64,000 nucleotides of DNA. Origin: Chloroflexota bacterium. Lineage in GTDB: Bacteria > Chloroflexota > UBA6077 > FW602-bin22 > JAMCYS01. The stretch covers positions 1 to 64,000 of the forward strand of contig JAMCYS010000023.1 in NCBI GenBank assembly GCA_023473795.1. Reading direction: 5' to 3'. The position numbers were made by a program, and so were the translations under genes. The notes beneath the pieces were generated by a model. That model did no database searches, was not told where the DNA came from, and was given only the letters and a program-made list of their open reading frames with translations. Positions within the stretch are counted from its first letter, which is position 1; every line of letters starts with the position of its first letter. Below, piece by piece: positions 1 through 64,000 of this stretch.

Positions 1-90
1 GCGGTCGGCTTCGCGGTGTGGGAACGCACTCCGCGACCCTTCCTTCGCGGCGCCGTGCCGGCGGCGAGCGTTGACGACAAGAGGTGGAAT

Positions 91-366
91 ATGGCCAGAG
101 CAAGGGCCCACGTCAGGGTCTATGGCGACGTGCAAGGCGTCTTCTTCCGCAGCACCGCCCGCGGGGTCGCCGACGTGTATGATGTTACGGGTTGGATCCG
201 TAATGTCCCCGACGGCAGCGTCGAGGCCGTCTTCGAGGGTGAAGAGGCGGCCGTCAAGGAAATGGTGGCCTGGTGCCACGAGGGGCCGGTGCGGGCTGAT
301 GTGGACCGGGTGGACGTGGAGTGGCTGTCCGCCACGGGCGAGTTCTCGCGCTTCTCGATTGCCTAA
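91..366 (+). CDS. acyP: acylphosphatase
   Basis: Small acylphosphatase of 91 residues, which hydrolyses the carboxyl-phosphate bond of acyl phosphates. The N-terminal half carries the family signature VYGDVQGVFFRS, in which the Arg binds phosphate, and the later segment GWIRNVPDGSVEAVFEG contains the conserved catalytic Asn position (N-x-x-DG). The length matches the family. The ATG at 91 is preferred over an upstream in-frame start at 16 because it is preceded by AAGAGGTGG and because the protein begins exactly at the family N-terminus. A short hairpin follows the stop codon. The gene lies upstream of two membrane proteins of unknown function with which it has no obvious link. Confidence 0.93.
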   Translation: MARARAHVRVYGDVQGVFFRSTARGVADVYDVTGWIRNVPDGSVEAVFEGEEAAVKEMVAWCHEGPVRADVDRVDVEWLSATGEFSRFSIA

Positions 367-386
367 GGCAGTTCTCGAAAGCTGCC
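367..386 (+). terminator. weak hairpin after acylphosphatase
   Basis: GGCAG and CTGCC, separated by ten bases, form a short stem immediately after the acylphosphatase stop. A modestly T-rich stretch follows. It may act as a weak terminator; the stem is only five pairs plus a possible G-T pair. Confidence 0.3.
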
Positions 387-430
387 CAAATTGCTTGGTT
401 TTGGCCCTGTTCACCGCCTACTTCTTGAGT

Positions 431-436
431 TACAAT
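431..436 (+). promoter_or_regulatory. candidate -10 box
   Basis: TACAAT lies 39 bases before the next start codon. The hexamer 17 bases upstream (TGTTCA, 408-413) matches TTGACA at only three positions, so only the -10 element is convincing. Confidence 0.3.
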
Positions 437-474
437 GGCGCTGCACTTGGCTGACGTAGCCGCGGGGTCAGAGG

Positions 475-1116
475 ATGCGGAATAGGATTGTTAGTGGGCT
501 ACTAGGTCTGGGCGTTGGCCTGGGCGGACTGCTGGGCCTTTTCCTCTCCGACAGGATGACTTCCCCGCCAAATGATCCTCTGATCGACGAGTACGTTCGG
601 ATTGTCGGTGCCCTGTACGCGCGCGGCGAGAGTCTGAGCCAGGCGCAGGCCCGTCTCGGACGGCTGGGCTACGGCGAGCCGGCTCGCCTGGTTGAGAACG
701 TTGCGGCACATGGCGGCCAGCCCGGGGAAACGCCCAAGGGCGATTTGGCGACCATACTGGTGGCGCTCGCGCCACCCAGCAGTAGCCCTGCCGAGAGCAC
801 GCCCCGCGTGGTCGCCAGCGGCCGGGGTGCCGGACCGACCACTACGGTCATTGCCGGGGCCGCCGCCGCGCCCCGCCCTACCCCCGAGTTCCCTCGCCCA
901 GGACGATTGGCCGCCGGTCGAACCGAGGCTACCCTGCGCACTAAGGCCACAACCGACTCGCCGGCCTTGCGTATCGTGCGCCAGGATACTGCATTCGTCG
1001 TACTCGCCCTGGAACACGGACAGCCGGTGGAAGGGGCAGAGGACCGCTGGTACAAGGTGAGCGTGGGCGACACGGTAGGCTACATCTACCTCGTTCTCGT
1101 GGAGAACCCGTTATGA
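475..1116 (+). CDS. membrane-anchored protein with C-terminal SH3-like domain, unknown function
   Basis: A 213-residue protein of unknown function. Residues 5-24 form a Gly/Leu-rich membrane anchor. Residues 38-78 form a small helical segment that clearly resembles residues 47-88 of the next protein. A Pro/Ala/Thr-rich linker (about 90-140) follows. The C-terminal 70 residues resemble a bacterial SH3 domain (pattern TLRTKATTDSPALRIV...RWYKVSVGDTVGYIY). Such a layout suggests an extracytoplasmic protein tethered to the membrane, perhaps contacting cell wall or another envelope protein; this is inference. Its stop codon overlaps the next start (ATGA), so the two are very likely co-translated. 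Confidence 0.75.
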   Translation: MRNRIVSGLLGLGVGLGGLLGLFLSDRMTSPPNDPLIDEYVRIVGALYARGESLSQAQARLGRLGYGEPARLVENVAAHGGQPGETPKGDLATILVALAPPSSSPAESTPRVVASGRGAGPTTTVIAGAAAAPRPTPEFPRPGRLAAGRTEATLRTKATTDSPALRIVRQDTAFVVLALEHGQPVEGAEDRWYKVSVGDTVGYIYLVLVENPL

Positions 1117-2183
1117 CCACCTGGCTGTGGCCCGTGCGGAATTGGCGCACTTACGCCTATGCTGTCGTCGTTCTGGCTCTAGGCATCGCCTGCGGCTACG
1201 CCGCGGTCATCGCCAGCAGGCCAGCGCCACGAGAACGGGCGCTGATCTGGGACGACTACATCGTCGCCACGGCCAGCCTCTACCAGCGCGATGGCGACCT
1301 GAGCGGGGCCACCGAGCGATTGCGCAAGATCGGTATCGAGGACCCAGGGACGGCCGTTTCGGCCTTAGCCGCCGTCTACGTTGCCGACCCCGTACTGGGC
1401 GACGGAGTGTCCGCTCTCCGCGACCTCGCCGTCGCCTTGACCGGCCGCAACGTGCCTCAGTTGGCGGCCCCGACGCCAACGCCGGCGCGCGCGGCTTCGC
1501 CGGTCGCGAGCCTCGCGGCGGCCGCGCGCAGCCCTCTATCCTGGGCGGCGCTCTGTCTGCTGGCAGCTGTCTGGCTGGCTACGGCCGGACGCTCGCCCCA
1601 GCGCGCTCGTGCTCGCCGGCCGAACTACGCCACCGTACCAAGGCTGCCGGCAGACGACACCTTCGAGTCCGAGGACCAGACTCTCGTGGAGTCGGCGGCT
1701 GCTCCGACGGCTGCGCCTAGCAAGCCGGCGACGGCACCAGTCACGGCCACCCTTACGTACCGTGGCACTGGCGAGCCCTATGAGGAAATGGTGCCCATCA
1801 ATGACCCGCGGAGCGGCAAACTGATCGGCGGCTGCGGGCTGGCAACAGGGCCGAGCGCCCCAGGGGTGGCGGCCGGACACCTCGGCATCCTGATCTGGTT
1901 GCACGAAAGCGGCAGCGCTGAGCCGCCCCAGACCCTCGGACTAGTGGCGATGCCGGTCGCGAGCGCGAGCGAAGTTGCCCTCAAGGAGTGGGTAGCCTAC
2001 GCGCGCCTGCCTGAATTAGTAGTCGCGCGGCCTGGGGTGATGAAATCGTTCGAGACGCGACGCCTGCGTGCCATCGTCTACATTCTAGACGTAGCCACGG
2101 TCGCCCTCGGGCGCGGTAACGAGGCCGTGATCAGCCGCCTGCGAGTGCACGTGGAAGTCACCTTCAAGAAGCGCCCCCTCTAG
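1113..2183 (+). CDS. membrane protein of unknown function, paralogous N-terminal ectodomain
   Basis: A 356-residue protein with an N-terminal membrane segment (about 13-33) and a second hydrophobic segment (about 137-155). Residues 47-88 between them share the pattern DYxxxxxxLYxRxxxLSxAxxRLxxxG with the upstream protein. The C-terminal part, after a Pro/Ala-rich linker, is a mixed domain of about 150 residues that I do not recognise; the segment VPINDPRSGKLIGG is its most distinctive part. The two-segment topology would place the shared domain outside the cell and the C-terminal domain in the cytoplasm. It starts inside the stop codon of its partner and ends ten bases from the convergent dtd gene. 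Confidence 0.72.
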   Translation: MTTWLWPVRNWRTYAYAVVVLALGIACGYAAVIASRPAPRERALIWDDYIVATASLYQRDGDLSGATERLRKIGIEDPGTAVSALAAVYVADPVLGDGVSALRDLAVALTGRNVPQLAAPTPTPARAASPVASLAAAARSPLSWAALCLLAAVWLATAGRSPQRARARRPNYATVPRLPADDTFESEDQTLVESAAAPTAAPSKPATAPVTATLTYRGTGEPYEEMVPINDPRSGKLIGGCGLATGPSAPGVAAGHLGILIWLHESGSAEPPQTLGLVAMPVASASEVALKEWVAYARLPELVVARPGVMKSFETRRLRAIVYILDVATVALGRGNEAVISRLRVHVEVTFKKRPL

Positions 2184-2193
2184 CAAGCTGGCT

Positions 2194-2631
2194 TCAGGCC
2201 TCCAGTAGTATTGTCACCGGACCGTCGTTCACCAATTGCACAAGCATGTGGGCTCCGAAACGCCCAGTCGCCACACGCAGTCCCAGAGACCGCAGCTGCT
2301 CCGCGTAGGCATCCACCAGGGGTGCGGCGATCTCAGGCGGGGCGGCCTCGACGAAGCTCGGACGGCGACCGTGGCTGGCGTCGGCGTAGAGAGTGAACTG
2401 GGAAATCACCAGCATCTCCGCCGACATAGAAAGAGCCGACAAGTTGAACTTGCCGGCTTCGTCGCTGAAGATTCTCAGGTTCGCGGTCTTGTCCGCCAGG
2501 ACTCGCGCCTTTTCCACGCTATCAGATGGGCCGACGCCCACGAAGACGACTAGCCCCTGATCGATGGCACCTACTAGCTCGTCGCCAACCAGCACGCTAG
2601 CCTTGGCTACTCGCTGCAGTACGGCCCGCAC
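2194..2631 (-). CDS. dtd: D-aminoacyl-tRNA deacylase
   Basis: DTD removes D-amino acids (and Gly from tRNA-Ala) from mischarged tRNAs. The 145 residues match the family length. The N-terminus MRAVLQRV, the central SQFTLYADASHGRRPSF signature and the C-terminal NDGPVT motif (the Gly-cisPro-type motif of the active site) are all present. It lies three bases downstream of the FmdB-type zinc-ribbon gene and is probably transcribed with it from the promoter at 3101-3129. Confidence 0.95.
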   Translation of the reverse strand: MRAVLQRVAKASVLVGDELVGAIDQGLVVFVGVGPSDSVEKARVLADKTANLRIFSDEAGKFNLSALSMSAEMLVISQFTLYADASHGRRPSFVEAAPPEIAAPLVDAYAEQLRSLGLRVATGRFGAHMLVQLVNDGPVTILLEA

Positions 2632-2634
2632 GGC

Positions 2635-2961
2635 TCAGCTCTTGGCGCCGGCCGTCTCGACCTTCGTGCTGCTGGTCGACTCACTGGAGGCCTTACCATT
2701 GTCGGGCGAGCTCTTACTCTCAGTCTTGCCGTTGCCCTCGCTCTTGGCCTTGCCGTTGTCGCCATTGTCGCCAATCGGCTGCGGCCGACGCGAATCGGTA
2801 ACGTAGAAACCCGACCCCTTGAAGATAATGCCAACGGGGAAAAGCACCCGCCGCACCTCACCGGCACAGCCCGGACATTCTTTCACCGGCTCGTCGTGCA
2901 CGCTCTGCCGGCGCTCGAAATGCGTTCCGCACTGTCGGCACTCGTACTCGTAGAGAGGCAT
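2635..2961 (-). CDS. FmdB-family zinc ribbon protein
   Basis: A 108-residue small regulatory-type zinc ribbon protein. The N-terminus MPLYEYECRQCGTHFE followed by CPGC gives the two CxxC pairs of the FmdB/CxxC_CxxC_SSSS family, and the segment VGIIFKGSGFYVTD is the usual end of the conserved region. The last 35 residues are a low-complexity Ser/Lys/Gly/Asn tail, typical of the family in GC-rich bacteria. The ATG at 2961 is chosen over an upstream start at 3129 because GGAGGTG precedes it and the conserved domain begins there. The cellular role of the family is unknown; it was first noted near formamidase genes. Confidence 0.9.
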   Translation of the reverse strand: MPLYEYECRQCGTHFERRQSVHDEPVKECPGCAGEVRRVLFPVGIIFKGSGFYVTDSRRPQPIGDNGDNGKAKSEGNGKTESKSSPDNGKASSESTSSTKVETAGAKS

Positions 2962-3411
2962 AGCCGACCAACACCTCCGCAACACTAGTTCTTGGACTCC
3001 CGGGCGCTTATCCCGGGCACACAAACAGCCCCCTCGGCAAGGGCGGCCCCTTACCCAGAGGGCCAACTGCTCAGCTACCGTAGGCGGCTTGCGCCCCGTA
3101 ATAATACACCAGTGCCCCGGGCGATGCAAGCCGAACCCGGTCGCTCCTCGTCGTCAGGGGCCATAGGTTGTGGTAGTGTTTGGCCTGGAGGACGCCCGGC
3201 CCCATTTGTGCCACCAAGCCGTTACGTGCCAACGCAGTGGACTCTGGCCAGCAGGCGAGCGCCAAGGCGGACCATCAAGCGGAAACTGGGACTGGCCCGC
3301 CGCGGTATTATCTGGTAGTGAGACGGCACCCCGGCGGGCCACGACCGGTAACCCGCCTTATCATTCTCTTCGGATCGTCTAACTCGCCATCCGGTCTCTC
3401 GGCGGAGGGGG
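2962..3411 (-). other. 450-bp intergenic region
   Basis: No credible gene is seen on either strand. It holds the fmdB-dtd promoter (3101-3129). The rest (3130-3411), downstream of the GNAT, contains no RNA gene or strong hairpin that I can support. Confidence 0.5.
3101..3129 (-). promoter_or_regulatory. sigma70-type promoter for fmdB-dtd
   Basis: On the minus strand TTGCAT (3124-3129) and TATTAT (3101-3106) are separated by exactly 17 bases. The predicted transcript starts near 3094 and has a leader of about 130 bases before the zinc-ribbon ATG. Confidence 0.55.
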
Positions 3412-3828
3412 CTAGCAGATTGGCTCCTTCAGCGTGAGGACCAGGTACTCCTCGTCAAGGTACCGGCTACCGAGCTTGAGCGCACACCGTTCGAGACCGT
3501 AGGCTGCGAATCCGAACGACTCGTACAGTCGACGCGCGGCCAGGTTCTCGGTGACCACCGTCAAGCGGACCTGTTCTACCTCGGGCCACTCGCGGGCGCG
3601 AGCGATTGTCTCGGCCAACAGCACGCGCGCAATGCCACGCCCGCGCTCCTCAGCGGCCACGTACATGCCCCAAATGCGGGCCTTGTGCTGTACCTTCCGT
3701 CCCTGATCGTGGACGCAGGCGACCATGCCTACTATCCGACCGTCGACAAATGCTCCCAGCACGAAGCTTCTGCCGGTCAGCCGACCGTCGCGCAGTCGCT
3801 GCGCGTACTCGTCGACCGACATCGCCAA
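3412..3828 (-). CDS. GNAT-family N-acetyltransferase (true start probably upstream)
   Basis: GNAT acetyltransferase, acetyl-CoA dependent, substrate unknown. The acetyl-CoA loop is VAAEERGRGIARVLL, and the segment VTENLAARRLYESFGF is the typical C-terminal beta-bulge region. From the TTG at 3828 the protein has 138 residues, but the frame stays open upstream and the extra translation (LRALLDHPEAFGQAVDEA) is clearly the normal GNAT first helix and strand. The in-frame stop is at 3946-3948, and no ATG, GTG or TTG lies between it and the homologous N-terminus. A CTG at 3942 or an ATC at 3939 or 3936, just after an AGGAG sequence, may be the real start, giving 174-176 residues. Confidence 0.88.
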   Translation of the reverse strand: MAMSVDEYAQRLRDGRLTGRSFVLGAFVDGRIVGMVACVHDQGRKVQHKARIWGMYVAAEERGRGIARVLLAETIARAREWPEVEQVRLTVVTENLAARRLYESFGFAAYGLERCALKLGSRYLDEEYLVLTLKEPIC

Positions 3829-4001
3829 CGCCTCGTCGACTGCCTGGCCAAAGGCTTCGGGGTGGTCGAGCAGTGCCCGAAGCCGGACTTGCCTGAAGGC
3901 CGGCGCGTCTCCCTCGTCAAGCGCGCGTAAGTTGATGATCAGCTCCTAGTTCACCGGGGCCTACCGTTGCCACCAGTGCGCACTACCAGTCGGCATCGCT
4001 C

Positions 4002-4162
4002 AGAGCGTGTGTGAGAACGGTTTGTGATCGTTTCTGGACTCAAGTCCGGCAGTCGTGGCGCGGGCTAAAGCCTTCCTGGCATGCGGCCACCTGGCCATTT
4101 GCGGCGCGCCCCTACCGCCGCCTGGCAAGGCGCCGAATGCAATCACATCTCACACACGCTCT
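4002..4162. mobile_element. candidate MITE-like element with 15-bp terminal inverted repeats
   Basis: AGAGCGTGTGTGAGA at 4002-4016 is repeated in perfect inverted orientation at 4148-4162, enclosing about 130 bases with no gene. Perfect inverted repeats this long at the edges of a short non-coding segment are typical of a miniature inverted-repeat element. The right repeat overlaps the stop codon of the permease gene. No target duplication is evident, and only one copy is present in the window, so a large stem or regulatory hairpin is an alternative. Confidence 0.42.
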
Positions 4163-5049
4163 TAGTCAGTTGCGCTTGGATCGAGCGCATCGCGCAGGCC
4201 GTCCCCCATGAGGGTGAACGCCAGCATCGTCAGGCCGATCATCACCGCCGGGAACAGCGCCAGATACCAATAGAAGCGGATGTAGGCGATGCTCTCTCCC
4301 ACCATCTGGCCCCAACTGGGATCAGGCGGGTTCACGCCAAGGCCAAGGAAGCTCAGCCCCGCCTCGGTGAAGATGACCCGCGGAATGCCCAAGGTGAGAG
4401 AGACGGTGAGTGGCGTCAGACAGTTCGGCAAGAGATGGCTCGTGACGATGCGCCGGCCGTCCGCGCCCAGGCAGACGGCGGCCATGATGAAGTCCTTTTC
4501 CCGCAAGGAGAGGATCTGGCCCCGGGTGAGGCGGGCCACCTCGATCCAGCCGGTCACGGCGATGGCGATGAGGATGTTGCTCAAGCCGCTGCCCAGCAGC
4601 GTCATGATGAGGATGGCAAAGAGGAGTCGGGGGAAGGCCGCGGCTACGTCGACCACGCGCATCATGAAATAGTCGACCTTGCCTCCGTACAAGCCCGAGA
4701 TGGCCCCGAAGGGCACGCCGATGGCAAAGGCCAGCAACTGAGCGAAGACGCCGACGGTAATGGACACTCGGGCGCCATAGATAATGCGACTCAGGAAGTC
4801 GCGGCCCATCCCGTCCGTACCCATCGGGAAGGCGGGGTTGGGGAACTGCCAGGCCGCGGAGTAGTTGGCCTTCGCGTAGTGGTAGGGCGCTATCTGCGGC
4901 GCGAAGATGGCCATGCCCACTAGGCCGATAACGCCCACAAGGCCGGCCATCGCCAGCTTGTTGCGGGCGAACCGCCTTGCCGCGTCGCGCCAGAGGCTGC
5001 TGGGCGCTCTCTCGATCCTTGTCCCACCTGCGATAGCCCCCGCCGCCAT
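4162..5049 (-). CDS. ABC transporter permease, DppC/OppC family
   Basis: Inner-membrane permease of a peptide/nickel-type ABC importer, 295 residues. An N-terminal cytoplasmic segment leads into the first membrane span (about 33-52), followed by a periplasmic loop with the family motif GTDGMGRDFLSRIIYGARVS, then five further spans. The EAA loop for contact with an ATPase is visible around AAVCLGADGRRIVTSHLLPN. It starts two bases after the stop of the DppB-type gene and is the last gene of the transport operon. No ATPase gene (DppD/DppF type) occurs anywhere in this window. The substrate cannot be told from sequence; peptides are most usual. Its stop codon overlaps an inverted repeat. Confidence 0.93.
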   Translation of the reverse strand: MAAGAIAGGTRIERAPSSLWRDAARRFARNKLAMAGLVGVIGLVGMAIFAPQIAPYHYAKANYSAAWQFPNPAFPMGTDGMGRDFLSRIIYGARVSITVGVFAQLLAFAIGVPFGAISGLYGGKVDYFMMRVVDVAAAFPRLLFAILIMTLLGSGLSNILIAIAVTGWIEVARLTRGQILSLREKDFIMAAVCLGADGRRIVTSHLLPNCLTPLTVSLTLGIPRVIFTEAGLSFLGLGVNPPDPSWGQMVGESIAYIRFYWYLALFPAVMIGLTMLAFTLMGDGLRDALDPSATD

Positions 5050-5050
5050 C

Positions 5051-5983
5051 CTACGTCTTCTCCCGTCCCAGCGTGATCCGCGGGTCGACCACGGAGTAGA
5101 GGATGTCCGTGATCAAGAAGGCGAAGGCAATGAGCGCCGCCCAGAGTAATGTGCAGGCCATGATCATCGGGTAGTCGCGGCCAAATATGCTAGTGGTGAA
5201 GTACTTGCCCAGGCCAGGCACGCGGAAGATGGTTTCGACGAAAAACGATCCCGTGACCAGGTCGGCCACCAGCGGCCCGGCGATGGTCAGCATGGGGATA
5301 AGCGCGTTCTTGAGCACGTGCCCCAACAACACCGCGGGTTCGCCGAGGCCTTTGGCCCGGGCGGTGCGCACGAAGTCGGCGTTGATCACTTCCACGACGC
5401 TGGCGCGCGTGAAGCGGGCGATGATCGCCGAGGGGGCAGCCGCGTAGGCCAGCGTCGGCATGATCCACTGCCGCGGTTCGTCCCAGCCGCCGGTCGGCAG
5501 CCATCCCAGGACGTTGCTGAAGACCAGGATGAGGCCGATGGCGATGACGAAGTGCGGGGTTATGAAGCCGAAGAGCGAGAAGACGGTCGCCAGGTAGTCG
5601 ATCCAGGTGTTCTGTTTGACGCCGGCGATGATGCCCAGCGGCAGGCCGACGATGATGGCGAGAGCGATAGTCATCATGCCCAGGTGGGCGGTCACAAGCC
5701 AGGTTCGGCCAATGAGCTCGGTCACCGTCTCCCCCGGGCTCTGGAAAGGTATGCCGAAGTCGAGGCGCAGCGCCGCGCCCATATAGCTCAGGTACTGCTC
5801 GTGGAGCGGCTTGTCCAGGTTGTACTTCCTGGCGATGGCAGCCCTGGTCTCCTCGGACAGCGGCATCTGACCCTCATCGAACGGCCCGCCGGGGATGGAG
5901 TGCATTAGGAGAAACGTGACAATAGAGACGACCAATAGCACACCGGCTAGGCCGACGAGCCGTATCAGAACGTAGCGCAGCAT
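5051..5983 (-). CDS. ABC transporter permease, DppB/OppB family
   Basis: Partner permease of 310 residues. The N-terminus MLRYVLIRLVGLAGVLLVVS is the characteristic first membrane span, followed by the periplasmic segment containing IPGGPFD and the long cytoplasmic loop beginning with YNLDKPLHEQYLSY. The EAA-type segment is RTARAKGLGEPAVLLGHVLKNALIP. Six membrane spans are expected. It lies 34 bases after the aminotransferase gene and directly before the DppC-type gene. The heterodimer of the two permeases should form the channel that receives substrate from the lipoprotein encoded at 7577-9370. Confidence 0.93.
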   Translation of the reverse strand: MLRYVLIRLVGLAGVLLVVSIVTFLLMHSIPGGPFDEGQMPLSEETRAAIARKYNLDKPLHEQYLSYMGAALRLDFGIPFQSPGETVTELIGRTWLVTAHLGMMTIALAIIVGLPLGIIAGVKQNTWIDYLATVFSLFGFITPHFVIAIGLILVFSNVLGWLPTGGWDEPRQWIMPTLAYAAAPSAIIARFTRASVVEVINADFVRTARAKGLGEPAVLLGHVLKNALIPMLTIAGPLVADLVTGSFFVETIFRVPGLGKYFTTSIFGRDYPMIMACTLLWAALIAFAFLITDILYSVVDPRITLGREKT

Positions 5984-6017
5984 AGCCTAGACCCGTGGCC
6001 TTTTGGTGGGAATAGGA

Positions 6018-7190
6018 TCATCTCCCCACCATTTGTCGCATTGCCGCCAGCAACAGATCCAGTTCCTCCTCGGTGTTGAAGTAGGCGGTGGAGACGCGCA
6101 GAATGGCCTTGTCGGGGAAGGTGCGCGAGCGTATCTTGCTCGTGTGCCAGAGAAAATCGGCCATCTCCTGCGAGGTCCTGCCGGCCACGGTGAAGCTCAC
6201 AAGCGCCGACGACAGGTCCCAACTTCGCGGCGTCAAGAGCGTCAGATTAGGAACCTCTGGCAGGCGGACCTTCAAATAGGTTGAGAGGTTCGCCAGGCGC
6301 TGCTCCAGCCAGTCCCAGCCCAGGCCCGCCAGGTAGTCTACGGCGGCCGGCAGGGCCGCGTAGGCGCCGTAGCCTCGGGTGCCATACTCATAGCGATGGG
6401 CCGAGGGCATCAGTCGTATGTCGTCGAGGTCAACCGGCCGCACGAAGGACCCGGCACCGACGTGCGTCGGCCGCACCGCGTCCAGGCGGTCGCGCCGCAG
6501 GTACAGGAAGCCGGTCCCCTTCGGTCCGTGCAGCCACTTGTGGCCATTGCTGGCGTAGAAGTCGCAGCCCAGGGCCTTCACGTCGACAGGGAATTGGCCC
6601 ACGGCCTGGGCGCCGTCAAGGAAGATGAGAAGGCCGTGCTCCGCCGCCAGGGCGCAAAGATCCTTCGCCGGCACTCGGATGCCAGTCTGGCAGCTGACGT
6701 GGCTGCTGGCGATCAGACGCGTGCGCGATGTAATGAGGGCGCGGACGTTGCGCAGGGTGGCCTCGGGGTCCGGCTCGACGGCAAACATCTTCACCTTGGG
6801 ACCGCCCCGGGCCTGCAAGTAGAACCAGGGGTGGTTCATCGCCGGGTGCTCTTGATCGGAGATGATGACCTCATCCCCTTCCCGCCACTGGATGCCCCAG
6901 GCCACTAGGTCCACGCCGTCGGTGGCGTTGCGCGTGAAGGCAATCTCGTCGGCCTCGGCGCCGACGAGCGCGGCCACGCGCCCCCGCCCCGCCTCCATCC
7001 GCTCCTGCATCTCGTGGTAGCGCACTTCGCCCTCGGTCTCGAAGAGCGCTACTTCTTCCCAAAGCCGGCGCAGCACGGGCGCCGCCGCGATGCCGGCGGT
7101 GCCCGTGTTGAGGTAGACGACCCTCTCCAAGACGGGGAGAGCTCTCCTCAGGACGGCGATGTCCGGCGCGGCCTGTCTCTGCTCGTTCAC
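6018..7190 (-). CDS. class V aminotransferase (PLP-dependent, isopenicillin-N-epimerase/cysteine-desulfurase-like)
   Basis: A 390-residue fold-type I PLP enzyme. The Schiff-base lysine lies in CDFYASNGHKWLHGPKGTGF; the segment FLDGAQAVGQFPVDV supplies the Asp that contacts the pyridine nitrogen, and FTRNATDGVDLV the phosphate-cup region. The protein lacks the mobile Cys loop expected of a true cysteine desulfurase, so amino-acid epimerase, lyase or aminotransferase chemistry is more likely; the substrate is unknown. GTG at 7190 is chosen because GAGGTG lies six bases upstream; the frame extends 16 codons further without homology. Its position between the solute-binding lipoprotein and the permeases suggests it acts on the imported compound. 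Confidence 0.87.
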   Translation of the reverse strand: MNEQRQAAPDIAVLRRALPVLERVVYLNTGTAGIAAAPVLRRLWEEVALFETEGEVRYHEMQERMEAGRGRVAALVGAEADEIAFTRNATDGVDLVAWGIQWREGDEVIISDQEHPAMNHPWFYLQARGGPKVKMFAVEPDPEATLRNVRALITSRTRLIASSHVSCQTGIRVPAKDLCALAAEHGLLIFLDGAQAVGQFPVDVKALGCDFYASNGHKWLHGPKGTGFLYLRRDRLDAVRPTHVGAGSFVRPVDLDDIRLMPSAHRYEYGTRGYGAYAALPAAVDYLAGLGWDWLEQRLANLSTYLKVRLPEVPNLTLLTPRSWDLSSALVSFTVAGRTSQEMADFLWHTSKIRSRTFPDKAILRVSTAYFNTEEELDLLLAAMRQMVGR

Positions 7191-7576
7191 TCGTTCACCT
7201 CGAGACAACGAAGTTCCTCTTGCCCCTGCAGGGGCCACCAGGGTTCGCTCAGGCCAGCGTCGTGCCTAGGGCCACAACCAGAAGCATCTCGTAGGTTGGA
7301 GACGGACACACGAGATGCTTCGCTAACGCTCGTAGGTTGTGGTTTGATCGATTCTGGCCCCTGAGGCCGCAGACAATGCACTACCTTGACAAGCGATGAC
7401 ACACGTTACGATCTGCTCTTCGGCCCTAAGTCGAAAGATTCACAGCCTCTCAGCATGACAGGACTGGCCGTTTTCATCCTTACAGGTAGCCGAACACTAC
7501 CAGCAACTGCTCGGTGTGAAAGGCACTGTTCATCCGCCAAAGGCGCCGCGGTCGACCTTCTGCGCGGGGGCGCGGC
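7191..7576 (-). other. 386-bp intergenic spacer inside the transporter operon
   Basis: No gene is seen. It contains a perfect 11-bp inverted repeat (7282-7320) and, after it, the sequence GGTTTGATCGATTCTGG, which resembles a stretch next to the inverted repeat at 4002. A TTGACA on the plus strand at 7384 has no matching gene downstream. Confidence 0.4.
7282..7320 (-). terminator. 11-bp perfect hairpin between lipoprotein and aminotransferase genes
   Basis: AAGCATCTCGT (7282-7292) and ACGAGATGCTT (7310-7320) are perfectly complementary with a 17-base loop. No T-run follows on the minus strand, so it may be an attenuating or mRNA-stabilising hairpin that sets the ratio of binding protein to permeases, and not a strict terminator. 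Confidence 0.45.
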
Positions 7577-9370
7577 CTACTGCTTGGCGATGTAGATGTA
7601 CGGCACGGGGTTGTTGCCCACCGTCCACGCTTCCACACCGGCCTTGTTCGCGGAGATCGACTCGCCCCTAATGTAAGGCTTCCACATCTGGTACATGATC
7701 GGGTGCCACACCATGACGCCACCCACATCAGTGACGAGGACCCGCTCGGCCTCCTGGTACAGATCCGTGCGCTTCTTCGCATCCATTAGGCCCTTGGCCT
7801 CATCGACGAGGTTGTCAAACGTAGCGTTCTGCCAATCATGGCGGCCGCCAGTCGGCATGGAGTGCCACACGCCGCCCAGCATATTGCTCGGATCGACGTA
7901 GTCATACTGGTACGAGATGAGGCTCATCGGTATCTCGTACTTGCGCATGGCGTCCATGTAGATTTTCTGTTCCTGGTTCTTGATAACGATGTTGACGCCC
8001 AAGTTCTCCTTGTACATGCCCTGGATGCTCTCGGCGGCCATCTTCACCGCCGTCTGGGCGTTGCGCAGCCACATCTCCACCGTGGGGAAGCCCTTGCCGT
8101 CGGGGTAGCCTGCCTCCGCTAGCAGCCGCTTAGCCTGAGCCAGGTCAAAGTTCTGGATGCCCTTCAAGGCATCGCCCTGATAGCCGGGGAAGCCAGGCGG
8201 CAGCATGGAGTAGGCCGGCACACCCTGGTCTTTGAGCACGGTGTTGCACAGCGCGCCGCGGTCTATCGCATGGCTGAAGGCCTGGCGCACTTTTATATTG
8301 TCGAACGGAGGCTTCTTGACTTGAAAGAAGAGATACCAGGTGAGGAAGTCGACGTACTTGTGGACTTCCTTCGAGAGCTTGGGGTCGCTCAGCACGCGGG
8401 CGATGTCGCCGGCCGAGAGGACGGCGATGTCGATTATGGCCTCGTTCTCTCCCGCCTCGTAGGCTGGGAAGAAAGCCTGCCACTCGCCGAACGGTTTGAT
8501 GAAGCGCTCCAGATACCCCTTGTGCGGCCCGTCATAGCCGGGGTTGAGCACAAGCTCTAGGCGCTTGCCCTTCTCCCACTTATCGGCCTTGTAGGGGCCA
8601 TTGCCGATCAGCGTGGCCACGTTCGTGGACCACTCATTGCCCACCTTCTCCACGATGTGCTTCGGGCAAGGGCTGGAGGTGCGGAAAGAGACGATGAGCG
8701 GCCAGTAGGGGATGGGCGTCTCCGTCTCCATCTCGAAGGTGTAGTCATCCAGCGCCCGCAGACCCACCTTGCTAGGGTCATCGATCTTGCCCGAGCTAAA
8801 GTCCTTGGCGCCCTTAATGTCCGTGTAAAACCAGAGGAAGTCGTAGGCGGTTTTGGGGCTCAGGCGGCGCAAGTAGCTAAAGACGAAATCGTGGGCGGTG
8901 ACGGGGGTGCCGTCGCTCCACTTGGCGCTCTTGCGCAGGAAGAAGCGCCATACCTTGCCGTCGCTCGACTCCCAGCGCTCGGCCGCGCCGGGGACGGCGA
9001 CGTGGTCCTTGGTGAGCCGGCCCAGCGACTCGAACATCGTCTCCTGCGGCCAGGTGGAGTCGTACTGCGAGTAGCCGATGTCGTAGTACTTGCTGTCGCG
9101 GCCAAAGACGTGCACCACTTGCTTGTCCAGTACCGCCGCGTCGGCAGGCATCTCCTTGCCGTTGCTGTTGACCAGCTTGGCCGTGGCAGCTGGCGCCGCC
9201 GGCGCTGTTGCCTGCTTACTTGGCGCCGCCGGTGGCTCCGCGCTACAGCCGATCGTGGTGGTCAAGCTCACTGCGCCAAGACCCACCAATGACCCGCGCA
9301 GTAGGTCGCGCCTCGTTGCCCGCCGTCCGAGGAATCCCGAAGACGTGTCGCCCTGCCCGGTGCTCTTCAT
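7577..9370 (-). CDS. peptide-type ABC transporter solute-binding lipoprotein (SBP family 5)
   Basis: A 597-residue extracytoplasmic binding protein of the DppA/OppA family. The N-terminus carries a twin-arginine-like signal (TRRDLLRG at residues 19-26) followed by a hydrophobic stretch and a lipobox ending at Cys42 (TTIGC), so it is probably exported folded and lipidated by Lgt (a gene for which lies at 45899). The family signature around residues 120-150 (WSDGTPVTAHDFVFSYLRR) is clear. The start ATG follows GGAGGAG. It is the first gene of the transport operon and sits behind a near-consensus promoter and a roughly 300-base structured leader. The ligand is unknown. Confidence 0.93.
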   Translation of the reverse strand: MKSTGQGDTSSGFLGRRATRRDLLRGSLVGLGAVSLTTTIGCSAEPPAAPSKQATAPAAPAATAKLVNSNGKEMPADAAVLDKQVVHVFGRDSKYYDIGYSQYDSTWPQETMFESLGRLTKDHVAVPGAAERWESSDGKVWRFFLRKSAKWSDGTPVTAHDFVFSYLRRLSPKTAYDFLWFYTDIKGAKDFSSGKIDDPSKVGLRALDDYTFEMETETPIPYWPLIVSFRTSSPCPKHIVEKVGNEWSTNVATLIGNGPYKADKWEKGKRLELVLNPGYDGPHKGYLERFIKPFGEWQAFFPAYEAGENEAIIDIAVLSAGDIARVLSDPKLSKEVHKYVDFLTWYLFFQVKKPPFDNIKVRQAFSHAIDRGALCNTVLKDQGVPAYSMLPPGFPGYQGDALKGIQNFDLAQAKRLLAEAGYPDGKGFPTVEMWLRNAQTAVKMAAESIQGMYKENLGVNIVIKNQEQKIYMDAMRKYEIPMSLISYQYDYVDPSNMLGGVWHSMPTGGRHDWQNATFDNLVDEAKGLMDAKKRTDLYQEAERVLVTDVGGVMVWHPIMYQMWKPYIRGESISANKAGVEAWTVGNNPVPYIYIAKQ

Positions 9371-9401
9371 CCGTTCTCCTCCCGCTAACTATGGTGCTAA
9401 C

Positions 9402-9449
9402 GGCTTGGGCGAGCCCGCCGCGCCACTGCCGGCGCCTGCTCGCCAAACC
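9402..9449 (-). promoter_or_regulatory. leader hairpin close to the lipoprotein start codon
   Basis: Read on the minus strand, GGTTTGGCGAGC (9438-9449) pairs with GCTCGCCCAAGCC (9402-9414), leaving one bulged base and one G-T pair. The loop itself can form an inner GCGCC/GGCGC stem. It lies about 30 bases before the start codon, a position suitable for translational control or attenuation. Confidence 0.4.
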
Positions 9450-9572
9450 GTTGTACCCACTTCGCGTGGAACACGATGGTTGCTCCGCGTTCGGACCTTG
9501 AGCGCACTCTCGCTCGCTCTTGCTGTGATGAAACCGTCTAATTGTTAAGGTGCTGCTGGGCTGGGTTGATCC

Positions 9573-9613
9573 GTGTGCCACGCCGCGCAGGATGTTTGGT
9601 CTGTCTGGCACAC
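9573..9613 (-). promoter_or_regulatory. leader hairpin, 8-bp perfect stem
   Basis: GTGTGCCA (9573-9580) and TGGCACAC (9606-9613) are perfectly complementary with a 25-base loop. It lies in the middle of the predicted 5' leader of the transporter operon. Confidence 0.4.
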
Positions 9614-9673
9614 GACTGCATGAGGATAGCATCAACTCTCGTCAAGTAGGCAAGACGCCTACCGCTTATAACC

Positions 9674-9702
9674 ACTATAGCACGAGCCAAGAGCCCTGTC
9701 AA
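9674..9702 (-). promoter_or_regulatory. near-consensus sigma70 promoter for the transporter operon
   Basis: Minus strand TTGACA (9697-9702), 17-base spacer, TATAGT (9674-9679). This is one of the best promoters in the window and implies strong transcription of the binding-protein gene. Confidence 0.75.
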
Positions 9703-9770
9703 GCGAACGAAGGACAGCTGCAACAAGTTTCTGTAACGCCTTCGTGTTGCGCAACGTCCAAGAGCCACCG

Positions 9771-10991
9771 TCACGCCCCGGCAAGCACAGCTCCGCCGCC
9801 CACCAGGCCGCCGGCCTTGACCACGGCGCGCACGGCGTTCAAGGCCCGAACATCACTCAAGGCATCCCCAGCCACCAGCAGCAGGTCGGCCTGCCTGCCC
9901 ACTTCCAGCGCGCCCACCTGGTCCGCTAGACCGAGCAGCCGGGCAGCCTCGCTCGTCGCCGATCGCAGTGCTTGACGAGCTGTGTAGCCGTTCTCGACCA
10001 TCAGCTCTACTTCCAGGGCCAGGCCGCCGTGTGGGTTGTAGGGAGTACTGGCATCCGTGCCAGCCGCAATGCGCGCGCCGGCCTCCGCCGCCTGCTTGAA
10101 GCTGGCGCAGTGCCTTTCATAGACCTGCCGGGCCTTGTGCACGGCGTAGTCGGCCATCTGACCGTGGGAGGCATTGCGCACGATCTGGGTGACGGCGGCC
10201 AGGGTAGGAACGTAGTAGGCGCCACTCTTCAGCAGCAGCTCGATACACTCGTCGTCCAGGAGACAGCCATGCTCGACGCTGTCAATCCCTGCCCTCAGGG
10301 CGTTCTTCACGCCCGCCGTGCCGATGGCGTGTGTTGCCGTACGCTTGCCGGCATTGTGGGCCTCTTCAACACCCGCCCTCATTTCGGTCTCGGATAGGCC
10401 AATGCCGCCGACTTCCAAACCGGGCGTCAGAACGCCACCCGTGGCCATAAGCTTGACCAGGTCTGCGCCAAGTTTGAGCTGTTCCCGCGCCGCCTTTCGC
10501 ACCTCGTCCGGGCCATCGGCCTCGCGGCCAATGAACCAGCCGTGGCCGCCTGTCATACAGATGGCGCTGCCCGCGGCCAGGACGCGCGGTCCCGGCACCA
10601 GGCCCTGAGCGATGGCCTTCGCCAGGTCTATCACGATGCCCGGCTTGGTCGACCCCATGTCGCACACCGTCGTCTCGCCTGCCTGCAAGGTCAGCCGCGC
10701 GTTCCGGGCGGCACGCAGAGTCGCCAAAGCGGGGCTGTCGGCCAACGCCACTGCCGGCAAGAAGCGCGGGTCGGGATCGGCCGATAGATGTACGTGGCAA
10801 TTGATGAGCCCGGGCAGCAGCGTCTGACCCGTGCCGTCGATCACGAGCCCCCTGTCCCAACCGACCGGCGCGTCGCGCGCGGGCCCCAGCCAGGCGATCC
10901 TCTCTCCTTCCACCAGAACGATGGCCTCCCCGAAAGGCAGCGTATCCTTGCCGTCAAATACAAGCGCACCCGCGATGGCCAGCTGGCCCAC
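9771..10991 (-). CDS. amidohydrolase (imidazolonepropionase/prolidase-like)
   Basis: Metal-dependent hydrolase of 406 residues with a split beta-sandwich and TIM barrel. GLINCHVHL supplies the HxH metal ligands, GADLVKLMATGG the lysine that is usually carboxylated, THAIGTAG and SVEHG the two further His ligands, and AGTDA the catalytic Asp. Relatives cleave Xaa-Pro dipeptides or cyclic amides; the substrate here is unknown. GTG at 10991 is chosen because GGAGGT lies six bases upstream. It follows the UroD-like gene after a strong hairpin. A 45-bp copy of its 5' end occurs in the tandem duplication at 12594-12638. A homologue lies at 41485-42714. Its closeness to the peptide-type transporter may reflect a peptide-degrading role. 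Confidence 0.9.
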   Translation of the reverse strand: MGQLAIAGALVFDGKDTLPFGEAIVLVEGERIAWLGPARDAPVGWDRGLVIDGTGQTLLPGLINCHVHLSADPDPRFLPAVALADSPALATLRAARNARLTLQAGETTVCDMGSTKPGIVIDLAKAIAQGLVPGPRVLAAGSAICMTGGHGWFIGREADGPDEVRKAAREQLKLGADLVKLMATGGVLTPGLEVGGIGLSETEMRAGVEEAHNAGKRTATHAIGTAGVKNALRAGIDSVEHGCLLDDECIELLLKSGAYYVPTLAAVTQIVRNASHGQMADYAVHKARQVYERHCASFKQAAEAGARIAAGTDASTPYNPHGGLALEVELMVENGYTARQALRSATSEAARLLGLADQVGALEVGRQADLLLVAGDALSDVRALNAVRAVVKAGGLVGGGAVLAGA

Positions 10992-11016
10992 CGATGAACC
11001 TCCCAAGACAACGGTT

Positions 11017-11048
11017 GGGCCCGCCCAGTCGTCATTCTTGGCGGGCCC
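11017..11048 (-). terminator. hairpin between UroD-like and amidohydrolase genes
   Basis: GGGCCCGCC (11017-11025) and GGCGGGCCC (11040-11048) form a perfect nine-pair GC-rich stem with a 14-base loop, just after the stop of the UroD-like gene. There is no T-tract on the minus strand, so termination may be partial. An identical copy lies at 12664-12695. Confidence 0.5.
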
Positions 11049-11072
11049 CCGAATGCTAGGACGCGCGGGGAT

Positions 11073-12116
11073 TCACTCCGCGAGAACCCCGGCGATCACC
11101 CCCAGGCTCCGCTCCAGAGCCTCGACTGGGGCGTCCTCTGTTACGCTGATGGCAAACCCGCGCTTGCTGCCGGCCTGCGACAGCAACTCGCGCGTGTGTT
11201 CAGCCACGACCTCTGGCGGCTCGATGTGCATCGAACTGGTGAAGTTGATCCAGAGGGCCTTATCCGGCCAGGCCTGCCGCGCCTCCGCCATAGATACGTC
11301 GCCCATCGGCGGCGGCGTGATCGCTTCGACGATGTCGAACTGAGACTCGGCGATCAAGGGGACCAGGGACTGCAGGCGGCCGTCCATGTGCACTGCGAGC
11401 TTCTTGCCCGTGCCAGACAGCAGGTTGTGGATGTAGGCATACTGGGGCATCAGGTAGCGCTGGTAGCGCTCTCGACCCACCACCACGCTGCTGACGTTGT
11501 CGCCGAGCTGCAGCAGTGGCGCCGGGCAGCCGGCGGCGAACTCGTACATCTCCCGGTAGCGCTGCAGCATGACCTCGTGTAGGGAATCGAAGAGGTCGCG
11601 CCGCTCGTAGTAGTCGAGCGCGAAGCGCTCCATACCCATCATCTGGTACAACATCTCCTGCACCGGCAGCTTGGCGACGCGTACCAGGCAGATGCCGTCA
11701 GGCCCCAGGCGGCGGTCGTACTCGCTAATGACTGCATAGTTGTCGGTGTAGACAGCATCCTTGAGGTAGAACTCCATTACCCGGTAATCATCCGGGCCTT
11801 TGATGAAGTGCTCGCGAATCCAGTTGGACGTGTCGTAAGCCCCCTCCGGCTCGAGGGTCTGGTAGACCTCGCCCACGGGCGTCTCGATCGTGCGGCGCAG
11901 CAGCCTGCGACCGTCCTCCTGGTATTCCCGGGTGCTGATTTCGACTTCACGGTACTGCGTGCGGTGGGCCGGTTCGCGGTGGATTAGACCCACCCCCATC
12001 TCCCGCAGGCGGCGCTCTGTCGTACCGCGTGGCAGCATCCAGTCGTAAATTGTCAGCGGCACGCGATCTGGCTCTTGCCAATTCATCGCGGCCAGAAGGC
12101 GCTCCCTAATGTCCAC
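11073..12116 (-). CDS. uroporphyrinogen decarboxylase-like protein, copy A
   Basis: A 347-residue protein of the UroD/MtaA superfamily (TIM barrel). The start is the GTG at 12116, preceded by GGGGAGG; the longer open frame upstream is read-through of purH sequence in another frame. The N-terminus RERLLAAMNWQEPDRVPLTIYDW is typical of the UroD-like methyltransferase branch. The position corresponding to the zinc-binding HxC of MtaA/CmuA reads HMDGR, without Cys, and the Arg-rich substrate pocket of true HemE is not evident, so neither haem synthesis nor a zinc-dependent corrinoid methyl transfer can be claimed. It is identical to the protein encoded at 12720-13763. Confidence 0.85.
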   Translation of the reverse strand: MDIRERLLAAMNWQEPDRVPLTIYDWMLPRGTTERRLREMGVGLIHREPAHRTQYREVEISTREYQEDGRRLLRRTIETPVGEVYQTLEPEGAYDTSNWIREHFIKGPDDYRVMEFYLKDAVYTDNYAVISEYDRRLGPDGICLVRVAKLPVQEMLYQMMGMERFALDYYERRDLFDSLHEVMLQRYREMYEFAAGCPAPLLQLGDNVSSVVVGRERYQRYLMPQYAYIHNLLSGTGKKLAVHMDGRLQSLVPLIAESQFDIVEAITPPPMGDVSMAEARQAWPDKALWINFTSSMHIEPPEVVAEHTRELLSQAGSKRGFAISVTEDAPVEALERSLGVIAGVLAE

Positions 12117-12144
12117 AGTATGCCTCCCCAGTGCGGAGTGCCGC

Positions 12145-12593
12145 CTAGTGGCGGAAGTGGCGGTGACCCGTAAACACCATGGCCAGGTGGTGCCGGTCGG
12201 CCATGCGGATGATATCCTCGTCCCTGATAGAGCCGCCGGGCTGGATGATGGCCGTGACCCCGCCCACGGCAGCCTCTTCCACCCCATCGGGCTTGGGGAA
12301 GAACGCATCGGAAGCCATGACACTGCCCACCGCGCGGTCACTCGCTTTACGGAGGGCGATTTGCACGGAATCGACTCTGCTCATCTGGCCGGCCCCAATG
12401 CCTGCGGTAGTGAGCCGTTGCGCGAGGACTATGGCATTGGACTTGACGAACTTGACCACCCGCCAGGCGAAGATGAGGTCGGTCAGCTCGTCCAAAGTGG
12501 GCTCGCGCTGGGTTACGACCTTCATCCCCTCTTCGTCGAGCGAATGTGTGTCGAAAGTCTGCACCAAGAAACCGCCGTGAACGCGCTTGAAGT
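12145..12593 (-). pseudogene. purH: purH 3' fragment created by tandem duplication
   Basis: The sequence encodes the last roughly 148 residues of PurH, identical to the end of the intact gene at 13792-15342. The fragment begins at the duplication junction, where the upstream frame runs into a TGA a few codons before the purH sequence. It lacks the whole cyclohydrolase domain and most of the transformylase domain, so it cannot replace PurH. Confidence 0.9.
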
Positions 12594-12638
12594 CTTGCCG
12601 TCAAATACAAGCGCACCCGCGATGGCCAGCTGGCCCAC
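12522..12638 (-). pseudogene. amidohydrolase 5' stub fused out of frame at the duplication junction
   Basis: The duplicated ribosome-binding site and GTG start of the amidohydrolase direct 15 codons ([15 protein letters not shown]) that pass at 12594 into purH sequence in the wrong frame and stop at 12522 after 38 residues. It retains a good ribosome-binding site and might be translated, but no function is expected. Confidence 0.75.
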
Positions 12639-12663
12639 CGATGAACCTCCCAAGACAACGGTT

Positions 12664-12695
12664 GGGCCCGCCCAGTCGTCATTCTTGGCGGGCCC
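12664..12695 (-). terminator. hairpin after UroD-like copy B
   Basis: Identical copy of the nine-pair hairpin at 11017-11048. It follows the stop of the second UroD-like gene and may limit read-through into the purH fragment and copy A. Confidence 0.45.
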
Positions 12696-12719
12696 CCGAA
12701 TGCTAGGACGCGCGGGGAT

Positions 12720-13763
12720 TCACTCCGCGAGAACCCCGGCGATCACCCCCAGGCTCCGCTCCAGAGCCTCGACTGGGGCGTCCTCTGTTACGCTGATGGC
12801 AAACCCGCGCTTGCTGCCGGCCTGCGACAGCAACTCGCGCGTGTGTTCAGCCACGACCTCTGGCGGCTCGATGTGCATCGAACTGGTGAAGTTGATCCAG
12901 AGGGCCTTATCCGGCCAGGCCTGCCGCGCCTCCGCCATAGATACGTCGCCCATCGGCGGCGGCGTGATCGCTTCGACGATGTCGAACTGAGACTCGGCGA
13001 TCAAGGGGACCAGGGACTGCAGGCGGCCGTCCATGTGCACTGCGAGCTTCTTGCCCGTGCCAGACAGCAGGTTGTGGATGTAGGCATACTGGGGCATCAG
13101 GTAGCGCTGGTAGCGCTCTCGACCCACCACCACGCTGCTGACGTTGTCGCCGAGCTGCAGCAGTGGCGCCGGGCAGCCGGCGGCGAACTCGTACATCTCC
13201 CGGTAGCGCTGCAGCATGACCTCGTGTAGGGAATCGAAGAGGTCGCGCCGCTCGTAGTAGTCGAGCGCGAAGCGCTCCATACCCATCATCTGGTACAACA
13301 TCTCCTGCACCGGCAGCTTGGCGACGCGTACCAGGCAGATGCCGTCAGGCCCCAGGCGGCGGTCGTACTCGCTAATGACTGCATAGTTGTCGGTGTAGAC
13401 AGCATCCTTGAGGTAGAACTCCATTACCCGGTAATCATCCGGGCCTTTGATGAAGTGCTCGCGAATCCAGTTGGACGTGTCGTAAGCCCCCTCCGGCTCG
13501 AGGGTCTGGTAGACCTCGCCCACGGGCGTCTCGATCGTGCGGCGCAGCAGCCTGCGACCGTCCTCCTGGTATTCCCGGGTGCTGATTTCGACTTCACGGT
13601 ACTGCGTGCGGTGGGCCGGTTCGCGGTGGATTAGACCCACCCCCATCTCCCGCAGGCGGCGCTCTGTCGTACCGCGTGGCAGCATCCAGTCGTAAATTGT
13701 CAGCGGCACGCGATCTGGCTCTTGCCAATTCATCGCGGCCAGAAGGCGCTCCCTAATGTCCAC
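12720..13763 (-). CDS. uroporphyrinogen decarboxylase-like protein, copy B
   Basis: A 347-residue protein identical to that encoded at 11073-12116, with the same GTG start and ribosome-binding site. This copy keeps the natural arrangement: it starts 28 bases after the purH stop and is therefore probably the distal gene of the purine operon. If the duplication is an assembly artefact, only one of the two genes exists. Confidence 0.85.
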   Translation of the reverse strand: MDIRERLLAAMNWQEPDRVPLTIYDWMLPRGTTERRLREMGVGLIHREPAHRTQYREVEISTREYQEDGRRLLRRTIETPVGEVYQTLEPEGAYDTSNWIREHFIKGPDDYRVMEFYLKDAVYTDNYAVISEYDRRLGPDGICLVRVAKLPVQEMLYQMMGMERFALDYYERRDLFDSLHEVMLQRYREMYEFAAGCPAPLLQLGDNVSSVVVGRERYQRYLMPQYAYIHNLLSGTGKKLAVHMDGRLQSLVPLIAESQFDIVEAITPPPMGDVSMAEARQAWPDKALWINFTSSMHIEPPEVVAEHTRELLSQAGSKRGFAISVTEDAPVEALERSLGVIAGVLAE

Positions 13764-13791
13764 AGTATGCCTCCCCAGTGCGGAGTGCCGC

Positions 13792-15342
13792 CTAGTGGCG
13801 GAAGTGGCGGTGACCCGTAAACACCATGGCCAGGTGGTGCCGGTCGGCCATGCGGATGATATCCTCGTCCCTGATAGAGCCGCCGGGCTGGATGATGGCC
13901 GTGACCCCGCCCACGGCAGCCTCTTCCACCCCATCGGGCTTGGGGAAGAACGCATCGGAAGCCATGACACTGCCCACCGCGCGGTCACTCGCTTTACGGA
14001 GGGCGATTTGCACGGAATCGACTCTGCTCATCTGGCCGGCCCCAATGCCTGCGGTAGTGAGCCGTTGCGCGAGGACTATGGCATTGGACTTGACGAACTT
14101 GACCACCCGCCAGGCGAAGATGAGGTCGGTCAGCTCGTCCAAAGTGGGCTCGCGCTGGGTTACGACCTTCATCCCCTCTTCGTCGAGCGAATGTGTGTCG
14201 AAAGTCTGCACCAAGAAACCGCCGTGAACGCGCTTGAAGTCTAGACCGTCCGGCCCGCCAAAGCGAGCGGCCGGCACTGGCTCGGCGGCGCCGATCTGTA
14301 GCACTCGCAGATTTTTCTTCGCGCGCAAAATCGACAGCGCCTCCGGCGAGTAGCCGGGAGCGATCACGTCCTCGTAGAACGTCTGGGCGATCTCGCTCGC
14401 CGTCGCCGCGTCCATTTCCCGGTTGACCCCAATGGCCCCGCCAAAAGCGGACACTGGGTCGGCGCCGTGTGCCCGCCGGTAGGTTTCCAACAGGCTGTCG
14501 CCGCAGGCCAGGCCACAGGGATTGGTGTGTTTGATTATGGATACCGCAACCGAGGTGAAGTCCCGCACGCAGTTCCAGGCGGCGTCGAGGTCCATGGTGT
14601 TGCAGAAGGAGAGGGCTTTGCCATTGAGCTGTTGCGCCCCGGCCAGCCCCGTCAGGGCGCCGCCGCGCACGGCCTCGGCGTAGAACGCCGCCTTCTGGTG
14701 GGGGTTCTCCCCGTAACGCAGGTCCTGGGCCTTCTCCAGCGCGATGGTAAACTCCTGCGGAAAGAGTTCATCCGCCGGGCGCAGGTAGGTGGCGATCTGG
14801 GTATCGTAAATGGCCACGTGCTGGAAAGCCTTCGCGGCCAGCCGGCGCCTCATCTCCTGGTCGGGGTCTCCGTGGCTTAGCGCCTCCAGAACCGACGAGT
14901 AGTCGGCAGGATCGACTACCACCAGAACGTCCGCATAGTTCTTGGCGGCGGCGCGGATCAACGTGGGTCCGCCGATGTCGACGTTCTCCAGCGCCTCCTC
15001 CCGCGTCGCCCTAGGCTTGCTGACCGTGGCCAGGAAAGGATACAGATTCACGACGACGATGTCAATCGTGCCGATCCGTCGCTCGGCCAATTGAGCCATG
15101 TGCTCAGGCACCTGCCGCCGGGCCAGAATGCCGGCGTAGACGATGGGATGGAGGGTCTTGACCCTGCCCTCCAGGATTTCCGGAAAACCGGTGAGCTCAG
15201 AGATGTTGTGCACCGCTATGCCGGCCTGGGCCAGCTCCTTCGCCGTGCCGCCAGTGGAGTAGATCTCCACCCCCAGTTTGGAAAGGCCCTCGCCCAGCTC
15301 GGCAATGCCCACCTTGCTAGAGACGCTCAGAATAGCCCTCAC
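13792..15342 (-). CDS. purH: bifunctional AICAR formyltransferase/IMP cyclohydrolase
   Basis: Carries out the last two steps of de novo IMP synthesis. The 516 residues contain an N-terminal IMP cyclohydrolase (MGS-like) domain (about 1-150, with STGGTAKEL and GRVKTLHP) and a C-terminal AICAR transformylase domain with RYGENPHQKAAFY and SIIKHTNPCGLA. The lysine-histidine pair IKHTNPCG is the transformylase active-site motif. The GTG start overlaps the purN stop (GTGA), showing translational coupling. The last 449 bp are repeated in the adjacent tandem duplication. Confidence 0.97.
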   Translation of the reverse strand: MRAILSVSSKVGIAELGEGLSKLGVEIYSTGGTAKELAQAGIAVHNISELTGFPEILEGRVKTLHPIVYAGILARRQVPEHMAQLAERRIGTIDIVVVNLYPFLATVSKPRATREEALENVDIGGPTLIRAAAKNYADVLVVVDPADYSSVLEALSHGDPDQEMRRRLAAKAFQHVAIYDTQIATYLRPADELFPQEFTIALEKAQDLRYGENPHQKAAFYAEAVRGGALTGLAGAQQLNGKALSFCNTMDLDAAWNCVRDFTSVAVSIIKHTNPCGLACGDSLLETYRRAHGADPVSAFGGAIGVNREMDAATASEIAQTFYEDVIAPGYSPEALSILRAKKNLRVLQIGAAEPVPAARFGGPDGLDFKRVHGGFLVQTFDTHSLDEEGMKVVTQREPTLDELTDLIFAWRVVKFVKSNAIVLAQRLTTAGIGAGQMSRVDSVQIALRKASDRAVGSVMASDAFFPKPDGVEEAAVGGVTAIIQPGGSIRDEDIIRMADRHHLAMVFTGHRHFRH

Positions 15343-15995
15343 CGTTGCTCCACCTCACTATTCATTTCTTTGCTCTCGCACGCGGCATCGATGAAAACCC
15401 GACGTCCCTCGACCCTCACCAGGCCGCGGGCGATGAGATCGACCGCCCGCGGCAGGGTTTGGTGCTCGGCCGCCAGGATGCGCTCCGCCAAGGAAGCGGC
15501 GGTGTCGTTCTCCAGCACGGGCACTGCCGTTTGCAGCACGATCGGCCCGCCGTCAACCGTCTCCGTTACGAAGTGCACCGTGCAACCGCTGACCTTCACC
15601 CCATAAGCCAGGGCCTCGGCCTGTGCATGCAGCCCGCCGCTGAAGGCCGGCAGCAGCGAAGGGTGGATATTGACGATCCGGCCTGGAAACGCAACCAGGA
15701 GTTCAGTCCCTACTACCCGATCGAATCCCGCAAGCACGACCAAATCAACTTCCTGTTGGCGTAGGAGCTCTACCATCGCCTGCTGTTGTTGGGCGCGCGT
15801 GGGGTACTCCTTGCGCTCCACCACGGCGGCAGGTACGCCGAACGATCGGGCCCGCTGCAGGGCGAACGCATCGGCGTGGTTGCTGGCTACCAACACGATC
15901 GCGAAGCGGGCGTCTGGCTCGGCACTGCGCTCGAGTAACGCCTGCAGGTTGCTGCCCCGCCCGGAGACCAGTGCGCCCACCCGCAGCTTGCTCAT
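15339..15995 (-). CDS. purN: phosphoribosylglycinamide formyltransferase
   Basis: Folate-dependent GAR transformylase, 218 residues. ALVSGRGSNLQALL is the GAR phosphate-binding loop; NIHPSLLPAFSG holds the catalytic Asn-His pair, and the conserved Asp lies in TETVDGGPIV. It overlaps purM and purH by four bases each, as expected for a tightly coupled operon. The last 20 residues form a short non-conserved tail. Confidence 0.96.
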   Translation of the reverse strand: MSKLRVGALVSGRGSNLQALLERSAEPDARFAIVLVASNHADAFALQRARSFGVPAAVVERKEYPTRAQQQQAMVELLRQQEVDLVVLAGFDRVVGTELLVAFPGRIVNIHPSLLPAFSGGLHAQAEALAYGVKVSGCTVHFVTETVDGGPIVLQTAVPVLENDTAASLAERILAAEHQTLPRAVDLIARGLVRVEGRRVFIDAACESKEMNSEVEQR

Positions 15996-17032
15996 TCCCG
16001 CGGTCCCACTAGTTCGACGGTTTCCGTCTGCCGGGTCACGACTTCGCCCACGGCGAGTGCCCCTGGCAATGCAGCCAGCAGGACCCCCGCCGCGTCAGGC
16101 GCAGTCACCACCACCATGCCAATGCCCATGTTGAGCGTCCTGTACGTATCGAGGAAGGGCACGTTCCCCCGCGCCTGCACCAAGCGAAAGATGGGAGGCA
16201 CCGGCCAGCTGCCGAGAACGAAACGTGCCGCCAAACCCGCGGGCAAGACCCGGGGCACGTTCTCCAGCAAGCCACCTCCCGTGATGTGCGCCATCGCCTT
16301 GACGTGGCTCAGCTGTGGTTGCAGCACGCTGAAGTAGCAGCGATGCGGCACCAGCAACTCCTCGCCCAGGCTGTGGCCAAGCCCAGGAGGCTGCTCGGCC
16401 AGGCGCTCCCTGCCCTCGGCGCTCGAATCGCCGGCCAGTCCGAATACCTTGCGCACCAGGGAGTAGCCGTTGGTGTGGAGACCGCTCGCCGGCAGGCCGA
16501 TGAGCACATCACCAGCGGCAATGGTCTTTCCTACCAAGAGGCGCCCCCGTTCCGCCACGCCGACGATGAAGCCGGCCAGGTCGAAGTCGCCGGGAGCATA
16601 AAGGTCAGGCATCTCGGCCGTCTCGCCGCCAATCAACGCACAGCCGGACTCGCGGCAGGCCGCGGCCAGCCCTTTCACCACCTGTTCCACGTGCTCCGGC
16701 ACCAGTCTGCCGACCGCGTAGTAGTCCAGAAAAAACAGCGGCTGAGCCCCTGTGGTCAGAATGTCGTTGACGCAGTGATTGACCAGATCGATGCCGATGG
16801 TGTCGTATCTCTCCAGCAGGGCCGCGATCTTGAGCTTGGTGCCCACGCCATCGGCACTGGAAACAAGAACCGGCTGCTCGTACTTCCCCAGGGCGAAGAC
16901 GCCACCAAACAGGCCTATGTCGGTCAGCACCTCAGGGCCGAAGGTAGAGCGAACGTGCTGGCGCATGAGTGCCACGGCCCGGTTGCCGGCGTCGATGTCG
17001 ACGCCGCTGTCGCGATAGGTCGTCTCTTTCAC
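15992..17032 (-). CDS. purM: phosphoribosylformylglycinamidine cyclo-ligase
   Basis: AIR synthetase, an ATP-dependent enzyme that closes the imidazole ring. The 346 residues start with TYRDSGVDIDAGNRAV and contain the signature SADGVGTKLKIA and the Gly-rich segment LIGGETAEMPDLY, both typical of the PurM/PurL superfamily. The GTG start overlaps the purF stop. It normally acts as a homodimer in the cytoplasm. Confidence 0.96.
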   Translation of the reverse strand: MKETTYRDSGVDIDAGNRAVALMRQHVRSTFGPEVLTDIGLFGGVFALGKYEQPVLVSSADGVGTKLKIAALLERYDTIGIDLVNHCVNDILTTGAQPLFFLDYYAVGRLVPEHVEQVVKGLAAACRESGCALIGGETAEMPDLYAPGDFDLAGFIVGVAERGRLLVGKTIAAGDVLIGLPASGLHTNGYSLVRKVFGLAGDSSAEGRERLAEQPPGLGHSLGEELLVPHRCYFSVLQPQLSHVKAMAHITGGGLLENVPRVLPAGLAARFVLGSWPVPPIFRLVQARGNVPFLDTYRTLNMGIGMVVVTAPDAAGVLLAALPGALAVGEVVTRQTETVELVGPRE

Positions 17033-18426
17033 TTGCGCTCCAGGGCCATCTTGTCCACTTCGACCGTAACGGGCAACGGGTACTCGCCGGTGAAGCAGGC
17101 TTGGCAGAAGTGCTGCTGGGGCAAGCCTATCGCCTCCATAAGGCTCTGTCGGGAGAGGTAGCCTAGAGAGTCGGCCTCGATGAACCGCTCAATCTCGGGC
17201 ACGCTGAGCCGGGCGGCGATCAGCTCGCTTCGGCGGGCTGTGTCGACCCCCAACACGCAGGGATAACTGTAAGGAGGTGAGCTGATGCGTACGTGGACCT
17301 CTTTGGCGCCTGCTCGCCTTAGCAAACGCACGATCGGCCTTGTCGTCGTGCCGCGCACAATCGAGTCGTCGACCACCACGACCCGCTTCCCCGCCAGAAC
17401 GCCCGGCATCGGGTTGAACTTTAGGTTGATGCCCTGCTCCCGGATGCGCTGCTCTGGTTGAATAAAAGTGCGCCCGATATAGCGGCTCTTGATCAGGCCC
17501 TCCGTAAAGCGAATGCCGGATTCCTGGGCGTAGCCAATGCCTGCGGCCGTGGCCGAGTCAGGGATGCCGATGACTACGTCGGCATCCACGGGGTACTCGC
17601 GGGCCAGCCGCCGTCCCATTTCCTCGCGGGCGAGGTAGAGCAGGCGACCGTCGATGACGCTGTCTGGTCTGGCGAAGTAGATGAACTCGAAGACGCAGAG
17701 AGCGTGGCGAATCATGGGCACGCCAACTTCGCTGTGGACGCCGTCGCCGTCGATGCGGATGATTTCCCCCGGTTCCACGTCGCGCACGAAGTCGGCGCCG
17801 ATGGTATCCAGAGCGCACGTCTCGGAAGCAACCACCCAGTGGCCCTTCAAGCGGCCAAGTGCGAGCGGACGCACCCCCCAGGGGTCGCGCACGGCGTAGA
17901 GAGCATCCTTGGTCATCGCCACAACGCTGAAGGCGCCCTTCATACGCTGCATAGCACTGCGAATGCGCTCGACCTGGTCCTGTCCCGGCGACTTGGCGAA
18001 AAGCTGGGTTATCAGCTCCGTGTCGGTGGTGGTGGTAAACTCGTAGCCTTCGGCGGCCATTTCCGCGCGTAGAGCCTTGGTGTTAGTGAGATTGCCGTTG
18101 TGCCCGAGGGCCACGATACCGCCCGGTCCATCCGCCAGCATTGGTTGGGCGTTCATGATCTTGCTGCTGCCGGTGGTGGAATAGCGGTTGTGGCCGATGG
18201 CCACCTTGCCGGTAAGTCTGCTCAGGTCCTCCTCGCTGAAGACCTGGGCCACCAGGCCCATGCGGGCGTGCAGCTTGATCGCTTCACCGTCCCCGGTAGC
18301 AATGCCGGCGCTTTCCTGGCCGCGATGCTGCAGCGTGTAGACGGCAAAATAGCTGATGCGGGCAACGTCTTCGCCTGGGGCATAGATTCCGAAAACGCCA
18401 CAGGCCTCTCGGGGCTTGTCCGTCAA
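17029..18426 (-). CDS. purF: amidophosphoribosyltransferase
   Basis: First committed enzyme of purine synthesis; transfers ammonia from glutamine to PRPP. The 465 residues open with an eight-residue propeptide before Cys9 (REACGVFG), the N-terminal nucleophile exposed by cleavage. The PRPP loop is RVVVVDDSIVRGTT. Four cysteines at the positions used by the Bacillus-type enzyme (in HALCVF, YPCVLG and FCQACF) predict a [4Fe-4S] cluster, which makes this type of PurF oxygen-sensitive. The TTG start at 18426 is preceded by GGGGAG. It lies four bases after purL. Confidence 0.96.
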   Translation of the reverse strand: MTDKPREACGVFGIYAPGEDVARISYFAVYTLQHRGQESAGIATGDGEAIKLHARMGLVAQVFSEEDLSRLTGKVAIGHNRYSTTGSSKIMNAQPMLADGPGGIVALGHNGNLTNTKALRAEMAAEGYEFTTTTDTELITQLFAKSPGQDQVERIRSAMQRMKGAFSVVAMTKDALYAVRDPWGVRPLALGRLKGHWVVASETCALDTIGADFVRDVEPGEIIRIDGDGVHSEVGVPMIRHALCVFEFIYFARPDSVIDGRLLYLAREEMGRRLAREYPVDADVVIGIPDSATAAGIGYAQESGIRFTEGLIKSRYIGRTFIQPEQRIREQGINLKFNPMPGVLAGKRVVVVDDSIVRGTTTRPIVRLLRRAGAKEVHVRISSPPYSYPCVLGVDTARRSELIAARLSVPEIERFIEADSLGYLSRQSLMEAIGLPQQHFCQACFTGEYPLPVTVEVDKMALERK

Positions 18427-18430
18427 TGTG

Positions 18431-20638
18431 TTAGCTCCCCTGGGAACCCGCCAGCAAGCGCGGGATGGCGTGCCGCCAAGCGTCGTCCAACTCGCTCAAA
18501 GGAAGATCGATCCAGGGATCGATCACCAGCCGCCCACCACCCACCTGGCCCAGCAGCCGCAGGGGCACGTCCAGGCGCTCCGCGATTTCGGTCAGCCGCG
18601 GCAGGTCCGCCGCGGCGAGCGACAGTAGAATGCGGCTTTGAGACTCGCCAAACAGCTGACCGTCCCAGCGACCCTCGGCAGGCACTTCACAGCGGGCGCC
18701 TAGGCCACCAGCCAGGCAGGATTCGGCCAGAGCCACGGCCAGACCGCCTTCCGAGCAATCGTGAGCCGAGTGAGCCAATCCTTCCACTACCGCCTGCCGG
18801 CAGCACTCCTGCACACCTGCCTCAAGTCTCAGATCCAGAAGCGGAGGTTGGCCGACGATTTCGCCTTGTTCGAGGCAGAGGTACTCGCTTCCTCCCAGCT
18901 CCTGGCCCAGCGGTCCCAGGATGACGATCAGATCCCCCTCGCGTCTAAAACCCTGTCCGGTGCGCCGCTCGGCCTGTTCCAGCAGACCCAGAGCGCCCAC
19001 GACTGGGGTGGGGAGCACTGCCTCGCCACGGGTCTCGTTGTAAAGGCTGACGTTGCCGCTTACCACCGGCACTCCAAAGTGCCGGCAGGTCTCGGCCATG
19101 CCGTCTATGGCTTCGCTCAGCTGGAAGTATATCTCCGCTTTCTCCGGATTGCCAAAGTTGAGGCAATTGGTGATGGCCAGCGGCCGGGCGCCGACGCAGG
19201 CTAAGTTGCGGAAGGCTTCAGCCACGGCGATAGCCCCGCCCCGGTGCGGGTCCAGGTACCCGTAGCGACCGTTGCCGTCGGTGCACAGGGCAATGGCCTT
19301 CTCGGTGCCCTTGATTCGTAGCACGGCGGCGTCCGCCGCGCCCGGCGCCAACAGAGTATTCGTCATGTTCATGTGGTCGTATTGGCGGTACACCCATTCC
19401 TTACTGGCGATCGTGGGCGATGCCAGCAGACGCAGGAGGACGGCGTTGCCGTCCTTGGGCAGGGGCAGCTGGGAAAGGTCCCGCTCGCGGCGTTCCCGAA
19501 CCACGGCCGATTCGACGCCCTCGCGCACGTAGGTGGGCGGCTCCATCAACGCCTCCACGGGCACGTCGGCAACGACCTCTTGGCCATCCCGCACGCGCAC
19601 CCGCGCATCGTCGGTAACGAAACCGACGACGTCGGAGTGGAGGTCCCAGCGTTCGAAGACGGCCTTCACTTTGTCCTCGAAGCCCTTCTTGACCACCACC
19701 AACATGCGCTCCTGCGATTCGGAGAGCATGACCTCGTAGGGAGTCATGTTTTCCTCTCGCCGGGGCACCCTACGGATGTCCAACTCAACGCCGACCCCGC
19801 CGCGAGAGGCAGCCTCGACAAAGGAGCTCGTTATGCCGGCCGCGCCCAGGTCCTGCATCCCCACGACGTACTCGCTCTGGCGCAGTTCCAGACAGGCCTC
19901 GATGAGGCACTTTTCCAGAAACGGGTTGCCCACTTGCACCGTCGGCCGCTGTTCGGCAGTCTCGTCGGAGAGCTCGCGCGAGGCCAAGCCCGAGCAACCG
20001 TGGATGCCATCCCGGCCCGTGTCGGCGCCAACCAGCAACAGCAGGTTGCCCGGCCCGCTGGCCCGGGCAGTGATCACGTCCTCGGCTCGGATGAGGCCGA
20101 CGGACATCGCGTTGACCAAGGGGTTGTTGGTGTAGGCCTCATCAAAACAGACCTCGCCACCCACCGTGGGCACGCCGATGCAGTTGCCATAGCCCGCGAT
20201 ACCTCCCACGACGCCGCCCAGGAGATAACGATTGCGCGCCTGCGTAAGTGGACCAAAGCGCAGCGAGTTCAGGCTGGCAATCGGGCGAGCACCCATGGTA
20301 AAGATGTCGCGCACGATACCGCCTACGCCCGTGGCCGCCCCCTGATAGGGCTCCACCGCACTGGGGTGGTTGTGGCTCTCGATCTTGAAGACGATGGCCA
20401 GACCATCGCCAATATCCACCACGCCCGCATTCTCGCCCGGACCCTGCAGAACCCAGGGGGCTGAGGTCGGGAATCGCTTGAGCAGCGGTTTCGAGTTCTT
20501 GTAGCCGCAGTGCTCGCTCCAGAGGGCGCCAAACAACCCCAACTCGACCAACGTCGGCGTGCGGCCCAACAGACGCACGATCAGCAGATACTCTTGGGTG
20601 GTCAGGGCCATCTCGTCGAGCAGAGACTGGTCGATCAT
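18431..20638 (-). CDS. purL: phosphoribosylformylglycinamidine synthase subunit II (small PurL)
   Basis: FGAM synthetase, ATP-dependent subunit. The 735 residues fit the small PurL type, which needs separate PurQ (glutaminase) and Pur[14 protein letters not shown] near residue 40 is the family signature, and [21 protein letters not shown] the ATP-binding region. The ATG follows GGAGGTG and overlaps the purQ stop. PurS is not encoded next to it or elsewhere in the window. Confidence 0.97.
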
Positions 20639-21360
20639 CGTTCACCTCCCGCCAGCGCAGCCCGTCCGCGCCTCTCCAGACTGTGGAGCAAGGAAGCGAA
20701 GATGCGTGCGCCATCGGTGGAACCGAGGACCTCTTCCGAGGCACGTTCAGGGTGGGGCATCAGGCCGAAGACATTGCCCTCGCGATTGCAGACCCCGGCG
20801 ATGTGCCGCAGCGAACCGTTGGGGTTGCTGTCGGCGGTGAGGCTGCCGTCCGCCGCGCAGTAGCGCAGCACAACCTGGTCGTTGGCCTCCATGTCCGCCA
20901 GTTGTTCCTCGTCGGCGAAGTAGCGACCCTCGTAGTGGTTGATGGGGATACGCAGAACCTCGCCTTGTTGGCAGGCAGAGGTAAACGGGGTTCGCGCATT
21001 GTCCACGCGGACGTTGACCCACTGGCAGCGGAACTGGAGGCAATCATTGGGCATCAAGGCCCCGGGCAGTAGACCTGCCTCAGTCAGCACCTGGAAGCCA
21101 TTGCAGATGCCCATCACCAGGCCGCCGTCGGCCGCGAAGCGCTCCACGCTCCGCATCACCGGAGAAAAGCGCGCGATCGCACCGGCGCGCAGGAAGTCGC
21201 CGTAGGAGAACCCGCCCGCGATCACCAGGCAATCGTAGGCCGAGAGATCGGTCTGGCGGTGCCAGACGTAGTCGACCGCTTGGCCGAACACAGTACCGAG
21301 CACGTGGTGGCAATCCAAGTCACAATTAGTGCCCGGGAAGACGACAACCCCGAACTTCAT
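20635..21360 (-). CDS. purQ: phosphoribosylformylglycinamidine synthase subunit I (glutaminase)
   Basis: Class I glutamine amidotransferase that supplies ammonia to PurL; 241 residues. The nucleophile Cys lies in GICNGFQVL, and the His-Glu pair in [14 protein letters not shown] at 21360 is chosen over an upstream start at 21447 because GGAGGGAAGG precedes it and [12 protein letters not shown] is the usual N-terminus. It is the first purine gene of this run, 102 bases after mreB, with a hairpin in the gap. Confidence 0.97.
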
Positions 21361-21390
21361 GCCTTCCCTCCCTAGGCGCCGCGCAAACGT

Positions 21391-21431
21391 AGGGGAGTGA
21401 GCCGGGAACCAAAGGCCCCCTGTCACTCCCC
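21391..21431 (-). terminator. hairpin between mreB and purQ
   Basis: On the minus strand GGGGAGTGA (21423-21431) pairs perfectly with TCACTCCCC (21391-21399), with a loop of about 23 bases. It lies about 30 bases before the purQ start. It may be a partial terminator of the upstream genes or an attenuator of the purine genes. Confidence 0.4.
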
Positions 21432-21462
21432 CTGAACGCGGCAGCACGCTACCCCAGCAAAA

Positions 21463-22470
21463 TCAATCGGCCGTAGGTAGAGTCCGTTTCAGCATGTCGA
21501 TGTGCTCCAGCGCCACGCCGGCTCCCGTAGCCACGCAATCCATCGGGTTTTCCGCGACATAGCAGGCAACGCCAGTCTCGGCGGCAAACAGTCTGTCGAT
21601 ATTCCTCAGTAGCGCCCCGCCACCGGTCAGGACCATTCCCTTATCCATTACGTCGGAGGCGAGCTCGGGCGGGGTCTCCTCCAGCACCGACTTGATGGCG
21701 GCGACCATCGCCGCCAGCGTCTCGCTGATAGCGTCCCTGACCTCGGCCGAGTTGATCGTGATGTTCTTGGGCAGGCCCGTCACTTGATCACGGCCCCTGA
21801 TCTCCAGAGAGACTTCCGGCTCCAGGGGCAGCGCCGAGCCGATCTTCATTTTGATCTCCTCGGCCGTGCGCTCGCCCACCATCAGACCGTACTTGCGGCG
21901 GATGTAGTTGGCGATGGCGTCGTCCATCTTGTTGCCGCCCACGCGCACGGAGCGCGCGACGACGATATCGTTGAGGGCCAGCACGGCTGCCTCAGTGGTA
22001 CCGCCGCCCATGTCCACCACCATGTTGCCGCTGGGCAGATGAATCGGCACGCTGGCGCCAATGGCGGCCGCCCGGGGCTCCTCTATTAGGAAGCAGACCT
22101 TGGCTCCAGCCTGCAAGGCCGCGTCGTGCACGGCCCGGCGCTCCACGCTGGTGACGCCCGCCGGGATGCCAACCATGACCTCGGGCCGGAAGAGGCGAAA
22201 GCGGCCACAGACCTTCTTAATGAAGTGCTCCAACATGGCCTGGGTGATCAAATAGTCGGCGATCACCCCATCCCGCATAGGTCGGCTGACAGTAATGCTA
22301 TCCGGCGAACGCCCAAGCATGGCGCGAGCCTCCGCGCCAATCGCCAGCAGCTTGTTGTCAGATGTCGAAACCGCCACCACCGACGGCTCGGTTAGCACGA
22401 TACCCTTGCCTCGGACATAGACCAGCACGTTGGCGGTGCCAAGGTCGATACCTATCGATTTGGAGAACAT
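21463..22470 (-). CDS. mreB: rod shape-determining protein MreB/Mbl
   Basis: Bacterial actin that forms membrane-associated filaments guiding cell-wall synthesis. The 335 residues contain the actin-fold phosphate-1 motif [12 protein letters not shown] and phosphate-2 motif [14 protein letters not shown], plus the adenosine motif [14 protein letters not shown]. The usual partners mreC and mreD are not adjacent; the gene instead follows murA. This fits a wall-containing rod-shaped or filamentous cell. mreB and mbl cannot be distinguished here. Confidence 0.95.
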
Positions 22471-22492
22471 CCCGACTGAGAAACCTCGCCCG

Positions 22493-23752
22493 TTATTGCT
22501 CGCGGCGAATGCTGGCGCCCACCGCCTTCAACTTGCCTACTATATCCTCGTAACCACGCTCGAGGTGATGAACGTCCTCGACCGTCGTCTGCCCATCTGC
22601 CGCCAGCGCCGCCAGCACCAGCGCCGCTCCGGCCCGCAGATCCAGGGCCCGCACCGTCGCCCCTCGCAGCGGCGTCGGCCCGAAGATGCTGGCCGTCTGG
22701 CCCTGCACTTCGATCCTGGCGCCCATCTTGTCGAGCTCCGAGGCGTACTGCAACCGGTTGTCGTAGACCCGCTCGTGCACTATGCTGGTGCCCCTGGCCT
22801 GAGTCAGCAGCGCACTGAAGCACGCCTGCAGGTCGGTCGGGAAACCAGGATAGGGCAACGTCTGCAGCTCGGCCGACGCCAATGGCCCCCCGCCACGCAC
22901 CCGGTAGGTGTCGCCGTCCTCCTCCACTTCAACCCCGACCTCTCGCAACTTGTGGGTCAGAGGATCCATATGCGGCATAACCACCGGGCTTATCGCTAGC
23001 TCGCCAGCTGAGATGGCAGCGGCGATGGCAAAGGTGCCGGCCTCTATGCGGTCGGGCAACACAGTATAGCGCACCCCGTGCAGCTCGTCTACCCCCTCGA
23101 CTTCGATAATGCTGGTGCCCGCGCCTTTGATGCGCGCGCCCATCGCGGACAGCAACGACGCCAGGGCAGTGACCTCTGGCTCCGCCGCCGCGTGTTTGAT
23201 CGTCGTCTTGCCCTTCGCCAGCGTCGCCGCCAGTAGGAGGTTCTCGGTCCCGGTGTGCGATGGGTAGTCAAGGTAGATGTTGCCGCCATGCAATCGACCG
23301 GGCACGCGAATGGCGTAGTAGCCCTCTTCAGCGCCGATGGTGGCGCCCATCGAAGACAGGCCCTTGATGTCGACGTTTACCGGTCGGGTGCCGATGGCGC
23401 AGCCACCAGGATGAGGGGCAAAAACTCGGCCCAGCCGCGCCGCCAAAGGCCCGACGACAAGGAATGAAGCCCTAGCCTTGGCCGCGAGAGCCGGCGGCAC
23501 CGTGGGGTTGCCCAGCTCGCGCGCCTGAACGCGCACGCGGTGGTCAGCGGGGGAATAGTCGACCTCAGCGCCCAGCTGCCTGAGGAGCTCGACGATAGTG
23601 TGGATGTCTTCGATATCGGGGACGTTGTCGAACACCGACTCTTCGGCGCTGAGGAGGGAAGCCGCCAGCATTGGCAGGGCCGCATTCTTGGCGCCGGCAA
23701 CTCTGACGGCGCCACACAGCGGCCGCTGGCCTTGGATAAGAAGCCTAGCCAT
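22493..23752 (-). CDS. murA: UDP-N-acetylglucosamine 1-carboxyvinyltransferase
   Basis: First committed step of peptidoglycan synthesis: transfers enolpyruvate from PEP to UDP-GlcNAc. The 419 residues match the family length. The catalytic Cys is at residue 118 in [13 protein letters not shown], so the enzyme keeps the fosfomycin-target Cys. Lys22 (AGAKNAALP) is the conserved substrate-binding lysine. It lies between the ATP synthase operon and mreB on the same strand. Confidence 0.96.
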
Positions 23753-23808
23753 CTACTTTTCCGCCTTCTCGCGCGACTTGCGTCCTCACCTCAGGACGCG
23801 CGGCGGGG

Positions 23809-24243
23809 TCAACCCCGGTCTTGCGGCATCGGCGGACGGTGGCGTGGGCGGGCGACCTTGAGGCGAATGAGAGAGCGCTGGAGGGCCTGTGCTGCCAAGA
23901 GGGAGTCGGTTGAGGTTTTCGCCTCCTTCAGGGCGGTCAGGGCCCGCTGTCGCGCCGTCTCTGCCCGAGCGGTGTCAATGTCCTCCGCGCGCTCCGCCGC
24001 TTCGGCCAGGACGATCACTCGGTTATCGCGTACCTCGAGGAACCCTCCAGTCAAGGCGAGTATGGTCTCCTCGCTTCCCTGGCGAACCCGCAGCGGGCCC
24101 ACGCCCAGCGTGGTTAGCAGGGGCGCGTGCATCGGCAATATGCCCAGTTGCCCCAGGGAACCGGGAGCTACCACTATGTCCACGTCGTCGTCGAAGGTCA
24201 CGCGCTCAGCGGTCACTACCTGCAGGCGCAGCTTGTCGGCCAT
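23809..24243 (-). CDS. atpC: F1 ATP synthase epsilon subunit
   Basis: Central-stalk subunit of 144 residues, with an N-terminal beta-sandwich (LRLQVVTAERVTFDDDVD to GFLEVRDNRVIVLAEAAE) and a C-terminal helical hairpin with the usual Ala/Arg-rich sequence. ATG at 24243 is preferred to the upstream frame start at 24345, which would run back into atpD. It is the last gene of the ATP synthase operon, four bases after atpD. The final 15 residues (rich in Pro and Arg) are not conserved. Confidence 0.95.
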   Translation of the reverse strand: MADKLRLQVVTAERVTFDDDVDIVVAPGSLGQLGILPMHAPLLTTLGVGPLRVRQGSEETILALTGGFLEVRDNRVIVLAEAAERAEDIDTARAETARQRALTALKEAKTSTDSLLAAQALQRSLIRLKVARPRHRPPMPQDRG

Positions 24244-24247
24244 TGAT

Positions 24248-25645
<1,398 letters not shown>

Positions 25646-26518
25646 CTAGCGCACGCCGATGCCGGCCGAACCGCCGACGATATCGATTAGCTCCGTCGTG
25701 ATCGACGTCTGGCGCGCCTGGTTGTACATCAGGGTCAGCTCGTTGACGATTTCGTTGGCGTTGTCGGTGGCACTGCGCATCGCCACCATCTGTGCCGAGT
25801 GGAAACTGGCCGTCGCCTCGAGCAGGGCCTCGTATATCTCCACCTCGACGAAGCGCGGCAGCAACTCCGCCAGCACCTGCTCGGGACTGGGCTCGTAAAT
25901 GTACTCGATGGCCCGTTGCCGGTCCGCTTCGGCCGGCTCCACCGGCAGCAGCCTGCGCACGATGGGTCGCTGCACGAGGGTGTTGACGAAGCGCGTGTAC
26001 ACTAGGTCGACCCGGTCGACGTAGCCGTTGATGAAGTCATCCATCACCACGCGAGCAACGGGGACGATGTCCAGGTAGGCGGGCCGGTCGCCGATCCCGA
26101 TGAATTCGGCCCGTAGCTCCCTTCCGGTGCGCAACAGCCAGTCGCGCCCTTTGCGGCCGATAGCGGTAGCCACCACCGGCGCCGGTTCCTGGGAAATCTG
26201 TTGAGCGGCAGCCCGGATAAGGTTGGTGTTGAGACCACCCGCCATGCCGCGGTCACTACTTACAATCAACAACTCCACTCTCTGCGGATGCGCGCGGCGG
26301 GCAAGGAGCGGATGCAGCGCACCCCCCTCTGGCGTTACCGTCTGGCTCGCAACGTCGGCGATGACCTGACTGATCTTCTCCGCGTAGGGCCGGGCCGCCA
26401 CCACTTGCGCCTGAGCGCGTCGCATCTTGGAGGCGGCGACCAGTTGCATGGCCCGCGTTAGCTGCGCGGTTCCCTTGACGCTCCTGATTCGCCGCCGGAT
26501 CTGCCGAAGGCTAGCCAA
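25646..26518 (-). CDS. atpG: F1 ATP synthase gamma subunit
   Basis: Rotor shaft of F1, 290 residues. The N-terminal helix LRQIRRRIRSVKGTAQLTRAM and the C-terminal helix ATDNANEIVNELTLMYNQAR form the coiled coil inside the alpha/beta ring. Its start is a TTG at 26518 preceded by GGAGGGG. Standard position between atpA and atpD. Confidence 0.97.
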   Translation of the reverse strand: MASLRQIRRRIRSVKGTAQLTRAMQLVAASKMRRAQAQVVAARPYAEKISQVIADVASQTVTPEGGALHPLLARRAHPQRVELLIVSSDRGMAGGLNTNLIRAAAQQISQEPAPVVATAIGRKGRDWLLRTGRELRAEFIGIGDRPAYLDIVPVARVVMDDFINGYVDRVDLVYTRFVNTLVQRPIVRRLLPVEPAEADRQRAIEYIYEPSPEQVLAELLPRFVEVEIYEALLEATASFHSAQMVAMRSATDNANEIVNELTLMYNQARQTSITTELIDIVGGSAGIGVR

Positions 26519-26529
26519 GGCCGCCCCTC

Positions 26530-28035
<1,506 letters not shown>

Positions 28036-28071
28036 GCGGACCTCCTCCGAGCAGCCGCGGCTCGCCCTGGC

Positions 28072-28605
28072 CTACGCCATTTGCCGGCGTAGAGACTCCA
28101 AGCGACCGGCGACGCTGCCGTTGATCAGTTTGTCGCCAACCCTAACCACTAGACCGCCGAGTATGCCGGGGTCTACCCGCGCCCGCATCTGCACCTGCTT
28201 GCCGATTGCCCGGGAGAGACGGTCGCTCACGAGACCGCGCTCCCGATCCTCCAGGGGCACGGCCGTCGTCACCTCAGCCAGGACTATGCCGCGCTTCTGC
28301 TCCACCAGGCGAGCGTACTCCGCGGCAATCAGGCCGACCTGGTTGACGCGCCGCCGCTTTATCAGCAAGAAGAGCAGGTTGAGCACGAGCGGATCGACGT
28401 CGTGCAAACCCCGGCGCAGAGCCGCGAACTTCTCGTTCTCGGGAACCGCCGGGCTGGCCAGCGCGACACCGATCTCCGGCGCTGCGAGCGCCCGCGCCAC
28501 GGCCTGCAACTGGTCTAACCACAATTCGACCCGGCCCTTGTCGAGCGCCAGGTCGAACATCGCCTCGGCGTACTGGCGCGCCGCACCGACGTTGGACTCA
28601 GGCAA
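28072..28605 (-). CDS. atpH: F1 ATP synthase delta subunit
   Basis: Peripheral-stalk subunit (OSCP type) connecting F1 with the b subunits, 177 residues. It starts with a TTG at 28605 behind GGAGGATAAGG. The N-terminal helical domain (ARQYAEAMFDLAL) and the C-terminal segment (VDPGILGGLVVRVGDKLINGSV) are the two conserved parts of the family. Confidence 0.96.
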   Translation of the reverse strand: MPESNVGAARQYAEAMFDLALDKGRVELWLDQLQAVARALAAPEIGVALASPAVPENEKFAALRRGLHDVDPLVLNLLFLLIKRRRVNQVGLIAAEYARLVEQKRGIVLAEVTTAVPLEDRERGLVSDRLSRAIGKQVQMRARVDPGILGGLVVRVGDKLINGSVAGRLESLRRQMA

Positions 28606-28633
28606 TCCTTATCCTCCGTTTGCCGCGCCGCGG

Positions 28634-29164
28634 CTACTTGACACTCTTCAGATCCATTTGCTCCATGTCCCTGAGCACATCGTCGATGAGCTGGTGATGG
28701 GCAGATCTGTCGAAGCTACGACTCACTACTTGACCGGCCGCCAGCAGCGCGAGGTTAGCCACCTCGCCGCGCAGCGCTCTGCTTGCTTCCTCGCGGTCGC
28801 GCTCGATTTGAGCTCTGGCGCGCGACAAGAAGGCCTCGGCCTCGCGTTTTCCTTCATCACGAGCCACGACGCGCAGGCGCTCGCCTTCGGTGACGGCTCG
28901 AGCGATCACCTCTTGGGCCTCCAGGCGCGCCTTCTTCATCTCGGCCGCATAGTCATCGCGGACGCGGACGAGCTGCTGCTTGACCTCTTCGGCCTGTTCC
29001 ATGCTTTCCTTTACCCGCAGGGCCCTCTGGTCGAGCATTTTCACTACCGGCCTGTAAAGGAACCTGTAGAGCAGGTACATGAGCAGCAGGAAGTTGATGA
29101 TCTGCGCCACCAGGCCCACGGTATTGATGCCCAAGGCCCCGATCGCGGTCACTATGCCTTCCAA
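28634..29164 (-). CDS. atpF: Fo ATP synthase b subunit
   Basis: Peripheral-stalk subunit of 176 residues. A single membrane span (about 12-35, ending LLYRFLYRPV) precedes a long charged helix of more than 100 residues that dimerises. The start is a TTG at 29164 with a G-rich upstream sequence. There is a single b gene, so the stalk should be a homodimer. Confidence 0.95.
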   Translation of the reverse strand: MEGIVTAIGALGINTVGLVAQIINFLLLMYLLYRFLYRPVVKMLDQRALRVKESMEQAEEVKQQLVRVRDDYAAEMKKARLEAQEVIARAVTEGERLRVVARDEGKREAEAFLSRARAQIERDREEASRALRGEVANLALLAAGQVVSRSFDRSAHHQLIDDVLRDMEQMDLKSVK

Positions 29165-29301
29165 GGGAAACCCCCGCTAGAGAAATACCGATGTGGGCAT
29201 CTGCTCACCGGGCAGGGCGCCATCGGCGGGCGCCGTGCCTGCGCCGGCCGGACCGCCGCCTTGCGACGCGAGGTCCAGCCAGCGCCAGAGCAGGAATGAC
29301 C

Positions 29302-30437
<1,136 letters not shown>

Positions 30438-30552
30438 GGACTGCTACCGCCTGCTTGCCCGATGTAGGTGCGCCCACCAGTGCCCAACCCCAGGCGGAGC
30501 GACGACTGAACTACGTCGTACTCGACTGCCATACTGGTACCGGTCGGCTTGC

Positions 30553-30777
30553 TCAGCGACGCCTATCGCGCGTCGATTCGTCAATGGCCTGAGAGACCAG
30601 CCTCGCCACGCCGACGGTACCCGCCAGCACGCCGAGAATCATCGCCACTAGGAGTCCCCAGGGAGACGTACCAAAGTGACTGTCGAACCACAGGCCTAGG
30701 ACAAGGCTCACGATAATCGAGCCTACCATCGTGAACCCCAGCTGCATGAGGACCAACGGTCTGAAATCCCTACCCAT
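30553..30777 (-). CDS. AtpZ/AtpI-family protein
   Basis: A 74-residue membrane protein with two spans (about 8-30 and 42-66) and the connecting motif LGLWFDSHFGTSPWG, typical of the AtpZ/AtpI group found at the head of ATP synthase operons. Members are implicated in c-ring assembly or Mg2+/Ca2+ supply. The ATG at 30777 follows AGGAGGT; the predicted leader is only about 20 bases. Confidence 0.85.
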   Translation of the reverse strand: MGRDFRPLVLMQLGFTMVGSIIVSLVLGLWFDSHFGTSPWGLLVAMILGVLAGTVGVARLVSQAIDESTRDRRR

Positions 30778-30802
30778 GGTACCTCCTGAGCCAGCGGGCA
30801 AC

Positions 30803-30832
30803 AGTATAGCACAACGGTATTCTGCAATTCAA
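30803..30832 (-). promoter_or_regulatory. promoter of the ATP synthase operon
   Basis: Minus strand TTGAAT (30827-30832), 18-base spacer, TATACT (30803-30808), about 26 bases before the first start codon of the operon. Confidence 0.65.
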
Positions 30833-30909
30833 CCAAATCGAAAGGACGTTCGGTCGCTATTCGCAATCCAGCGTTCGCTTGAGCGAACCGCTGCAACTGG
30901 GCGGCGAGA

Positions 30910-30939
30910 TTGACAACGATCGCCGGCCGAACCTATACT
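30910..30939 (+). promoter_or_regulatory. promoter of the FecR-like gene
   Basis: Plus strand TTGACA (30910-30915), 18-base spacer, TATACT (30934-30939). It is divergent from the ATP synthase promoter. Confidence 0.65.
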
Positions 30940-30991
30940 GGCCGCTGCAGTCGCAACAACCACATCCAAGCGTTACTTCGCCGAGGTATCG

Positions 30992-32176
30992 ATGAGGAGG
31001 AATCCCGAGCGTCTGGCGTGGCTCGTGCTTGTCCTCTCGTTTGCCATCTGCGCCGTGACCGCCTCCGTAGTCCCCCCCGCAGCGCGGCAGTTCATCGACA
31101 CCCGCACCACTACTCGGACCGCCCGCCTGGATATCATCAGCGGCACTACCCTGGTTCGCCGTGCCGGCACGCCGGGCGAGCAGAGCGCAACCATCGGCAT
31201 GCAGATAGAGCCGGGAGACCAAGTGCGGACCGCGGGAGACGCCAGGGCAATACTCTGGCTGTTCGACGACAGCAATGTCGAACTTGGTCCCGATTCCACC
31301 GTGACCCTGCTCGATTCACAGTCGACGGTGTTCACCGACCGCGCCAGTGTGATCGCCCTCGGGCTCGCCGAAGGCAAGCCCATCGTCAACGTCGCCCTTC
31401 CCGGCACCCAGGAGCGGCAGTTCACCGTCAGCACTCGCTTCGGCAGTCTTCAGCTCGACGAGGGCGCTTACGAAGTCGACCTCTCGCAGGCGGACTCGGC
31501 CGAAGCAGTGGTCCGCATCGGCCAGGCCATGGTTACTGCGGCGGATCAGACTGTCACCTGCCGCACCGGACAGCGTGTGGCTCTTAAGTCGGGATCCCCT
31601 CCGGTCGGACCCTTGCCTCTAAGCAAGGACTTGCTCACCAACGGCAACTTCGCCCTGCCCACCAGCGCCGAGCTCCCCTTGGGGCCTGGCTGGAAGGGTG
31701 ACGAGCGGAATAGTGAAGGCAACAAAGGCACGGTCCAGGTCGTGGACGACGCCGCCGGCAATTATCTGCGCTTCCAGCGTGTCGGCCAGGGACACGGCGA
31801 GAACTACGCCGTGCAGGTGCTGGAGCGCGATGTCACGCAGTTCCGTTCGCTCAAGCTGCGCCTTGAGGTGAAGCTGGTGAACCAGTCGCTGAGCGGCGGC
31901 GGTGTGGCGGGAAGCGAGTATCCCTTCCATATCCGCGTGCTCTACCGCGACGCGCGCGGCCGGGAAGGTCGACTGGAATTGGGGCTCTACTACCAGAACG
32001 ACCAAGGGTATCCCACCACTTACGGCCAGAAGAGACCCAAAGGCGAGTGGTTCTTAGTAGAGCGGGACCTGGCCACCCTCGAGCCACGTCCGGCGCAGCT
32101 GATTTACATCGAACTGGCCGCCTCGGGGTGGGACTACGAATCATACACCCGCAAGGTGGAACTGATCGCCGAGTAG
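30992..32176 (+). CDS. FecR-like domain protein, exported or membrane-anchored
   Basis: A 394-residue protein of unknown function. An N-terminal membrane segment (about 9-30) probably serves as anchor. Residues about 55-190 resemble the FecR domain, with GDQVRTAGDARAILWLFDDSNVELGPDS and a second beta-rich stretch QFTVSTRFGSLQLDEGAYEV. The C-terminal 170 residues are beta-rich and resemble a carbohydrate-binding-type sandwich (start LLTNGNFALP, end YIELAASGWDYESYTRKVELI). FecR domains often respond to external ligands, but no sigma factor or TonB-type gene is nearby. It has its own good promoter, and ends 20 bases from the convergent relA. Confidence 0.72.
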   Translation: MRRNPERLAWLVLVLSFAICAVTASVVPPAARQFIDTRTTTRTARLDIISGTTLVRRAGTPGEQSATIGMQIEPGDQVRTAGDARAILWLFDDSNVELGPDSTVTLLDSQSTVFTDRASVIALGLAEGKPIVNVALPGTQERQFTVSTRFGSLQLDEGAYEVDLSQADSAEAVVRIGQAMVTAADQTVTCRTGQRVALKSGSPPVGPLPLSKDLLTNGNFALPTSAELPLGPGWKGDERNSEGNKGTVQVVDDAAGNYLRFQRVGQGHGENYAVQVLERDVTQFRSLKLRLEVKLVNQSLSGGGVAGSEYPFHIRVLYRDARGREGRLELGLYYQNDQGYPTTYGQKRPKGEWFLVERDLATLEPRPAQLIYIELAASGWDYESYTRKVELIAE

Positions 32177-32196
32177 CCCCGACCGCGGTCGCCCCC

Positions 32197-34530
32197 TTAC
32201 TTGCCGTTGCGGCTCTGCGACTCCATCACTCTCTGGACAGAGTACACGTCTCGGATGCCTTCTAACTTGGACATAAGGCGAGTGAGCTTGTCGATACTGT
32301 TCACCTGGACGGTGGAGGTGATGGTCGCCGTTCTGTCTTCGTGCACCTGCGCACTGGCGGCCACCATGTTCATCTTCGACTCCGCGACGATCGTGGCTAC
32401 GTCACGCAGCAGGCCTTCTCGATCTAGGGCCTCTATGCGCACGGTGACAGGGTAGGACATCTCGCCCACCCGACCCCACTCGACGTGTACCAGCCTCTCC
32501 CGTTCGTCCTCGTTGACCACGTTATGGCAGTCCGCACGGTGAATGGTCACGCCCTTGCCACGGGTAATGTAGCCAATGATCGGATCGCCTGGCACGGGAT
32601 GGCAGCAGGAGGCCAACCTGGTCAGAAGGTCGCCGACGCCCATCACCTTGATGCCGGAGGGCGTCGGAGGAGTCACCACGGTAGGTAGCGCCAGGCGCTC
32701 CTCCTCTTGTTGCGCCGCGGCCACCAGCTTCATCGCGATCTGCTGAGTGTTGATGTCGCCGTAGCCGATAGCCGCCAGAAAATCGTCCAGCTTCTCGTAC
32801 TTGAACTGCTTGGCGATCTCCTCGAGCTTCTCCTCAGCCAGACCAAGCCGGGCGAGGTCCTTTTCTAGCAGTTCGCGGCCGCGCACGATGTTCTCGTCTC
32901 GCTGTTGGTGACGGAACCACTGCCGTATCTTGTCGCGCGCGTGCGACGTCTTGATGAAGCCCAGGCTGGGGTTCAGCCAGTCGCGGCTCGGACCCTTGGG
33001 CGCCTTGCTGGTGAGAACCTCGATTATGTCGCCGTTACGTAAAGCGGTATCCAGAGCTACCAAGCGACCGTTTACTTTGGCGCCGAGGCAACGATGGCCA
33101 ATGTCAGTGTGGATTCTGTAGGCAAAGTCCAGAGGCGTAGCACCGGCAGGCAGCTCTTTGATCTCGCCCTTGGGCGTGAAGACGTAGACCTGATCCTGGA
33201 AGATATCGGTCTTGAGCGACTCAACGAACTCAACCGCGCCCCCAGCGACCTCTTTCTGCCAATCGAGCAGCTGCCGGAGCCAGGCAACCTTCTCTTCGAA
33301 GCGACTGTCCCGTTTGCCACCCTCTTTGTAGCGCCAGTGGGCTGCCACGCCGTACTCAGCCAGCCGGTGCATCTGGTGCGTACGGATCTGTACCTCGAGC
33401 GGGCTGCCGTCGGGCCCGATGACACTGGTATGGAGCGACTGGTAGAGGCTCTCCTTGGGCATGGCTATATAGTCGTCGAACTGACCAGGCATCGGCCGCC
33501 AAAGCGAGTGCACTACGCCAAGCGCGCTGTAGCAGTCGGCCACCTCCTCGACGATGACCCGCACCGCCAAGAGGTCGTAGATCTGGCTGAAGTCGACGCC
33601 TCGCTTCTGCATCTTGCGATAGATGCTATAAATGTGCTTCGGGCGCCCGCTCACTTCGGCTTTCAGCCCCGCTTTGCCCAGTTCTTCCCGAAGGATCGAG
33701 ATCACGCGGGCGACATAGCGCTCGCGTGTATCGCGCCGGCTGGCCAACAGCCCGGCCAGCTCCTTGTACTTGGCCGGCTCGAGGTGACGGAAGGCGAGGT
33801 CTTCCATCTGCCACTTCATCTGCCAGATACCCAGACGATTCGCCAAGGGAGCGTAGATCTCCATCGTCTCCTGAGCGATCTGGCGTCGCTTCGCGGCAGG
33901 CAGGTAGATCAGGGTCCGCATGTTGTGCAGGCGATCGGCGAGTTTGATCAGAACGACGCGGACATCCTCCGCCATCGCCAGGAACATCTTGCGCAGATTC
34001 TCCGCCCAAGCGTTGACCTCATCGGCGCTCTGCTTCTGGACCCGGCGTTTACTCTCTTCCAGGGCCTGCCAGTCGATGCGGCTCAGTTTGGTGACGCCGT
34101 CGACCAGGGCGGCGACCTCATCACCAAACTGCTGCTGGATGTACGCCACGGGCCGGCCTGTGTCCTCGGGGACGTCGTGCAGCAATCCGGCGACGATGGA
34201 CGCCGTATCGAGCTGCAGTTCCGCCAGAATGTGTGCCGTCGCCAGAGGGTGAATTATGTAAGGCTCGCCCGATCGTCGCATTTGCCCCGCGTGAGCCTCC
34301 TCAGCGAAGGCATAGGCGCGGCGCAACGTGTCAAGATCGGGCTGCGGCATGTAGGCGCTTACCAGCTCAATCAGGCTCTCAATCGAGTATCGACTTGTCT
34401 GCGGGAGGCCCGGCCTCTGCGCGACGCTGCCATCTGCCAGCGTCCTCAGGCTGCGCTCCGCGCCGTGGCGTAGCAGATCAAGGGACTCCCCCCCCGGCTC
34501 TGCCTTCCGATCCGGCCGCTTCTCCGCCAT
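32197..34530 (-). CDS. bifunctional (p)ppGpp synthetase/hydrolase RelA/SpoT
   Basis: Stringent-response enzyme, 777 residues. The HD hydrolase domain keeps the metal-binding residues (IIHPLATAHI and LLHDVPEDT, with HD at 118-119 and ED at 122-123). The synthetase domain (about 240-360) contains the conserved run LWRPMPGQFDDYIAMPK and SLHTSVIGPDG. TGS, zinc-finger (SCCHPVPGDPI) and ACT domains follow. Both activities are therefore probably present (Rel type). ATG at 34530 is used; TTG at 34551 or GTG at 34539 is possible. A promoter lies at 34630-34659. Confidence 0.96.
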   Translation of the reverse strand: MAEKRPDRKAEPGGESLDLLRHGAERSLRTLADGSVAQRPGLPQTSRYSIESLIELVSAYMPQPDLDTLRRAYAFAEEAHAGQMRRSGEPYIIHPLATAHILAELQLDTASIVAGLLHDVPEDTGRPVAYIQQQFGDEVAALVDGVTKLSRIDWQALEESKRRVQKQSADEVNAWAENLRKMFLAMAEDVRVVLIKLADRLHNMRTLIYLPAAKRRQIAQETMEIYAPLANRLGIWQMKWQMEDLAFRHLEPAKYKELAGLLASRRDTRERYVARVISILREELGKAGLKAEVSGRPKHIYSIYRKMQKRGVDFSQIYDLLAVRVIVEEVADCYSALGVVHSLWRPMPGQFDDYIAMPKESLYQSLHTSVIGPDGSPLEVQIRTHQMHRLAEYGVAAHWRYKEGGKRDSRFEEKVAWLRQLLDWQKEVAGGAVEFVESLKTDIFQDQVYVFTPKGEIKELPAGATPLDFAYRIHTDIGHRCLGAKVNGRLVALDTALRNGDIIEVLTSKAPKGPSRDWLNPSLGFIKTSHARDKIRQWFRHQQRDENIVRGRELLEKDLARLGLAEEKLEEIAKQFKYEKLDDFLAAIGYGDINTQQIAMKLVAAAQQEEERLALPTVVTPPTPSGIKVMGVGDLLTRLASCCHPVPGDPIIGYITRGKGVTIHRADCHNVVNEDERERLVHVEWGRVGEMSYPVTVRIEALDREGLLRDVATIVAESKMNMVAASAQVHEDRTATITSTVQVNSIDKLTRLMSKLEGIRDVYSVQRVMESQSRNGK

Positions 34531-34551
34531 TCCTGCCACAGTAGGCCCCAA

Positions 34552-34905
34552 TTCCTTAGTCGTGCTTGCTACCTAGCCTCATGCCGCTCGTTTGCCTAGG
34601 CCCAAGCCCAGTGCACATCGACACTAGTGAGTATAATCCGCGCTGGCAAGCTCCCGCAATCGAGACGCCAAGGCCGCCGCGGGATGGTCCAGGCAACCCC
34701 CGTGGCCCTAGCGGGCTCCAGTATACGCCGGTTCGCCAGGAAAACAAGTGGCGGCCAACTCATACGGCTCTCGCCGCCGCTTCGGTCGGGCGAGCCAGGA
34801 TATGTGGCCAATGAAGGGGCAACCTGGCACATCCCCTGCAACGCGACCTGGGCAGATACAGCAAGATTCTGTCGACGGCGCAGCCGCGGAAAGGTTGTTA
34901 TTGAG
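34552..34905. other. 354-bp region between relA and a DUF2795 gene
   Basis: Apart from the relA promoter there is no supported feature. The open frame that extends upstream of the DUF2795 gene through this region has no homology and poor codon character, and is not taken as a gene. Confidence 0.45.
34630..34659 (-). promoter_or_regulatory. candidate relA promoter
   Basis: Minus strand TTGCGG (34654-34659), 18-base spacer, TATACT (34630-34635). The overlapping plus-strand TATAAT (34632-34637) lacks a good -35. Confidence 0.5.
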
Positions 34906-35094
34906 ATGGTTTCCACAACTCAGCTGGCGCAGCAACTAAAGGGCCTGACTTTCCCCTGCCGCAAGGCCGATTGTGTGGCCTTTGCCCGGGAACACGGGGC
35001 GTCGGCCGAAGCAGTCGCGATGCTGGAGCAGATGCCAGAGCGACGATTTGACAGCATGGCCGACGTATGGTCCGCCCTCGGGGAGGTCGCGTAG
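34906..35094 (+). CDS. DUF2795 protein
   Basis: A 62-residue protein of the small DUF2795 family, function unknown. The pattern LAQQLKGLTFPCRKADCVAFAREHGASAEAVAMLEQMPERRFDS fits the family: a short helix, the L-x-x-x-x-FP motif, and helices ending with the phrase around LPDRxYxS. ATG at 34906 is chosen because homology starts there. A truncated relative begins at 36293 on the same strand, on the other side of the double-HExxH gene. It is convergent with that gene, 24 bases apart. Confidence 0.78.
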   Translation: MVSTTQLAQQLKGLTFPCRKADCVAFAREHGASAEAVAMLEQMPERRFDSMADVWSALGEVA

Positions 35095-35118
35095 CGCAGC
35101 ACTGCGCGGCAGAACGGT

Positions 35119-36105
35119 CTATCCTACCGCTGGAGCCGGGTCCTCGGCTGGCGCGGGCGCTTCCCAGAGCTCCCGTGCCATTTCGCGGGCGATGCCGATG
35201 GAACGGACTACCTGCAGGCGCTCCAGCAAATGGCGGCGGGCCACCGCGGCCGCCAAGTCGTCTGAGCTCCAGCCGTTCCGCGCCAGCAGGCGCTCGCGCT
35301 CTGCGGCCAGTTCGAGGTAGTGACCTTGGTCAGGATTCCAGGTGGCCTGCGCAACCAGCCTACCGATCTCGGCGTCGTCCAGACCTAAAGCACCCAGCCC
35401 ATACACCAGGTCGATCGCGACGCGCAGCGCTTCCCCGTCCAGCTGGTAGCAGCCAGAGACGACGTTGGCGATCAGATCGTGCCGAAAGCCCGGCAGGCTC
35501 GCCAGCCAAGCGTGCGCTTCGGCGAGCGCCGTCTTGTGGTCACTGATTCCTTCCGCCAGTGCGGTCACCGAGTCGAGGACGTCGGCTAGGGAATAGAACT
35601 CCGCGCCGCCGTCCTGCAGCGAGTGGAAAACCTCGTGGAAGAGGTCGTTGGCCACCACGCCGCGAGTCGCCAGCGCCGTCAGCCGGGTGGCCAGGTCGGG
35701 CAAGTCGCCCGCCAGCATGATGGTCCCATCCCGGTAGCAGGCTTGGGCGCCGCCGAGAACCTCCGGTGCTTCATCCACCGGAACGACCTGAACGGGACAC
35801 GGCAACGGCAAAGACAGCAGATCGGGAGCGAAAGGGTCCAGCCCCAGCCTGGCGAACCGTTCCAGGACCTCTGTCTCCTGGGCGATGCGTCCTTGGAGGC
35901 GGCTGGCAAAAGCCGTGAGCGCCTCCGCGTCGAGTGAGTGGAAGAATTCGTGCAACTCGTCGTCGGAAGCCAGGGTGCGATTGTGCTCCTTTTGGGCAGC
36001 CACGAGCGACTCCAACTCGGCGATGGAAAGGGCAGACGTGTCCCCGGCGCGCACTGACGGCCAACACCCCTTCTGCCAACTGACCCCAGCCTCTATGCTT
36101 TGCAT
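35119..36105 (-). CDS. protein with two HExxH motifs, unknown function
   Basis: A 328-residue protein of unknown function. ATG at 36105 is used; the open frame continues upstream without evident homology. It contains HEFFH at residues 52-56 and HEVFH at 157-161, each followed by SL, which are possible zinc sites. The second lies in a convincing metallopeptidase-like helix (VVANDLFHEVFHSLQDGG) with acidic residues 8 and 22-26 positions later. The first is in a more charged helix. No signal peptide is seen, so it is probably cytoplasmic. The C-terminal half is helical. A metal-dependent hydrolase or a repeat of a metal-binding module are both possible. Confidence 0.65.
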   Translation of the reverse strand: MQSIEAGVSWQKGCWPSVRAGDTSALSIAELESLVAAQKEHNRTLASDDELHEFFHSLDAEALTAFASRLQGRIAQETEVLERFARLGLDPFAPDLLSLPLPCPVQVVPVDEAPEVLGGAQACYRDGTIMLAGDLPDLATRLTALATRGVVANDLFHEVFHSLQDGGAEFYSLADVLDSVTALAEGISDHKTALAEAHAWLASLPGFRHDLIANVVSGCYQLDGEALRVAIDLVYGLGALGLDDAEIGRLVAQATWNPDQGHYLELAAERERLLARNGWSSDDLAAAVARRHLLERLQVVRSIGIAREMARELWEAPAPAEDPAPAVG

Positions 36106-36292
36106 TCCAGTAGCCCTTCCGGCGACGCCGCACGTTGCTCGCGCTTTGACCGCGCGGCGAATTATACAGATAACACGGTTCGAATCGCCATGGTGCAGCG
36201 GCCGTGCGAGCAAGTCCTCTGGCACGGAAGGTGCCGCAACGGGCTGGCGCGGCATTGTGGCCCGCGGAAAACAGGCAAGGAAGGAGAATTGG

Positions 36293-36448
36293 ATGGCAGA
36301 CCAAGACCATTCCACCGCCAATATCGCCCACTACCTGCAAGGGGCCGACTTCCCCTGGTGGTCTCATCCTCAGAGCCGCAGGTTCAGGTCGGTCCCGTGG
36401 GCAACGCACTTGCCATCGGGACGCACCGCCACCAAACGAGTGCGGTAG
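36293..36448 (+). pseudogene. truncated DUF2795 gene
   Basis: A strong ribosome-binding site (AAGGAGAA) and ATG at 36293 start the sequence MADQDHSTANIAHYLQGADFPW, which matches the DUF2795 N-terminus (compare LAQQLKGLTFP in the gene at 34906). After about residue 22 the homology ends, and the frame runs on into the antisense of the radical SAM gene and stops at 36448. The rest of the family domain is missing, so the gene appears truncated where the radical SAM gene's 3' end now begins. Confidence 0.55.
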
Positions 36449-37392
36449 CCCGACCGCGCCACCACGAGTTCACCCCCTGTGGGGCAGTAGGTGTTCTCGC
36501 CTTCACCCGGGGGTACGTTACCCAGGTAGACGAAAGCCAGGCCCTCGCTCTTTGCCAGCTGCTGAGCCATCGTCAGAGTCGAGAGAGGCGTGGCAGGTAG
36601 ATGGCTGAGCCTGGCGTGGGGAAAGAAACGGGTAATGTGCCAGGGAGTCTCCGGCCCCAACGCATCCCTGATCCAACGGGCCAGACGACGCAACTCCTCC
36701 GGCTCATCGTTATGTCCGGGTACGAGGTTCGTCACCACTTCGACGTGCATCGACCAGCGCCGCCGCGCCCTCTCGGCCACCCGGCGCACGCCCTCTGGGC
36801 CCTCGACGCCGATGAGGTCGCGGTAAAAGCCGGGCGAGTAGCTCTTGCAGTCCACTCGGTAGACATCGAGGTAGGGGCCAATGAGGTCTAACGCCTCCTC
36901 GCTGGCATAGCCATTGGTAACATAGACAGTGTACAGACCCGCTTGCTTAGCCAGGCGGGCGCAGTCCAGGGTGTACTCCAGCCAGATCGATGGTTCGTTG
37001 TAGGTCCAGGCCATGCCTGTGCAACCCTGTTCGAGAGCCATCTTCACCGCTCGCTCGGCCGACAGGTACGCGTCCTGTGGCTCGCCACTGCTGCCATCGG
37101 CGTAGGCGATTTGCCAATTCTGGCAGAACGAGCAGCGGAAGTTGCAGCCCAGGCTGCCGAGCGAGAAGACTTGGCTGCCCGGCCGGTAGTGGAAGACAGG
37201 TTTTTTCTCTACCGGGTCGGCGGCCGCCGAGGAAACGACTCCGTAAATGACGCTTTGCAGCACCCCGTCCCGGTTCACCCGTGTGCGGCAATGTCCCCAG
37301 GCGCCCGGCGCAATCACGCAGCGCCATTGGCAGACGTGACAGCGGGCGCGCTCGCCAGCCAGGCGCTCGTAGAGCACGGTCTCTCTCAGCAA
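36370..37392 (-). CDS. amrS: AmrS-type radical SAM protein (AmmeMemoRadiSam family)
   Basis: Radical SAM enzyme of 340 residues. The cluster-binding motif is CNFRCSFCQN near residue 83 (CxxxCxxC), preceded by SLGSLG. An N-terminal CHVCQWRCVIAPGAWGHCRTR gives four more cysteines, as usual in the AmmeMemoRadiSam and pyruvate-formate-lyase-activating-like family. The C-terminal region VYLGNVPPGEGENTYCP is also a family feature. The start is a TTG at 37392 behind AAAGGA. The partner genes AmmeMemoRadiSam A and B are not present. It is last in a cluster of five minus-strand genes that begins at 41336. Substrate unknown. Confidence 0.87.
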   Translation of the reverse strand: MLRETVLYERLAGERARCHVCQWRCVIAPGAWGHCRTRVNRDGVLQSVIYGVVSSAAADPVEKKPVFHYRPGSQVFSLGSLGCNFRCSFCQNWQIAYADGSSGEPQDAYLSAERAVKMALEQGCTGMAWTYNEPSIWLEYTLDCARLAKQAGLYTVYVTNGYASEEALDLIGPYLDVYRVDCKSYSPGFYRDLIGVEGPEGVRRVAERARRRWSMHVEVVTNLVPGHNDEPEELRRLARWIRDALGPETPWHITRFFPHARLSHLPATPLSTLTMAQQLAKSEGLAFVYLGNVPPGEGENTYCPTGGELVVARSGYRTRLVAVRPDGKCVAHGTDLNLRL

Positions 37393-37476
37393 GCGGCTCG
37401 GTCCTTTCTAGAGCGACCCGACGATGGTAGACGAGGGTGGTAGAGCCAAGGTTGGCGTAGGGCCGAGTTTGGGCCC

Positions 37477-38541
37477 TTACCCGGCCAGTTCCAGGTTGGC
37501 TAAGGGGAAGGTGTGGGTCGAGCCATCCTCCAACGTCACGTCGGCCGTTGCGGAGGCAATTGTACCTGCGATCTGCCGAGGACTCAAGGACAGCGAGGCC
37601 ACCCGCCCCCAGAGGCCGCAGCGCCCCCCGGCGGCGATGCGGACCTGCGCTCCGACCTCCAATCGGGGCGGCGGCGGCTCGACCGGAGCGGGCGCCTGCA
37701 GACAAACGATCACTTGCGGGCGCAACGGGCACTGCCCCTGATCGGCAGGCAGCAGCACCAACGCCGGACGTCCTAGTGCCTGGCAAAGTGCGGCAAACGT
37801 CTGGCCAGCCATTGGCCCTTCGCCTAGCGACTCCACCGGCAGCACCGCCAGACCGGGGAACGCCCCCTCCACGGCGGCCTGCCAACCTTCGAGCGTCACG
37901 CTGCCGGCTACGACCGCCTTGACGCCCGCCGCCTGCGCCCGCTGCAGCGTCTCCAAATTGGCCCATCCGCCAAAGAGCACGCTGCCGCCGGCCCTGGCGT
38001 CGACGCCCACCCGTCCACCGGGCTCGTCAGAACCGCGCTGCAGCGGACCGTAGGACTCGCCGCCGCTCATCGCCAACGCCTGCAGCAGGAGGGCCGGGGT
38101 TTCGATTGTCACCCCGCGCTCCGGAACGATTGCGGACACCCTGCCGGCTAGGGCCGCCGCCACAGCAATCACCTCGGCTATGGGCCGGACCACAAGGAGA
38201 CCCTCCTCGGCCCGGAAATCGAGCACCATTCCGGCGACCGGGCAGCGGCAGGTAGCGGTTGTGCGTCCGAAGAGGCCCCGCTTGGCGGCGACTACCTCCC
38301 CCTCCGCCACTTCCTCTCCCGGCCGCTTCAGCAAGAAGGAGGATACGTCCTTGCCTTCTTCGCCGAGCAGAGCCGCCACCGGCAGCGTGAACGGCCAGCG
38401 ACTCGGTTCAGCGCGAGCGACGATCTCTTCCTGCCTAATCACGCGGCCGCGGGAAACCAGCACCTCGCCCGGGCAGGGGAGGAGGCGTGCCAACCTGACA
38501 ACCCTCTGATTCGCCCCTAGGCCGATGACCACGGCGCTCAC
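37477..38541 (-). CDS. beta-rich conserved protein downstream of GlmL-like gene, unknown function
   Basis: A 354-residue protein of unknown function whose GTG/ATG-type start overlaps the stop of the GlmL-like gene. The N-terminal 120 residues are beta-rich with a biotinyl/lipoyl-like or barrel-sandwich pattern (SRGRVIRQEEIVAR, LLKRPGEEVAEGEVVAAKRGLFGRTTATCRCPVAGMVLDF). A middle alpha/beta part contains SVLFGGWANLETLQRAQAAGVKAVVAGSV. The C-terminal 90 residues hold a small barrel with a KOW-like GRVASLSLSPRQI. No enzyme motif is recognised. The tight coupling to the GlmL-like gene implies joint function. Confidence 0.72.
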   Translation of the reverse strand: MSAVVIGLGANQRVVRLARLLPCPGEVLVSRGRVIRQEEIVARAEPSRWPFTLPVAALLGEEGKDVSSFLLKRPGEEVAEGEVVAAKRGLFGRTTATCRCPVAGMVLDFRAEEGLLVVRPIAEVIAVAAALAGRVSAIVPERGVTIETPALLLQALAMSGGESYGPLQRGSDEPGGRVGVDARAGGSVLFGGWANLETLQRAQAAGVKAVVAGSVTLEGWQAAVEGAFPGLAVLPVESLGEGPMAGQTFAALCQALGRPALVLLPADQGQCPLRPQVIVCLQAPAPVEPPPPRLEVGAQVRIAAGGRCGLWGRVASLSLSPRQIAGTIASATADVTLEDGSTHTFPLANLELAG

Positions 38542-40226
38542 GGTTCCACCCTCTGCCCGCTGTCCGCGCCCATTTGCCGCCTGGCGAGGCTCAAGGCCGC
38601 TCGCGCTTCTGCCCCTGTCGCTCTGGCGGGAAGCGGCCGGCCGCGCGCGTCTACCACCAACCCCAGCGGGGTCGGGGCAATATCCAGCGTCAAAGGTCGC
38701 CCACGACCCGCTCCGATGTCGAGCGCGCCAACAGGCTTCAACTGTAACGAGACGCTCTCCCCACGCGGCTGGGGCAGCGGCTCGATGTTGCCGGAAGCCA
38801 CGTCCATTCGGAGCGTGTCTCGATTCGAGAAACCAACCCCGACGGCAATGGCTTCGGCGCCACGGCGCACCTGGCCGAGCGGCGCCGCGTACAGGCCCAG
38901 CGGGCGCAGGCCGTCGCGCGCCATGACCTCGGCCGCCAGGCGTGGTTCCACTTCGGCCAGCGCTCCCAGTGGAGCCAAGAGAGACAGCCTATCCCAGCAA
39001 AGGTAGCCAACGCCGGCAGGCTGGAGCGCATCCAGAGCCAGTAGTGCCGCCTCCCGCTCATCACCACACCAGGCAGCCCGCGAACCGGAAATCACCGCGT
39101 AGCCCAGTGCCGGGCCTAGGGCCGGAGTCGGCAGCGGCTCGCGCCGGTCCTCGCTCGCCTGCTGGGCGCCAGCGCGAACCTCAGCCCCCCAGAAGAGCCG
39201 CTCGCGCGCATCCGCGGGCACGGTTCGCGGCCGCAGGTGGCGATTGGCCGTCACCACCGCAACGTCATCCGTCGGCAGCTCTTCGGGCAGCCATTCCTCC
39301 AGGGCTCGGTCGCCAAGTGCGGCCTTGTGATAGCCGGCCAACGTTGGGCCCCCTGACCATAGTCCAAGGCCGTCGACCGCGCAGTCCAGCACTCTGATAG
39401 CTGCCACGGCCGACGTACTGAGATAGCGAACCACGTTGCGCAGTGCAAGGTCACGGTCGACCGGCCTGTAGCCGAGCCAGCCGGCAAATCGCGCGAAATC
39501 AGGCAGCGTGGCGCACCAGCGCTCCACCTGTAGAGCGGCAAGAGCCAACTTGCAGGGTTCCAGGTTCTCGCTACTTTGCTCGGGCCTCAGTTCAGGCAGC
39601 ACTTTCAGCACGAGCGCGCCCTTCAGACCTTGGTCCAGGGCCTCTCGCGCGCCAGCCTGGCCGGAAAACAGTATGGACGGCGGAGACTCCAGTGCTTCCA
39701 GCGCCCGCAGCGCGGCGCCCAGCTGGGCGAGAGGTTTGTCCAAGCGACGGTCATCGCGGGTGGCAAACAGAATAACGTCAGGCTCTTGACGGCCCAGCCG
39801 CCGCAAGGAGTCGTGGAGGGCGCCGGGCACGCGGATGGCTTCGTCGCCAAGAACCATGGTGTGTACGAGGTCGTGCCCGGCCGTTTGCACCGCCCGCGCT
39901 GCCGCGTCGTAAGCCAGCGCCGCGTCTGCGCCGACCACAGCCACGCGCAGGCGGCCTGCCGGGCTGCATACCGCCGCCAGCACGTCGGCTCCCGTGCCGT
40001 CGCCGCCCTCCGGAGTCAAAGGCGAGGCACGCAGGGTCATCCCCCTGCCGGTGAGTCGCTCGACTTCAGCCAGGGCGCCCAGAGCGTCCTCTGCCACCGA
40101 CTCACTGCCGAATTGCAGCAGGGGATACTCGCCCGCTGCCAGGAAACGGCACTGGCCTTCTGCCACGTCCAGAAGGCAGGCTCTAACCGCCGTCGGAGAC
40201 AAGTCGAAGACCACGGCCGACTTCAC
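38538..40226 (-). CDS. GlmL/MutL-family ASKHA protein (not DNA-repair MutL)
   Basis: A 562-residue protein resembling GlmL, the ASKHA-fold partner of adenosylcobalamin-dependent glutamate mutase. VVFDLSPTAVRACLLDV is the first nucleotide-binding strand-turn-strand; CSPAGRLRVAVVG, YDAAARAVQTAGHDLVHTM and PDVILFATRDDRRLDKPLAQLGAALRALEALESPPSILFSGQ match the GlmL pattern of a Rossmann-like insertion. No mutase subunit gene (glmE/glmS) is present in the window, and the family is also found without them. It is preceded by a zinc-ribbon gene and overlaps a beta-rich protein gene. Role unknown; reactivation or assembly of a B12 enzyme is only one possibility. Confidence 0.68.
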   Translation of the reverse strand: MKSAVVFDLSPTAVRACLLDVAEGQCRFLAAGEYPLLQFGSESVAEDALGALAEVERLTGRGMTLRASPLTPEGGDGTGADVLAAVCSPAGRLRVAVVGADAALAYDAAARAVQTAGHDLVHTMVLGDEAIRVPGALHDSLRRLGRQEPDVILFATRDDRRLDKPLAQLGAALRALEALESPPSILFSGQAGAREALDQGLKGALVLKVLPELRPEQSSENLEPCKLALAALQVERWCATLPDFARFAGWLGYRPVDRDLALRNVVRYLSTSAVAAIRVLDCAVDGLGLWSGGPTLAGYHKAALGDRALEEWLPEELPTDDVAVVTANRHLRPRTVPADARERLFWGAEVRAGAQQASEDRREPLPTPALGPALGYAVISGSRAAWCGDEREAALLALDALQPAGVGYLCWDRLSLLAPLGALAEVEPRLAAEVMARDGLRPLGLYAAPLGQVRRGAEAIAVGVGFSNRDTLRMDVASGNIEPLPQPRGESVSLQLKPVGALDIGAGRGRPLTLDIAPTPLGLVVDARGRPLPARATGAEARAALSLARRQMGADSGQRVEP

Positions 40227-40256
40227 TGCGTCACCGCCATCCGCCCGGAGAGACGT

Positions 40257-40814
40257 TCAGACAGTCCACGATGCCCGGCCTTTCGCTACCCTTTGGGAGG
40301 AAGCCACCAGGCCGCACTGTTTGCGAAGCACCGCGCCCGCCGCGTCGAAGTCCAGAAACTGCCCGGCGAAGGGGTTAGTCGGCCATTGGGGGCCATTACC
40401 TTCTCCCGCGCTGCAGGGGGCGAGGGCAAGGGCCGAAGAAACCAGCCCGCCGGCCAACGTCAACCAATCTCCCGGCGTCCCGGCAGGCGTGCTCACGGCG
40501 CTGGCCGACGCTAAGGAACCCTCTGGTTCCGCCATCGACCACATCAGGCGCTCTGCCTCTAGCCAGGCGTCTTCTTGGGCCGAGTCGCGACTCTCGTTGA
40601 CCTCCGGACGCGCCAATTGATCGTTGTTCTCTGACTGCGGGCTAGCCTCTGCCACCGCCAGCTGCAGACCGCACTGACAGCAGAACCGGCTGCCAACGGC
40701 GTTCTCGAAGCCACAGTCTGGGCACAGGCGGGGGACTGGCAGCACTGTGCCGCACCCACTGCAATAGCGGGCCTGCCCGCTGTTCTGGAGGCCGCACTCG
40801 TTGCAGCGGATCAT
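40257..40814 (-). CDS. double zinc-ribbon protein
   Basis: A 185-residue protein with two tandem zinc ribbons at the N-terminus: CNECGLQNSGQARYCSGCG and CPDCGFENAVGSRFCCQCG. The remaining 125 residues are of low conservation with a weakly hydrophobic stretch (WLTLAGGLVSSALALAPC). ATG at 40814 is chosen because GGGGAGGA is correctly spaced before it. It lies upstream of the GlmL-like gene on the same strand and is probably co-transcribed from the promoter at 41419-41447. Confidence 0.82.
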   Translation of the reverse strand: MIRCNECGLQNSGQARYCSGCGTVLPVPRLCPDCGFENAVGSRFCCQCGLQLAVAEASPQSENNDQLARPEVNESRDSAQEDAWLEAERLMWSMAEPEGSLASASAVSTPAGTPGDWLTLAGGLVSSALALAPCSAGEGNGPQWPTNPFAGQFLDFDAAGAVLRKQCGLVASSQRVAKGRASWTV

Positions 40815-40856
40815 CCCATTCCTCCCCACCCTAGCTACGAGCAGGCTGCTACCAGA

Positions 40857-41336
40857 CTACTCAATAGCCTGCGGCTTGAACTCCCGTAGGCCATATTGAT
40901 GGTCCGCCTCGATCAGGCGGCGTAGCAGATCGGTAGAGTAGTTGTGCGCCCGTGAGGTCAACGGGAACCACTGCGCCAGGTCCTCGCGCACGCGCCCCAA
41001 GTCGGTGGGCTGATTGCCGTTCATCAGGAAGACGCGGAAGACAGCCTCCAGGATCGGCATTTCGGCCGTGATGAAGCCACGCTCCTTCGAGCAGCAGGAG
41101 CGGATGACCGCGGTTGGGTTACTGCCGAAGGGCACGGCACGCATCTCGTAGACGACTTTTCCCGTCTTGGGATCGATGGTCGGCAGGCGCTCCTGCACCT
41201 CGGTGCCAATCTTAGACTGGCAGGAAGGACAGAACCGCTTCTCCGCCACTACGCGAAACGATCGGTCGTGGCGGTCGTACCAGAGTAGATCGATGAAATA
41301 CTTCTGGGGCTCTTGCTCTTGTTCTTCAGTGGACAT
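40857..41336 (-). CDS. conserved protein with CxxC and CC motifs, unknown function
   Basis: A 159-residue protein of unknown function. FCPSCQ (35-40) and SCCSK (about 86-90) may together bind zinc. The rest is mixed alpha/beta, ending with a helical region (DLLRRLIEADHQYGLREF). No membrane segment or signal peptide. It is the first gene of the cluster that also contains the zinc-ribbon, GlmL-like, beta-rich and radical SAM proteins. Confidence 0.7.
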   Translation of the reverse strand: MSTEEQEQEPQKYFIDLLWYDRHDRSFRVVAEKRFCPSCQSKIGTEVQERLPTIDPKTGKVVYEMRAVPFGSNPTAVIRSCCSKERGFITAEMPILEAVFRVFLMNGNQPTDLGRVREDLAQWFPLTSRAHNYSTDLLRRLIEADHQYGLREFKPQAIE

Positions 41337-41418
41337 AGTCGGAAACGACCTCTATTCGGCGGGTCGCCGCCACAGGCGGCACCTGGCTCTGGCCAAGCCA
41401 AGCTACCATTCGACCCGT

Positions 41419-41447
41419 ATGATAGCGTTCGCGTACTGCGACCGCAA
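41419..41447 (-). promoter_or_regulatory. promoter of the GlmL-like gene cluster
   Basis: Minus strand TTGCGG (41442-41447), 17-base spacer, TATCAT (41419-41424), about 85 bases before the first start codon at 41336. Confidence 0.5.
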
Positions 41448-41484
41448 TGGCCAGAACAGTTCGAGAAAGATCGGGCATTGGCCC

Positions 41485-42714
41485 TTAACCGAACCTAGCC
41501 GGCTGCAACCGGCCCTGCCACACGGCCAGCTGGCCGCCCTTGACCACAGCCTCCACGTGGCGAAGGGCACGGACGTCGGTCAGCGGGTTGTCCACAACGG
41601 CCACGAAGTCCGCTGCCTTGCCGACCTCCAACGTGCCGAGGGTGTTGCCCAGCCCCAACGCCTCCGCGGGCGCCTTAGTCGCCGCCTGGATGGCGGCCAG
41701 GGGATCGAGGTCCGCACCGCGAACCGCGACCTCCAGCGTCTGAGCGAAACCAGAAAATGGTGTCAAGCGCACCCCTGCGTCACTGGCAACGCTGAACTTC
41801 ACGCCCTCGGCCACCATCCGCCGATGCACCGCCAGATTCTCCCGCAACCGCGCTAGGTCACCGCCCTTACCGGAGGCATCCGGCAAGAGAGCCCGTTGAA
41901 TGCCCACAAAAGTGAACGTGGCGTACTGCGGACCGTCCGCCAGCCGTCGTACAGTCTCTTCGTCGTACGCGCTTCCCCCGTCCGCGCTGGCCCACGAGCA
42001 GTGCTCCACGAAGTCGACGCCGGCCCTAACGGCCAGCTTGATCCCGGCGGTGGCATGGGCGTGCACCGCTACCTGGCGCCCCAGGCGGTGAACGTCCTTC
42101 ACCAGACGCGCCAGGTCCGCCAACTCGTACTGGCAAGCATAAGGGTTCGTGCCCGCGGTCATGTTGCCGCCGGTTAAGCACACCTTGATGAAATCGGCCC
42201 CAGCCTCGATCAGTCGACGAGCCTGTTTCACCAGTTCGTCGGCAGTGTCGGCGGTAGCGCCCAAGAAGTGCAGATGGCCGGCGGTAGTCGTGATAGCAGG
42301 GCCAGAGGCGAGAACCGTGGGGCCCGTGACCATGCCCTTAGCTATCGCGTCACGCAGGGCAAGGGTCGTCAAACAAGGCCCACCACAGTCCCGCACCGTC
42401 GTCACGCCGGCGAGCAGGGACTGCTGGGCGTGCTGAGCCGCCCGCAGGAGGGCAATCTCCGGGGTGTCGCCTAACAGGGTAGCGATCGCGCTGGCGTGAT
42501 CCGGCGAGGGCTCGAAGGCGAGATGCTCGTGCGCGTCTACCAATCCGGGCAGAACCCAGCAGTGGCTCAAGTCAAGGACTTCTCGTTCGGCTGGATCAAC
42601 CACCATGTCTGAGGTGACGTCGACGATACGGCCGGCGTTCATCGCCAGGAGCAAATCGCGCCGGGGCGCTTCCCCGGTACCATCGATTAGGCCGCCAACC
42701 TTGGCGAAGTTCAC
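41485..42714 (-). CDS. amidohydrolase (imidazolonepropionase/prolidase-like), second paralogue
   Basis: Metal-dependent hydrolase of 409 residues, homologous to the protein at 9771-10991. Metal ligands are seen in GLVDAHEHL (HxH), GADFIKVCLTGG (carboxylated Lys), VHAHATAG and FVEHC (His), and the catalytic Asp in ASDAG. GTG at 42714 is supported by GGAGGA seven bases upstream. The substrate is unknown. It stands alone between the GlmL-like cluster and csoR. Confidence 0.9.
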   Translation of the reverse strand: MNFAKVGGLIDGTGEAPRRDLLLAMNAGRIVDVTSDMVVDPAEREVLDLSHCWVLPGLVDAHEHLAFEPSPDHASAIATLLGDTPEIALLRAAQHAQQSLLAGVTTVRDCGGPCLTTLALRDAIAKGMVTGPTVLASGPAITTTAGHLHFLGATADTADELVKQARRLIEAGADFIKVCLTGGNMTAGTNPYACQYELADLARLVKDVHRLGRQVAVHAHATAGIKLAVRAGVDFVEHCSWASADGGSAYDEETVRRLADGPQYATFTFVGIQRALLPDASGKGGDLARLRENLAVHRRMVAEGVKFSVASDAGVRLTPFSGFAQTLEVAVRGADLDPLAAIQAATKAPAEALGLGNTLGTLEVGKAADFVAVVDNPLTDVRALRHVEAVVKGGQLAVWQGRLQPARFG

Positions 42715-42945
42715 GCGGCATTCCTCCGGGACAGGCGCAAGGCCTACAGCTCACGCCTGGACTGTCTGGTATTGTTTCACACCACAAGAGTGGGCGCAAG
42801 CCTGGGGAACGGCCCGGTAATCGCGTCACCGTCAGCCAACAAGACAGTCGCGCTCACACTGGGCTGGGCGGCCTCTAGACACCCGCCGCGCAGTCGCCAG
42901 GCACACTGCTCCCACTCCTGGTTAGCGGCGGTTCGTTGCCGTCGG

Positions 42946-43233
42946 CTAGTCGCCGTTGTTGGCTGGCTGCGGCGGAATGCGGCTGAGCAGGTCGATGGCC
43001 CGACCAACAGCCGTGCGGGCGCGGTCCGGAGGCAATGACGTCAGACACTCGTCGATGTGCAGCACGACCACTTGCTTGGCGACCTGATCAAGGGCAGCTC
43101 TCGCCGCCATCATCTGAGTCATCACGTCCTCGCAGGGTCGTTTCTCCTCGATCATCTTCTGAATGCCCTTGATCTGCCCTTCGATCCTGCGCAGTCGCTG
43201 AACCGCATCGCGGCTGGGAGAAATGTCGGACAT
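42946..43233 (-). CDS. CsoR/RcnR-family metal-sensing repressor
   Basis: All-helical DNA-binding repressor of 95 residues. The first helix RLRRIEGQIKGIQKMIEEKRPC ends at the first metal ligand Cys34; HIDEC provides His59 and Cys63, giving the C-H-C set of copper-sensing CsoR, not the residues of nickel-sensing RcnR. Cu(I) is therefore the likely signal, but no copper transporter is in the window. It is divergent from the ferredoxin-AOR operon, which it may control. A near-perfect promoter and a possible operator lie directly upstream. Confidence 0.9.
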   Translation of the reverse strand: MSDISPSRDAVQRLRRIEGQIKGIQKMIEEKRPCEDVMTQMMAARAALDQVAKQVVVLHIDECLTSLPPDRARTAVGRAIDLLSRIPPQPANNGD

Positions 43234-43253
43234 ACCCTACCCCTCTTGAGTAT
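43232..43253 (-). promoter_or_regulatory. possible CsoR operator in its own leader
   Basis: A 22-base imperfect palindrome, with ATAC at one end and GTAT at the other and C-rich or G-rich halves, lies between the predicted transcription start and the csoR ATG and overlaps the ribosome-binding region. CsoR-type operators are usually GC-tract palindromes with such ends, so autoregulation is likely. Confidence 0.33.
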
Positions 43254-43265
43254 CCTCGCCCCGCC

Positions 43266-43294
43266 ATTATAGGCCAATGGGCCGAACCCGTCAA
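43266..43294 (-). promoter_or_regulatory. csoR promoter
   Basis: Minus strand TTGACG (43289-43294), 17-base spacer, TATAAT (43266-43271). Predicted start near 43259, immediately before the candidate operator. Confidence 0.7.
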
Positions 43295-43349
43295 AGCGGG
43301 AGGGAGGCAGAAGGCGAAGCGTGACTCGGTTCGTCCCGCCGACCGCATG

Positions 43350-43358
43350 TGCTATAAT
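43350..43358 (+). promoter_or_regulatory. extended -10 promoter of the ferredoxin-AOR operon
   Basis: TGCTATAAT is an extended -10 element; the hexamer 17 bases upstream (TTCGTC) is weak, as often in extended -10 promoters. It lies about 56 bases before the ferredoxin start codon and is divergent from csoR. Confidence 0.55.
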
Positions 43359-43413
43359 GCGGCGCGGTTGCGCCAAGGGGACTATTCCCTTAGACATGGC
43401 TAGGAGGGGCAGC

Positions 43414-43797
43414 GTGAGGGTCGATGCCACGGCTAGCCGTTGCACCGGGTGTAAGCTCTGCCAACTGGCGTGCGCGCTGCACCAGTTCGGTGAGAACAAC
43501 CCCAAGAAGACGGCCATATTGATAACCAGCGATCTCCTGAACACCGGCCACTACCGGGTTGCCGTTTGCGACCAGTGTGGGCTCTGCGAGGAACTGTGCC
43601 CGGCAGGGGCGGTGAGCAAAGTGGATGGGGCCTATGTGGTCGACCCGGAAGAGTGCACGTACTGCTACATCTGCGTCAATGAGTGTCCCCAGGGCGCAAT
43701 GCTGGTCCCATCCGGCAAGCACACCCCAGTCAAGTGCATTTCCTGCGGCGATTGCGTGGAGTTGTGCCCGACCTCGGCGCTGGCCATGGTGGAGTAG
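43414..43797 (+). CDS. polyferredoxin with four 4Fe-4S-type cysteine sets
   Basis: A 127-residue iron-sulfur protein. Four Cys groups are visible: CTGCKLCQLAC, CDQCGLCEELCP, CTYCYICVNECP and CISCGDCVELCP, enough for up to four [4Fe-4S] clusters. Such HycB-like proteins commonly serve as electron partners of tungsten oxidoreductases. GTG at 43414 is preferred because AGGAGGGG lies four to five bases before it; an ATG at 43396 is the alternative. It is 12 bases before the AOR gene, so it should carry electrons to or from AOR in the cytoplasm. Confidence 0.9.
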   Translation: MRVDATASRCTGCKLCQLACALHQFGENNPKKTAILITSDLLNTGHYRVAVCDQCGLCEELCPAGAVSKVDGAYVVDPEECTYCYICVNECPQGAMLVPSGKHTPVKCISCGDCVELCPTSALAMVE

Positions 43798-43809
43798 GAG
43801 GAACTCATA

Positions 43810-45654
43810 GTGAACGGATACGCCGGCAAGATACTGCGTGTCGATCTCTCCACCGGCAAGACCTGGACCGAGCCCGTGGACCCCAAACTGGCGCGCGAAT
43901 ACCTGGGCGGGCGCGGTTTCGCCGCGCGCCTCATCTACGACGAGGTCAAGGGAGCTGAGGCTCTGGGGCCGGACAACCGGTTGGTACTCGCGTCTGGCCC
44001 CTTCGCCGGAGTGTTCCTCCCGGCCGGCGCCAAAGCGACTTTCGCCGCCAAGTCGTCCGCCACCGGACTATACGGTGACGCCAACGTGGGCGGGCACCTC
44101 GCGGCCGAGTTGAAGTACGCCGGCTATGACGCCATTGTCTTCCAGGGCAGTGCCGACCGGCCGGTATACTTGTTCGTCGACGACGAAACGGTCCAGATCC
44201 GAGACGCCTCGCGCCTTTGGGGCAAGGGCGCGATCGAAGCGGAGGTCGCCCTGAAGGACGAGCTGGGCGAGGACTACCAGATCGCCACCATTGGCCCCGC
44301 GGGCGAGAACCTGGTCAAATACGCCTGTGTCGGTCATGACATCGGCCGCCAGGCCGGTCGAACCGGCGCCGGTGCGGTGATGGGTTCCAAGAGATTGAAG
44401 GCGATCGCCGTGCGAGGCAGCCAAACGGTGCCCGTGGCCGACATCGAGGCGCTGCGGCGCATAAGCAAAGAAATGTTCCTCAAAGTCAAGGCAGACCCGG
44501 GGCTGCAGGTCTGGCACGACTACGGCCTCGGCTCGGTCTGCAGTTGGGCGAACTCAATCGGCGCCTTCCCCACGCGCAACTTCTCCTCCGGCTACTTCGA
44601 GGGCATCGACGGCATTGACCACCACGCCATGCGGGAGCGCATCATCGTCGGCAGCAAGGCCTGTTTCGGTTGCCCCATGGCCTGTGGCAAGTTCAGCCGG
44701 GTCAAGGAGAGGGGCGTATGGGTGGAAGGCCCCGAGTACGAAACGACGGCCCTCATCGGAGGTAATTGCGCCCTCAACCGCATCGAGGACGTGGCCTATG
44801 CCAACTACGTTTGCGACGAGCTGGGTTTAGACACCATCTCTGCCGGCAACGTCATTGGCTTCGCTATGGAGTGCTTTCAGCGCGGCGTCATCGACGAGCG
44901 CACCACCGGCGGGCTAGCGGTCCGGTTCGGTGACGTCGAGGCGTTTGTTACCTTGGCGAATCGCATCGCACGCCGAGAGGGCATCGGCGACCTTCTGGCA
45001 GATGGAGTAAAGCAGACGGCGGCGGTCTGGGGCAAGGGATCAGAGTCCTACGCCATCCAGGTCAAGGGGTTGGAGTGGAGCGGCTACGAGTCGCGCGGCG
45101 CTCCCGCGATGATGCTGGCCTATATGACGGCCGACATCGGCGCTCATCATAATAGAGCCTGGGCGATAACCTACGATATCGCCCAGGGGCGGGAGAAGGT
45201 GGAAGGCAAGGCCGCCAAGGTCATCGACTTGCAGCACGTCCGGCCGCTGTTCGATTGTCTGGGGGCCTGCCGCCTGCCGTGGGTCGAAATGGGACTAGAC
45301 CTCAAATACTACGCCGAGCTGTTTCCCGCGGTAACTGGCCTGGACCTGTCGTGGGAAGACCTGCTGCAGGTATCTGAGAGGGTCTACAACCTGACCCGCG
45401 CCTACGCAGTCCGCGAGGTACCGGGGTTCGGGCGTTCGCACGACTATCCACCGGAGCGCTTCATAAGCGAGCCGGTGCCTGATGGCGCCACCGCGGGTAG
45501 TCGCATCCCCCGCGACACTTTGGATGCGCTACTTGACGACTACTACGGGTTGCGCGGCTGGGACAAGACCGGGCGGCCGACGGGTGTGACGCTGCGCCGG
45601 CTCGGGCTTGGCGACGTCGCCGAGGAGTTGGCGGCCCGTGGCCTCGTCGAATAG
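43810..45654 (+). CDS. aor: aldehyde:ferredoxin oxidoreductase, tungsten type
   Basis: AOR-family tungstopterin enzyme of 614 residues, which interconverts aldehydes (or related carbonyl compounds) and carboxylates with ferredoxin. The N-terminal part (KILRVDLSTGKT, LGGRGFAARLIYDEV, KSSATGLYGDANVGG) is the pterin-binding domain. Cys285, Cys288 and Cys292 (CFGCPMAC) with Cys483 or Cys487 (FDCLGACRL) form the [4Fe-4S] site. GTG start at 43810 with GGAGGA upstream. The gene is flanked by a polyferredoxin and a MoaD-like protein, a common arrangement for this family. The substrate is not predictable. Confidence 0.95.
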   Translation: MNGYAGKILRVDLSTGKTWTEPVDPKLAREYLGGRGFAARLIYDEVKGAEALGPDNRLVLASGPFAGVFLPAGAKATFAAKSSATGLYGDANVGGHLAAELKYAGYDAIVFQGSADRPVYLFVDDETVQIRDASRLWGKGAIEAEVALKDELGEDYQIATIGPAGENLVKYACVGHDIGRQAGRTGAGAVMGSKRLKAIAVRGSQTVPVADIEALRRISKEMFLKVKADPGLQVWHDYGLGSVCSWANSIGAFPTRNFSSGYFEGIDGIDHHAMRERIIVGSKACFGCPMACGKFSRVKERGVWVEGPEYETTALIGGNCALNRIEDVAYANYVCDELGLDTISAGNVIGFAMECFQRGVIDERTTGGLAVRFGDVEAFVTLANRIARREGIGDLLADGVKQTAAVWGKGSESYAIQVKGLEWSGYESRGAPAMMLAYMTADIGAHHNRAWAITYDIAQGREKVEGKAAKVIDLQHVRPLFDCLGACRLPWVEMGLDLKYYAELFPAVTGLDLSWEDLLQVSERVYNLTRAYAVREVPGFGRSHDYPPERFISEPVPDGATAGSRIPRDTLDALLDDYYGLRGWDKTGRPTGVTLRRLGLGDVAEELAARGLVE

Positions 45655-45892
45655 CGTCGTAGTCAAACTGGGCGGCACGCTGGCCGAACTCGCGGGCACC
45701 AAGCAGCTGTGCGTCGAGTTGCCTGGCGAGCCCACTCTGGCCGAGGTAGCGGCACTAGTCGGCGTGGCGCCGAACCTGGTAATGCTTTATGCGGTCAATG
45801 GTACCCTACGGGCAGCTGATTACCGCCCGTCCCCCGGGGATGAGGTTCTACTCATCCCCGCGGTCGCCGGCGGCCAACTCACGGGCAGGTAG
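45638..45892 (+). CDS. MoaD/ThiS-like small protein
   Basis: An 84-residue beta-grasp protein overlapping the end of the AOR gene by 17 bases. GTG at 45638 has GAGGAG upstream. The Gly-Gly normally at the very C-terminus of MoaD occurs as PAVAGG followed by five residues (QLTGR), so either the tail is removed or this form is not thiocarboxylated. Its location indicates a role in pterin cofactor synthesis or delivery to AOR. It ends six bases before lgt. Confidence 0.8.
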   Translation: MASSNSVVVKLGGTLAELAGTKQLCVELPGEPTLAEVAALVGVAPNLVMLYAVNGTLRAADYRPSPGDEVLLIPAVAGGQLTGR

Positions 45893-45898
45893 GCGCGG

Positions 45899-46702
45899 AT
45901 GTACCCCGAACTGCTGCACATCGGCTCCTTCACCCTCCGCAGTTACAGCCTAATCACCGAAATCGGGATCATCGTCGGCGTCTATGCCGGCTACCGCGCC
46001 GCCAGGCGCCAGGGTGTCCCCGCCGACACGTTCATCGACCTCGCCATCTGGGCGGTGCTTCTGGGGATCGTGGGCTCTCGCGCCTACTACGTTGTGGTCA
46101 ACTGGAACCTTGAGCATTATGCGGAGGAACCTCTGCGCGTCTTTGCCTCCTGGGAGGGGGGCCTGATCTTCCAGGGTGCCATCGTGGGGGGCATTCTGGG
46201 GTTGCTGCTGGGCATTCGGCGAACGGGCTTGCCCTTCCTGCAGGTGACGGACTGGGGTGCGCTGGGCCTCGTTCTGGGACACGCGGTTGGTCGCTGGGCC
46301 TGTTTCTTCAACGGCTGCTGCTACGGCACGACGACCGATTTGCCCTGGGGCGTGCGGTTCCCCTATCACGACCTCCCGGTGCAGCCGACGATGATCTATG
46401 AGTCGTTGGCCAATTTCGTCATCTTTGCCATCCTCTGGCAGGTAGAACAACGAAAACCCGTGCATGGCTACACGCTGTCTCTGTACATGATCCTCTACTC
46501 CACCGTCCGCTTCCTGGACGAGTTCACGCGGGGAGACCCGGCCGACATGCTCTTGAACTTGCGCCTGGCGCAAGTAGTGAGCCTGGGAACCCTCGCCCTG
46601 GGCCTAGCCCTATTTGTCTACGTCCGCCGCCAGGCGCGCGAAAGGGAGACGCGCTGGGCAGGATTGCCCGCGCCGGCCGATTCCTCCCCAGAACGGCAGT
46701 AG
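45899..46702 (+). CDS. lgt: prolipoprotein diacylglyceryl transferase
   Basis: Membrane enzyme that attaches diacylglycerol to the lipobox Cys of prolipoproteins; 267 residues with about seven spans. The N-terminal FTLRSYSLITEIGIIVG and the segment GRWACFFNGCCYG (a variant of the Lgt signature GRxGNFxNxExYG) plus QPTMIYESLANF identify the family. It may process the solute-binding lipoprotein encoded at 7577-9370. The last 30 residues are a charged cytoplasmic tail. Confidence 0.88.
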   Translation: MYPELLHIGSFTLRSYSLITEIGIIVGVYAGYRAARRQGVPADTFIDLAIWAVLLGIVGSRAYYVVVNWNLEHYAEEPLRVFASWEGGLIFQGAIVGGILGLLLGIRRTGLPFLQVTDWGALGLVLGHAVGRWACFFNGCCYGTTTDLPWGVRFPYHDLPVQPTMIYESLANFVIFAILWQVEQRKPVHGYTLSLYMILYSTVRFLDEFTRGDPADMLLNLRLAQVVSLGTLALGLALFVYVRRQARERETRWAGLPAPADSSPERQ

Positions 46703-46746
46703 AGCCTACCGCACTGTTCCACAAAGGGGCTCGCTTCCACCTCGCC

Positions 46747-46775
46747 TTGACAGCCCACACACGGCCGGATAACAT
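46747..46775 (+). promoter_or_regulatory. promoter of the ccmB-kinase-regulator operon
   Basis: TTGACA (46747-46752), 17-base spacer, TAACAT (46770-46775). The predicted leader is about 190 bases. Confidence 0.6.
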
Positions 46776-46970
46776 GCTCGCGCTAGTCCCTAGTGGCTAG
46801 CTCTGGCGGGCTAACCCTAACGGGTGCCTCCAGGCGGACCACGGTAGACAGGTCGATCGGACTTCCCTAGTAACTGGGAACAGGCGGCCTAATCAATCCG
46901 CACCCGCACAGAGCACGCTGCCCAGCGCGTGGTGTGCATTCAGTCGGGCGGGAAACGAGCGAGGCGGAGC

Positions 46971-47639
46971 TTGCTTTTCTGGCGTAAGGTTTGGGCGATC
47001 CTGTGGAAGGACATTGTCAGCGAGTGGCGCAGCAAAGACATGTCGACTTCCATGTTGGTCTTCGCTCTCATGGCAGTCGTGATCTTCAACTTCGCTTTCG
47101 AATTGCGGGTTGAAAACGTGGCCAACGTGGCGCCAGGCGTGCTCTGGGTCGCGATTTGCTTCGCCGGGGTACTAGGATTGAATCGCTCGCTGATCCTGGA
47201 GAAAGACAGGGGTTGTCTGGAGGGGTTGATGCTCTGCCCGGTGGATCGCAGCGCCATCTACCTGGGCAAGATGCTGGGCAACGTCCTCTTCATGCTGGCT
47301 ATGGAGGTCGTCGTCCTGCCGGTCTTCGCGGTCTTCTTCAACCTACCGGTGTTCACACCCGACCTGTTACTGGTGGTGCTGGTCGGCACGCTCGGCTTCG
47401 CCGGTGTGGGTACTCTGTTCGCCGCCATCGCCGTCAACACCCGAGCGCGCGAAGTGATGTTGCCCGTGCTTCTGTTCCCGGTGGCGATTCCGCTGATTAT
47501 CGCCGCGGTCAAGTCGACCGAGTCAATTCTCACCCCTACCGGTGTCGGCGAAGCGCCGTGGCTGGGTCTACTGGCAGCTTTCGCGGCGATCTTCCTGGTG
47601 GTGGCGACCCTGACCTTCGAGTACGTGCTGGAGGAGTAG
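46971..47639 (+). CDS. ccmB: haem exporter membrane subunit CcmB
   Basis: Integral membrane subunit of the CcmAB(CD) system for cytochrome c maturation, about 222 residues with six spans. The start KVWAILWKDIVSEWRSKD, the segment LNRSLILEKDRGCLEGLMLCPVDRSAIYLGK and the C-terminal spans match CcmB. TTG at 46971 gives the family N-terminus; a GTG at 46929 would add 14 residues. The ATPase CcmA and CcmC, E, F, H are not next to it. The following gene encodes a kinase with a CxxCH motif, which makes the pairing meaningful. Confidence 0.85.
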   Translation: MLFWRKVWAILWKDIVSEWRSKDMSTSMLVFALMAVVIFNFAFELRVENVANVAPGVLWVAICFAGVLGLNRSLILEKDRGCLEGLMLCPVDRSAIYLGKMLGNVLFMLAMEVVVLPVFAVFFNLPVFTPDLLLVVLVGTLGFAGVGTLFAAIAVNTRAREVMLPVLLFPVAIPLIIAAVKSTESILTPTGVGEAPWLGLLAAFAAIFLVVATLTFEYVLEE

Positions 47640-47731
47640 TGCGGCTGGCCGTGTTTCGGGGCCGGCTGCTCGGCGCCCGGGCGAAGTGCCCGCGGCCGTT
47701 CACTGGCGCTGGAGGTGCGCACGCGTCATGA

Positions 47732-49918
47732 GTGCTCGCCGTGGCTAGCTTCCTCAGCGCCAACATGTTCTTGGTCTTCTTCATCTACGGCTTGGCGTTC
47801 TTCATCACAGGCCTGGTCGTCGCGTTGGAGTCACCTCGTTCCAGCGGCCTGCGCCTGGCCAGCAGTCTCTCCTACCTTGCCGTGTTCGGACTGCTTACCG
47901 GTCTGGGTGGCTGGATAGACATGATGCAAGCCGTCCCCGGCCTTACCCCGAGCCCCAGCACGGTGCCCTTCCATCGAATTCAACCGATCAACTGCTTTGC
48001 TTGTCACGCGGACCCCACTCTGCCCGCTGTCGGCACGGGCGGTAGTACCCTCCTAGTCGACACTTTGAAGGTAATCCTGCTGGTTGTGCCTAGCATCAGC
48101 CTGTGCTACTTCGGTGTGCGCCTTGTCGAAAGGGTTGGCGGCGACCGCCGCTTGCGCCTGCTGCCCTTGGGGTTGCTGACGCTCTGGCTCTTGACGGTCT
48201 TCGCGGTTCGGGCCTTGGTCTCCTTCACACCGGAGCAGTGGCTGATCAACGCCGGCATTCTGGCCCGCTACTTTCTACTCCTGCCGGCATCGATCCTCGC
48301 GGCGCACGGTCTGGTGAGAGAGAGGCGCCGATTGCTCAGCTTGGGAGTCCCCCAATTAGCCAGCTCTTGCTCCTGGGCGGCAGGCTTCTTCTTAGTCTCT
48401 GGCATCGCTGGCGGACTGGTCGTGCCGCCAGCCCCCTATCCGCCTGCCGATCTTCTCAACTACTCGACCTTCTTCGCCGTAACCGGCGTGCCGGTGCAGG
48501 TAGTGCGGGCCGGGGCGGCCCTCGCCATCGCGTACTTCCTCGTGCGCGTGCTCCGCGTCTTCGCTGTGGAACACGACCGGCGCCTGGAAGCAGCTGTCGG
48601 GCAGGAGATCAAGGCTCAGCAGGAGACTTTGGCCGCCCAGCGAAGCGCCAGAGAAGCGATTGAGGCGTCGAACCGCGAGCTGGAAGAAAGAGTGAGCCGG
48701 CGCACGCGGGAGCTGGAGGATCGCAATCGTGAATTGGCGGCGCTGAACGCGATCGCCGGCGCCGTCAGCCAATCCGCCAATCTCAACGAATTGCTGCGCG
48801 CTACTCTGGACAAGGTGCTCGGTCTAGTGCACGCCACGACGGGAGCCATCTACTTACTGGATGCCGAACGACAGACGCTGACGCTGGAGGTCCTCTCCGG
48901 CAACGGCCCGTGGCTGGCGGAATCCGGGGCCAAAGTGATGCTGGGCCAAGGCTGCGTTGGCACGGCCGCGGCCGAGGGCCGAACGGTGGTGCTAGCCGCG
49001 GATTCCGGCCGCACTAACGCCGACGTGCCCGGTCAGGCGGTCTGTTTTCCTCTGTTCTCCAAGGGCAAGGTGCAGGGTGTAATGGCCTTGGTGGCTGAGA
49101 GCAGCCAGGGTTTGAGCGCTCAGGAGATGGACATACTGCAAGCCATCGCCAGTGAGGTCGGCGTCGCCACCGAGAACGCCAAGCTGCTGGATCAGGTGCA
49201 GAACCTGGCGGTCTTGGAGGAACGGGACCGCATCGCCCGGGAGATGCACGACGGCCTGGCGCAGGTCCTCGGTTATCTCAACCTGCGTCTACGAGCCGCC
49301 GAGGGAATGCTGGCCCAGGGCGATGGCGTCGCCACTCGGGCCGAAATCGAGCAGGCGGCCTCGGTCACCCAGGAAGCTTACGCGGACGTGCGCGAGGCGA
49401 TACTGGGGCTGCGCACTGCGGTTACACCGCAGCAGGACTTGCTGGCGACCCTGAGCGAGTACCTGCGGAAGTACCGCCAATACAGCCAGGTACCGACCGA
49501 GCTGTCCGCAGACGTGGAGGAGAAGCTGGACCTGCCTCCGGCAGCTGAGATCCAGTTGATTCGCATCATCCAGGAGGCACTCACCAACGTGCGCAAGCAC
49601 GCGCGCGCCAAGCGGGCCTGGGTGCGGGTGACTAGGGTCAGCGACTCAGTCCTGGTGGAAATCGGCGACGACGGGAGGGGTTTCAACACAGTGGCCGAGG
49701 ACGCGAGGGAAGGCCACTTCGGCCTGCAGACGATGAGGGAGCGCGCAGAGAGCATCGGCGGCTCATTGCAGATCGACTCTGCGCCCGGGAAGGGCTCCAG
49801 ACTGTTGGTAACCATACCAATGGCATCTGAAGGAGGGCGACCGCATGGGAACAATCAGAACACTGTTGGTGGACGATCACGTTCTCTTCCGCAGGGGGCT
49901 GGCCTGTCTGCTCTCTAG
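47732..49918 (+). CDS. membrane sensor histidine kinase with CxxCH haem-c motif
   Basis: A 728-residue kinase of the HisKA_3/NarX-like group. The N-terminal 280 residues have about seven membrane spans. The loop after the second span contains NCFACHADP (Cys88, Cys91, His92), a c-type haem attachment motif likely outside the cytoplasm. A coiled coil (about 287-335), a GAF domain (about 340-485), the phospho-accepting His506 in REMHDGLAQVLG and a HATPase domain (IQLIRIIQEALTNVRKHA, GDDGRGF) follow. The frame overlaps the response-regulator gene by 74 bases. GTG at 47732 is the first in-frame start; GTG 47741 is possible. It should sense redox state or a haem ligand. Confidence 0.88.
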   Translation: MLAVASFLSANMFLVFFIYGLAFFITGLVVALESPRSSGLRLASSLSYLAVFGLLTGLGGWIDMMQAVPGLTPSPSTVPFHRIQPINCFACHADPTLPAVGTGGSTLLVDTLKVILLVVPSISLCYFGVRLVERVGGDRRLRLLPLGLLTLWLLTVFAVRALVSFTPEQWLINAGILARYFLLLPASILAAHGLVRERRRLLSLGVPQLASSCSWAAGFFLVSGIAGGLVVPPAPYPPADLLNYSTFFAVTGVPVQVVRAGAALAIAYFLVRVLRVFAVEHDRRLEAAVGQEIKAQQETLAAQRSAREAIEASNRELEERVSRRTRELEDRNRELAALNAIAGAVSQSANLNELLRATLDKVLGLVHATTGAIYLLDAERQTLTLEVLSGNGPWLAESGAKVMLGQGCVGTAAAEGRTVVLAADSGRTNADVPGQAVCFPLFSKGKVQGVMALVAESSQGLSAQEMDILQAIASEVGVATENAKLLDQVQNLAVLEERDRIAREMHDGLAQVLGYLNLRLRAAEGMLAQGDGVATRAEIEQAASVTQEAYADVREAILGLRTAVTPQQDLLATLSEYLRKYRQYSQVPTELSADVEEKLDLPPAAEIQLIRIIQEALTNVRKHARAKRAWVRVTRVSDSVLVEIGDDGRGFNTVAEDAREGHFGLQTMRERAESIGGSLQIDSAPGKGSRLLVTIPMASEGGRPHGNNQNTVGGRSRSLPQGAGLSAL

Positions 49919-50516
49919 CCGTGGGATTGACGTCGTGGGAGAGGCCGGCAGCGGGGCGGAAGCGCTGGAAAAGGCGCGCGAACTCATGCCCGACCTCGTC
50001 CTCATGGACATCCGAATGCCCGTAATGGATGGCTTAGCGGCGACGCGGGCCATCAAGCAAGAGATGCCCTACTTGAGGATTGTGATGCTGACGATCTCAG
50101 ACGACGACGGCGACCTCTTCCAGGCCATCAAGGCCGGGGCACAGGGCTACTTGCTCAAGAACATGGAGCCCGACGAACTGTTCGACATGATCGACGGTGC
50201 CTTCCGCGGGGAAGCGCCCATCTCGCGCTCGATGGCCTCCAAGATACTCGCCGAGTTCGCCAGCCAGTCACAGCGAGATCCACTGCCAATCCCCATGCGC
50301 AGCGCCCTGACATCGCGCGAGACGGAGGTGCTGCAGCTGGTAGCCAATGGCGCCTGCAACCGCGACATCGCGGCGGCGCTCTGCATCAGCGAGAACACGG
50401 TCAAGAACCACCTGCGCAATATCCTGGAGAAACTACATCTCGACAATCGCGTGCAGGCGGTGGCTTTTGCCCTGCGCCAGGGGCTGATCCAGGATCCCAG
50501 TCGTGCCGCAGGCTAG
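49845..50516 (+). CDS. NarL/FixJ-family response regulator
   Basis: Response regulator of 223 residues: receiver domain with Asp9/Asp10 acidic pair, phospho-acceptor Asp55 (LVLMDIRMP) and Lys near 104, then a LuxR-type helix-turn-helix (about 148-210, LTSRETEVLQLVANGACNRDIA...SENTVKNHL). ATG at 49845 follows AAGGAGGG. It is the cognate partner of the haem-motif kinase. The hydrogenase operon begins 250 bases downstream and is a possible target. Confidence 0.95.
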   Translation: MGTIRTLLVDDHVLFRRGLACLLSSRGIDVVGEAGSGAEALEKARELMPDLVLMDIRMPVMDGLAATRAIKQEMPYLRIVMLTISDDDGDLFQAIKAGAQGYLLKNMEPDELFDMIDGAFRGEAPISRSMASKILAEFASQSQRDPLPIPMRSALTSRETEVLQLVANGACNRDIAAALCISENTVKNHLRNILEKLHLDNRVQAVAFALRQGLIQDPSRAAG

Positions 50517-50630
50517 ATTGTCTCTCGCAGTATCGGATAGCGGCCTGCAGGTCAAGGCGGAGGGCCTCTTATCGGCACAAGTCCCTCGCGCCTAGTCCAC
50601 CCGGCGTATGGAGATGGCACATCAGCATCA

Positions 50631-50659
50631 TAGACAGGCCGACATGCCTAGGGTAGGAT
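50631..50659 (+). promoter_or_regulatory. candidate promoter of the hydrogenase operon
   Basis: TAGACA (50631-50636), 17-base spacer, TAGGAT (50654-50659). The match is moderate (5/6 and 4/6), which would suit an activator-dependent promoter. Confidence 0.4.
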
Positions 50660-50766
50660 GCTGTCAGTACGCCCTGGGCGCGCGGGCGACCCGCGTTCAT
50701 CGGGCCAAGTCAACGCGCGAGGGGTGATTGGGCGCGCGAACGACACCTGGGTTAGCGAGGCTGCAA

Positions 50767-51258
50767 GTGCGCACTCTGCTTTTTGGTCTCGGCAATTCGA
50801 TCCTGAGCGATGACGCCATCGGATTGGTGGTTGCCAGACGCGTACACGAGATCCTGGGTCAGGAGCGAGCGGATCTCGTCGAGGCGTCAGTCGCCGGCAT
50901 GGATGTCGTCGACCTGGTCGCGGGTTACGAGAAAGTTGTCATTATAGACGCCATAACCACCGGCGACGGAGAGGTTGGCCGGTTGTACTGGTTGGGGCCG
51001 GATGATATATTGTCAACGCCGCGCTTGGCTTCAGCCCACGACATGTCTCTGGGCGAATCGCTTGCGCTTGGCCGACGCCTCGGTCTACCGATGCCCGACG
51101 AAGTGGTCGTCTGTGCGATCGAGGTTCTCGATACGTTTACGTTTGGCGAGACCCTTAGCCCGGAGGTTGCGCGGCTCGTGCCACAGATCGTGAGTGCCAT
51201 CGTCCACGCCCAGTTCGGCGATGGGCAAGCGGCAACGGCCGTGGGGAGGTCGGAATGA
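50767..51258 (+). CDS. hydrogenase maturation endopeptidase
   Basis: HyaD/HoxW-type endopeptidase of 163 residues that removes the C-terminal peptide of the [NiFe] large subunit after nickel insertion. FGLGNSILSDDAIGLVVARR contains the first Ni-sensing acidic residue; the other conserved positions are in VVIIDAITTG (Asp) and ASAHDMSLGE (His). GTG at 50767 is preferred over 50728. It overlaps the following gene by four bases and should act on the protein encoded at 61155, which keeps the cleavable tail. Confidence 0.9.
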   Translation: MRTLLFGLGNSILSDDAIGLVVARRVHEILGQERADLVEASVAGMDVVDLVAGYEKVVIIDAITTGDGEVGRLYWLGPDDILSTPRLASAHDMSLGESLALGRRLGLPMPDEVVVCAIEVLDTFTFGETLSPEVARLVPQIVSAIVHAQFGDGQAATAVGRSE

Positions 51259-51677
51259 GACTGCGCGACCTAGTCAACCTTCTCGACGGCCAGGTGTTGA
51301 CCCAAGAGAGCGACTATGACCTCGATATTGAGATCACCTCGGCCTGCGGCGCCGATCTGATGAGCGATGTGCTGGCTTTCGTCCACTCTGGCACGCTGCT
51401 GCTGACCGGTCTGACCAATCCCCAGGTAGTGCGCACGGCGGAGATCGTAGAGGTGGCAGCTATCGTTTTCGTACGCGGCAAGGTGCCGCCGCCAGAGACG
51501 GTGCAGCTAGCACGGCAGAATCACGTGCCCATAGTCCTTTCACCTCACACGCTCTTCGAGTGCTGCGGGCGCGTCTACAGCGCCGGAGTGGAGTCTTGCG
51601 ACGTGCACGGCGCGGCTAGGATGGACGTGAACCGCCGTCTCTGGCAGTTCGCTCGTGGCGGCACAGTGCCCGGCTAA
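51255..51677 (+). CDS. DRTGG-domain protein (first)
   Basis: A 140-residue protein with similarity to DRTGG domains (SDVLAFVHSGTLLLTG, IVFVRGKVPPPETVQLARQNHVPIVLSPHTLFECCGRVYSAG). Such proteins accompany NAD-linked hydrogenases in anaerobes and probably bind a small molecule as regulators. It overlaps the peptidase gene (ATGA) and precedes the CBS-ATPase gene. The Cys pair (ECC) near residue 108 is unusual, and three more Cys are present. Confidence 0.75.
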   Translation: MRLRDLVNLLDGQVLTQESDYDLDIEITSACGADLMSDVLAFVHSGTLLLTGLTNPQVVRTAEIVEVAAIVFVRGKVPPPETVQLARQNHVPIVLSPHTLFECCGRVYSAGVESCDVHGAARMDVNRRLWQFARGGTVPG

Positions 51678-51712
51678 GGCAGCCGGTAGTCGGCGAGGAC
51701 GGCGACAAAGAA

Positions 51713-52657
51713 GTGCGCGACACCAGGGACACTATACCGGGCGAGGACGAGTTCACTCATATCCACGAACTCGTCTATGAGTTGCGCATCGGCCAGGTGA
51801 TGACTAAGAACGTCTTCACTCTCGGACCCGATAACTCCATCCGCGAAGCAAAGGAGCTCTGTCGGGTCAACCGCATCTCCGGGGTCCCCGTGCTGGAAGG
51901 GGACAAACTGGCCGGCATCATTAGCGTCGAGGACATCATCCTCGCCCTTGAGCGCAACGAAATCGACCGCCCCCTCCGAGAGCGCATGACCGGCCGCGTG
52001 GTGACAATCCGTGAAGAGGAGTCTGTCATCCAGGCAGTGCGCACATTTGCCCTACGCCGCTACGGACGCCTCCCCGTGGTCGATCAGTCGGGTCGGCTAG
52101 TGGGCATCGTCACCCGCGGCGATATCGTGCGCGGCCTGCTCAAAGCCATCGACATCGACTACCGCCGCGGCGAGCTAGATGCCTATCACCCCCAGCACGT
52201 CTTCGAAGACCTGATTTCCAACGGCACGAGCATCACCCTAGTCTACAGAATCGAGCCCAACGACCTGGCGCGAGGCGGTAACGCTTCTGGACAGATCAAG
52301 AAGGCGCTCGGCCGAATAGGCATCGACCCGCGCGTCACGCGCCGGGTCGCCATCGCCACCTACGAAGCCGAAATGAACATCATCATTCACGCCGAGACGG
52401 GGGGGCAGCTCAGAGCAGTCATCGAGCCGAAACAGATTTCGATTTGGGCCACTGACGAAGGACCGGGCATCGCCAACCTGGAGCAAGCGCTCATTCCAGG
52501 CTTCTCTACTGCCCCAGACTGGGTGCGCGAGCTCGGTTTTGGAGCGGGCATGGGGCTGAACAATATCAAGGCGTCCGCCGACTTCCTGGAGATTGACACG
52601 GCTCCCGGTCAGGGCACACGTTTACACATCGTCGTGCGTACGGAGGGACGGCCATGA
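51713..52657 (+). CDS. CBS-pair plus HATPase (anti-sigma-like) protein
   Basis: A 314-residue putative regulator: two CBS domains (about 27-80, QVMTKNVFTL; 88-145, RMTGRVVTI), which bind adenosine nucleotides, then a HATPase domain of the serine-kinase/anti-sigma type (about 175-312) with YEAEMNIIIHA, ATDEGPGI and GFGAGMGLNNIK. There is no phosphorylatable His, so it is not a classical sensor kinase. The start is a GTG at 51713. In anaerobes this family accompanies NADH-dependent hydrogenases; it may match hydrogenase activity to AMP/ATP ratio. The next gene overlaps by four bases. Confidence 0.82.
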   Translation: MRDTRDTIPGEDEFTHIHELVYELRIGQVMTKNVFTLGPDNSIREAKELCRVNRISGVPVLEGDKLAGIISVEDIILALERNEIDRPLRERMTGRVVTIREEESVIQAVRTFALRRYGRLPVVDQSGRLVGIVTRGDIVRGLLKAIDIDYRRGELDAYHPQHVFEDLISNGTSITLVYRIEPNDLARGGNASGQIKKALGRIGIDPRVTRRVAIATYEAEMNIIIHAETGGQLRAVIEPKQISIWATDEGPGIANLEQALIPGFSTAPDWVRELGFGAGMGLNNIKASADFLEIDTAPGQGTRLHIVVRTEGRP

Positions 52658-52998
52658 ATCTGCGCCAGATTGCCACCCAGATTCAACTATTGCCGGTAAC
52701 CGCCGAGGAGAACCTGGAGCGAGAGGTCGCCGGCTGCTATGTGGGCGACTTGCTGAGCGCGGCAATGGCCTCGGCTCGCAAGGGAGACCTCTGGCTTACC
52801 GTGCAATCCCACGCCAACGTGGTCGCCATCGCCGTGCTACTCGACCTGGCAGGCGTCGTGATCACCGGCGGCGGGCAACCCGATCTGACGACGGCGCAAA
52901 GGGCGAACGACGAAGGGGTCGTCCTGCTCACCACGAATAGGTCGACGTACGCCGTCGCCGGCCAGCTCTGGGAGCTGGGGATAAGGGCTAGCGAGTAG
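52654..52998 (+). CDS. DRTGG-domain protein (second)
   Basis: A 114-residue protein with a DRTGG-like core (CYVGDLLSAAMASARKGDLWLTVQSHANVVAIAVLLDLAGVVITGG). It differs from the first by a shorter N-terminus and a typical tail (GVVLLTTNRSTYAVAGQLWELGI). It may form a complex with the other DRTGG protein and the CBS-ATPase protein. Confidence 0.8.
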   Translation: MNLRQIATQIQLLPVTAEENLEREVAGCYVGDLLSAAMASARKGDLWLTVQSHANVVAIAVLLDLAGVVITGGGQPDLTTAQRANDEGVVLLTTNRSTYAVAGQLWELGIRASE

Positions 52999-53004
52999 GC
53001 GGCA

Positions 53005-53757
53005 ATGAGACCATTCTTGGCTGACCTGCACGTACATACGGTCCTCTCGCCCTGCGCGGACGACCTGATGCTGCCCCGCGGCATCGTCGCGGCCGCGCTG
53101 CGACGGGACCTGTCGCTGGTCGGTATCTGCGACCACAATGCCAGCGAGAACGTGGCTGCCGTGCAGGCGGCTGCCGTGCAGACCGGCGTTTCGGTGCTGG
53201 CCGGCATGGAAGTCACATCGCGGGAGGAAGTGCACGTCCTGGCCCTCTTTCCGGATCTTGAGGTCGCGGCCGCTTGGCAGGGCTTCGTCTACGGGCACCT
53301 GCCGCTACTGCCCAATAACGAGCGCGCCTTCGGCGTGCAGCTGGTAGTCGACGAGCGAGACGAAATCGTGAGCGTCGACGAGCGGCTACTACTAACGGCT
53401 ACCAACCTCACTCTGGCGGAGATCGCGGCGGAGGTCGACCGCCGCGGCGGTCTGGCCATTCCTGCCCACGTGGATAGACCGGCATTCAGTATCATCAGCC
53501 AACTGGGGTTCGTGCCACCAGACCTGGCCGTGCCGGCGCTGGAGGTTTCGGCTAGAGCCAATCCAGAGGAACCACGGGCGATCCACCCCTCCCTGGCAGG
53601 CTGGCGACTGGTACAGTCATCGGATGCGCATTTTCTCGGTCAGGTCGGCGCCGCGAGGACCCTGTTCTGGCTGGAAGAACCCACATTCGCCGAGTTGCGC
53701 CTCGCCTGTCGCGGCGAACAAGGAAGACGCATCGAGTACTGCTGGGGAAGGGGCTGA
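53005..53757 (+). CDS. PHP-domain metal-dependent phosphoesterase
   Basis: A 250-residue PHP protein. The metal-binding motifs are DLHVHTVLSPC (HxH), ICDHNASEN, GMEVTSREEVHVL, IPAHVDR and SSDAHFLG. The family comprises phosphoesterases; the substrate here is unknown. Its conserved position in the hydrogenase cluster, seven bases after the DRTGG gene, suggests a role in hydrolysing a signal or metabolite tied to the complex. Confidence 0.88.
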   Translation: MRPFLADLHVHTVLSPCADDLMLPRGIVAAALRRDLSLVGICDHNASENVAAVQAAAVQTGVSVLAGMEVTSREEVHVLALFPDLEVAAAWQGFVYGHLPLLPNNERAFGVQLVVDERDEIVSVDERLLLTATNLTLAEIAAEVDRRGGLAIPAHVDRPAFSIISQLGFVPPDLAVPALEVSARANPEEPRAIHPSLAGWRLVQSSDAHFLGQVGAARTLFWLEEPTFAELRLACRGEQGRRIEYCWGRG

Positions 53758-53974
53758 CGAGGCGAGAGGCCGGCCGGGCGCCGGCAAGGACGGGCTTGCG
53801 GCGTGGCCGGCTAGGCCTGTTGGCTCAGCATCAAGGAAACTGGCAGTTGAACGCGTAGAGAGGGCGAGGTCGCCCAATAACGTCACAGGACCTGACGTGA
53901 ACGAGCGCGCGGTCGCGCCCGCGGCAAGGTTGTCGCAAGTGGGCGGGCGAACGCGGCACAGCGAAGGAGGCAAC

Positions 53975-54478
53975 ATGGCTGGCGCTGACGTCGAAGCGGT
54001 GGACCTGACGCTACTACAGCAGATCCTGGCAAGACACAAAGGCAGTCGCGGCGCTCTGATCCCCATTCTCCAACAGGCTCAGGAGGCGTACGGCTTCCTG
54101 CCGAAGCAGGTGCTCGTGGCCATCGCCAGTGGGCTGGGCATGCCGCTGAGCCAAATCTATGGTGTAGTCACCTTCTACGCTCAGTTCTACCTCCATCGTC
54201 GCGGCAAGCACATTATCCGCACTTGCGATGGCACGGCCTGTCACGTGCGCGGCTCCGCCAAGATCATAGAATCAGTGGAGAAGGAGATCGGCATCAGAGC
54301 TGGGCAGACCAGTTCTGACTACGAGTTCACTTACGAAGTGGTGTACTGTCTGGGTTCGTGCGGCCTTTCACCGGTAGCGGTGATCGACGACAAGGTGGTA
54401 GGGCGCCTGACGCCAGAACGGCTAGTTAGCATGGTGCACGGTCTGCGACGACCAAGTGGCGCGGCGGCGGCTTCCTAG
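53975..54478 (+). CDS. HoxE/HydC/NuoE-like [2Fe-2S] subunit
   Basis: A 167-residue thioredoxin-fold [2Fe-2S] subunit. Cluster ligands are Cys84, Cys89, Cys125 and Cys129 (CDGTAC and CLGSC). The helical N-terminus (ALIPILQQAQEAYGFLP) and IYGVVTFYAQFYL are family features. ATG at 53975 follows AAGGAGG; the upstream open frame has no homology. It should pass electrons between the HoxF-like flavoprotein and other clusters. About 215 bases separate it from the PHP gene. Confidence 0.95.
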   Translation: MAGADVEAVDLTLLQQILARHKGSRGALIPILQQAQEAYGFLPKQVLVAIASGLGMPLSQIYGVVTFYAQFYLHRRGKHIIRTCDGTACHVRGSAKIIESVEKEIGIRAGQTSSDYEFTYEVVYCLGSCGLSPVAVIDDKVVGRLTPERLVSMVHGLRRPSGAAAAS

Positions 54479-55095
54479 TGCGCGAACTGTCGCTACACAT
54501 CCTGGACGTGCTCCAGAACTCTCTCGAGGCAGGGGCAAGTGCGGTCGCCCTCAGCCTAGAGGAGAGTACGACTCTGGACCAAATGGTGATCGAGGTGGCG
54601 GATAACGGCAAGGGCATGGCCCCGGAAGTCGCCCGGCGGGCGAGCGACCCGTTCTACACGTCACGCACCACGCGGCGCGTGGGCCTCGGCCTGCCGCTTC
54701 TTGCGGCCGCCTGCGAGCGAAGCGCGGGACAGCTCAAAATCGCATCGACGGTTGGCGTTGGCACCACTGTCACGGCCACTCTGCAGCTCAGCAATATCGA
54801 CCGCGCGCCCTTGGGCGATATGGCCGAGACGGTCCTCAGCGTGGTTCTGCACCAGCCGCCGGTGCACCTGCACTACCGCCATCAAGTGGACGGCAGGACG
54901 TTTTCTATTGACTCAGCCGCCTTCAGGCGCGAACTCGGGGGCGTGCCGGTTTCTCACCCGTCGGTGCTGCGTTGGCTGCGCGAGTACCTGGCTGAAGGCG
55001 AGGCGAGTCTCTACGTAGAAGGAGATGGAGATGCCGAGAGTACGCAGCATGGAGGAGTTGCGGCGTCTGAAGGAAGAGGCGCAGCGCGACATTAG
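54478..55095 (+). CDS. stand-alone HATPase-domain protein
   Basis: A 205-residue protein with a GHKL ATPase fold only: N-box LQNSLEAGASAV, G1 VADNGKGM, G2 RRVGLGLPLLAAACE. The conserved segment SDPFYTSRTTRRVGLGL is typical of the group that lies between NuoE and NuoF genes in hydrogenase clusters. No histidine phosphorylation domain is present. The GTG start overlaps the previous stop by one base; the end overlaps the next gene by 65 bases, and the last 25 residues are non-conserved. Possibly a kinase or regulator acting on the complex. Confidence 0.8.
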   Translation: MRELSLHILDVLQNSLEAGASAVALSLEESTTLDQMVIEVADNGKGMAPEVARRASDPFYTSRTTRRVGLGLPLLAAACERSAGQLKIASTVGVGTTVTATLQLSNIDRAPLGDMAETVLSVVLHQPPVHLHYRHQVDGRTFSIDSAAFRRELGGVPVSHPSVLRWLREYLAEGEASLYVEGDGDAESTQHGGVAASEGRGAARH

Positions 55096-55408
55096 GGTAC
55101 GATTGGATACCGGCACCAAGATCACGATAGGCATGGGTACCTGCGGCATCGCCGCGGGCGCTCGGGAGGTGATGCACGCCATCCTGGACGAACTGCAGGC
55201 GCGCGACATAGAGGCCCACGTTACCACCGTGGGCTGCATCGGCATGTGCGTGCGTGAGCCGCTGGTCGACGTGCAGCAGGCTGGCGGGCCGCGCATAACC
55301 TACGGCAACGTCAAACCAGCAATGGTGCCTCGCCTGATCGAGGAACACCTGATCAACGGCCGCATCGTCGAGGAGTGGGTGGTGGCGAAGAGCTCGGCCG
55401 CGTCGTAG
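55031..55408 (+). CDS. ferredoxin-like thioredoxin-fold protein
   Basis: A 125-residue [2Fe-2S] thioredoxin-fold protein. GTCGIAAGAREV contains Cys38, and GCIGMC Cys69 and Cys73; the fourth ligand expected near residue 43 is Ala. Thus the cluster may use another ligand or be absent. ATG at 55031 is preferred because AAGGAG lies six bases before it. It probably assists electron transfer or regulation of the HoxF-like protein, whose own N-terminus has all four Cys. Confidence 0.82.
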   Translation: MPRVRSMEELRRLKEEAQRDIRVRLDTGTKITIGMGTCGIAAGAREVMHAILDELQARDIEAHVTTVGCIGMCVREPLVDVQQAGGPRITYGNVKPAMVPRLIEEHLINGRIVEEWVVAKSSAAS

Positions 55409-55469
55409 GCGGCCGTACCGCGGGGCCGCGGAGCACAGCCTTCACCCTGCGTGGCTAGGAGGAGCAAGC

Positions 55470-58400
55470 ATGGCGGAACCCTTCTACCGGGCTCACGTCC
55501 TGGTCTGTGGCGGCACCGGCTGTACCGCCTCGGAATCCAGGGATGTGTTCCAGGCCCTTGGCGTCGAGATAGCGCACGCCGGTTTGGCCGACGAAGTGCG
55601 CGTAGTGCATACCGGCTGCAGGGGCTTCTGCGCCATGGGGCCGGTGATGATCATCTACCCCGACGGCATCTTCTACTGCCAGGTGCAGGCGAGAGACGTG
55701 CCGACGATAGTCGCCGAGACCCTCACCAAAGGGCGCGTGGTGGAGCGTCTCACCTACAGAGAGCCGACTACCGCCAAGGCCCTGCCTTTCTACAACGACA
55801 TCCCCTTCTACGGCAAGCAGCTGCGTATCGCCTTGCGCAACTGCGGCACGATCAACCCGGAAGTCATAGAGGAATACATCGCGCGGGATGGTTACACGGC
55901 GCTTGCCAGAGTGCTCAGCGAGATGACGCCCGGCGAGATCATCGCTTCCGTCAAAGCCGCGGGGTTGCGCGGCCGCGGCGGGGCGGGCTTCCTCACCGGC
56001 CTCAAATGGGAGCTCTGCCAGAAGGTTCCCAGCGATACGAAGTACCTGATCTGCAATGCGGACGAGGGCGACCCGGGGGCCTTCATGGATCGCTCGATCC
56101 TGGAGGGCGACCCGCATAGCGTTCTCGAAGGCATGCTGATCGCGGGCTACGCCATCGGCGCCACCGAAGGCTACATCTATTGCCGAGCCGAATACCCGCT
56201 GGCGATTCAACGACTAGAGATCGCCATCCAACAGGGGCACGACTACGGCTTCCTGGGCGAGAACATCCTGGGCAGCGACTTCAGCTTCGACCTTCACGTG
56301 AAGCAAGGGGCGGGCGCTTTTGTCTGCGGCGAAGAAACGGCGCTGATCGCCTCCGTCGAGGGCCGGCGCGGCGAGCCGCGGCCCCGGCCTCCTTTCCCAG
56401 CTGCGTCCGGCCTTTGGGGCAAACCCACGAATATCAACAACGTCGAGACCTGGGCCAATGTGCCGCCGATTATCCTGCGAGGCCACGAGTGGTTCGCCAG
56501 CATCGGCACCGAGCGGAGCAAAGGCACCAAAGTCTTCGCCCTGACCGGCAAGATCAACAACACGGGCCTGGTCGAGGTGCCAATGGGCATCACGGTGGGC
56601 GATATTGTCTTCGACATAGGTGGCGGCATTCCACGCAAGAAGCGCTTCAAGGCGGTGCAGACCGGCGGTCCACTGGGCGGCTGCCTTCCGGCAGAACACC
56701 TCAACACGCCGGTCGACTACGACTCGCTCACCGCCGCGGGGGCAACCATGGGCTCGGGTGGCATGATCGTCGTCGACGAAGACACCTGCATGGTCGAGCT
56801 CTCCAAGTTCTTCCTCACGTTCGCCACTGCCGAGTCCTGCGGCCAGTGCACCCCCTGTCGCGTCGGGGGCAAGGAGCTGTTGCAGATCCTGACCCGCATT
56901 ACAGAGGGCAACGGCACACTGGAGGACCTTGACCAAATCGACGACATCGCCAAGGTGATGGCCGACGGTTCGCTCTGCGCTCTCGGCAAGCTTACACCGA
57001 GCCCCGTTCTGAGCACCCTGCGCTACTTCAAGGATGAGTATCTGGCCCACATCCTGGACAAACGCTGCCCGGCCGGCACCTGCAAAGCGCTGGTGCGAGC
57101 TAAATGCGTTAGCGCCTGCCCCGCGGGGGTCGATACGCCGGCTTACGTGGCGCTCGTCGGCCAGGGCGAGACCCAGCGCGCCCTCGAGATCCACCGCGAG
57201 CGCAACCCATTCGCCATGATCTGCGGGCGGGTCTGCCCTGCCTTCTGCGAGCGGCGCTGCCGCCGGGGAGAGGTGGACGAGGCGGTCTCCATTCGTCTGA
57301 TCAAGCGCTATATGGGCGACGCCGAAATGGAGCAGCCCTGGACACCGCCGCCGCTGGAGGGACCCAAACTCGAGAAGGTAGCCGTGGTCGGGTCAGGCCC
57401 CGCCGGCCTGACGGCGGCCCTACGGCTGGCTCAACTGGGCTACAGGGTCAAGGTCTTCGAGGCTCTGCCGGTGCCCGGCGGCATGTTGGCGGTGGGCATC
57501 CCCGCCTACCGTCTGCCCAAGGAAATCCTCAAGGCTGAGGTAGACAACATCCGGCGGGCGGGAGTGGACATCGAGTGCAACAAGGCGCTTGGCCGCGATT
57601 TCACCGTGGCCGGCCTGAATGAACAGGGCTACGCGGCCGTGGTGCTGGCCATCGGCGCCCACAAGAGCCGGAAGCTGGGGCTGGCCGGTGAAGAGAAGCA
57701 GGGTTTCCTCGCGGGGACCGACTTCCTGCGGGAGATCGCGCTGGGAGGACGCCCCGACGTGGCCGGGAAACGAGTTGCCGTCGTCGGCGGCGGCGATGTC
57801 GCAATCGACGTCGCCCGTTCGGCCTGGCGCCTGGGCGCGAGCGAGGTGCACGTGGTGTACCGCCGTACGCGCGAGGACATGCCCGCTTACGCGGAGGAGA
57901 TTGCCGCGGCCGAAGCGGAAGGCACCCGATTCCACGTGCTGGTGAACCCCACTGCCGTGCTGGGCAATGGCAAGGTGGAGGGTCTGCTGCTGCAGCGCCA
58001 GGCGCTGGGGGAGTTCGACGTTGGCGCTCGCCGCAAGCCGGTGCCAATGCCCGGCAGCGAGTATCCACTGGCCTGCGACGTCGTTATCCCGGCCATTGGT
58101 CAGGTGAGCGACGTTTCTTGCCTGGCAGACGAGCAGACGATCCAAACGACGCGCGGGGGCACGCTGGTGGTTGGCCACAACCTGGCCACGACCCTGCCGG
58201 GCGTCTTCGCCGCCGGGGACGCCGTCTCAGGGCCAGCGACGGTCGTGCAGGCGGTCGCCCAGGGTAACGAGGCGGCGATCGCGGTATACAACTACCTCAC
58301 CGGTCAGAGCGTGACGGCCGCCGAGAAACTGGGCGGCTACCACCACGTCGACCTGACCTACGATGTGACGCTATACGCGGAGGCCAAACGAGTCGAGAAT

Positions 58401-58514
58401 GCGGAGTTGCCGCCGGAGCTGCGCCGGGGCAACTTCGCGGAGATCGAGCTCGGCTTGCCGGCAGCGGCGGCGCGCGAGGAATCGCATCGCTGCCTGCATT
58501 GCGACCTAGAGTAG
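55470..58514 (+). CDS. HoxF/NuoF-like flavoprotein fused to NfnB/GltD-type oxidoreductase
   Basis: A 1,014-residue fusion. Residues 1-100: [2Fe-2S] domain (Cys13, 18, 50, 54). Residues about 110-520: NuoF core with FMN/NADH-binding GLRGRGGAGFLTG (165-177) and NADEGDPGAFMDRS, SLBB domain and [4Fe-4S] site (Cys457, 460, 463, 503). Residues about 530-620: cysteine cluster module (CPAGTC, CVSACP, CGRVCPAFCERRC) like the N-terminus of GltD. Residues about 630-940: two Rossmann folds (VAVVGSGPAGL for FAD; VAVVGGGDVAIDVA for NAD(P)) and FAAGDAVSGPATVVQAV. The last 70 residues end with a CLHCD motif. It should be the pyridine-nucleotide module of the hydrogenase, with an additional flavin site. Confidence 0.95.
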   Translation: MAEPFYRAHVLVCGGTGCTASESRDVFQALGVEIAHAGLADEVRVVHTGCRGFCAMGPVMIIYPDGIFYCQVQARDVPTIVAETLTKGRVVERLTYREPTTAKALPFYNDIPFYGKQLRIALRNCGTINPEVIEEYIARDGYTALARVLSEMTPGEIIASVKAAGLRGRGGAGFLTGLKWELCQKVPSDTKYLICNADEGDPGAFMDRSILEGDPHSVLEGMLIAGYAIGATEGYIYCRAEYPLAIQRLEIAIQQGHDYGFLGENILGSDFSFDLHVKQGAGAFVCGEETALIASVEGRRGEPRPRPPFPAASGLWGKPTNINNVETWANVPPIILRGHEWFASIGTERSKGTKVFALTGKINNTGLVEVPMGITVGDIVFDIGGGIPRKKRFKAVQTGGPLGGCLPAEHLNTPVDYDSLTAAGATMGSGGMIVVDEDTCMVELSKFFLTFATAESCGQCTPCRVGGKELLQILTRITEGNGTLEDLDQIDDIAKVMADGSLCALGKLTPSPVLSTLRYFKDEYLAHILDKRCPAGTCKALVRAKCVSACPAGVDTPAYVALVGQGETQRALEIHRERNPFAMICGRVCPAFCERRCRRGEVDEAVSIRLIKRYMGDAEMEQPWTPPPLEGPKLEKVAVVGSGPAGLTAALRLAQLGYRVKVFEALPVPGGMLAVGIPAYRLPKEILKAEVDNIRRAGVDIECNKALGRDFTVAGLNEQGYAAVVLAIGAHKSRKLGLAGEEKQGFLAGTDFLREIALGGRPDVAGKRVAVVGGGDVAIDVARSAWRLGASEVHVVYRRTREDMPAYAEEIAAAEAEGTRFHVLVNPTAVLGNGKVEGLLLQRQALGEFDVGARRKPVPMPGSEYPLACDVVIPAIGQVSDVSCLADEQTIQTTRGGTLVVGHNLATTLPGVFAAGDAVSGPATVVQAVAQGNEAAIAVYNYLTGQSVTAAEKLGGYHHVDLTYDVTLYAEAKRVENAELPPELRRGNFAEIELGLPAAAAREESHRCLHCDLE

Positions 58515-58536
58515 CGCGAGGGGAGGTGAGAAGACC

Positions 58537-60594
58537 ATGGAAGAGATCACCCTCACCATAGACGGCAGCGAGGCCAGAGGGCGACGAGGCGATACGATCC
58601 TCAACGTGTGCGAACGCAACGGCATCGACGTACCGACGCTGTGCCACTTCCCGGGGCTGGGGGACATCGGCGCTTGCCGGCTATGCCTGGTGGAGATCGT
58701 AGGCGCACGCGGCCTCACCACCGCCTGCACGACGCCTGCCTCCACCGGTATGGTGGTCAAGACCAATACTCCGGCGATCAACGCCCTACGCCGGGCAACG
58801 ATCGAACTGCTCTTTGCCGAACGCAATCACCAGTGCCCCTATTGCGAAATGAGCTCCGACTGCGAGCTGCAGAAACTTGGCTACCGTTTCGGCATCGACA
58901 CAGTGCGCTACGCGGCGATGAATCCCAAGCTGAATGTGGACGCGTCCAGCCCGTACTTCGTGCTTGACCACGATCGTTGTGTTCTCTGCCGGCGTTGCGT
59001 GCGTACCTGCGCCGAGATTGCCGGCATTAGCGCCATTGGCTTCAAGGACCGCGGCGCAAAGACCCTCGTCGCCTTCGATCTGGACGCGCAAGCGGCCGAT
59101 TCGTCCTGCGAGGCTTGCGGCACGTGCGTGCAGGTGTGTCCTACGGGCGCCCTCTTCGACAAACGCAGCGCCTACAAAGGTCACCTGGCGGACTGCGCTC
59201 GTGTTGCCACCAGTTGCCAGCAGTGCTCCCTGGGCTGTGCTACACAGGGCGTGTCCAGAGGCCGAACGGTGCTGCGCGTGGATGGCGATTTCAACGGGGC
59301 GCCGAACTACGGCCTACTCTGCGCCAAGGGCCGCTATGAGGCCCTGCGTCCGGCAGGCACTAGGTACAGCGCGCCCCTGATCCGCCAGAACGGCGAACTG
59401 CACGAGGCCAGCTGGGAGGCAGCGCTCGACCTGGTCGCGGCCAAACTCAAGGAAGCCAAGCAGGAAGTCGGTTCGAAGTCGGTGGTCGGTCTGGCCACAC
59501 CCTGGGCGAGCAACGAAATGCTCTACCTCATGGACTGGATTTTCCGGGCCGGCTTCGGGGTGGTGTTCGCGGTGGCCGGTGCCGACGAGGCGCTGAACCG
59601 AGCCGCGGCAGTGCAAACGGTTACCGGGGGCAGCGCAGCGGCGGAAGCCGACTTCGACGCCGTGCGGCGCGCCGACTTCGTGCTCTTGCTGGGTGCGGAC
59701 CCGGCGAAGACGCACCCCGTGCTAGCCGGCCTGCTGCGCCGCCGCGTTAATCGCGGTGACGCCCGCTTGGCCATCGTCGGCGCCGCCGGTAACGCGTTGG
59801 GCCGGCTGGCCTGCCTGTACTTGGCACCGCGGCCGGGCAGCGAAGGGGTCATCGTCAACGGTTTCCTGAAGTCGATATTGGCGGAGGGCTTGGCTCACAG
59901 CCATTTGCCCCCCAAACTGGCGGGACAGTTGGCGCCGTATACGCCGGAAGCGGTCGCCGCCATCACCGGACTAGCCGCAGGGGAAATTGGTTTGCTGGCG
60001 CGCAACCTGGCCAGCGCCAGGAGGCCGCTCGTCATTTACGGCGGCCCCTATCTCGCCAGCGCCGAGCTGGCCAGCTCGGCCGTCAGCCTTGGCCTGGTCG
60101 CCGGTGGCATCGACGGCCGGAGGGTGCCGGCCCTCGGTCTGTCACTGGCCCCCAACGGCACCGCGGCCGCCCACTTGGCGGACGGCCACGGCCTGTACGC
60201 TTTGGCCAACGCCGCCGCGGTCTTCGCCGCACTAGGCGACGGGCCGGATGGCCAAGTCGTCAACAGCCTAAGGGTAACCGAGTTTCTCGCGGTCATGGCC
60301 GCCTATCCCTCGCCACTGAGCGGACGCGCCGACGTTATCTTGCCGGCCCCCACCTGGGCAGAGCGGCACGGCACTTTTCTGGCCGGTGACGGCAACCGGC
60401 GTGATGTGGCTAGTCTGATCCCTGGCCCGGCCGGAATGCCGTCAGAGATGGAAACGCTGGCGGCGCTGGGGGCTAGGCTGGGCGCGGCCGCCAGCTTCGC
60501 GGATGAGTATCTAGCCGCCAAAGTGGAGCTGGCTTTGGCATTACCGGGCGCTGACCCACTGCGCGCGGCGCCTGTCTTCGTCGACTACCTGTAG
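58537..60594 (+). CDS. HoxU/HydA/NuoG-like iron-sulfur subunit with molybdopterin-oxidoreductase-like domain
   Basis: A 685-residue electron-transfer subunit. Ligands of a [2Fe-2S] cluster are Cys36, 47, 50 and 64; His98, Cys100, 103 and 109 form a HoxU-type site (ERNHQCPYC, HxCxxC); a ferredoxin module of two [4Fe-4S] clusters follows (CVLCRRCVRTC and CEACGTCVQVCP). A further [4Fe-4S] motif (CQQCSLGC) opens a NuoG-like molybdopterin-oxidoreductase domain of about 450 residues (ASWEAALDLVAAKLK, VILPAPTWAERHGTF). No Cys/Sec ligand for Mo is apparent, so that domain is probably structural. It should link HoxY with the HoxF-like protein. Confidence 0.93.
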   Translation: MEEITLTIDGSEARGRRGDTILNVCERNGIDVPTLCHFPGLGDIGACRLCLVEIVGARGLTTACTTPASTGMVVKTNTPAINALRRATIELLFAERNHQCPYCEMSSDCELQKLGYRFGIDTVRYAAMNPKLNVDASSPYFVLDHDRCVLCRRCVRTCAEIAGISAIGFKDRGAKTLVAFDLDAQAADSSCEACGTCVQVCPTGALFDKRSAYKGHLADCARVATSCQQCSLGCATQGVSRGRTVLRVDGDFNGAPNYGLLCAKGRYEALRPAGTRYSAPLIRQNGELHEASWEAALDLVAAKLKEAKQEVGSKSVVGLATPWASNEMLYLMDWIFRAGFGVVFAVAGADEALNRAAAVQTVTGGSAAAEADFDAVRRADFVLLLGADPAKTHPVLAGLLRRRVNRGDARLAIVGAAGNALGRLACLYLAPRPGSEGVIVNGFLKSILAEGLAHSHLPPKLAGQLAPYTPEAVAAITGLAAGEIGLLARNLASARRPLVIYGGPYLASAELASSAVSLGLVAGGIDGRRVPALGLSLAPNGTAAAHLADGHGLYALANAAAVFAALGDGPDGQVVNSLRVTEFLAVMAAYPSPLSGRADVILPAPTWAERHGTFLAGDGNRRDVASLIPGPAGMPSEMETLAALGARLGAAASFADEYLAAKVELALALPGADPLRAAPVFVDYL

Positions 60595-60604
60595 GAGCTG
60601 CACA

Positions 60605-61141
60605 ATGGCTAAGGTCAAGATCGCCTCCGAGTGGCTTACCGGTTGCGCTGGCTGCCACATGTCGCTACTCGACCTTGACGAGCGCCTGGTCCGGCTCGCC
60701 GAGGCAATCGAGATCACCTCCAGCCCAATCACGGACCTCAAGCATACCCACGACGTTGTCGTGGGCATCCTCGAAGGGTGCGTGGCCAACAGCGCCAACG
60801 TGGATGTCGCCAAGCAGATGCGCCAGAACTGCCAGATACTGGTCGCTCTGGGCGACTGCGCCTGCCTGGGAGGCGTGCCAACTATGCGCAATCCCCTCAG
60901 TTGCGAGGAGGTGTTGCGGCGCGCCTACGTTGAGACCGAGAGCACCGTCGACGGGGCGATCCCTGACGACGACGAGTTGGCTTGTCTGCTGAGCCAGGTG
61001 CGGCCGGTGCACGAGGTAGTGAAGGTGGACGTCAGCCTGCCCGGCTGCCCACCGTCAGCCGATGCCATCTACTTCGCCCTGAGCGAGTTGCTTGCCGGCC
61101 GCATCCCCGTGATCGCGGGAGATAACCTGCGCTACGACTGA
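60605..61141 (+). CDS. hoxY: [NiFe] hydrogenase small subunit, HoxY type
   Basis: Small subunit of 178 residues. The proximal [4Fe-4S] ligands are Cys14 and Cys17 (TGCAGCHMS), a Cys in GDCAC (85 or 87) and Cys148 (LPGCPPS). The absence of a signal peptide and of a second cluster domain indicates a cytoplasmic group 3 enzyme. It lies ten bases after the HoxU-like gene and 14 before the large subunit gene. Confidence 0.95.
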
Positions 61142-61154
61142 GGGAGGTGCACAC

Positions 61155-62576
61155 GTGGGCAGCAAGATAACCATCGAACCGGTCACTCGTATCGAGGGCC
61201 ACGCCAAGGTAACGATCCACGTCGACGACGCGGGCAAGGTGACCCAGGCGCGGATGCACGTCAACGAGTTTCGCGGCTTCGAGAAGTTCTGCGAGGGCCG
61301 CATGTTCTTCGAGATGCCGCAGATTACGCCGCGCATTTGCGGCATTTGCCCCGTCAGTCACCACCTCACCGCGGCTAAGGCCTGCGACGCCGTGCTCGGC
61401 GTCACCATTCCCCGGCCGGCGGCCCTCATTCGCGAACTCATGCACATGGGCCAGTATATTCAGTCACATTCGATGCACTTCTTCCACCTGGCGGGCCCCG
61501 ACCTGGTGTTCGGCTTCGACGCCCCGCCCGAGCAGCGCAACGTCCTGGGCATCGTCCAGGCCAACCCCGAGCTGGCGATGAAAGCGGTGTGGCTGCGCAA
61601 GTTCGGCCAGGAGATCATCGCCAAGACGGCCGGTCGCCGCATCCACGGTAACGGGGCCGTGCCGGGTGGCGTCAACAAGGTCATCACTCCGAGCGAGCGA
61701 GAGGAGATGCTGAAGGGGATCCCGACCGCCCTCTCGCACCTTTCCGAGGGCATCGCTATCATCCGTGCCTGGGCAGAGGCCAACCAGAGCACGGTCGAGG
61801 AGTTCGCCAACTTCGACTCTGGCTACCTGGGGCTGGTACAGCCGGACGGCGCGCTGGAGTTGTACGACGGCAGGCTACGCCTGGTTGGCAAGAAGGGCGA
61901 GGTTCTGGAAGAACAGCGAGACCCGGCCGACTACCTGTCGTTCATTGGCGAGAAAGTCGAACCATGGTCGTACCTGAAGTTTCCCTTCTACAAGGCGCTC
62001 GGTTACCCGGAGGGCTCCTACCGGGTAGGGCCGCTGGCGAGGCTCAACGTGGCCAGCAGAATCACCACCCCCCAGGCGCATCAGGAATGGGAGCGCTACC
62101 GCTCCGTGAAGCACGGCGAGCCTATCACGGGCTCGCTCTACTACCATTACGCCCGCCTAATCGAGGCTGTCTACGCGGTCGAGCGAGCGGAGCAAATCCT
62201 GGCGGACCCGGATATCCTCTCCAACGACTTACTGGCGGAGTCAGACCACTACAACGAACAGGGGGTTGGCTGCATAGAGGCGCCGCGCGGCACCCTGCTG
62301 CACCATTACTGGGTGGACAGGGACGGCAAGCTAACTGGGGTGAACCTCATCGTCGCCACCGGGCACAACAATATCTCGATGAACAGGGCCGTGCAGTCGG
62401 TCGCCGAGCGTTATGTCGATGGCTCACACCTGACTGAGGGTATGCTCAACCGGGTAGAAGCGGCCATTCGCTGCTATGACCCCTGTCTCTCTTGCTCGAC
62501 CCACGCCATCGGCCGCATGCCGCTGGCCGTCGAACTGCACGGTCCAAACGGCCTGTTGCAGAGGGTGGAGCGCTAG
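61155..62576 (+). CDS. hoxH: [NiFe] hydrogenase large subunit, HoxH type
   Basis: Catalytic subunit of 473 residues. The L1 motif [12 protein letters not shown] (Cys62, Cys65) and L2 motif DPCLSCSTH (Cys444, Cys447) bind the Ni-Fe site. After His450 there is a 23-residue tail, the part removed by the endopeptidase (encoded at 50767). Both motifs and the tail ALGxMPL-like pattern (AIGRMPL) closely resemble NAD-linked HoxH, which indicates group 3d or a near relative. GTG start at 61155 with GGAGGTG upstream. hyp genes for cofactor assembly are not in the window. Confidence 0.97.
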
Positions 62577-62601
62577 TCGCCCCGACCAGCCAGGGATTAC
62601 C

Positions 62602-62630
62602 GAGGGCAGGCCCATCGCGAGCCTGCCCTC
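62602..62630. terminator. hairpin at the convergent end of hoxH and the deacetylase gene
   Basis: GAGGGCAGGC (62602-62611) and GCCTGCCCTC (62621-62630) form a perfect ten-pair stem with a nine-base loop between two convergent genes. It can act in both directions. Confidence 0.7.
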
Positions 62631-62681
62631 ATTCATTCCCAAGCTCAGGTGGCGCGAAGACCCGAGCGATGCCGCGCCGGG

Positions 62682-63773
62682 TCACCGGCCGTCCGTTGGC
62701 TCCGTCAACGCCCCTCGCTCGCGCAAGTACGCCACTTCGCCGCGCACCTGAGCAAGCGCCTCCGGCGTGGCTGATGGCGATTGGTCTTCCTCTCGCCATT
62801 GTCGCATCCTGCCAAGCGCAGCCGGCGGCGCTCCCGCTATTGCCGCGAGGAACACCGCCCAACAGCGGGCCACTGACTCCGGTTTGTAGCCGCCGCCCGC
62901 GACGAGCACTAACCGGCCGGCGCACAGTTCGTGCGCCAGGCTGTGGACGGCGTCTCCCAGCCTGGCGTAGGCAGCCAGACTGAGCCCCAGCCGCACCAGC
63001 GTGTCGCCGTGGTGACCGTCCGCGCCGGCTTGGACGAAGAGCAGTTCCGGATGGAAAGCCTGCAGGCGGGGCAGCGCGGCCTCGCCCAGCGCCACGAAGA
63101 AGGCCCCGTCGCCAGCCGCCTTGGGCAGGGGCAGGTTAAGATTGTAGCCCTCGCCTGCCCCCCGCCCTGTTTCCTCCAGAGTACCAGACCGCGGGTAGAA
63201 GCGGCCGTCGTAACGATGCAAAGAGACGGTCAACGCTGGCTCATCGTAGAAGACGCTCTCCGTGCCGTCGCCGTGGTGCCCATCGCAGTCAAGTATGGCG
63301 ATGCGTCGCACGCCATACTCTTTCTGCAGCACTCTCACCGCCACGGCTACGTCGTTGAAGACGCAGAACCCGCCCGCGCGGTCGCGACGGGCGTGGTGCA
63401 GACCGCCGCCGGGGTTGAAGGCGTGTTGCACGGAGCCGTTGGCGACGAGCCGCGCCGCCAGCAGCGTTCCCCCGACCGCCAGGCGAGCCCGTCTCAGGAC
63501 TCCGCGGTAGGCGGGTGTATCGCCGTAGTCGAGATAGCCGCTCCCCGCCTCGTCCATGCGCTTGACGAAGTCAATGTACGCTTGGTCGTGCACCAGCAGG
63601 AGGTCGTCGTCGCCCGCGGGCTCCTGGCGGTACGTCCGCAGATAGTCCGGGAAGAAACCAAGCTCTGCCAGCGTCTCCCTGGCCAGGGCGTAGCGCCGCC
63701 AGGGGTCGCGCAAGCGCGAGAAACCGCGCCCTTCGTAGACTTCGTGATGGACGTAGGCGGTCGGCCTAGTCAC
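62682..63773 (-). CDS. histone-deacetylase-family (AcuC-like) protein
   Basis: Zinc-dependent deacetylase family, 363 residues. NPGGGLHHARRDRAGGFCVFND holds the catalytic His pair, ILDCDGHHGDGTESVF and AGADGHHGD the Asp/His/Asp zinc ligands. Members deacetylate proteins (AcuC on acetyl-CoA synthetase), polyamines or other acetylated amines. The GTG at 63773 is preceded by GGGAG. The gene is convergent with hoxH and divergent from the DUF554 gene. No acetyl-CoA synthetase is nearby. Confidence 0.92.
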   Translation of the reverse strand: MTRPTAYVHHEVYEGRGFSRLRDPWRRYALARETLAELGFFPDYLRTYRQEPAGDDDLLLVHDQAYIDFVKRMDEAGSGYLDYGDTPAYRGVLRRARLAVGGTLLAARLVANGSVQHAFNPGGGLHHARRDRAGGFCVFNDVAVAVRVLQKEYGVRRIAILDCDGHHGDGTESVFYDEPALTVSLHRYDGRFYPRSGTLEETGRGAGEGYNLNLPLPKAAGDGAFFVALGEAALPRLQAFHPELLFVQAGADGHHGDTLVRLGLSLAAYARLGDAVHSLAHELCAGRLVLVAGGGYKPESVARCWAVFLAAIAGAPPAALGRMRQWREEDQSPSATPEALAQVRGEVAYLRERGALTEPTDGR

Positions 63774-63801
63774 CCGCGACTCCCTGCCCGTTCGACCTGG
63801 C

Positions 63802-63831
63802 TTGTGTCGTCCGTCCGGCTGCTGCTATAAT
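63802..63831 (+). promoter_or_regulatory. extended -10 promoter for the DUF554 gene
   Basis: TTGTGT (63802-63807), 18-base spacer, TATAAT (63826-63831) preceded by TGC, which makes an extended -10 element. The start codon lies about 32 bases downstream. Confidence 0.55.
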
Positions 63832-63862
63832 CGGCCCCACTTCACCAACGGAGCCACGGTCT

Positions 63863-64000
63863 TTGACAGGCACTTTGCTCAACACTATCGTAGTTATCCT
63901 AGCCGGTATCGCCGGCGCCCTCATCGGCAACCGTCTTCCCGCCAAAATCCGAGAGACCGGCATGCACGGGATCGGCCTGACGACTCTACTGATTGGCCTG
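63863..64000 (+). CDS. DUF554 membrane protein (partial, runs off the window)
   Basis: Only the first 46 residues are in the window. A TTG start gives GTLLNTIVVILAGIAGALIG, one hydrophobic span, then RLPAKIRETGMHGIGLTTLLIGL; this is the usual N-terminus of DUF554 integral membrane proteins (YdfK type). GGAG lies upstream at an acceptable distance. The function of the family is unknown. Confidence 0.78.
   Translation, partial: MTGTLLNTIVVILAGIAGALIGNRLPAKIRETGMHGIGLTTLLIGL

Follow-up and report, generated by a model that had tools for sequence, protein, structure and literature searches.

Does a membrane-bound sensor histidine kinase of a Chloroflexota bacterium carry covalently bound haem on the outer side of the membrane and, if it does, what would such a kinase sense? 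The question arises from a CxxCH motif encoded in a 64,000-nucleotide stretch of contig JAMCYS010000023.1 (hereafter "the window"), which a first-pass annotation had read as a haem c site in the sensor part of a kinase. Known two-component sensors that bind haem c covalently are scarce, and the examples in two papers on them (PMC12889525, PMC8396549) are built on soluble PAS/Cache-like or phytochrome-like domains. A search of the open-access full-text literature returned no paper uniting histidine kinase, heme, CXXCH and Chloroflexi.

The kinase itself is conventional in its C-terminal part. Its gene (47732–49918, + strand) begins with a GTG codon 92 bases past a CcmB-like gene and encodes 728 residues arranged as a seven-TM sensor, a linker, and GAF, HisKA_3 and HATPase_c domains, each of the last three above its Pfam cut-off and as originally annotated. 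The H-box (MHDGLAQ, residues 505–511; 49244–49264, + strand; HisKA_3 52.9 bits) and the ATP-binding motifs are intact, placing the protein among the HisKA_3-type histidine kinases. The end of the gene is overlapped by that of a 223-aa NarL-type response regulator (49845–50516, + strand; Response_reg and GerE domains) in which D55 is present (in VLMDIRM), and a regulator like it occurs in the loci of most haem-bearing relatives described below, both of the closest included. Compared with NCBIfam models, the kinase scored 145 of 553 bits for NarQ and 102 of 578 bits for NarX and the regulator 181 bits for NarL, all below cut-off; NarX/NarQ membership of the kinase is ruled out because its full-length match falls short.

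The sensor, by comparison with named families, stands alone: for residues 1–276, searches of Pfam, NCBIfam and PDB sequences gave no match. Given 15 homologues as input, AlphaFold2 modelled residues 1–298 (47732–48625, + strand) as a seven-helix bundle (pLDDT 86, pTM 0.83) with TM helices at residues 12–33, 43–67, 103–136, 139–162, 167–203, 207–229 and 255–274, TM7 thus ending at 274. With these seven helices and a sensor-domain profile match (G000, E 8.4e-108, the window sequence itself being a row of the profile), the window kinase belongs to an unnamed seven-TM sensor domain found so far in Chloroflexota kinases, of which we collected 110 distinct examples. A Pfam match to Mannosyl_trans4 (23.5 bits vs. 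a cut-off of 33) was put down to chance. Foldseek comparison of the model with the PDB and viral models gave nothing at E ≤ 0.001; the best resemblance, to GPCR/rhodopsin-like seven-helix proteins, was weak (TM about 0.45), and we claim no homology on that basis. Likewise, no Pfam match to a Cache fold or to PF11845 (DUF3365) appeared at E up to 5, and the absent PF11845 match together with the all-helical TM model rules out membership in sCache_heme.

The orientation of this bundle follows from its charges. In the window kinase, Lys and Arg number 2/5/4/4 in loops TM1–2, TM3–4, TM5–6 and the C-terminal segment vs. 0/1/1/0 in the N-terminus and loops TM2–3, TM4–5 and TM6–7, and over 17 relatives their density is 0.203 inside vs. 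0.032 outside. With the positive charges so distributed and the kinase part inside, the N-terminus and loops TM2–3, TM4–5 and TM6–7 are assigned to the outside. The TM2–3 loop, which holds the motif, is accordingly predicted to be extracytoplasmic by both model and charge counts, rather than cytoplasmic, the placement that would have told against the initial reading. The loop was modelled poorly (pLDDT below 50 at 71–94 and 96–103), so no haem pocket is visible in the model.

Within that loop, between the second and third membrane spans as first noticed, lies the candidate haem c attachment motif CFACH (C88, C91, H92; 47993–48007, + strand), in the window segment HRIQPINCFACH. Of the haem relatives found, the two nearest have an aligned counterpart, as CLSCH in L090 of genome G003 (HQIQPTSCLSCH) and as CFDCH in L199/L219 of genome G429 (HVIQPLNCFDCH), the nearer being 46% identical to the window across this domain. 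The three share the consensus H-x-I-Q-P-x-[NS]-C-[FL]-x-C-H, whose extra His, H81 in the window (codon 47972–47974, + strand), is invariant and sits seven residues ahead of C88. Both the motif and a nearby candidate for the second axial ligand, for which the first-pass annotation had proposed a homologue search, are thus conserved. H81 and H92 are the only histidines in external parts of the window domain, which makes H81 the natural candidate for a distal ligand; M64/M65, where TM2 ends, could serve instead. The kinase is the sole CxxCH carrier in the group of CcmB-like, kinase and regulator genes, and the only other CxxCH among the window's listed ORFs is CAGCH of a hydrogenase small subunit, which we take to be an Fe-S ligand motif.

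Across the family, CxxCH occurs in 15 of the 110 domains (mean 0.01, maximum 1 in shuffled sequences), and its placement is restricted to two external loops: TM2–3 in three members and TM4–5 in 12. None of the 110 domains carries it in both loops, in a membrane span or in an internal loop. Where a CxxC is present, a His directly follows it in 15/16 domains, and the motif is kept across genomes at 37–49% domain identity. An independent AlphaFold2 model of one TM4–5 member (L161) puts its CxxCH between TM4 (109–130) and TM5 (164–197), where short strands lie on either side of the segment. The distal His is not uniform in this group: some members, not all, have a His after TM4 (P-H). A TM2 His (HGxxEW) is kept in 12/12, but haemless members keep it too, so that it gives no evidence of haem ligation and was rejected as the distal ligand. 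In the alignment, TM4–5 haem members show [PA]PQ at the start of TM7 and a His in TM2; the TM2–3 members show PVQ, T/S/N for the TM2 His and G for a nearby Glu. Two further family domains (G042:C116 and G030:C294) lie in 238-aa frames with one internal TAA each, short or broken and apparently without a kinase.

Haem c also needs a maturation system. The gene ahead of the kinase (46929–47639, + strand), annotated initially as ccmB, is a CcmB-like permease by Pfam (128 bits; the sole CcmB match in the genome) but scores only 61 against the NCBIfam ccmB cut-off of 156. With one CcmB, two CcmE and three Cytochrom_C_asm proteins, the window's genome probably has System I. Unlike CcmB, the CcmE and Cytochrom_C_asm proteins are encoded on contigs C70 and C79, and no ccmA was seen beside the CcmB gene. 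Among the 12 further genomes with a haem member, 11 have Cytochrom_C_asm (the one lacking it is 66% complete), as equally do 16/16 genomes with only haemless members; this co-occurrence therefore has no discriminating power. Four family kinases lie within 10 kb of ccm genes vs. ≤0.9 expected (p about 0.013), a pattern noticed post hoc. The window kinase thus shows the features of a c-type haem-binding sensor—CxxCH, a predicted extracytoplasmic side and cytochrome c maturation genes in the host—and, judged from sequence, very probably has haem attached covalently. CxxC plus His can, in other proteins, ligate metals or form disulfides, and the external-loop motif might by analogy hold a metal such as zinc or copper, or form a disulfide with a redox role, with no haem at all. 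We consider this highly improbable, as the His directly follows CxxC in 15/15 although a disulfide would need none, the motif has the haem-c form and lies outside the membrane in hosts with haem-c maturation genes, and in one relative (L130) the segment was lost as a unit.

That relative bears on how the haem site evolved. In a tree of 37 rows, with the haem-loop columns left out, a single subclade (support 93/82) takes in all haem members along with five that are haemless; it contains the TM2–3 trio (93/91), and at least three changes of state are required. Genome G199 encodes the haemless L130 and its haem-bearing paralogue L161, whose domains share 80% identity, and L130 lacks exactly the CxxC-bearing segment found in L161, which we read as a recent loss. 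A clade made up of the 15 haem members alone was rejected by an AU test; in our reading this reflects L130 nested among them, not separate origins. We somewhat favour a history in which haem came to sit in either of two external loops of an ancestral seven-TM receptor, gained twice or relocated from TM4–5 to TM2–3, and in which the family, as part of the same claim, is a membrane-embedded counterpart to sCache_heme.

As 95/110 domains are haemless, the family must also sense something without haem, and the haem could be structural or a relict, the real input being a ligand of the seven-TM domain common to haemless members. Consistent with this, most members lack haem, one paralogue (L130) lost the segment cleanly, and outer-rim residues are common to haem and haemless members in a nine-row alignment (W61, W170, R179, P185, Y244 and Q256, window numbering). 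Yet a relict would be expected to decay, while the motif persists at 37–49% domain identity and, in the window's own group, with an invariant extra His; we regard a structural or relict role as quite unlikely.

We instead think it rather probable that the kinase is a seven-TM receptor with an acquired, covalent external haem c switch, responding to redox state or a small ligand and signalling to the NarL-type regulator; for the window kinase, the attachment of haem, its ligation, the signal and the targets are what we infer. Specifically, the cytochrome c maturation system would join haem to C88 and C91, with H92 as the proximal and H81 as the likely distal ligand. The input would be a redox change of the haem, as electrons pass between it and the respiratory chain outside the cytoplasm, or a small ligand, e.g., NO; either would alter iron coordination, with H81 on or off, and so move the TM2–3 loop relative to the bundle's conserved outer rim. 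TM7 and the coiled linker would relay this movement to GAF/HisKA_3/HATPase, and these in turn would signal to the NarL-type regulator.

We prefer redox to NO as the signal only slightly. The competing view, that the haem is a selective receptor for gas (NO, possibly CO) rather than a redox sensor, with gas displacing H81, has an analogue in P. azotoformans sCache_heme, the closest characterised one fused to signalling modules, whose binding of NO is tight and which makes no stable complex with O2 (PMC12889525), and ligand displacement of the kind suggested for H81 has been proposed for signalling-fused sCache_heme proteins (PMC12889525). In addition, the models that come closest to the kinase core and regulator, albeit with scores under the cut-off, are those of the nitrate/nitrite system NarQ/NarL. 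However, the P. azotoformans protein has a different fold, the NarQ/NarL similarity is limited to kinase core and regulator, and the multihaem cytochromes adjoining several TM4–5 members (6/15 haem members in total have such neighbours) fit redox sensing at least as well. A gas receptor seems to us a rather unlikely reading. The cytochromes themselves are at most weakly special neighbours of haem kinases after controls: haem vs. haemless relatives differed at one flank threshold (p = 0.03) but gave p = 0.08 and 0.12 at others, and the comparison with unrelated GAF-HisKA_3 kinases (7/44) was not significant (p = 0.07).

What the haem switch would control is a separate matter, and the first-pass annotation had pointed to H2 metabolism. 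The hydrogenase cluster, on the same strand as the regulator, indeed starts shortly after it, with a [NiFe]-hydrogenase maturation protease at 50728, and runs to the subunits at 62576. It comprises HycI protease, DRTGG, CBS-HATPase, PHP, NuoE-, NuoF- and NuoG-like genes and small and large subunits, and resembles a multimeric NAD-linked, possibly electron-bifurcating hydrogenase. Specific control of this operon by kinase and regulator, which would be compatible with the haem switch, is suggested by this arrangement of protease, accessory and subunit genes and by L130 (G199; L180, G199:C37 1–17001), which lies between divergent genes for CcmF, CcmE and a 9-haem cytochrome and an HdrCBA-MvhDG cluster that is followed by a hydrogenase large subunit. 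Against it, 211 bases separate regulator and protease gene, and the two cases, noticed after the fact, come from a large set of loci whose flanks were limited. Moreover, neither of the two closest haem relatives has a hydrogenase nearby: a search of G429 at E ≤ 1e-20 gave no relative of the one in the window, and the G003 relative is about 60 kb from the kinase. A link to H2 metabolism may exist, but we judge specific hydrogenase control unlikely. Elsewhere in the window, genes for an Fe-S protein and an aldehyde ferredoxin oxidoreductase (43321–45654) lie upstream of lgt and ccmB, and in L223 and L028, too, AOR-family relatives adjoin kinases of the family. At 10947–12893 a stretch of 300 bases occurs twice without a difference, the copies being 1647 bases apart, and here two 422-aa ORFs (11073–12341 and 12720–13988, − strand) have identical beginnings; the repeat is either a tandem duplication or an assembly artefact.

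Among known systems, the closest named models for this kinase core and regulator are NarX/NarQ–NarL, though the likeness is confined to the C-terminal part and does not cover the sensor. For the sensor, the nearest parallel is sCache_heme, in which a Cache domain becomes a haem c sensor through an inserted CXXCH (PMC12889525) and which (DUF3365/Tll0287; Geobacter GSU0582 and GSU0935) shares with the window kinase a CXXCH added to a pre-existing extracytoplasmic sensor domain that is fused to signalling modules, with covalent haem c on the outer side (PMC12889525, PMC8396549). There, however, the domains are soluble Cache domains and the haem has been shown, whereas here the carrier is a helical seven-TM domain whose loops hold the motif, at two alternative positions across the family, and the haem is only predicted. 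Desulfovibrio DcrA likewise has periplasmic haem c, with proposed sensing of redox potential and oxygen (PMC8396549), but is a chemotaxis transducer rather than a histidine kinase with seven TM helices. In Methanosarcina acetivorans, MsmS (MA4561) is a sensor kinase among the c-haem two-component proteins, with a PHY-like photoreceptor-type architecture and an HK-like output (PMC8396549), though without a seven-TM external CxxCH loop. The window kinase joins these c-haem sensors in kind and, by inference, works similarly. A seven-TM version with two alternative loops and a natural haemless paralogue offers a case in which the gain of a redox cofactor by a receptor can be put to the test, and suggests how little-cultivated Chloroflexota may monitor external electron-transfer chains: where the sensors of those papers rely on soluble or phytochrome-like domains, in these bacteria a membrane receptor that already existed has probably become a redox or gas sensor through the addition of haem.
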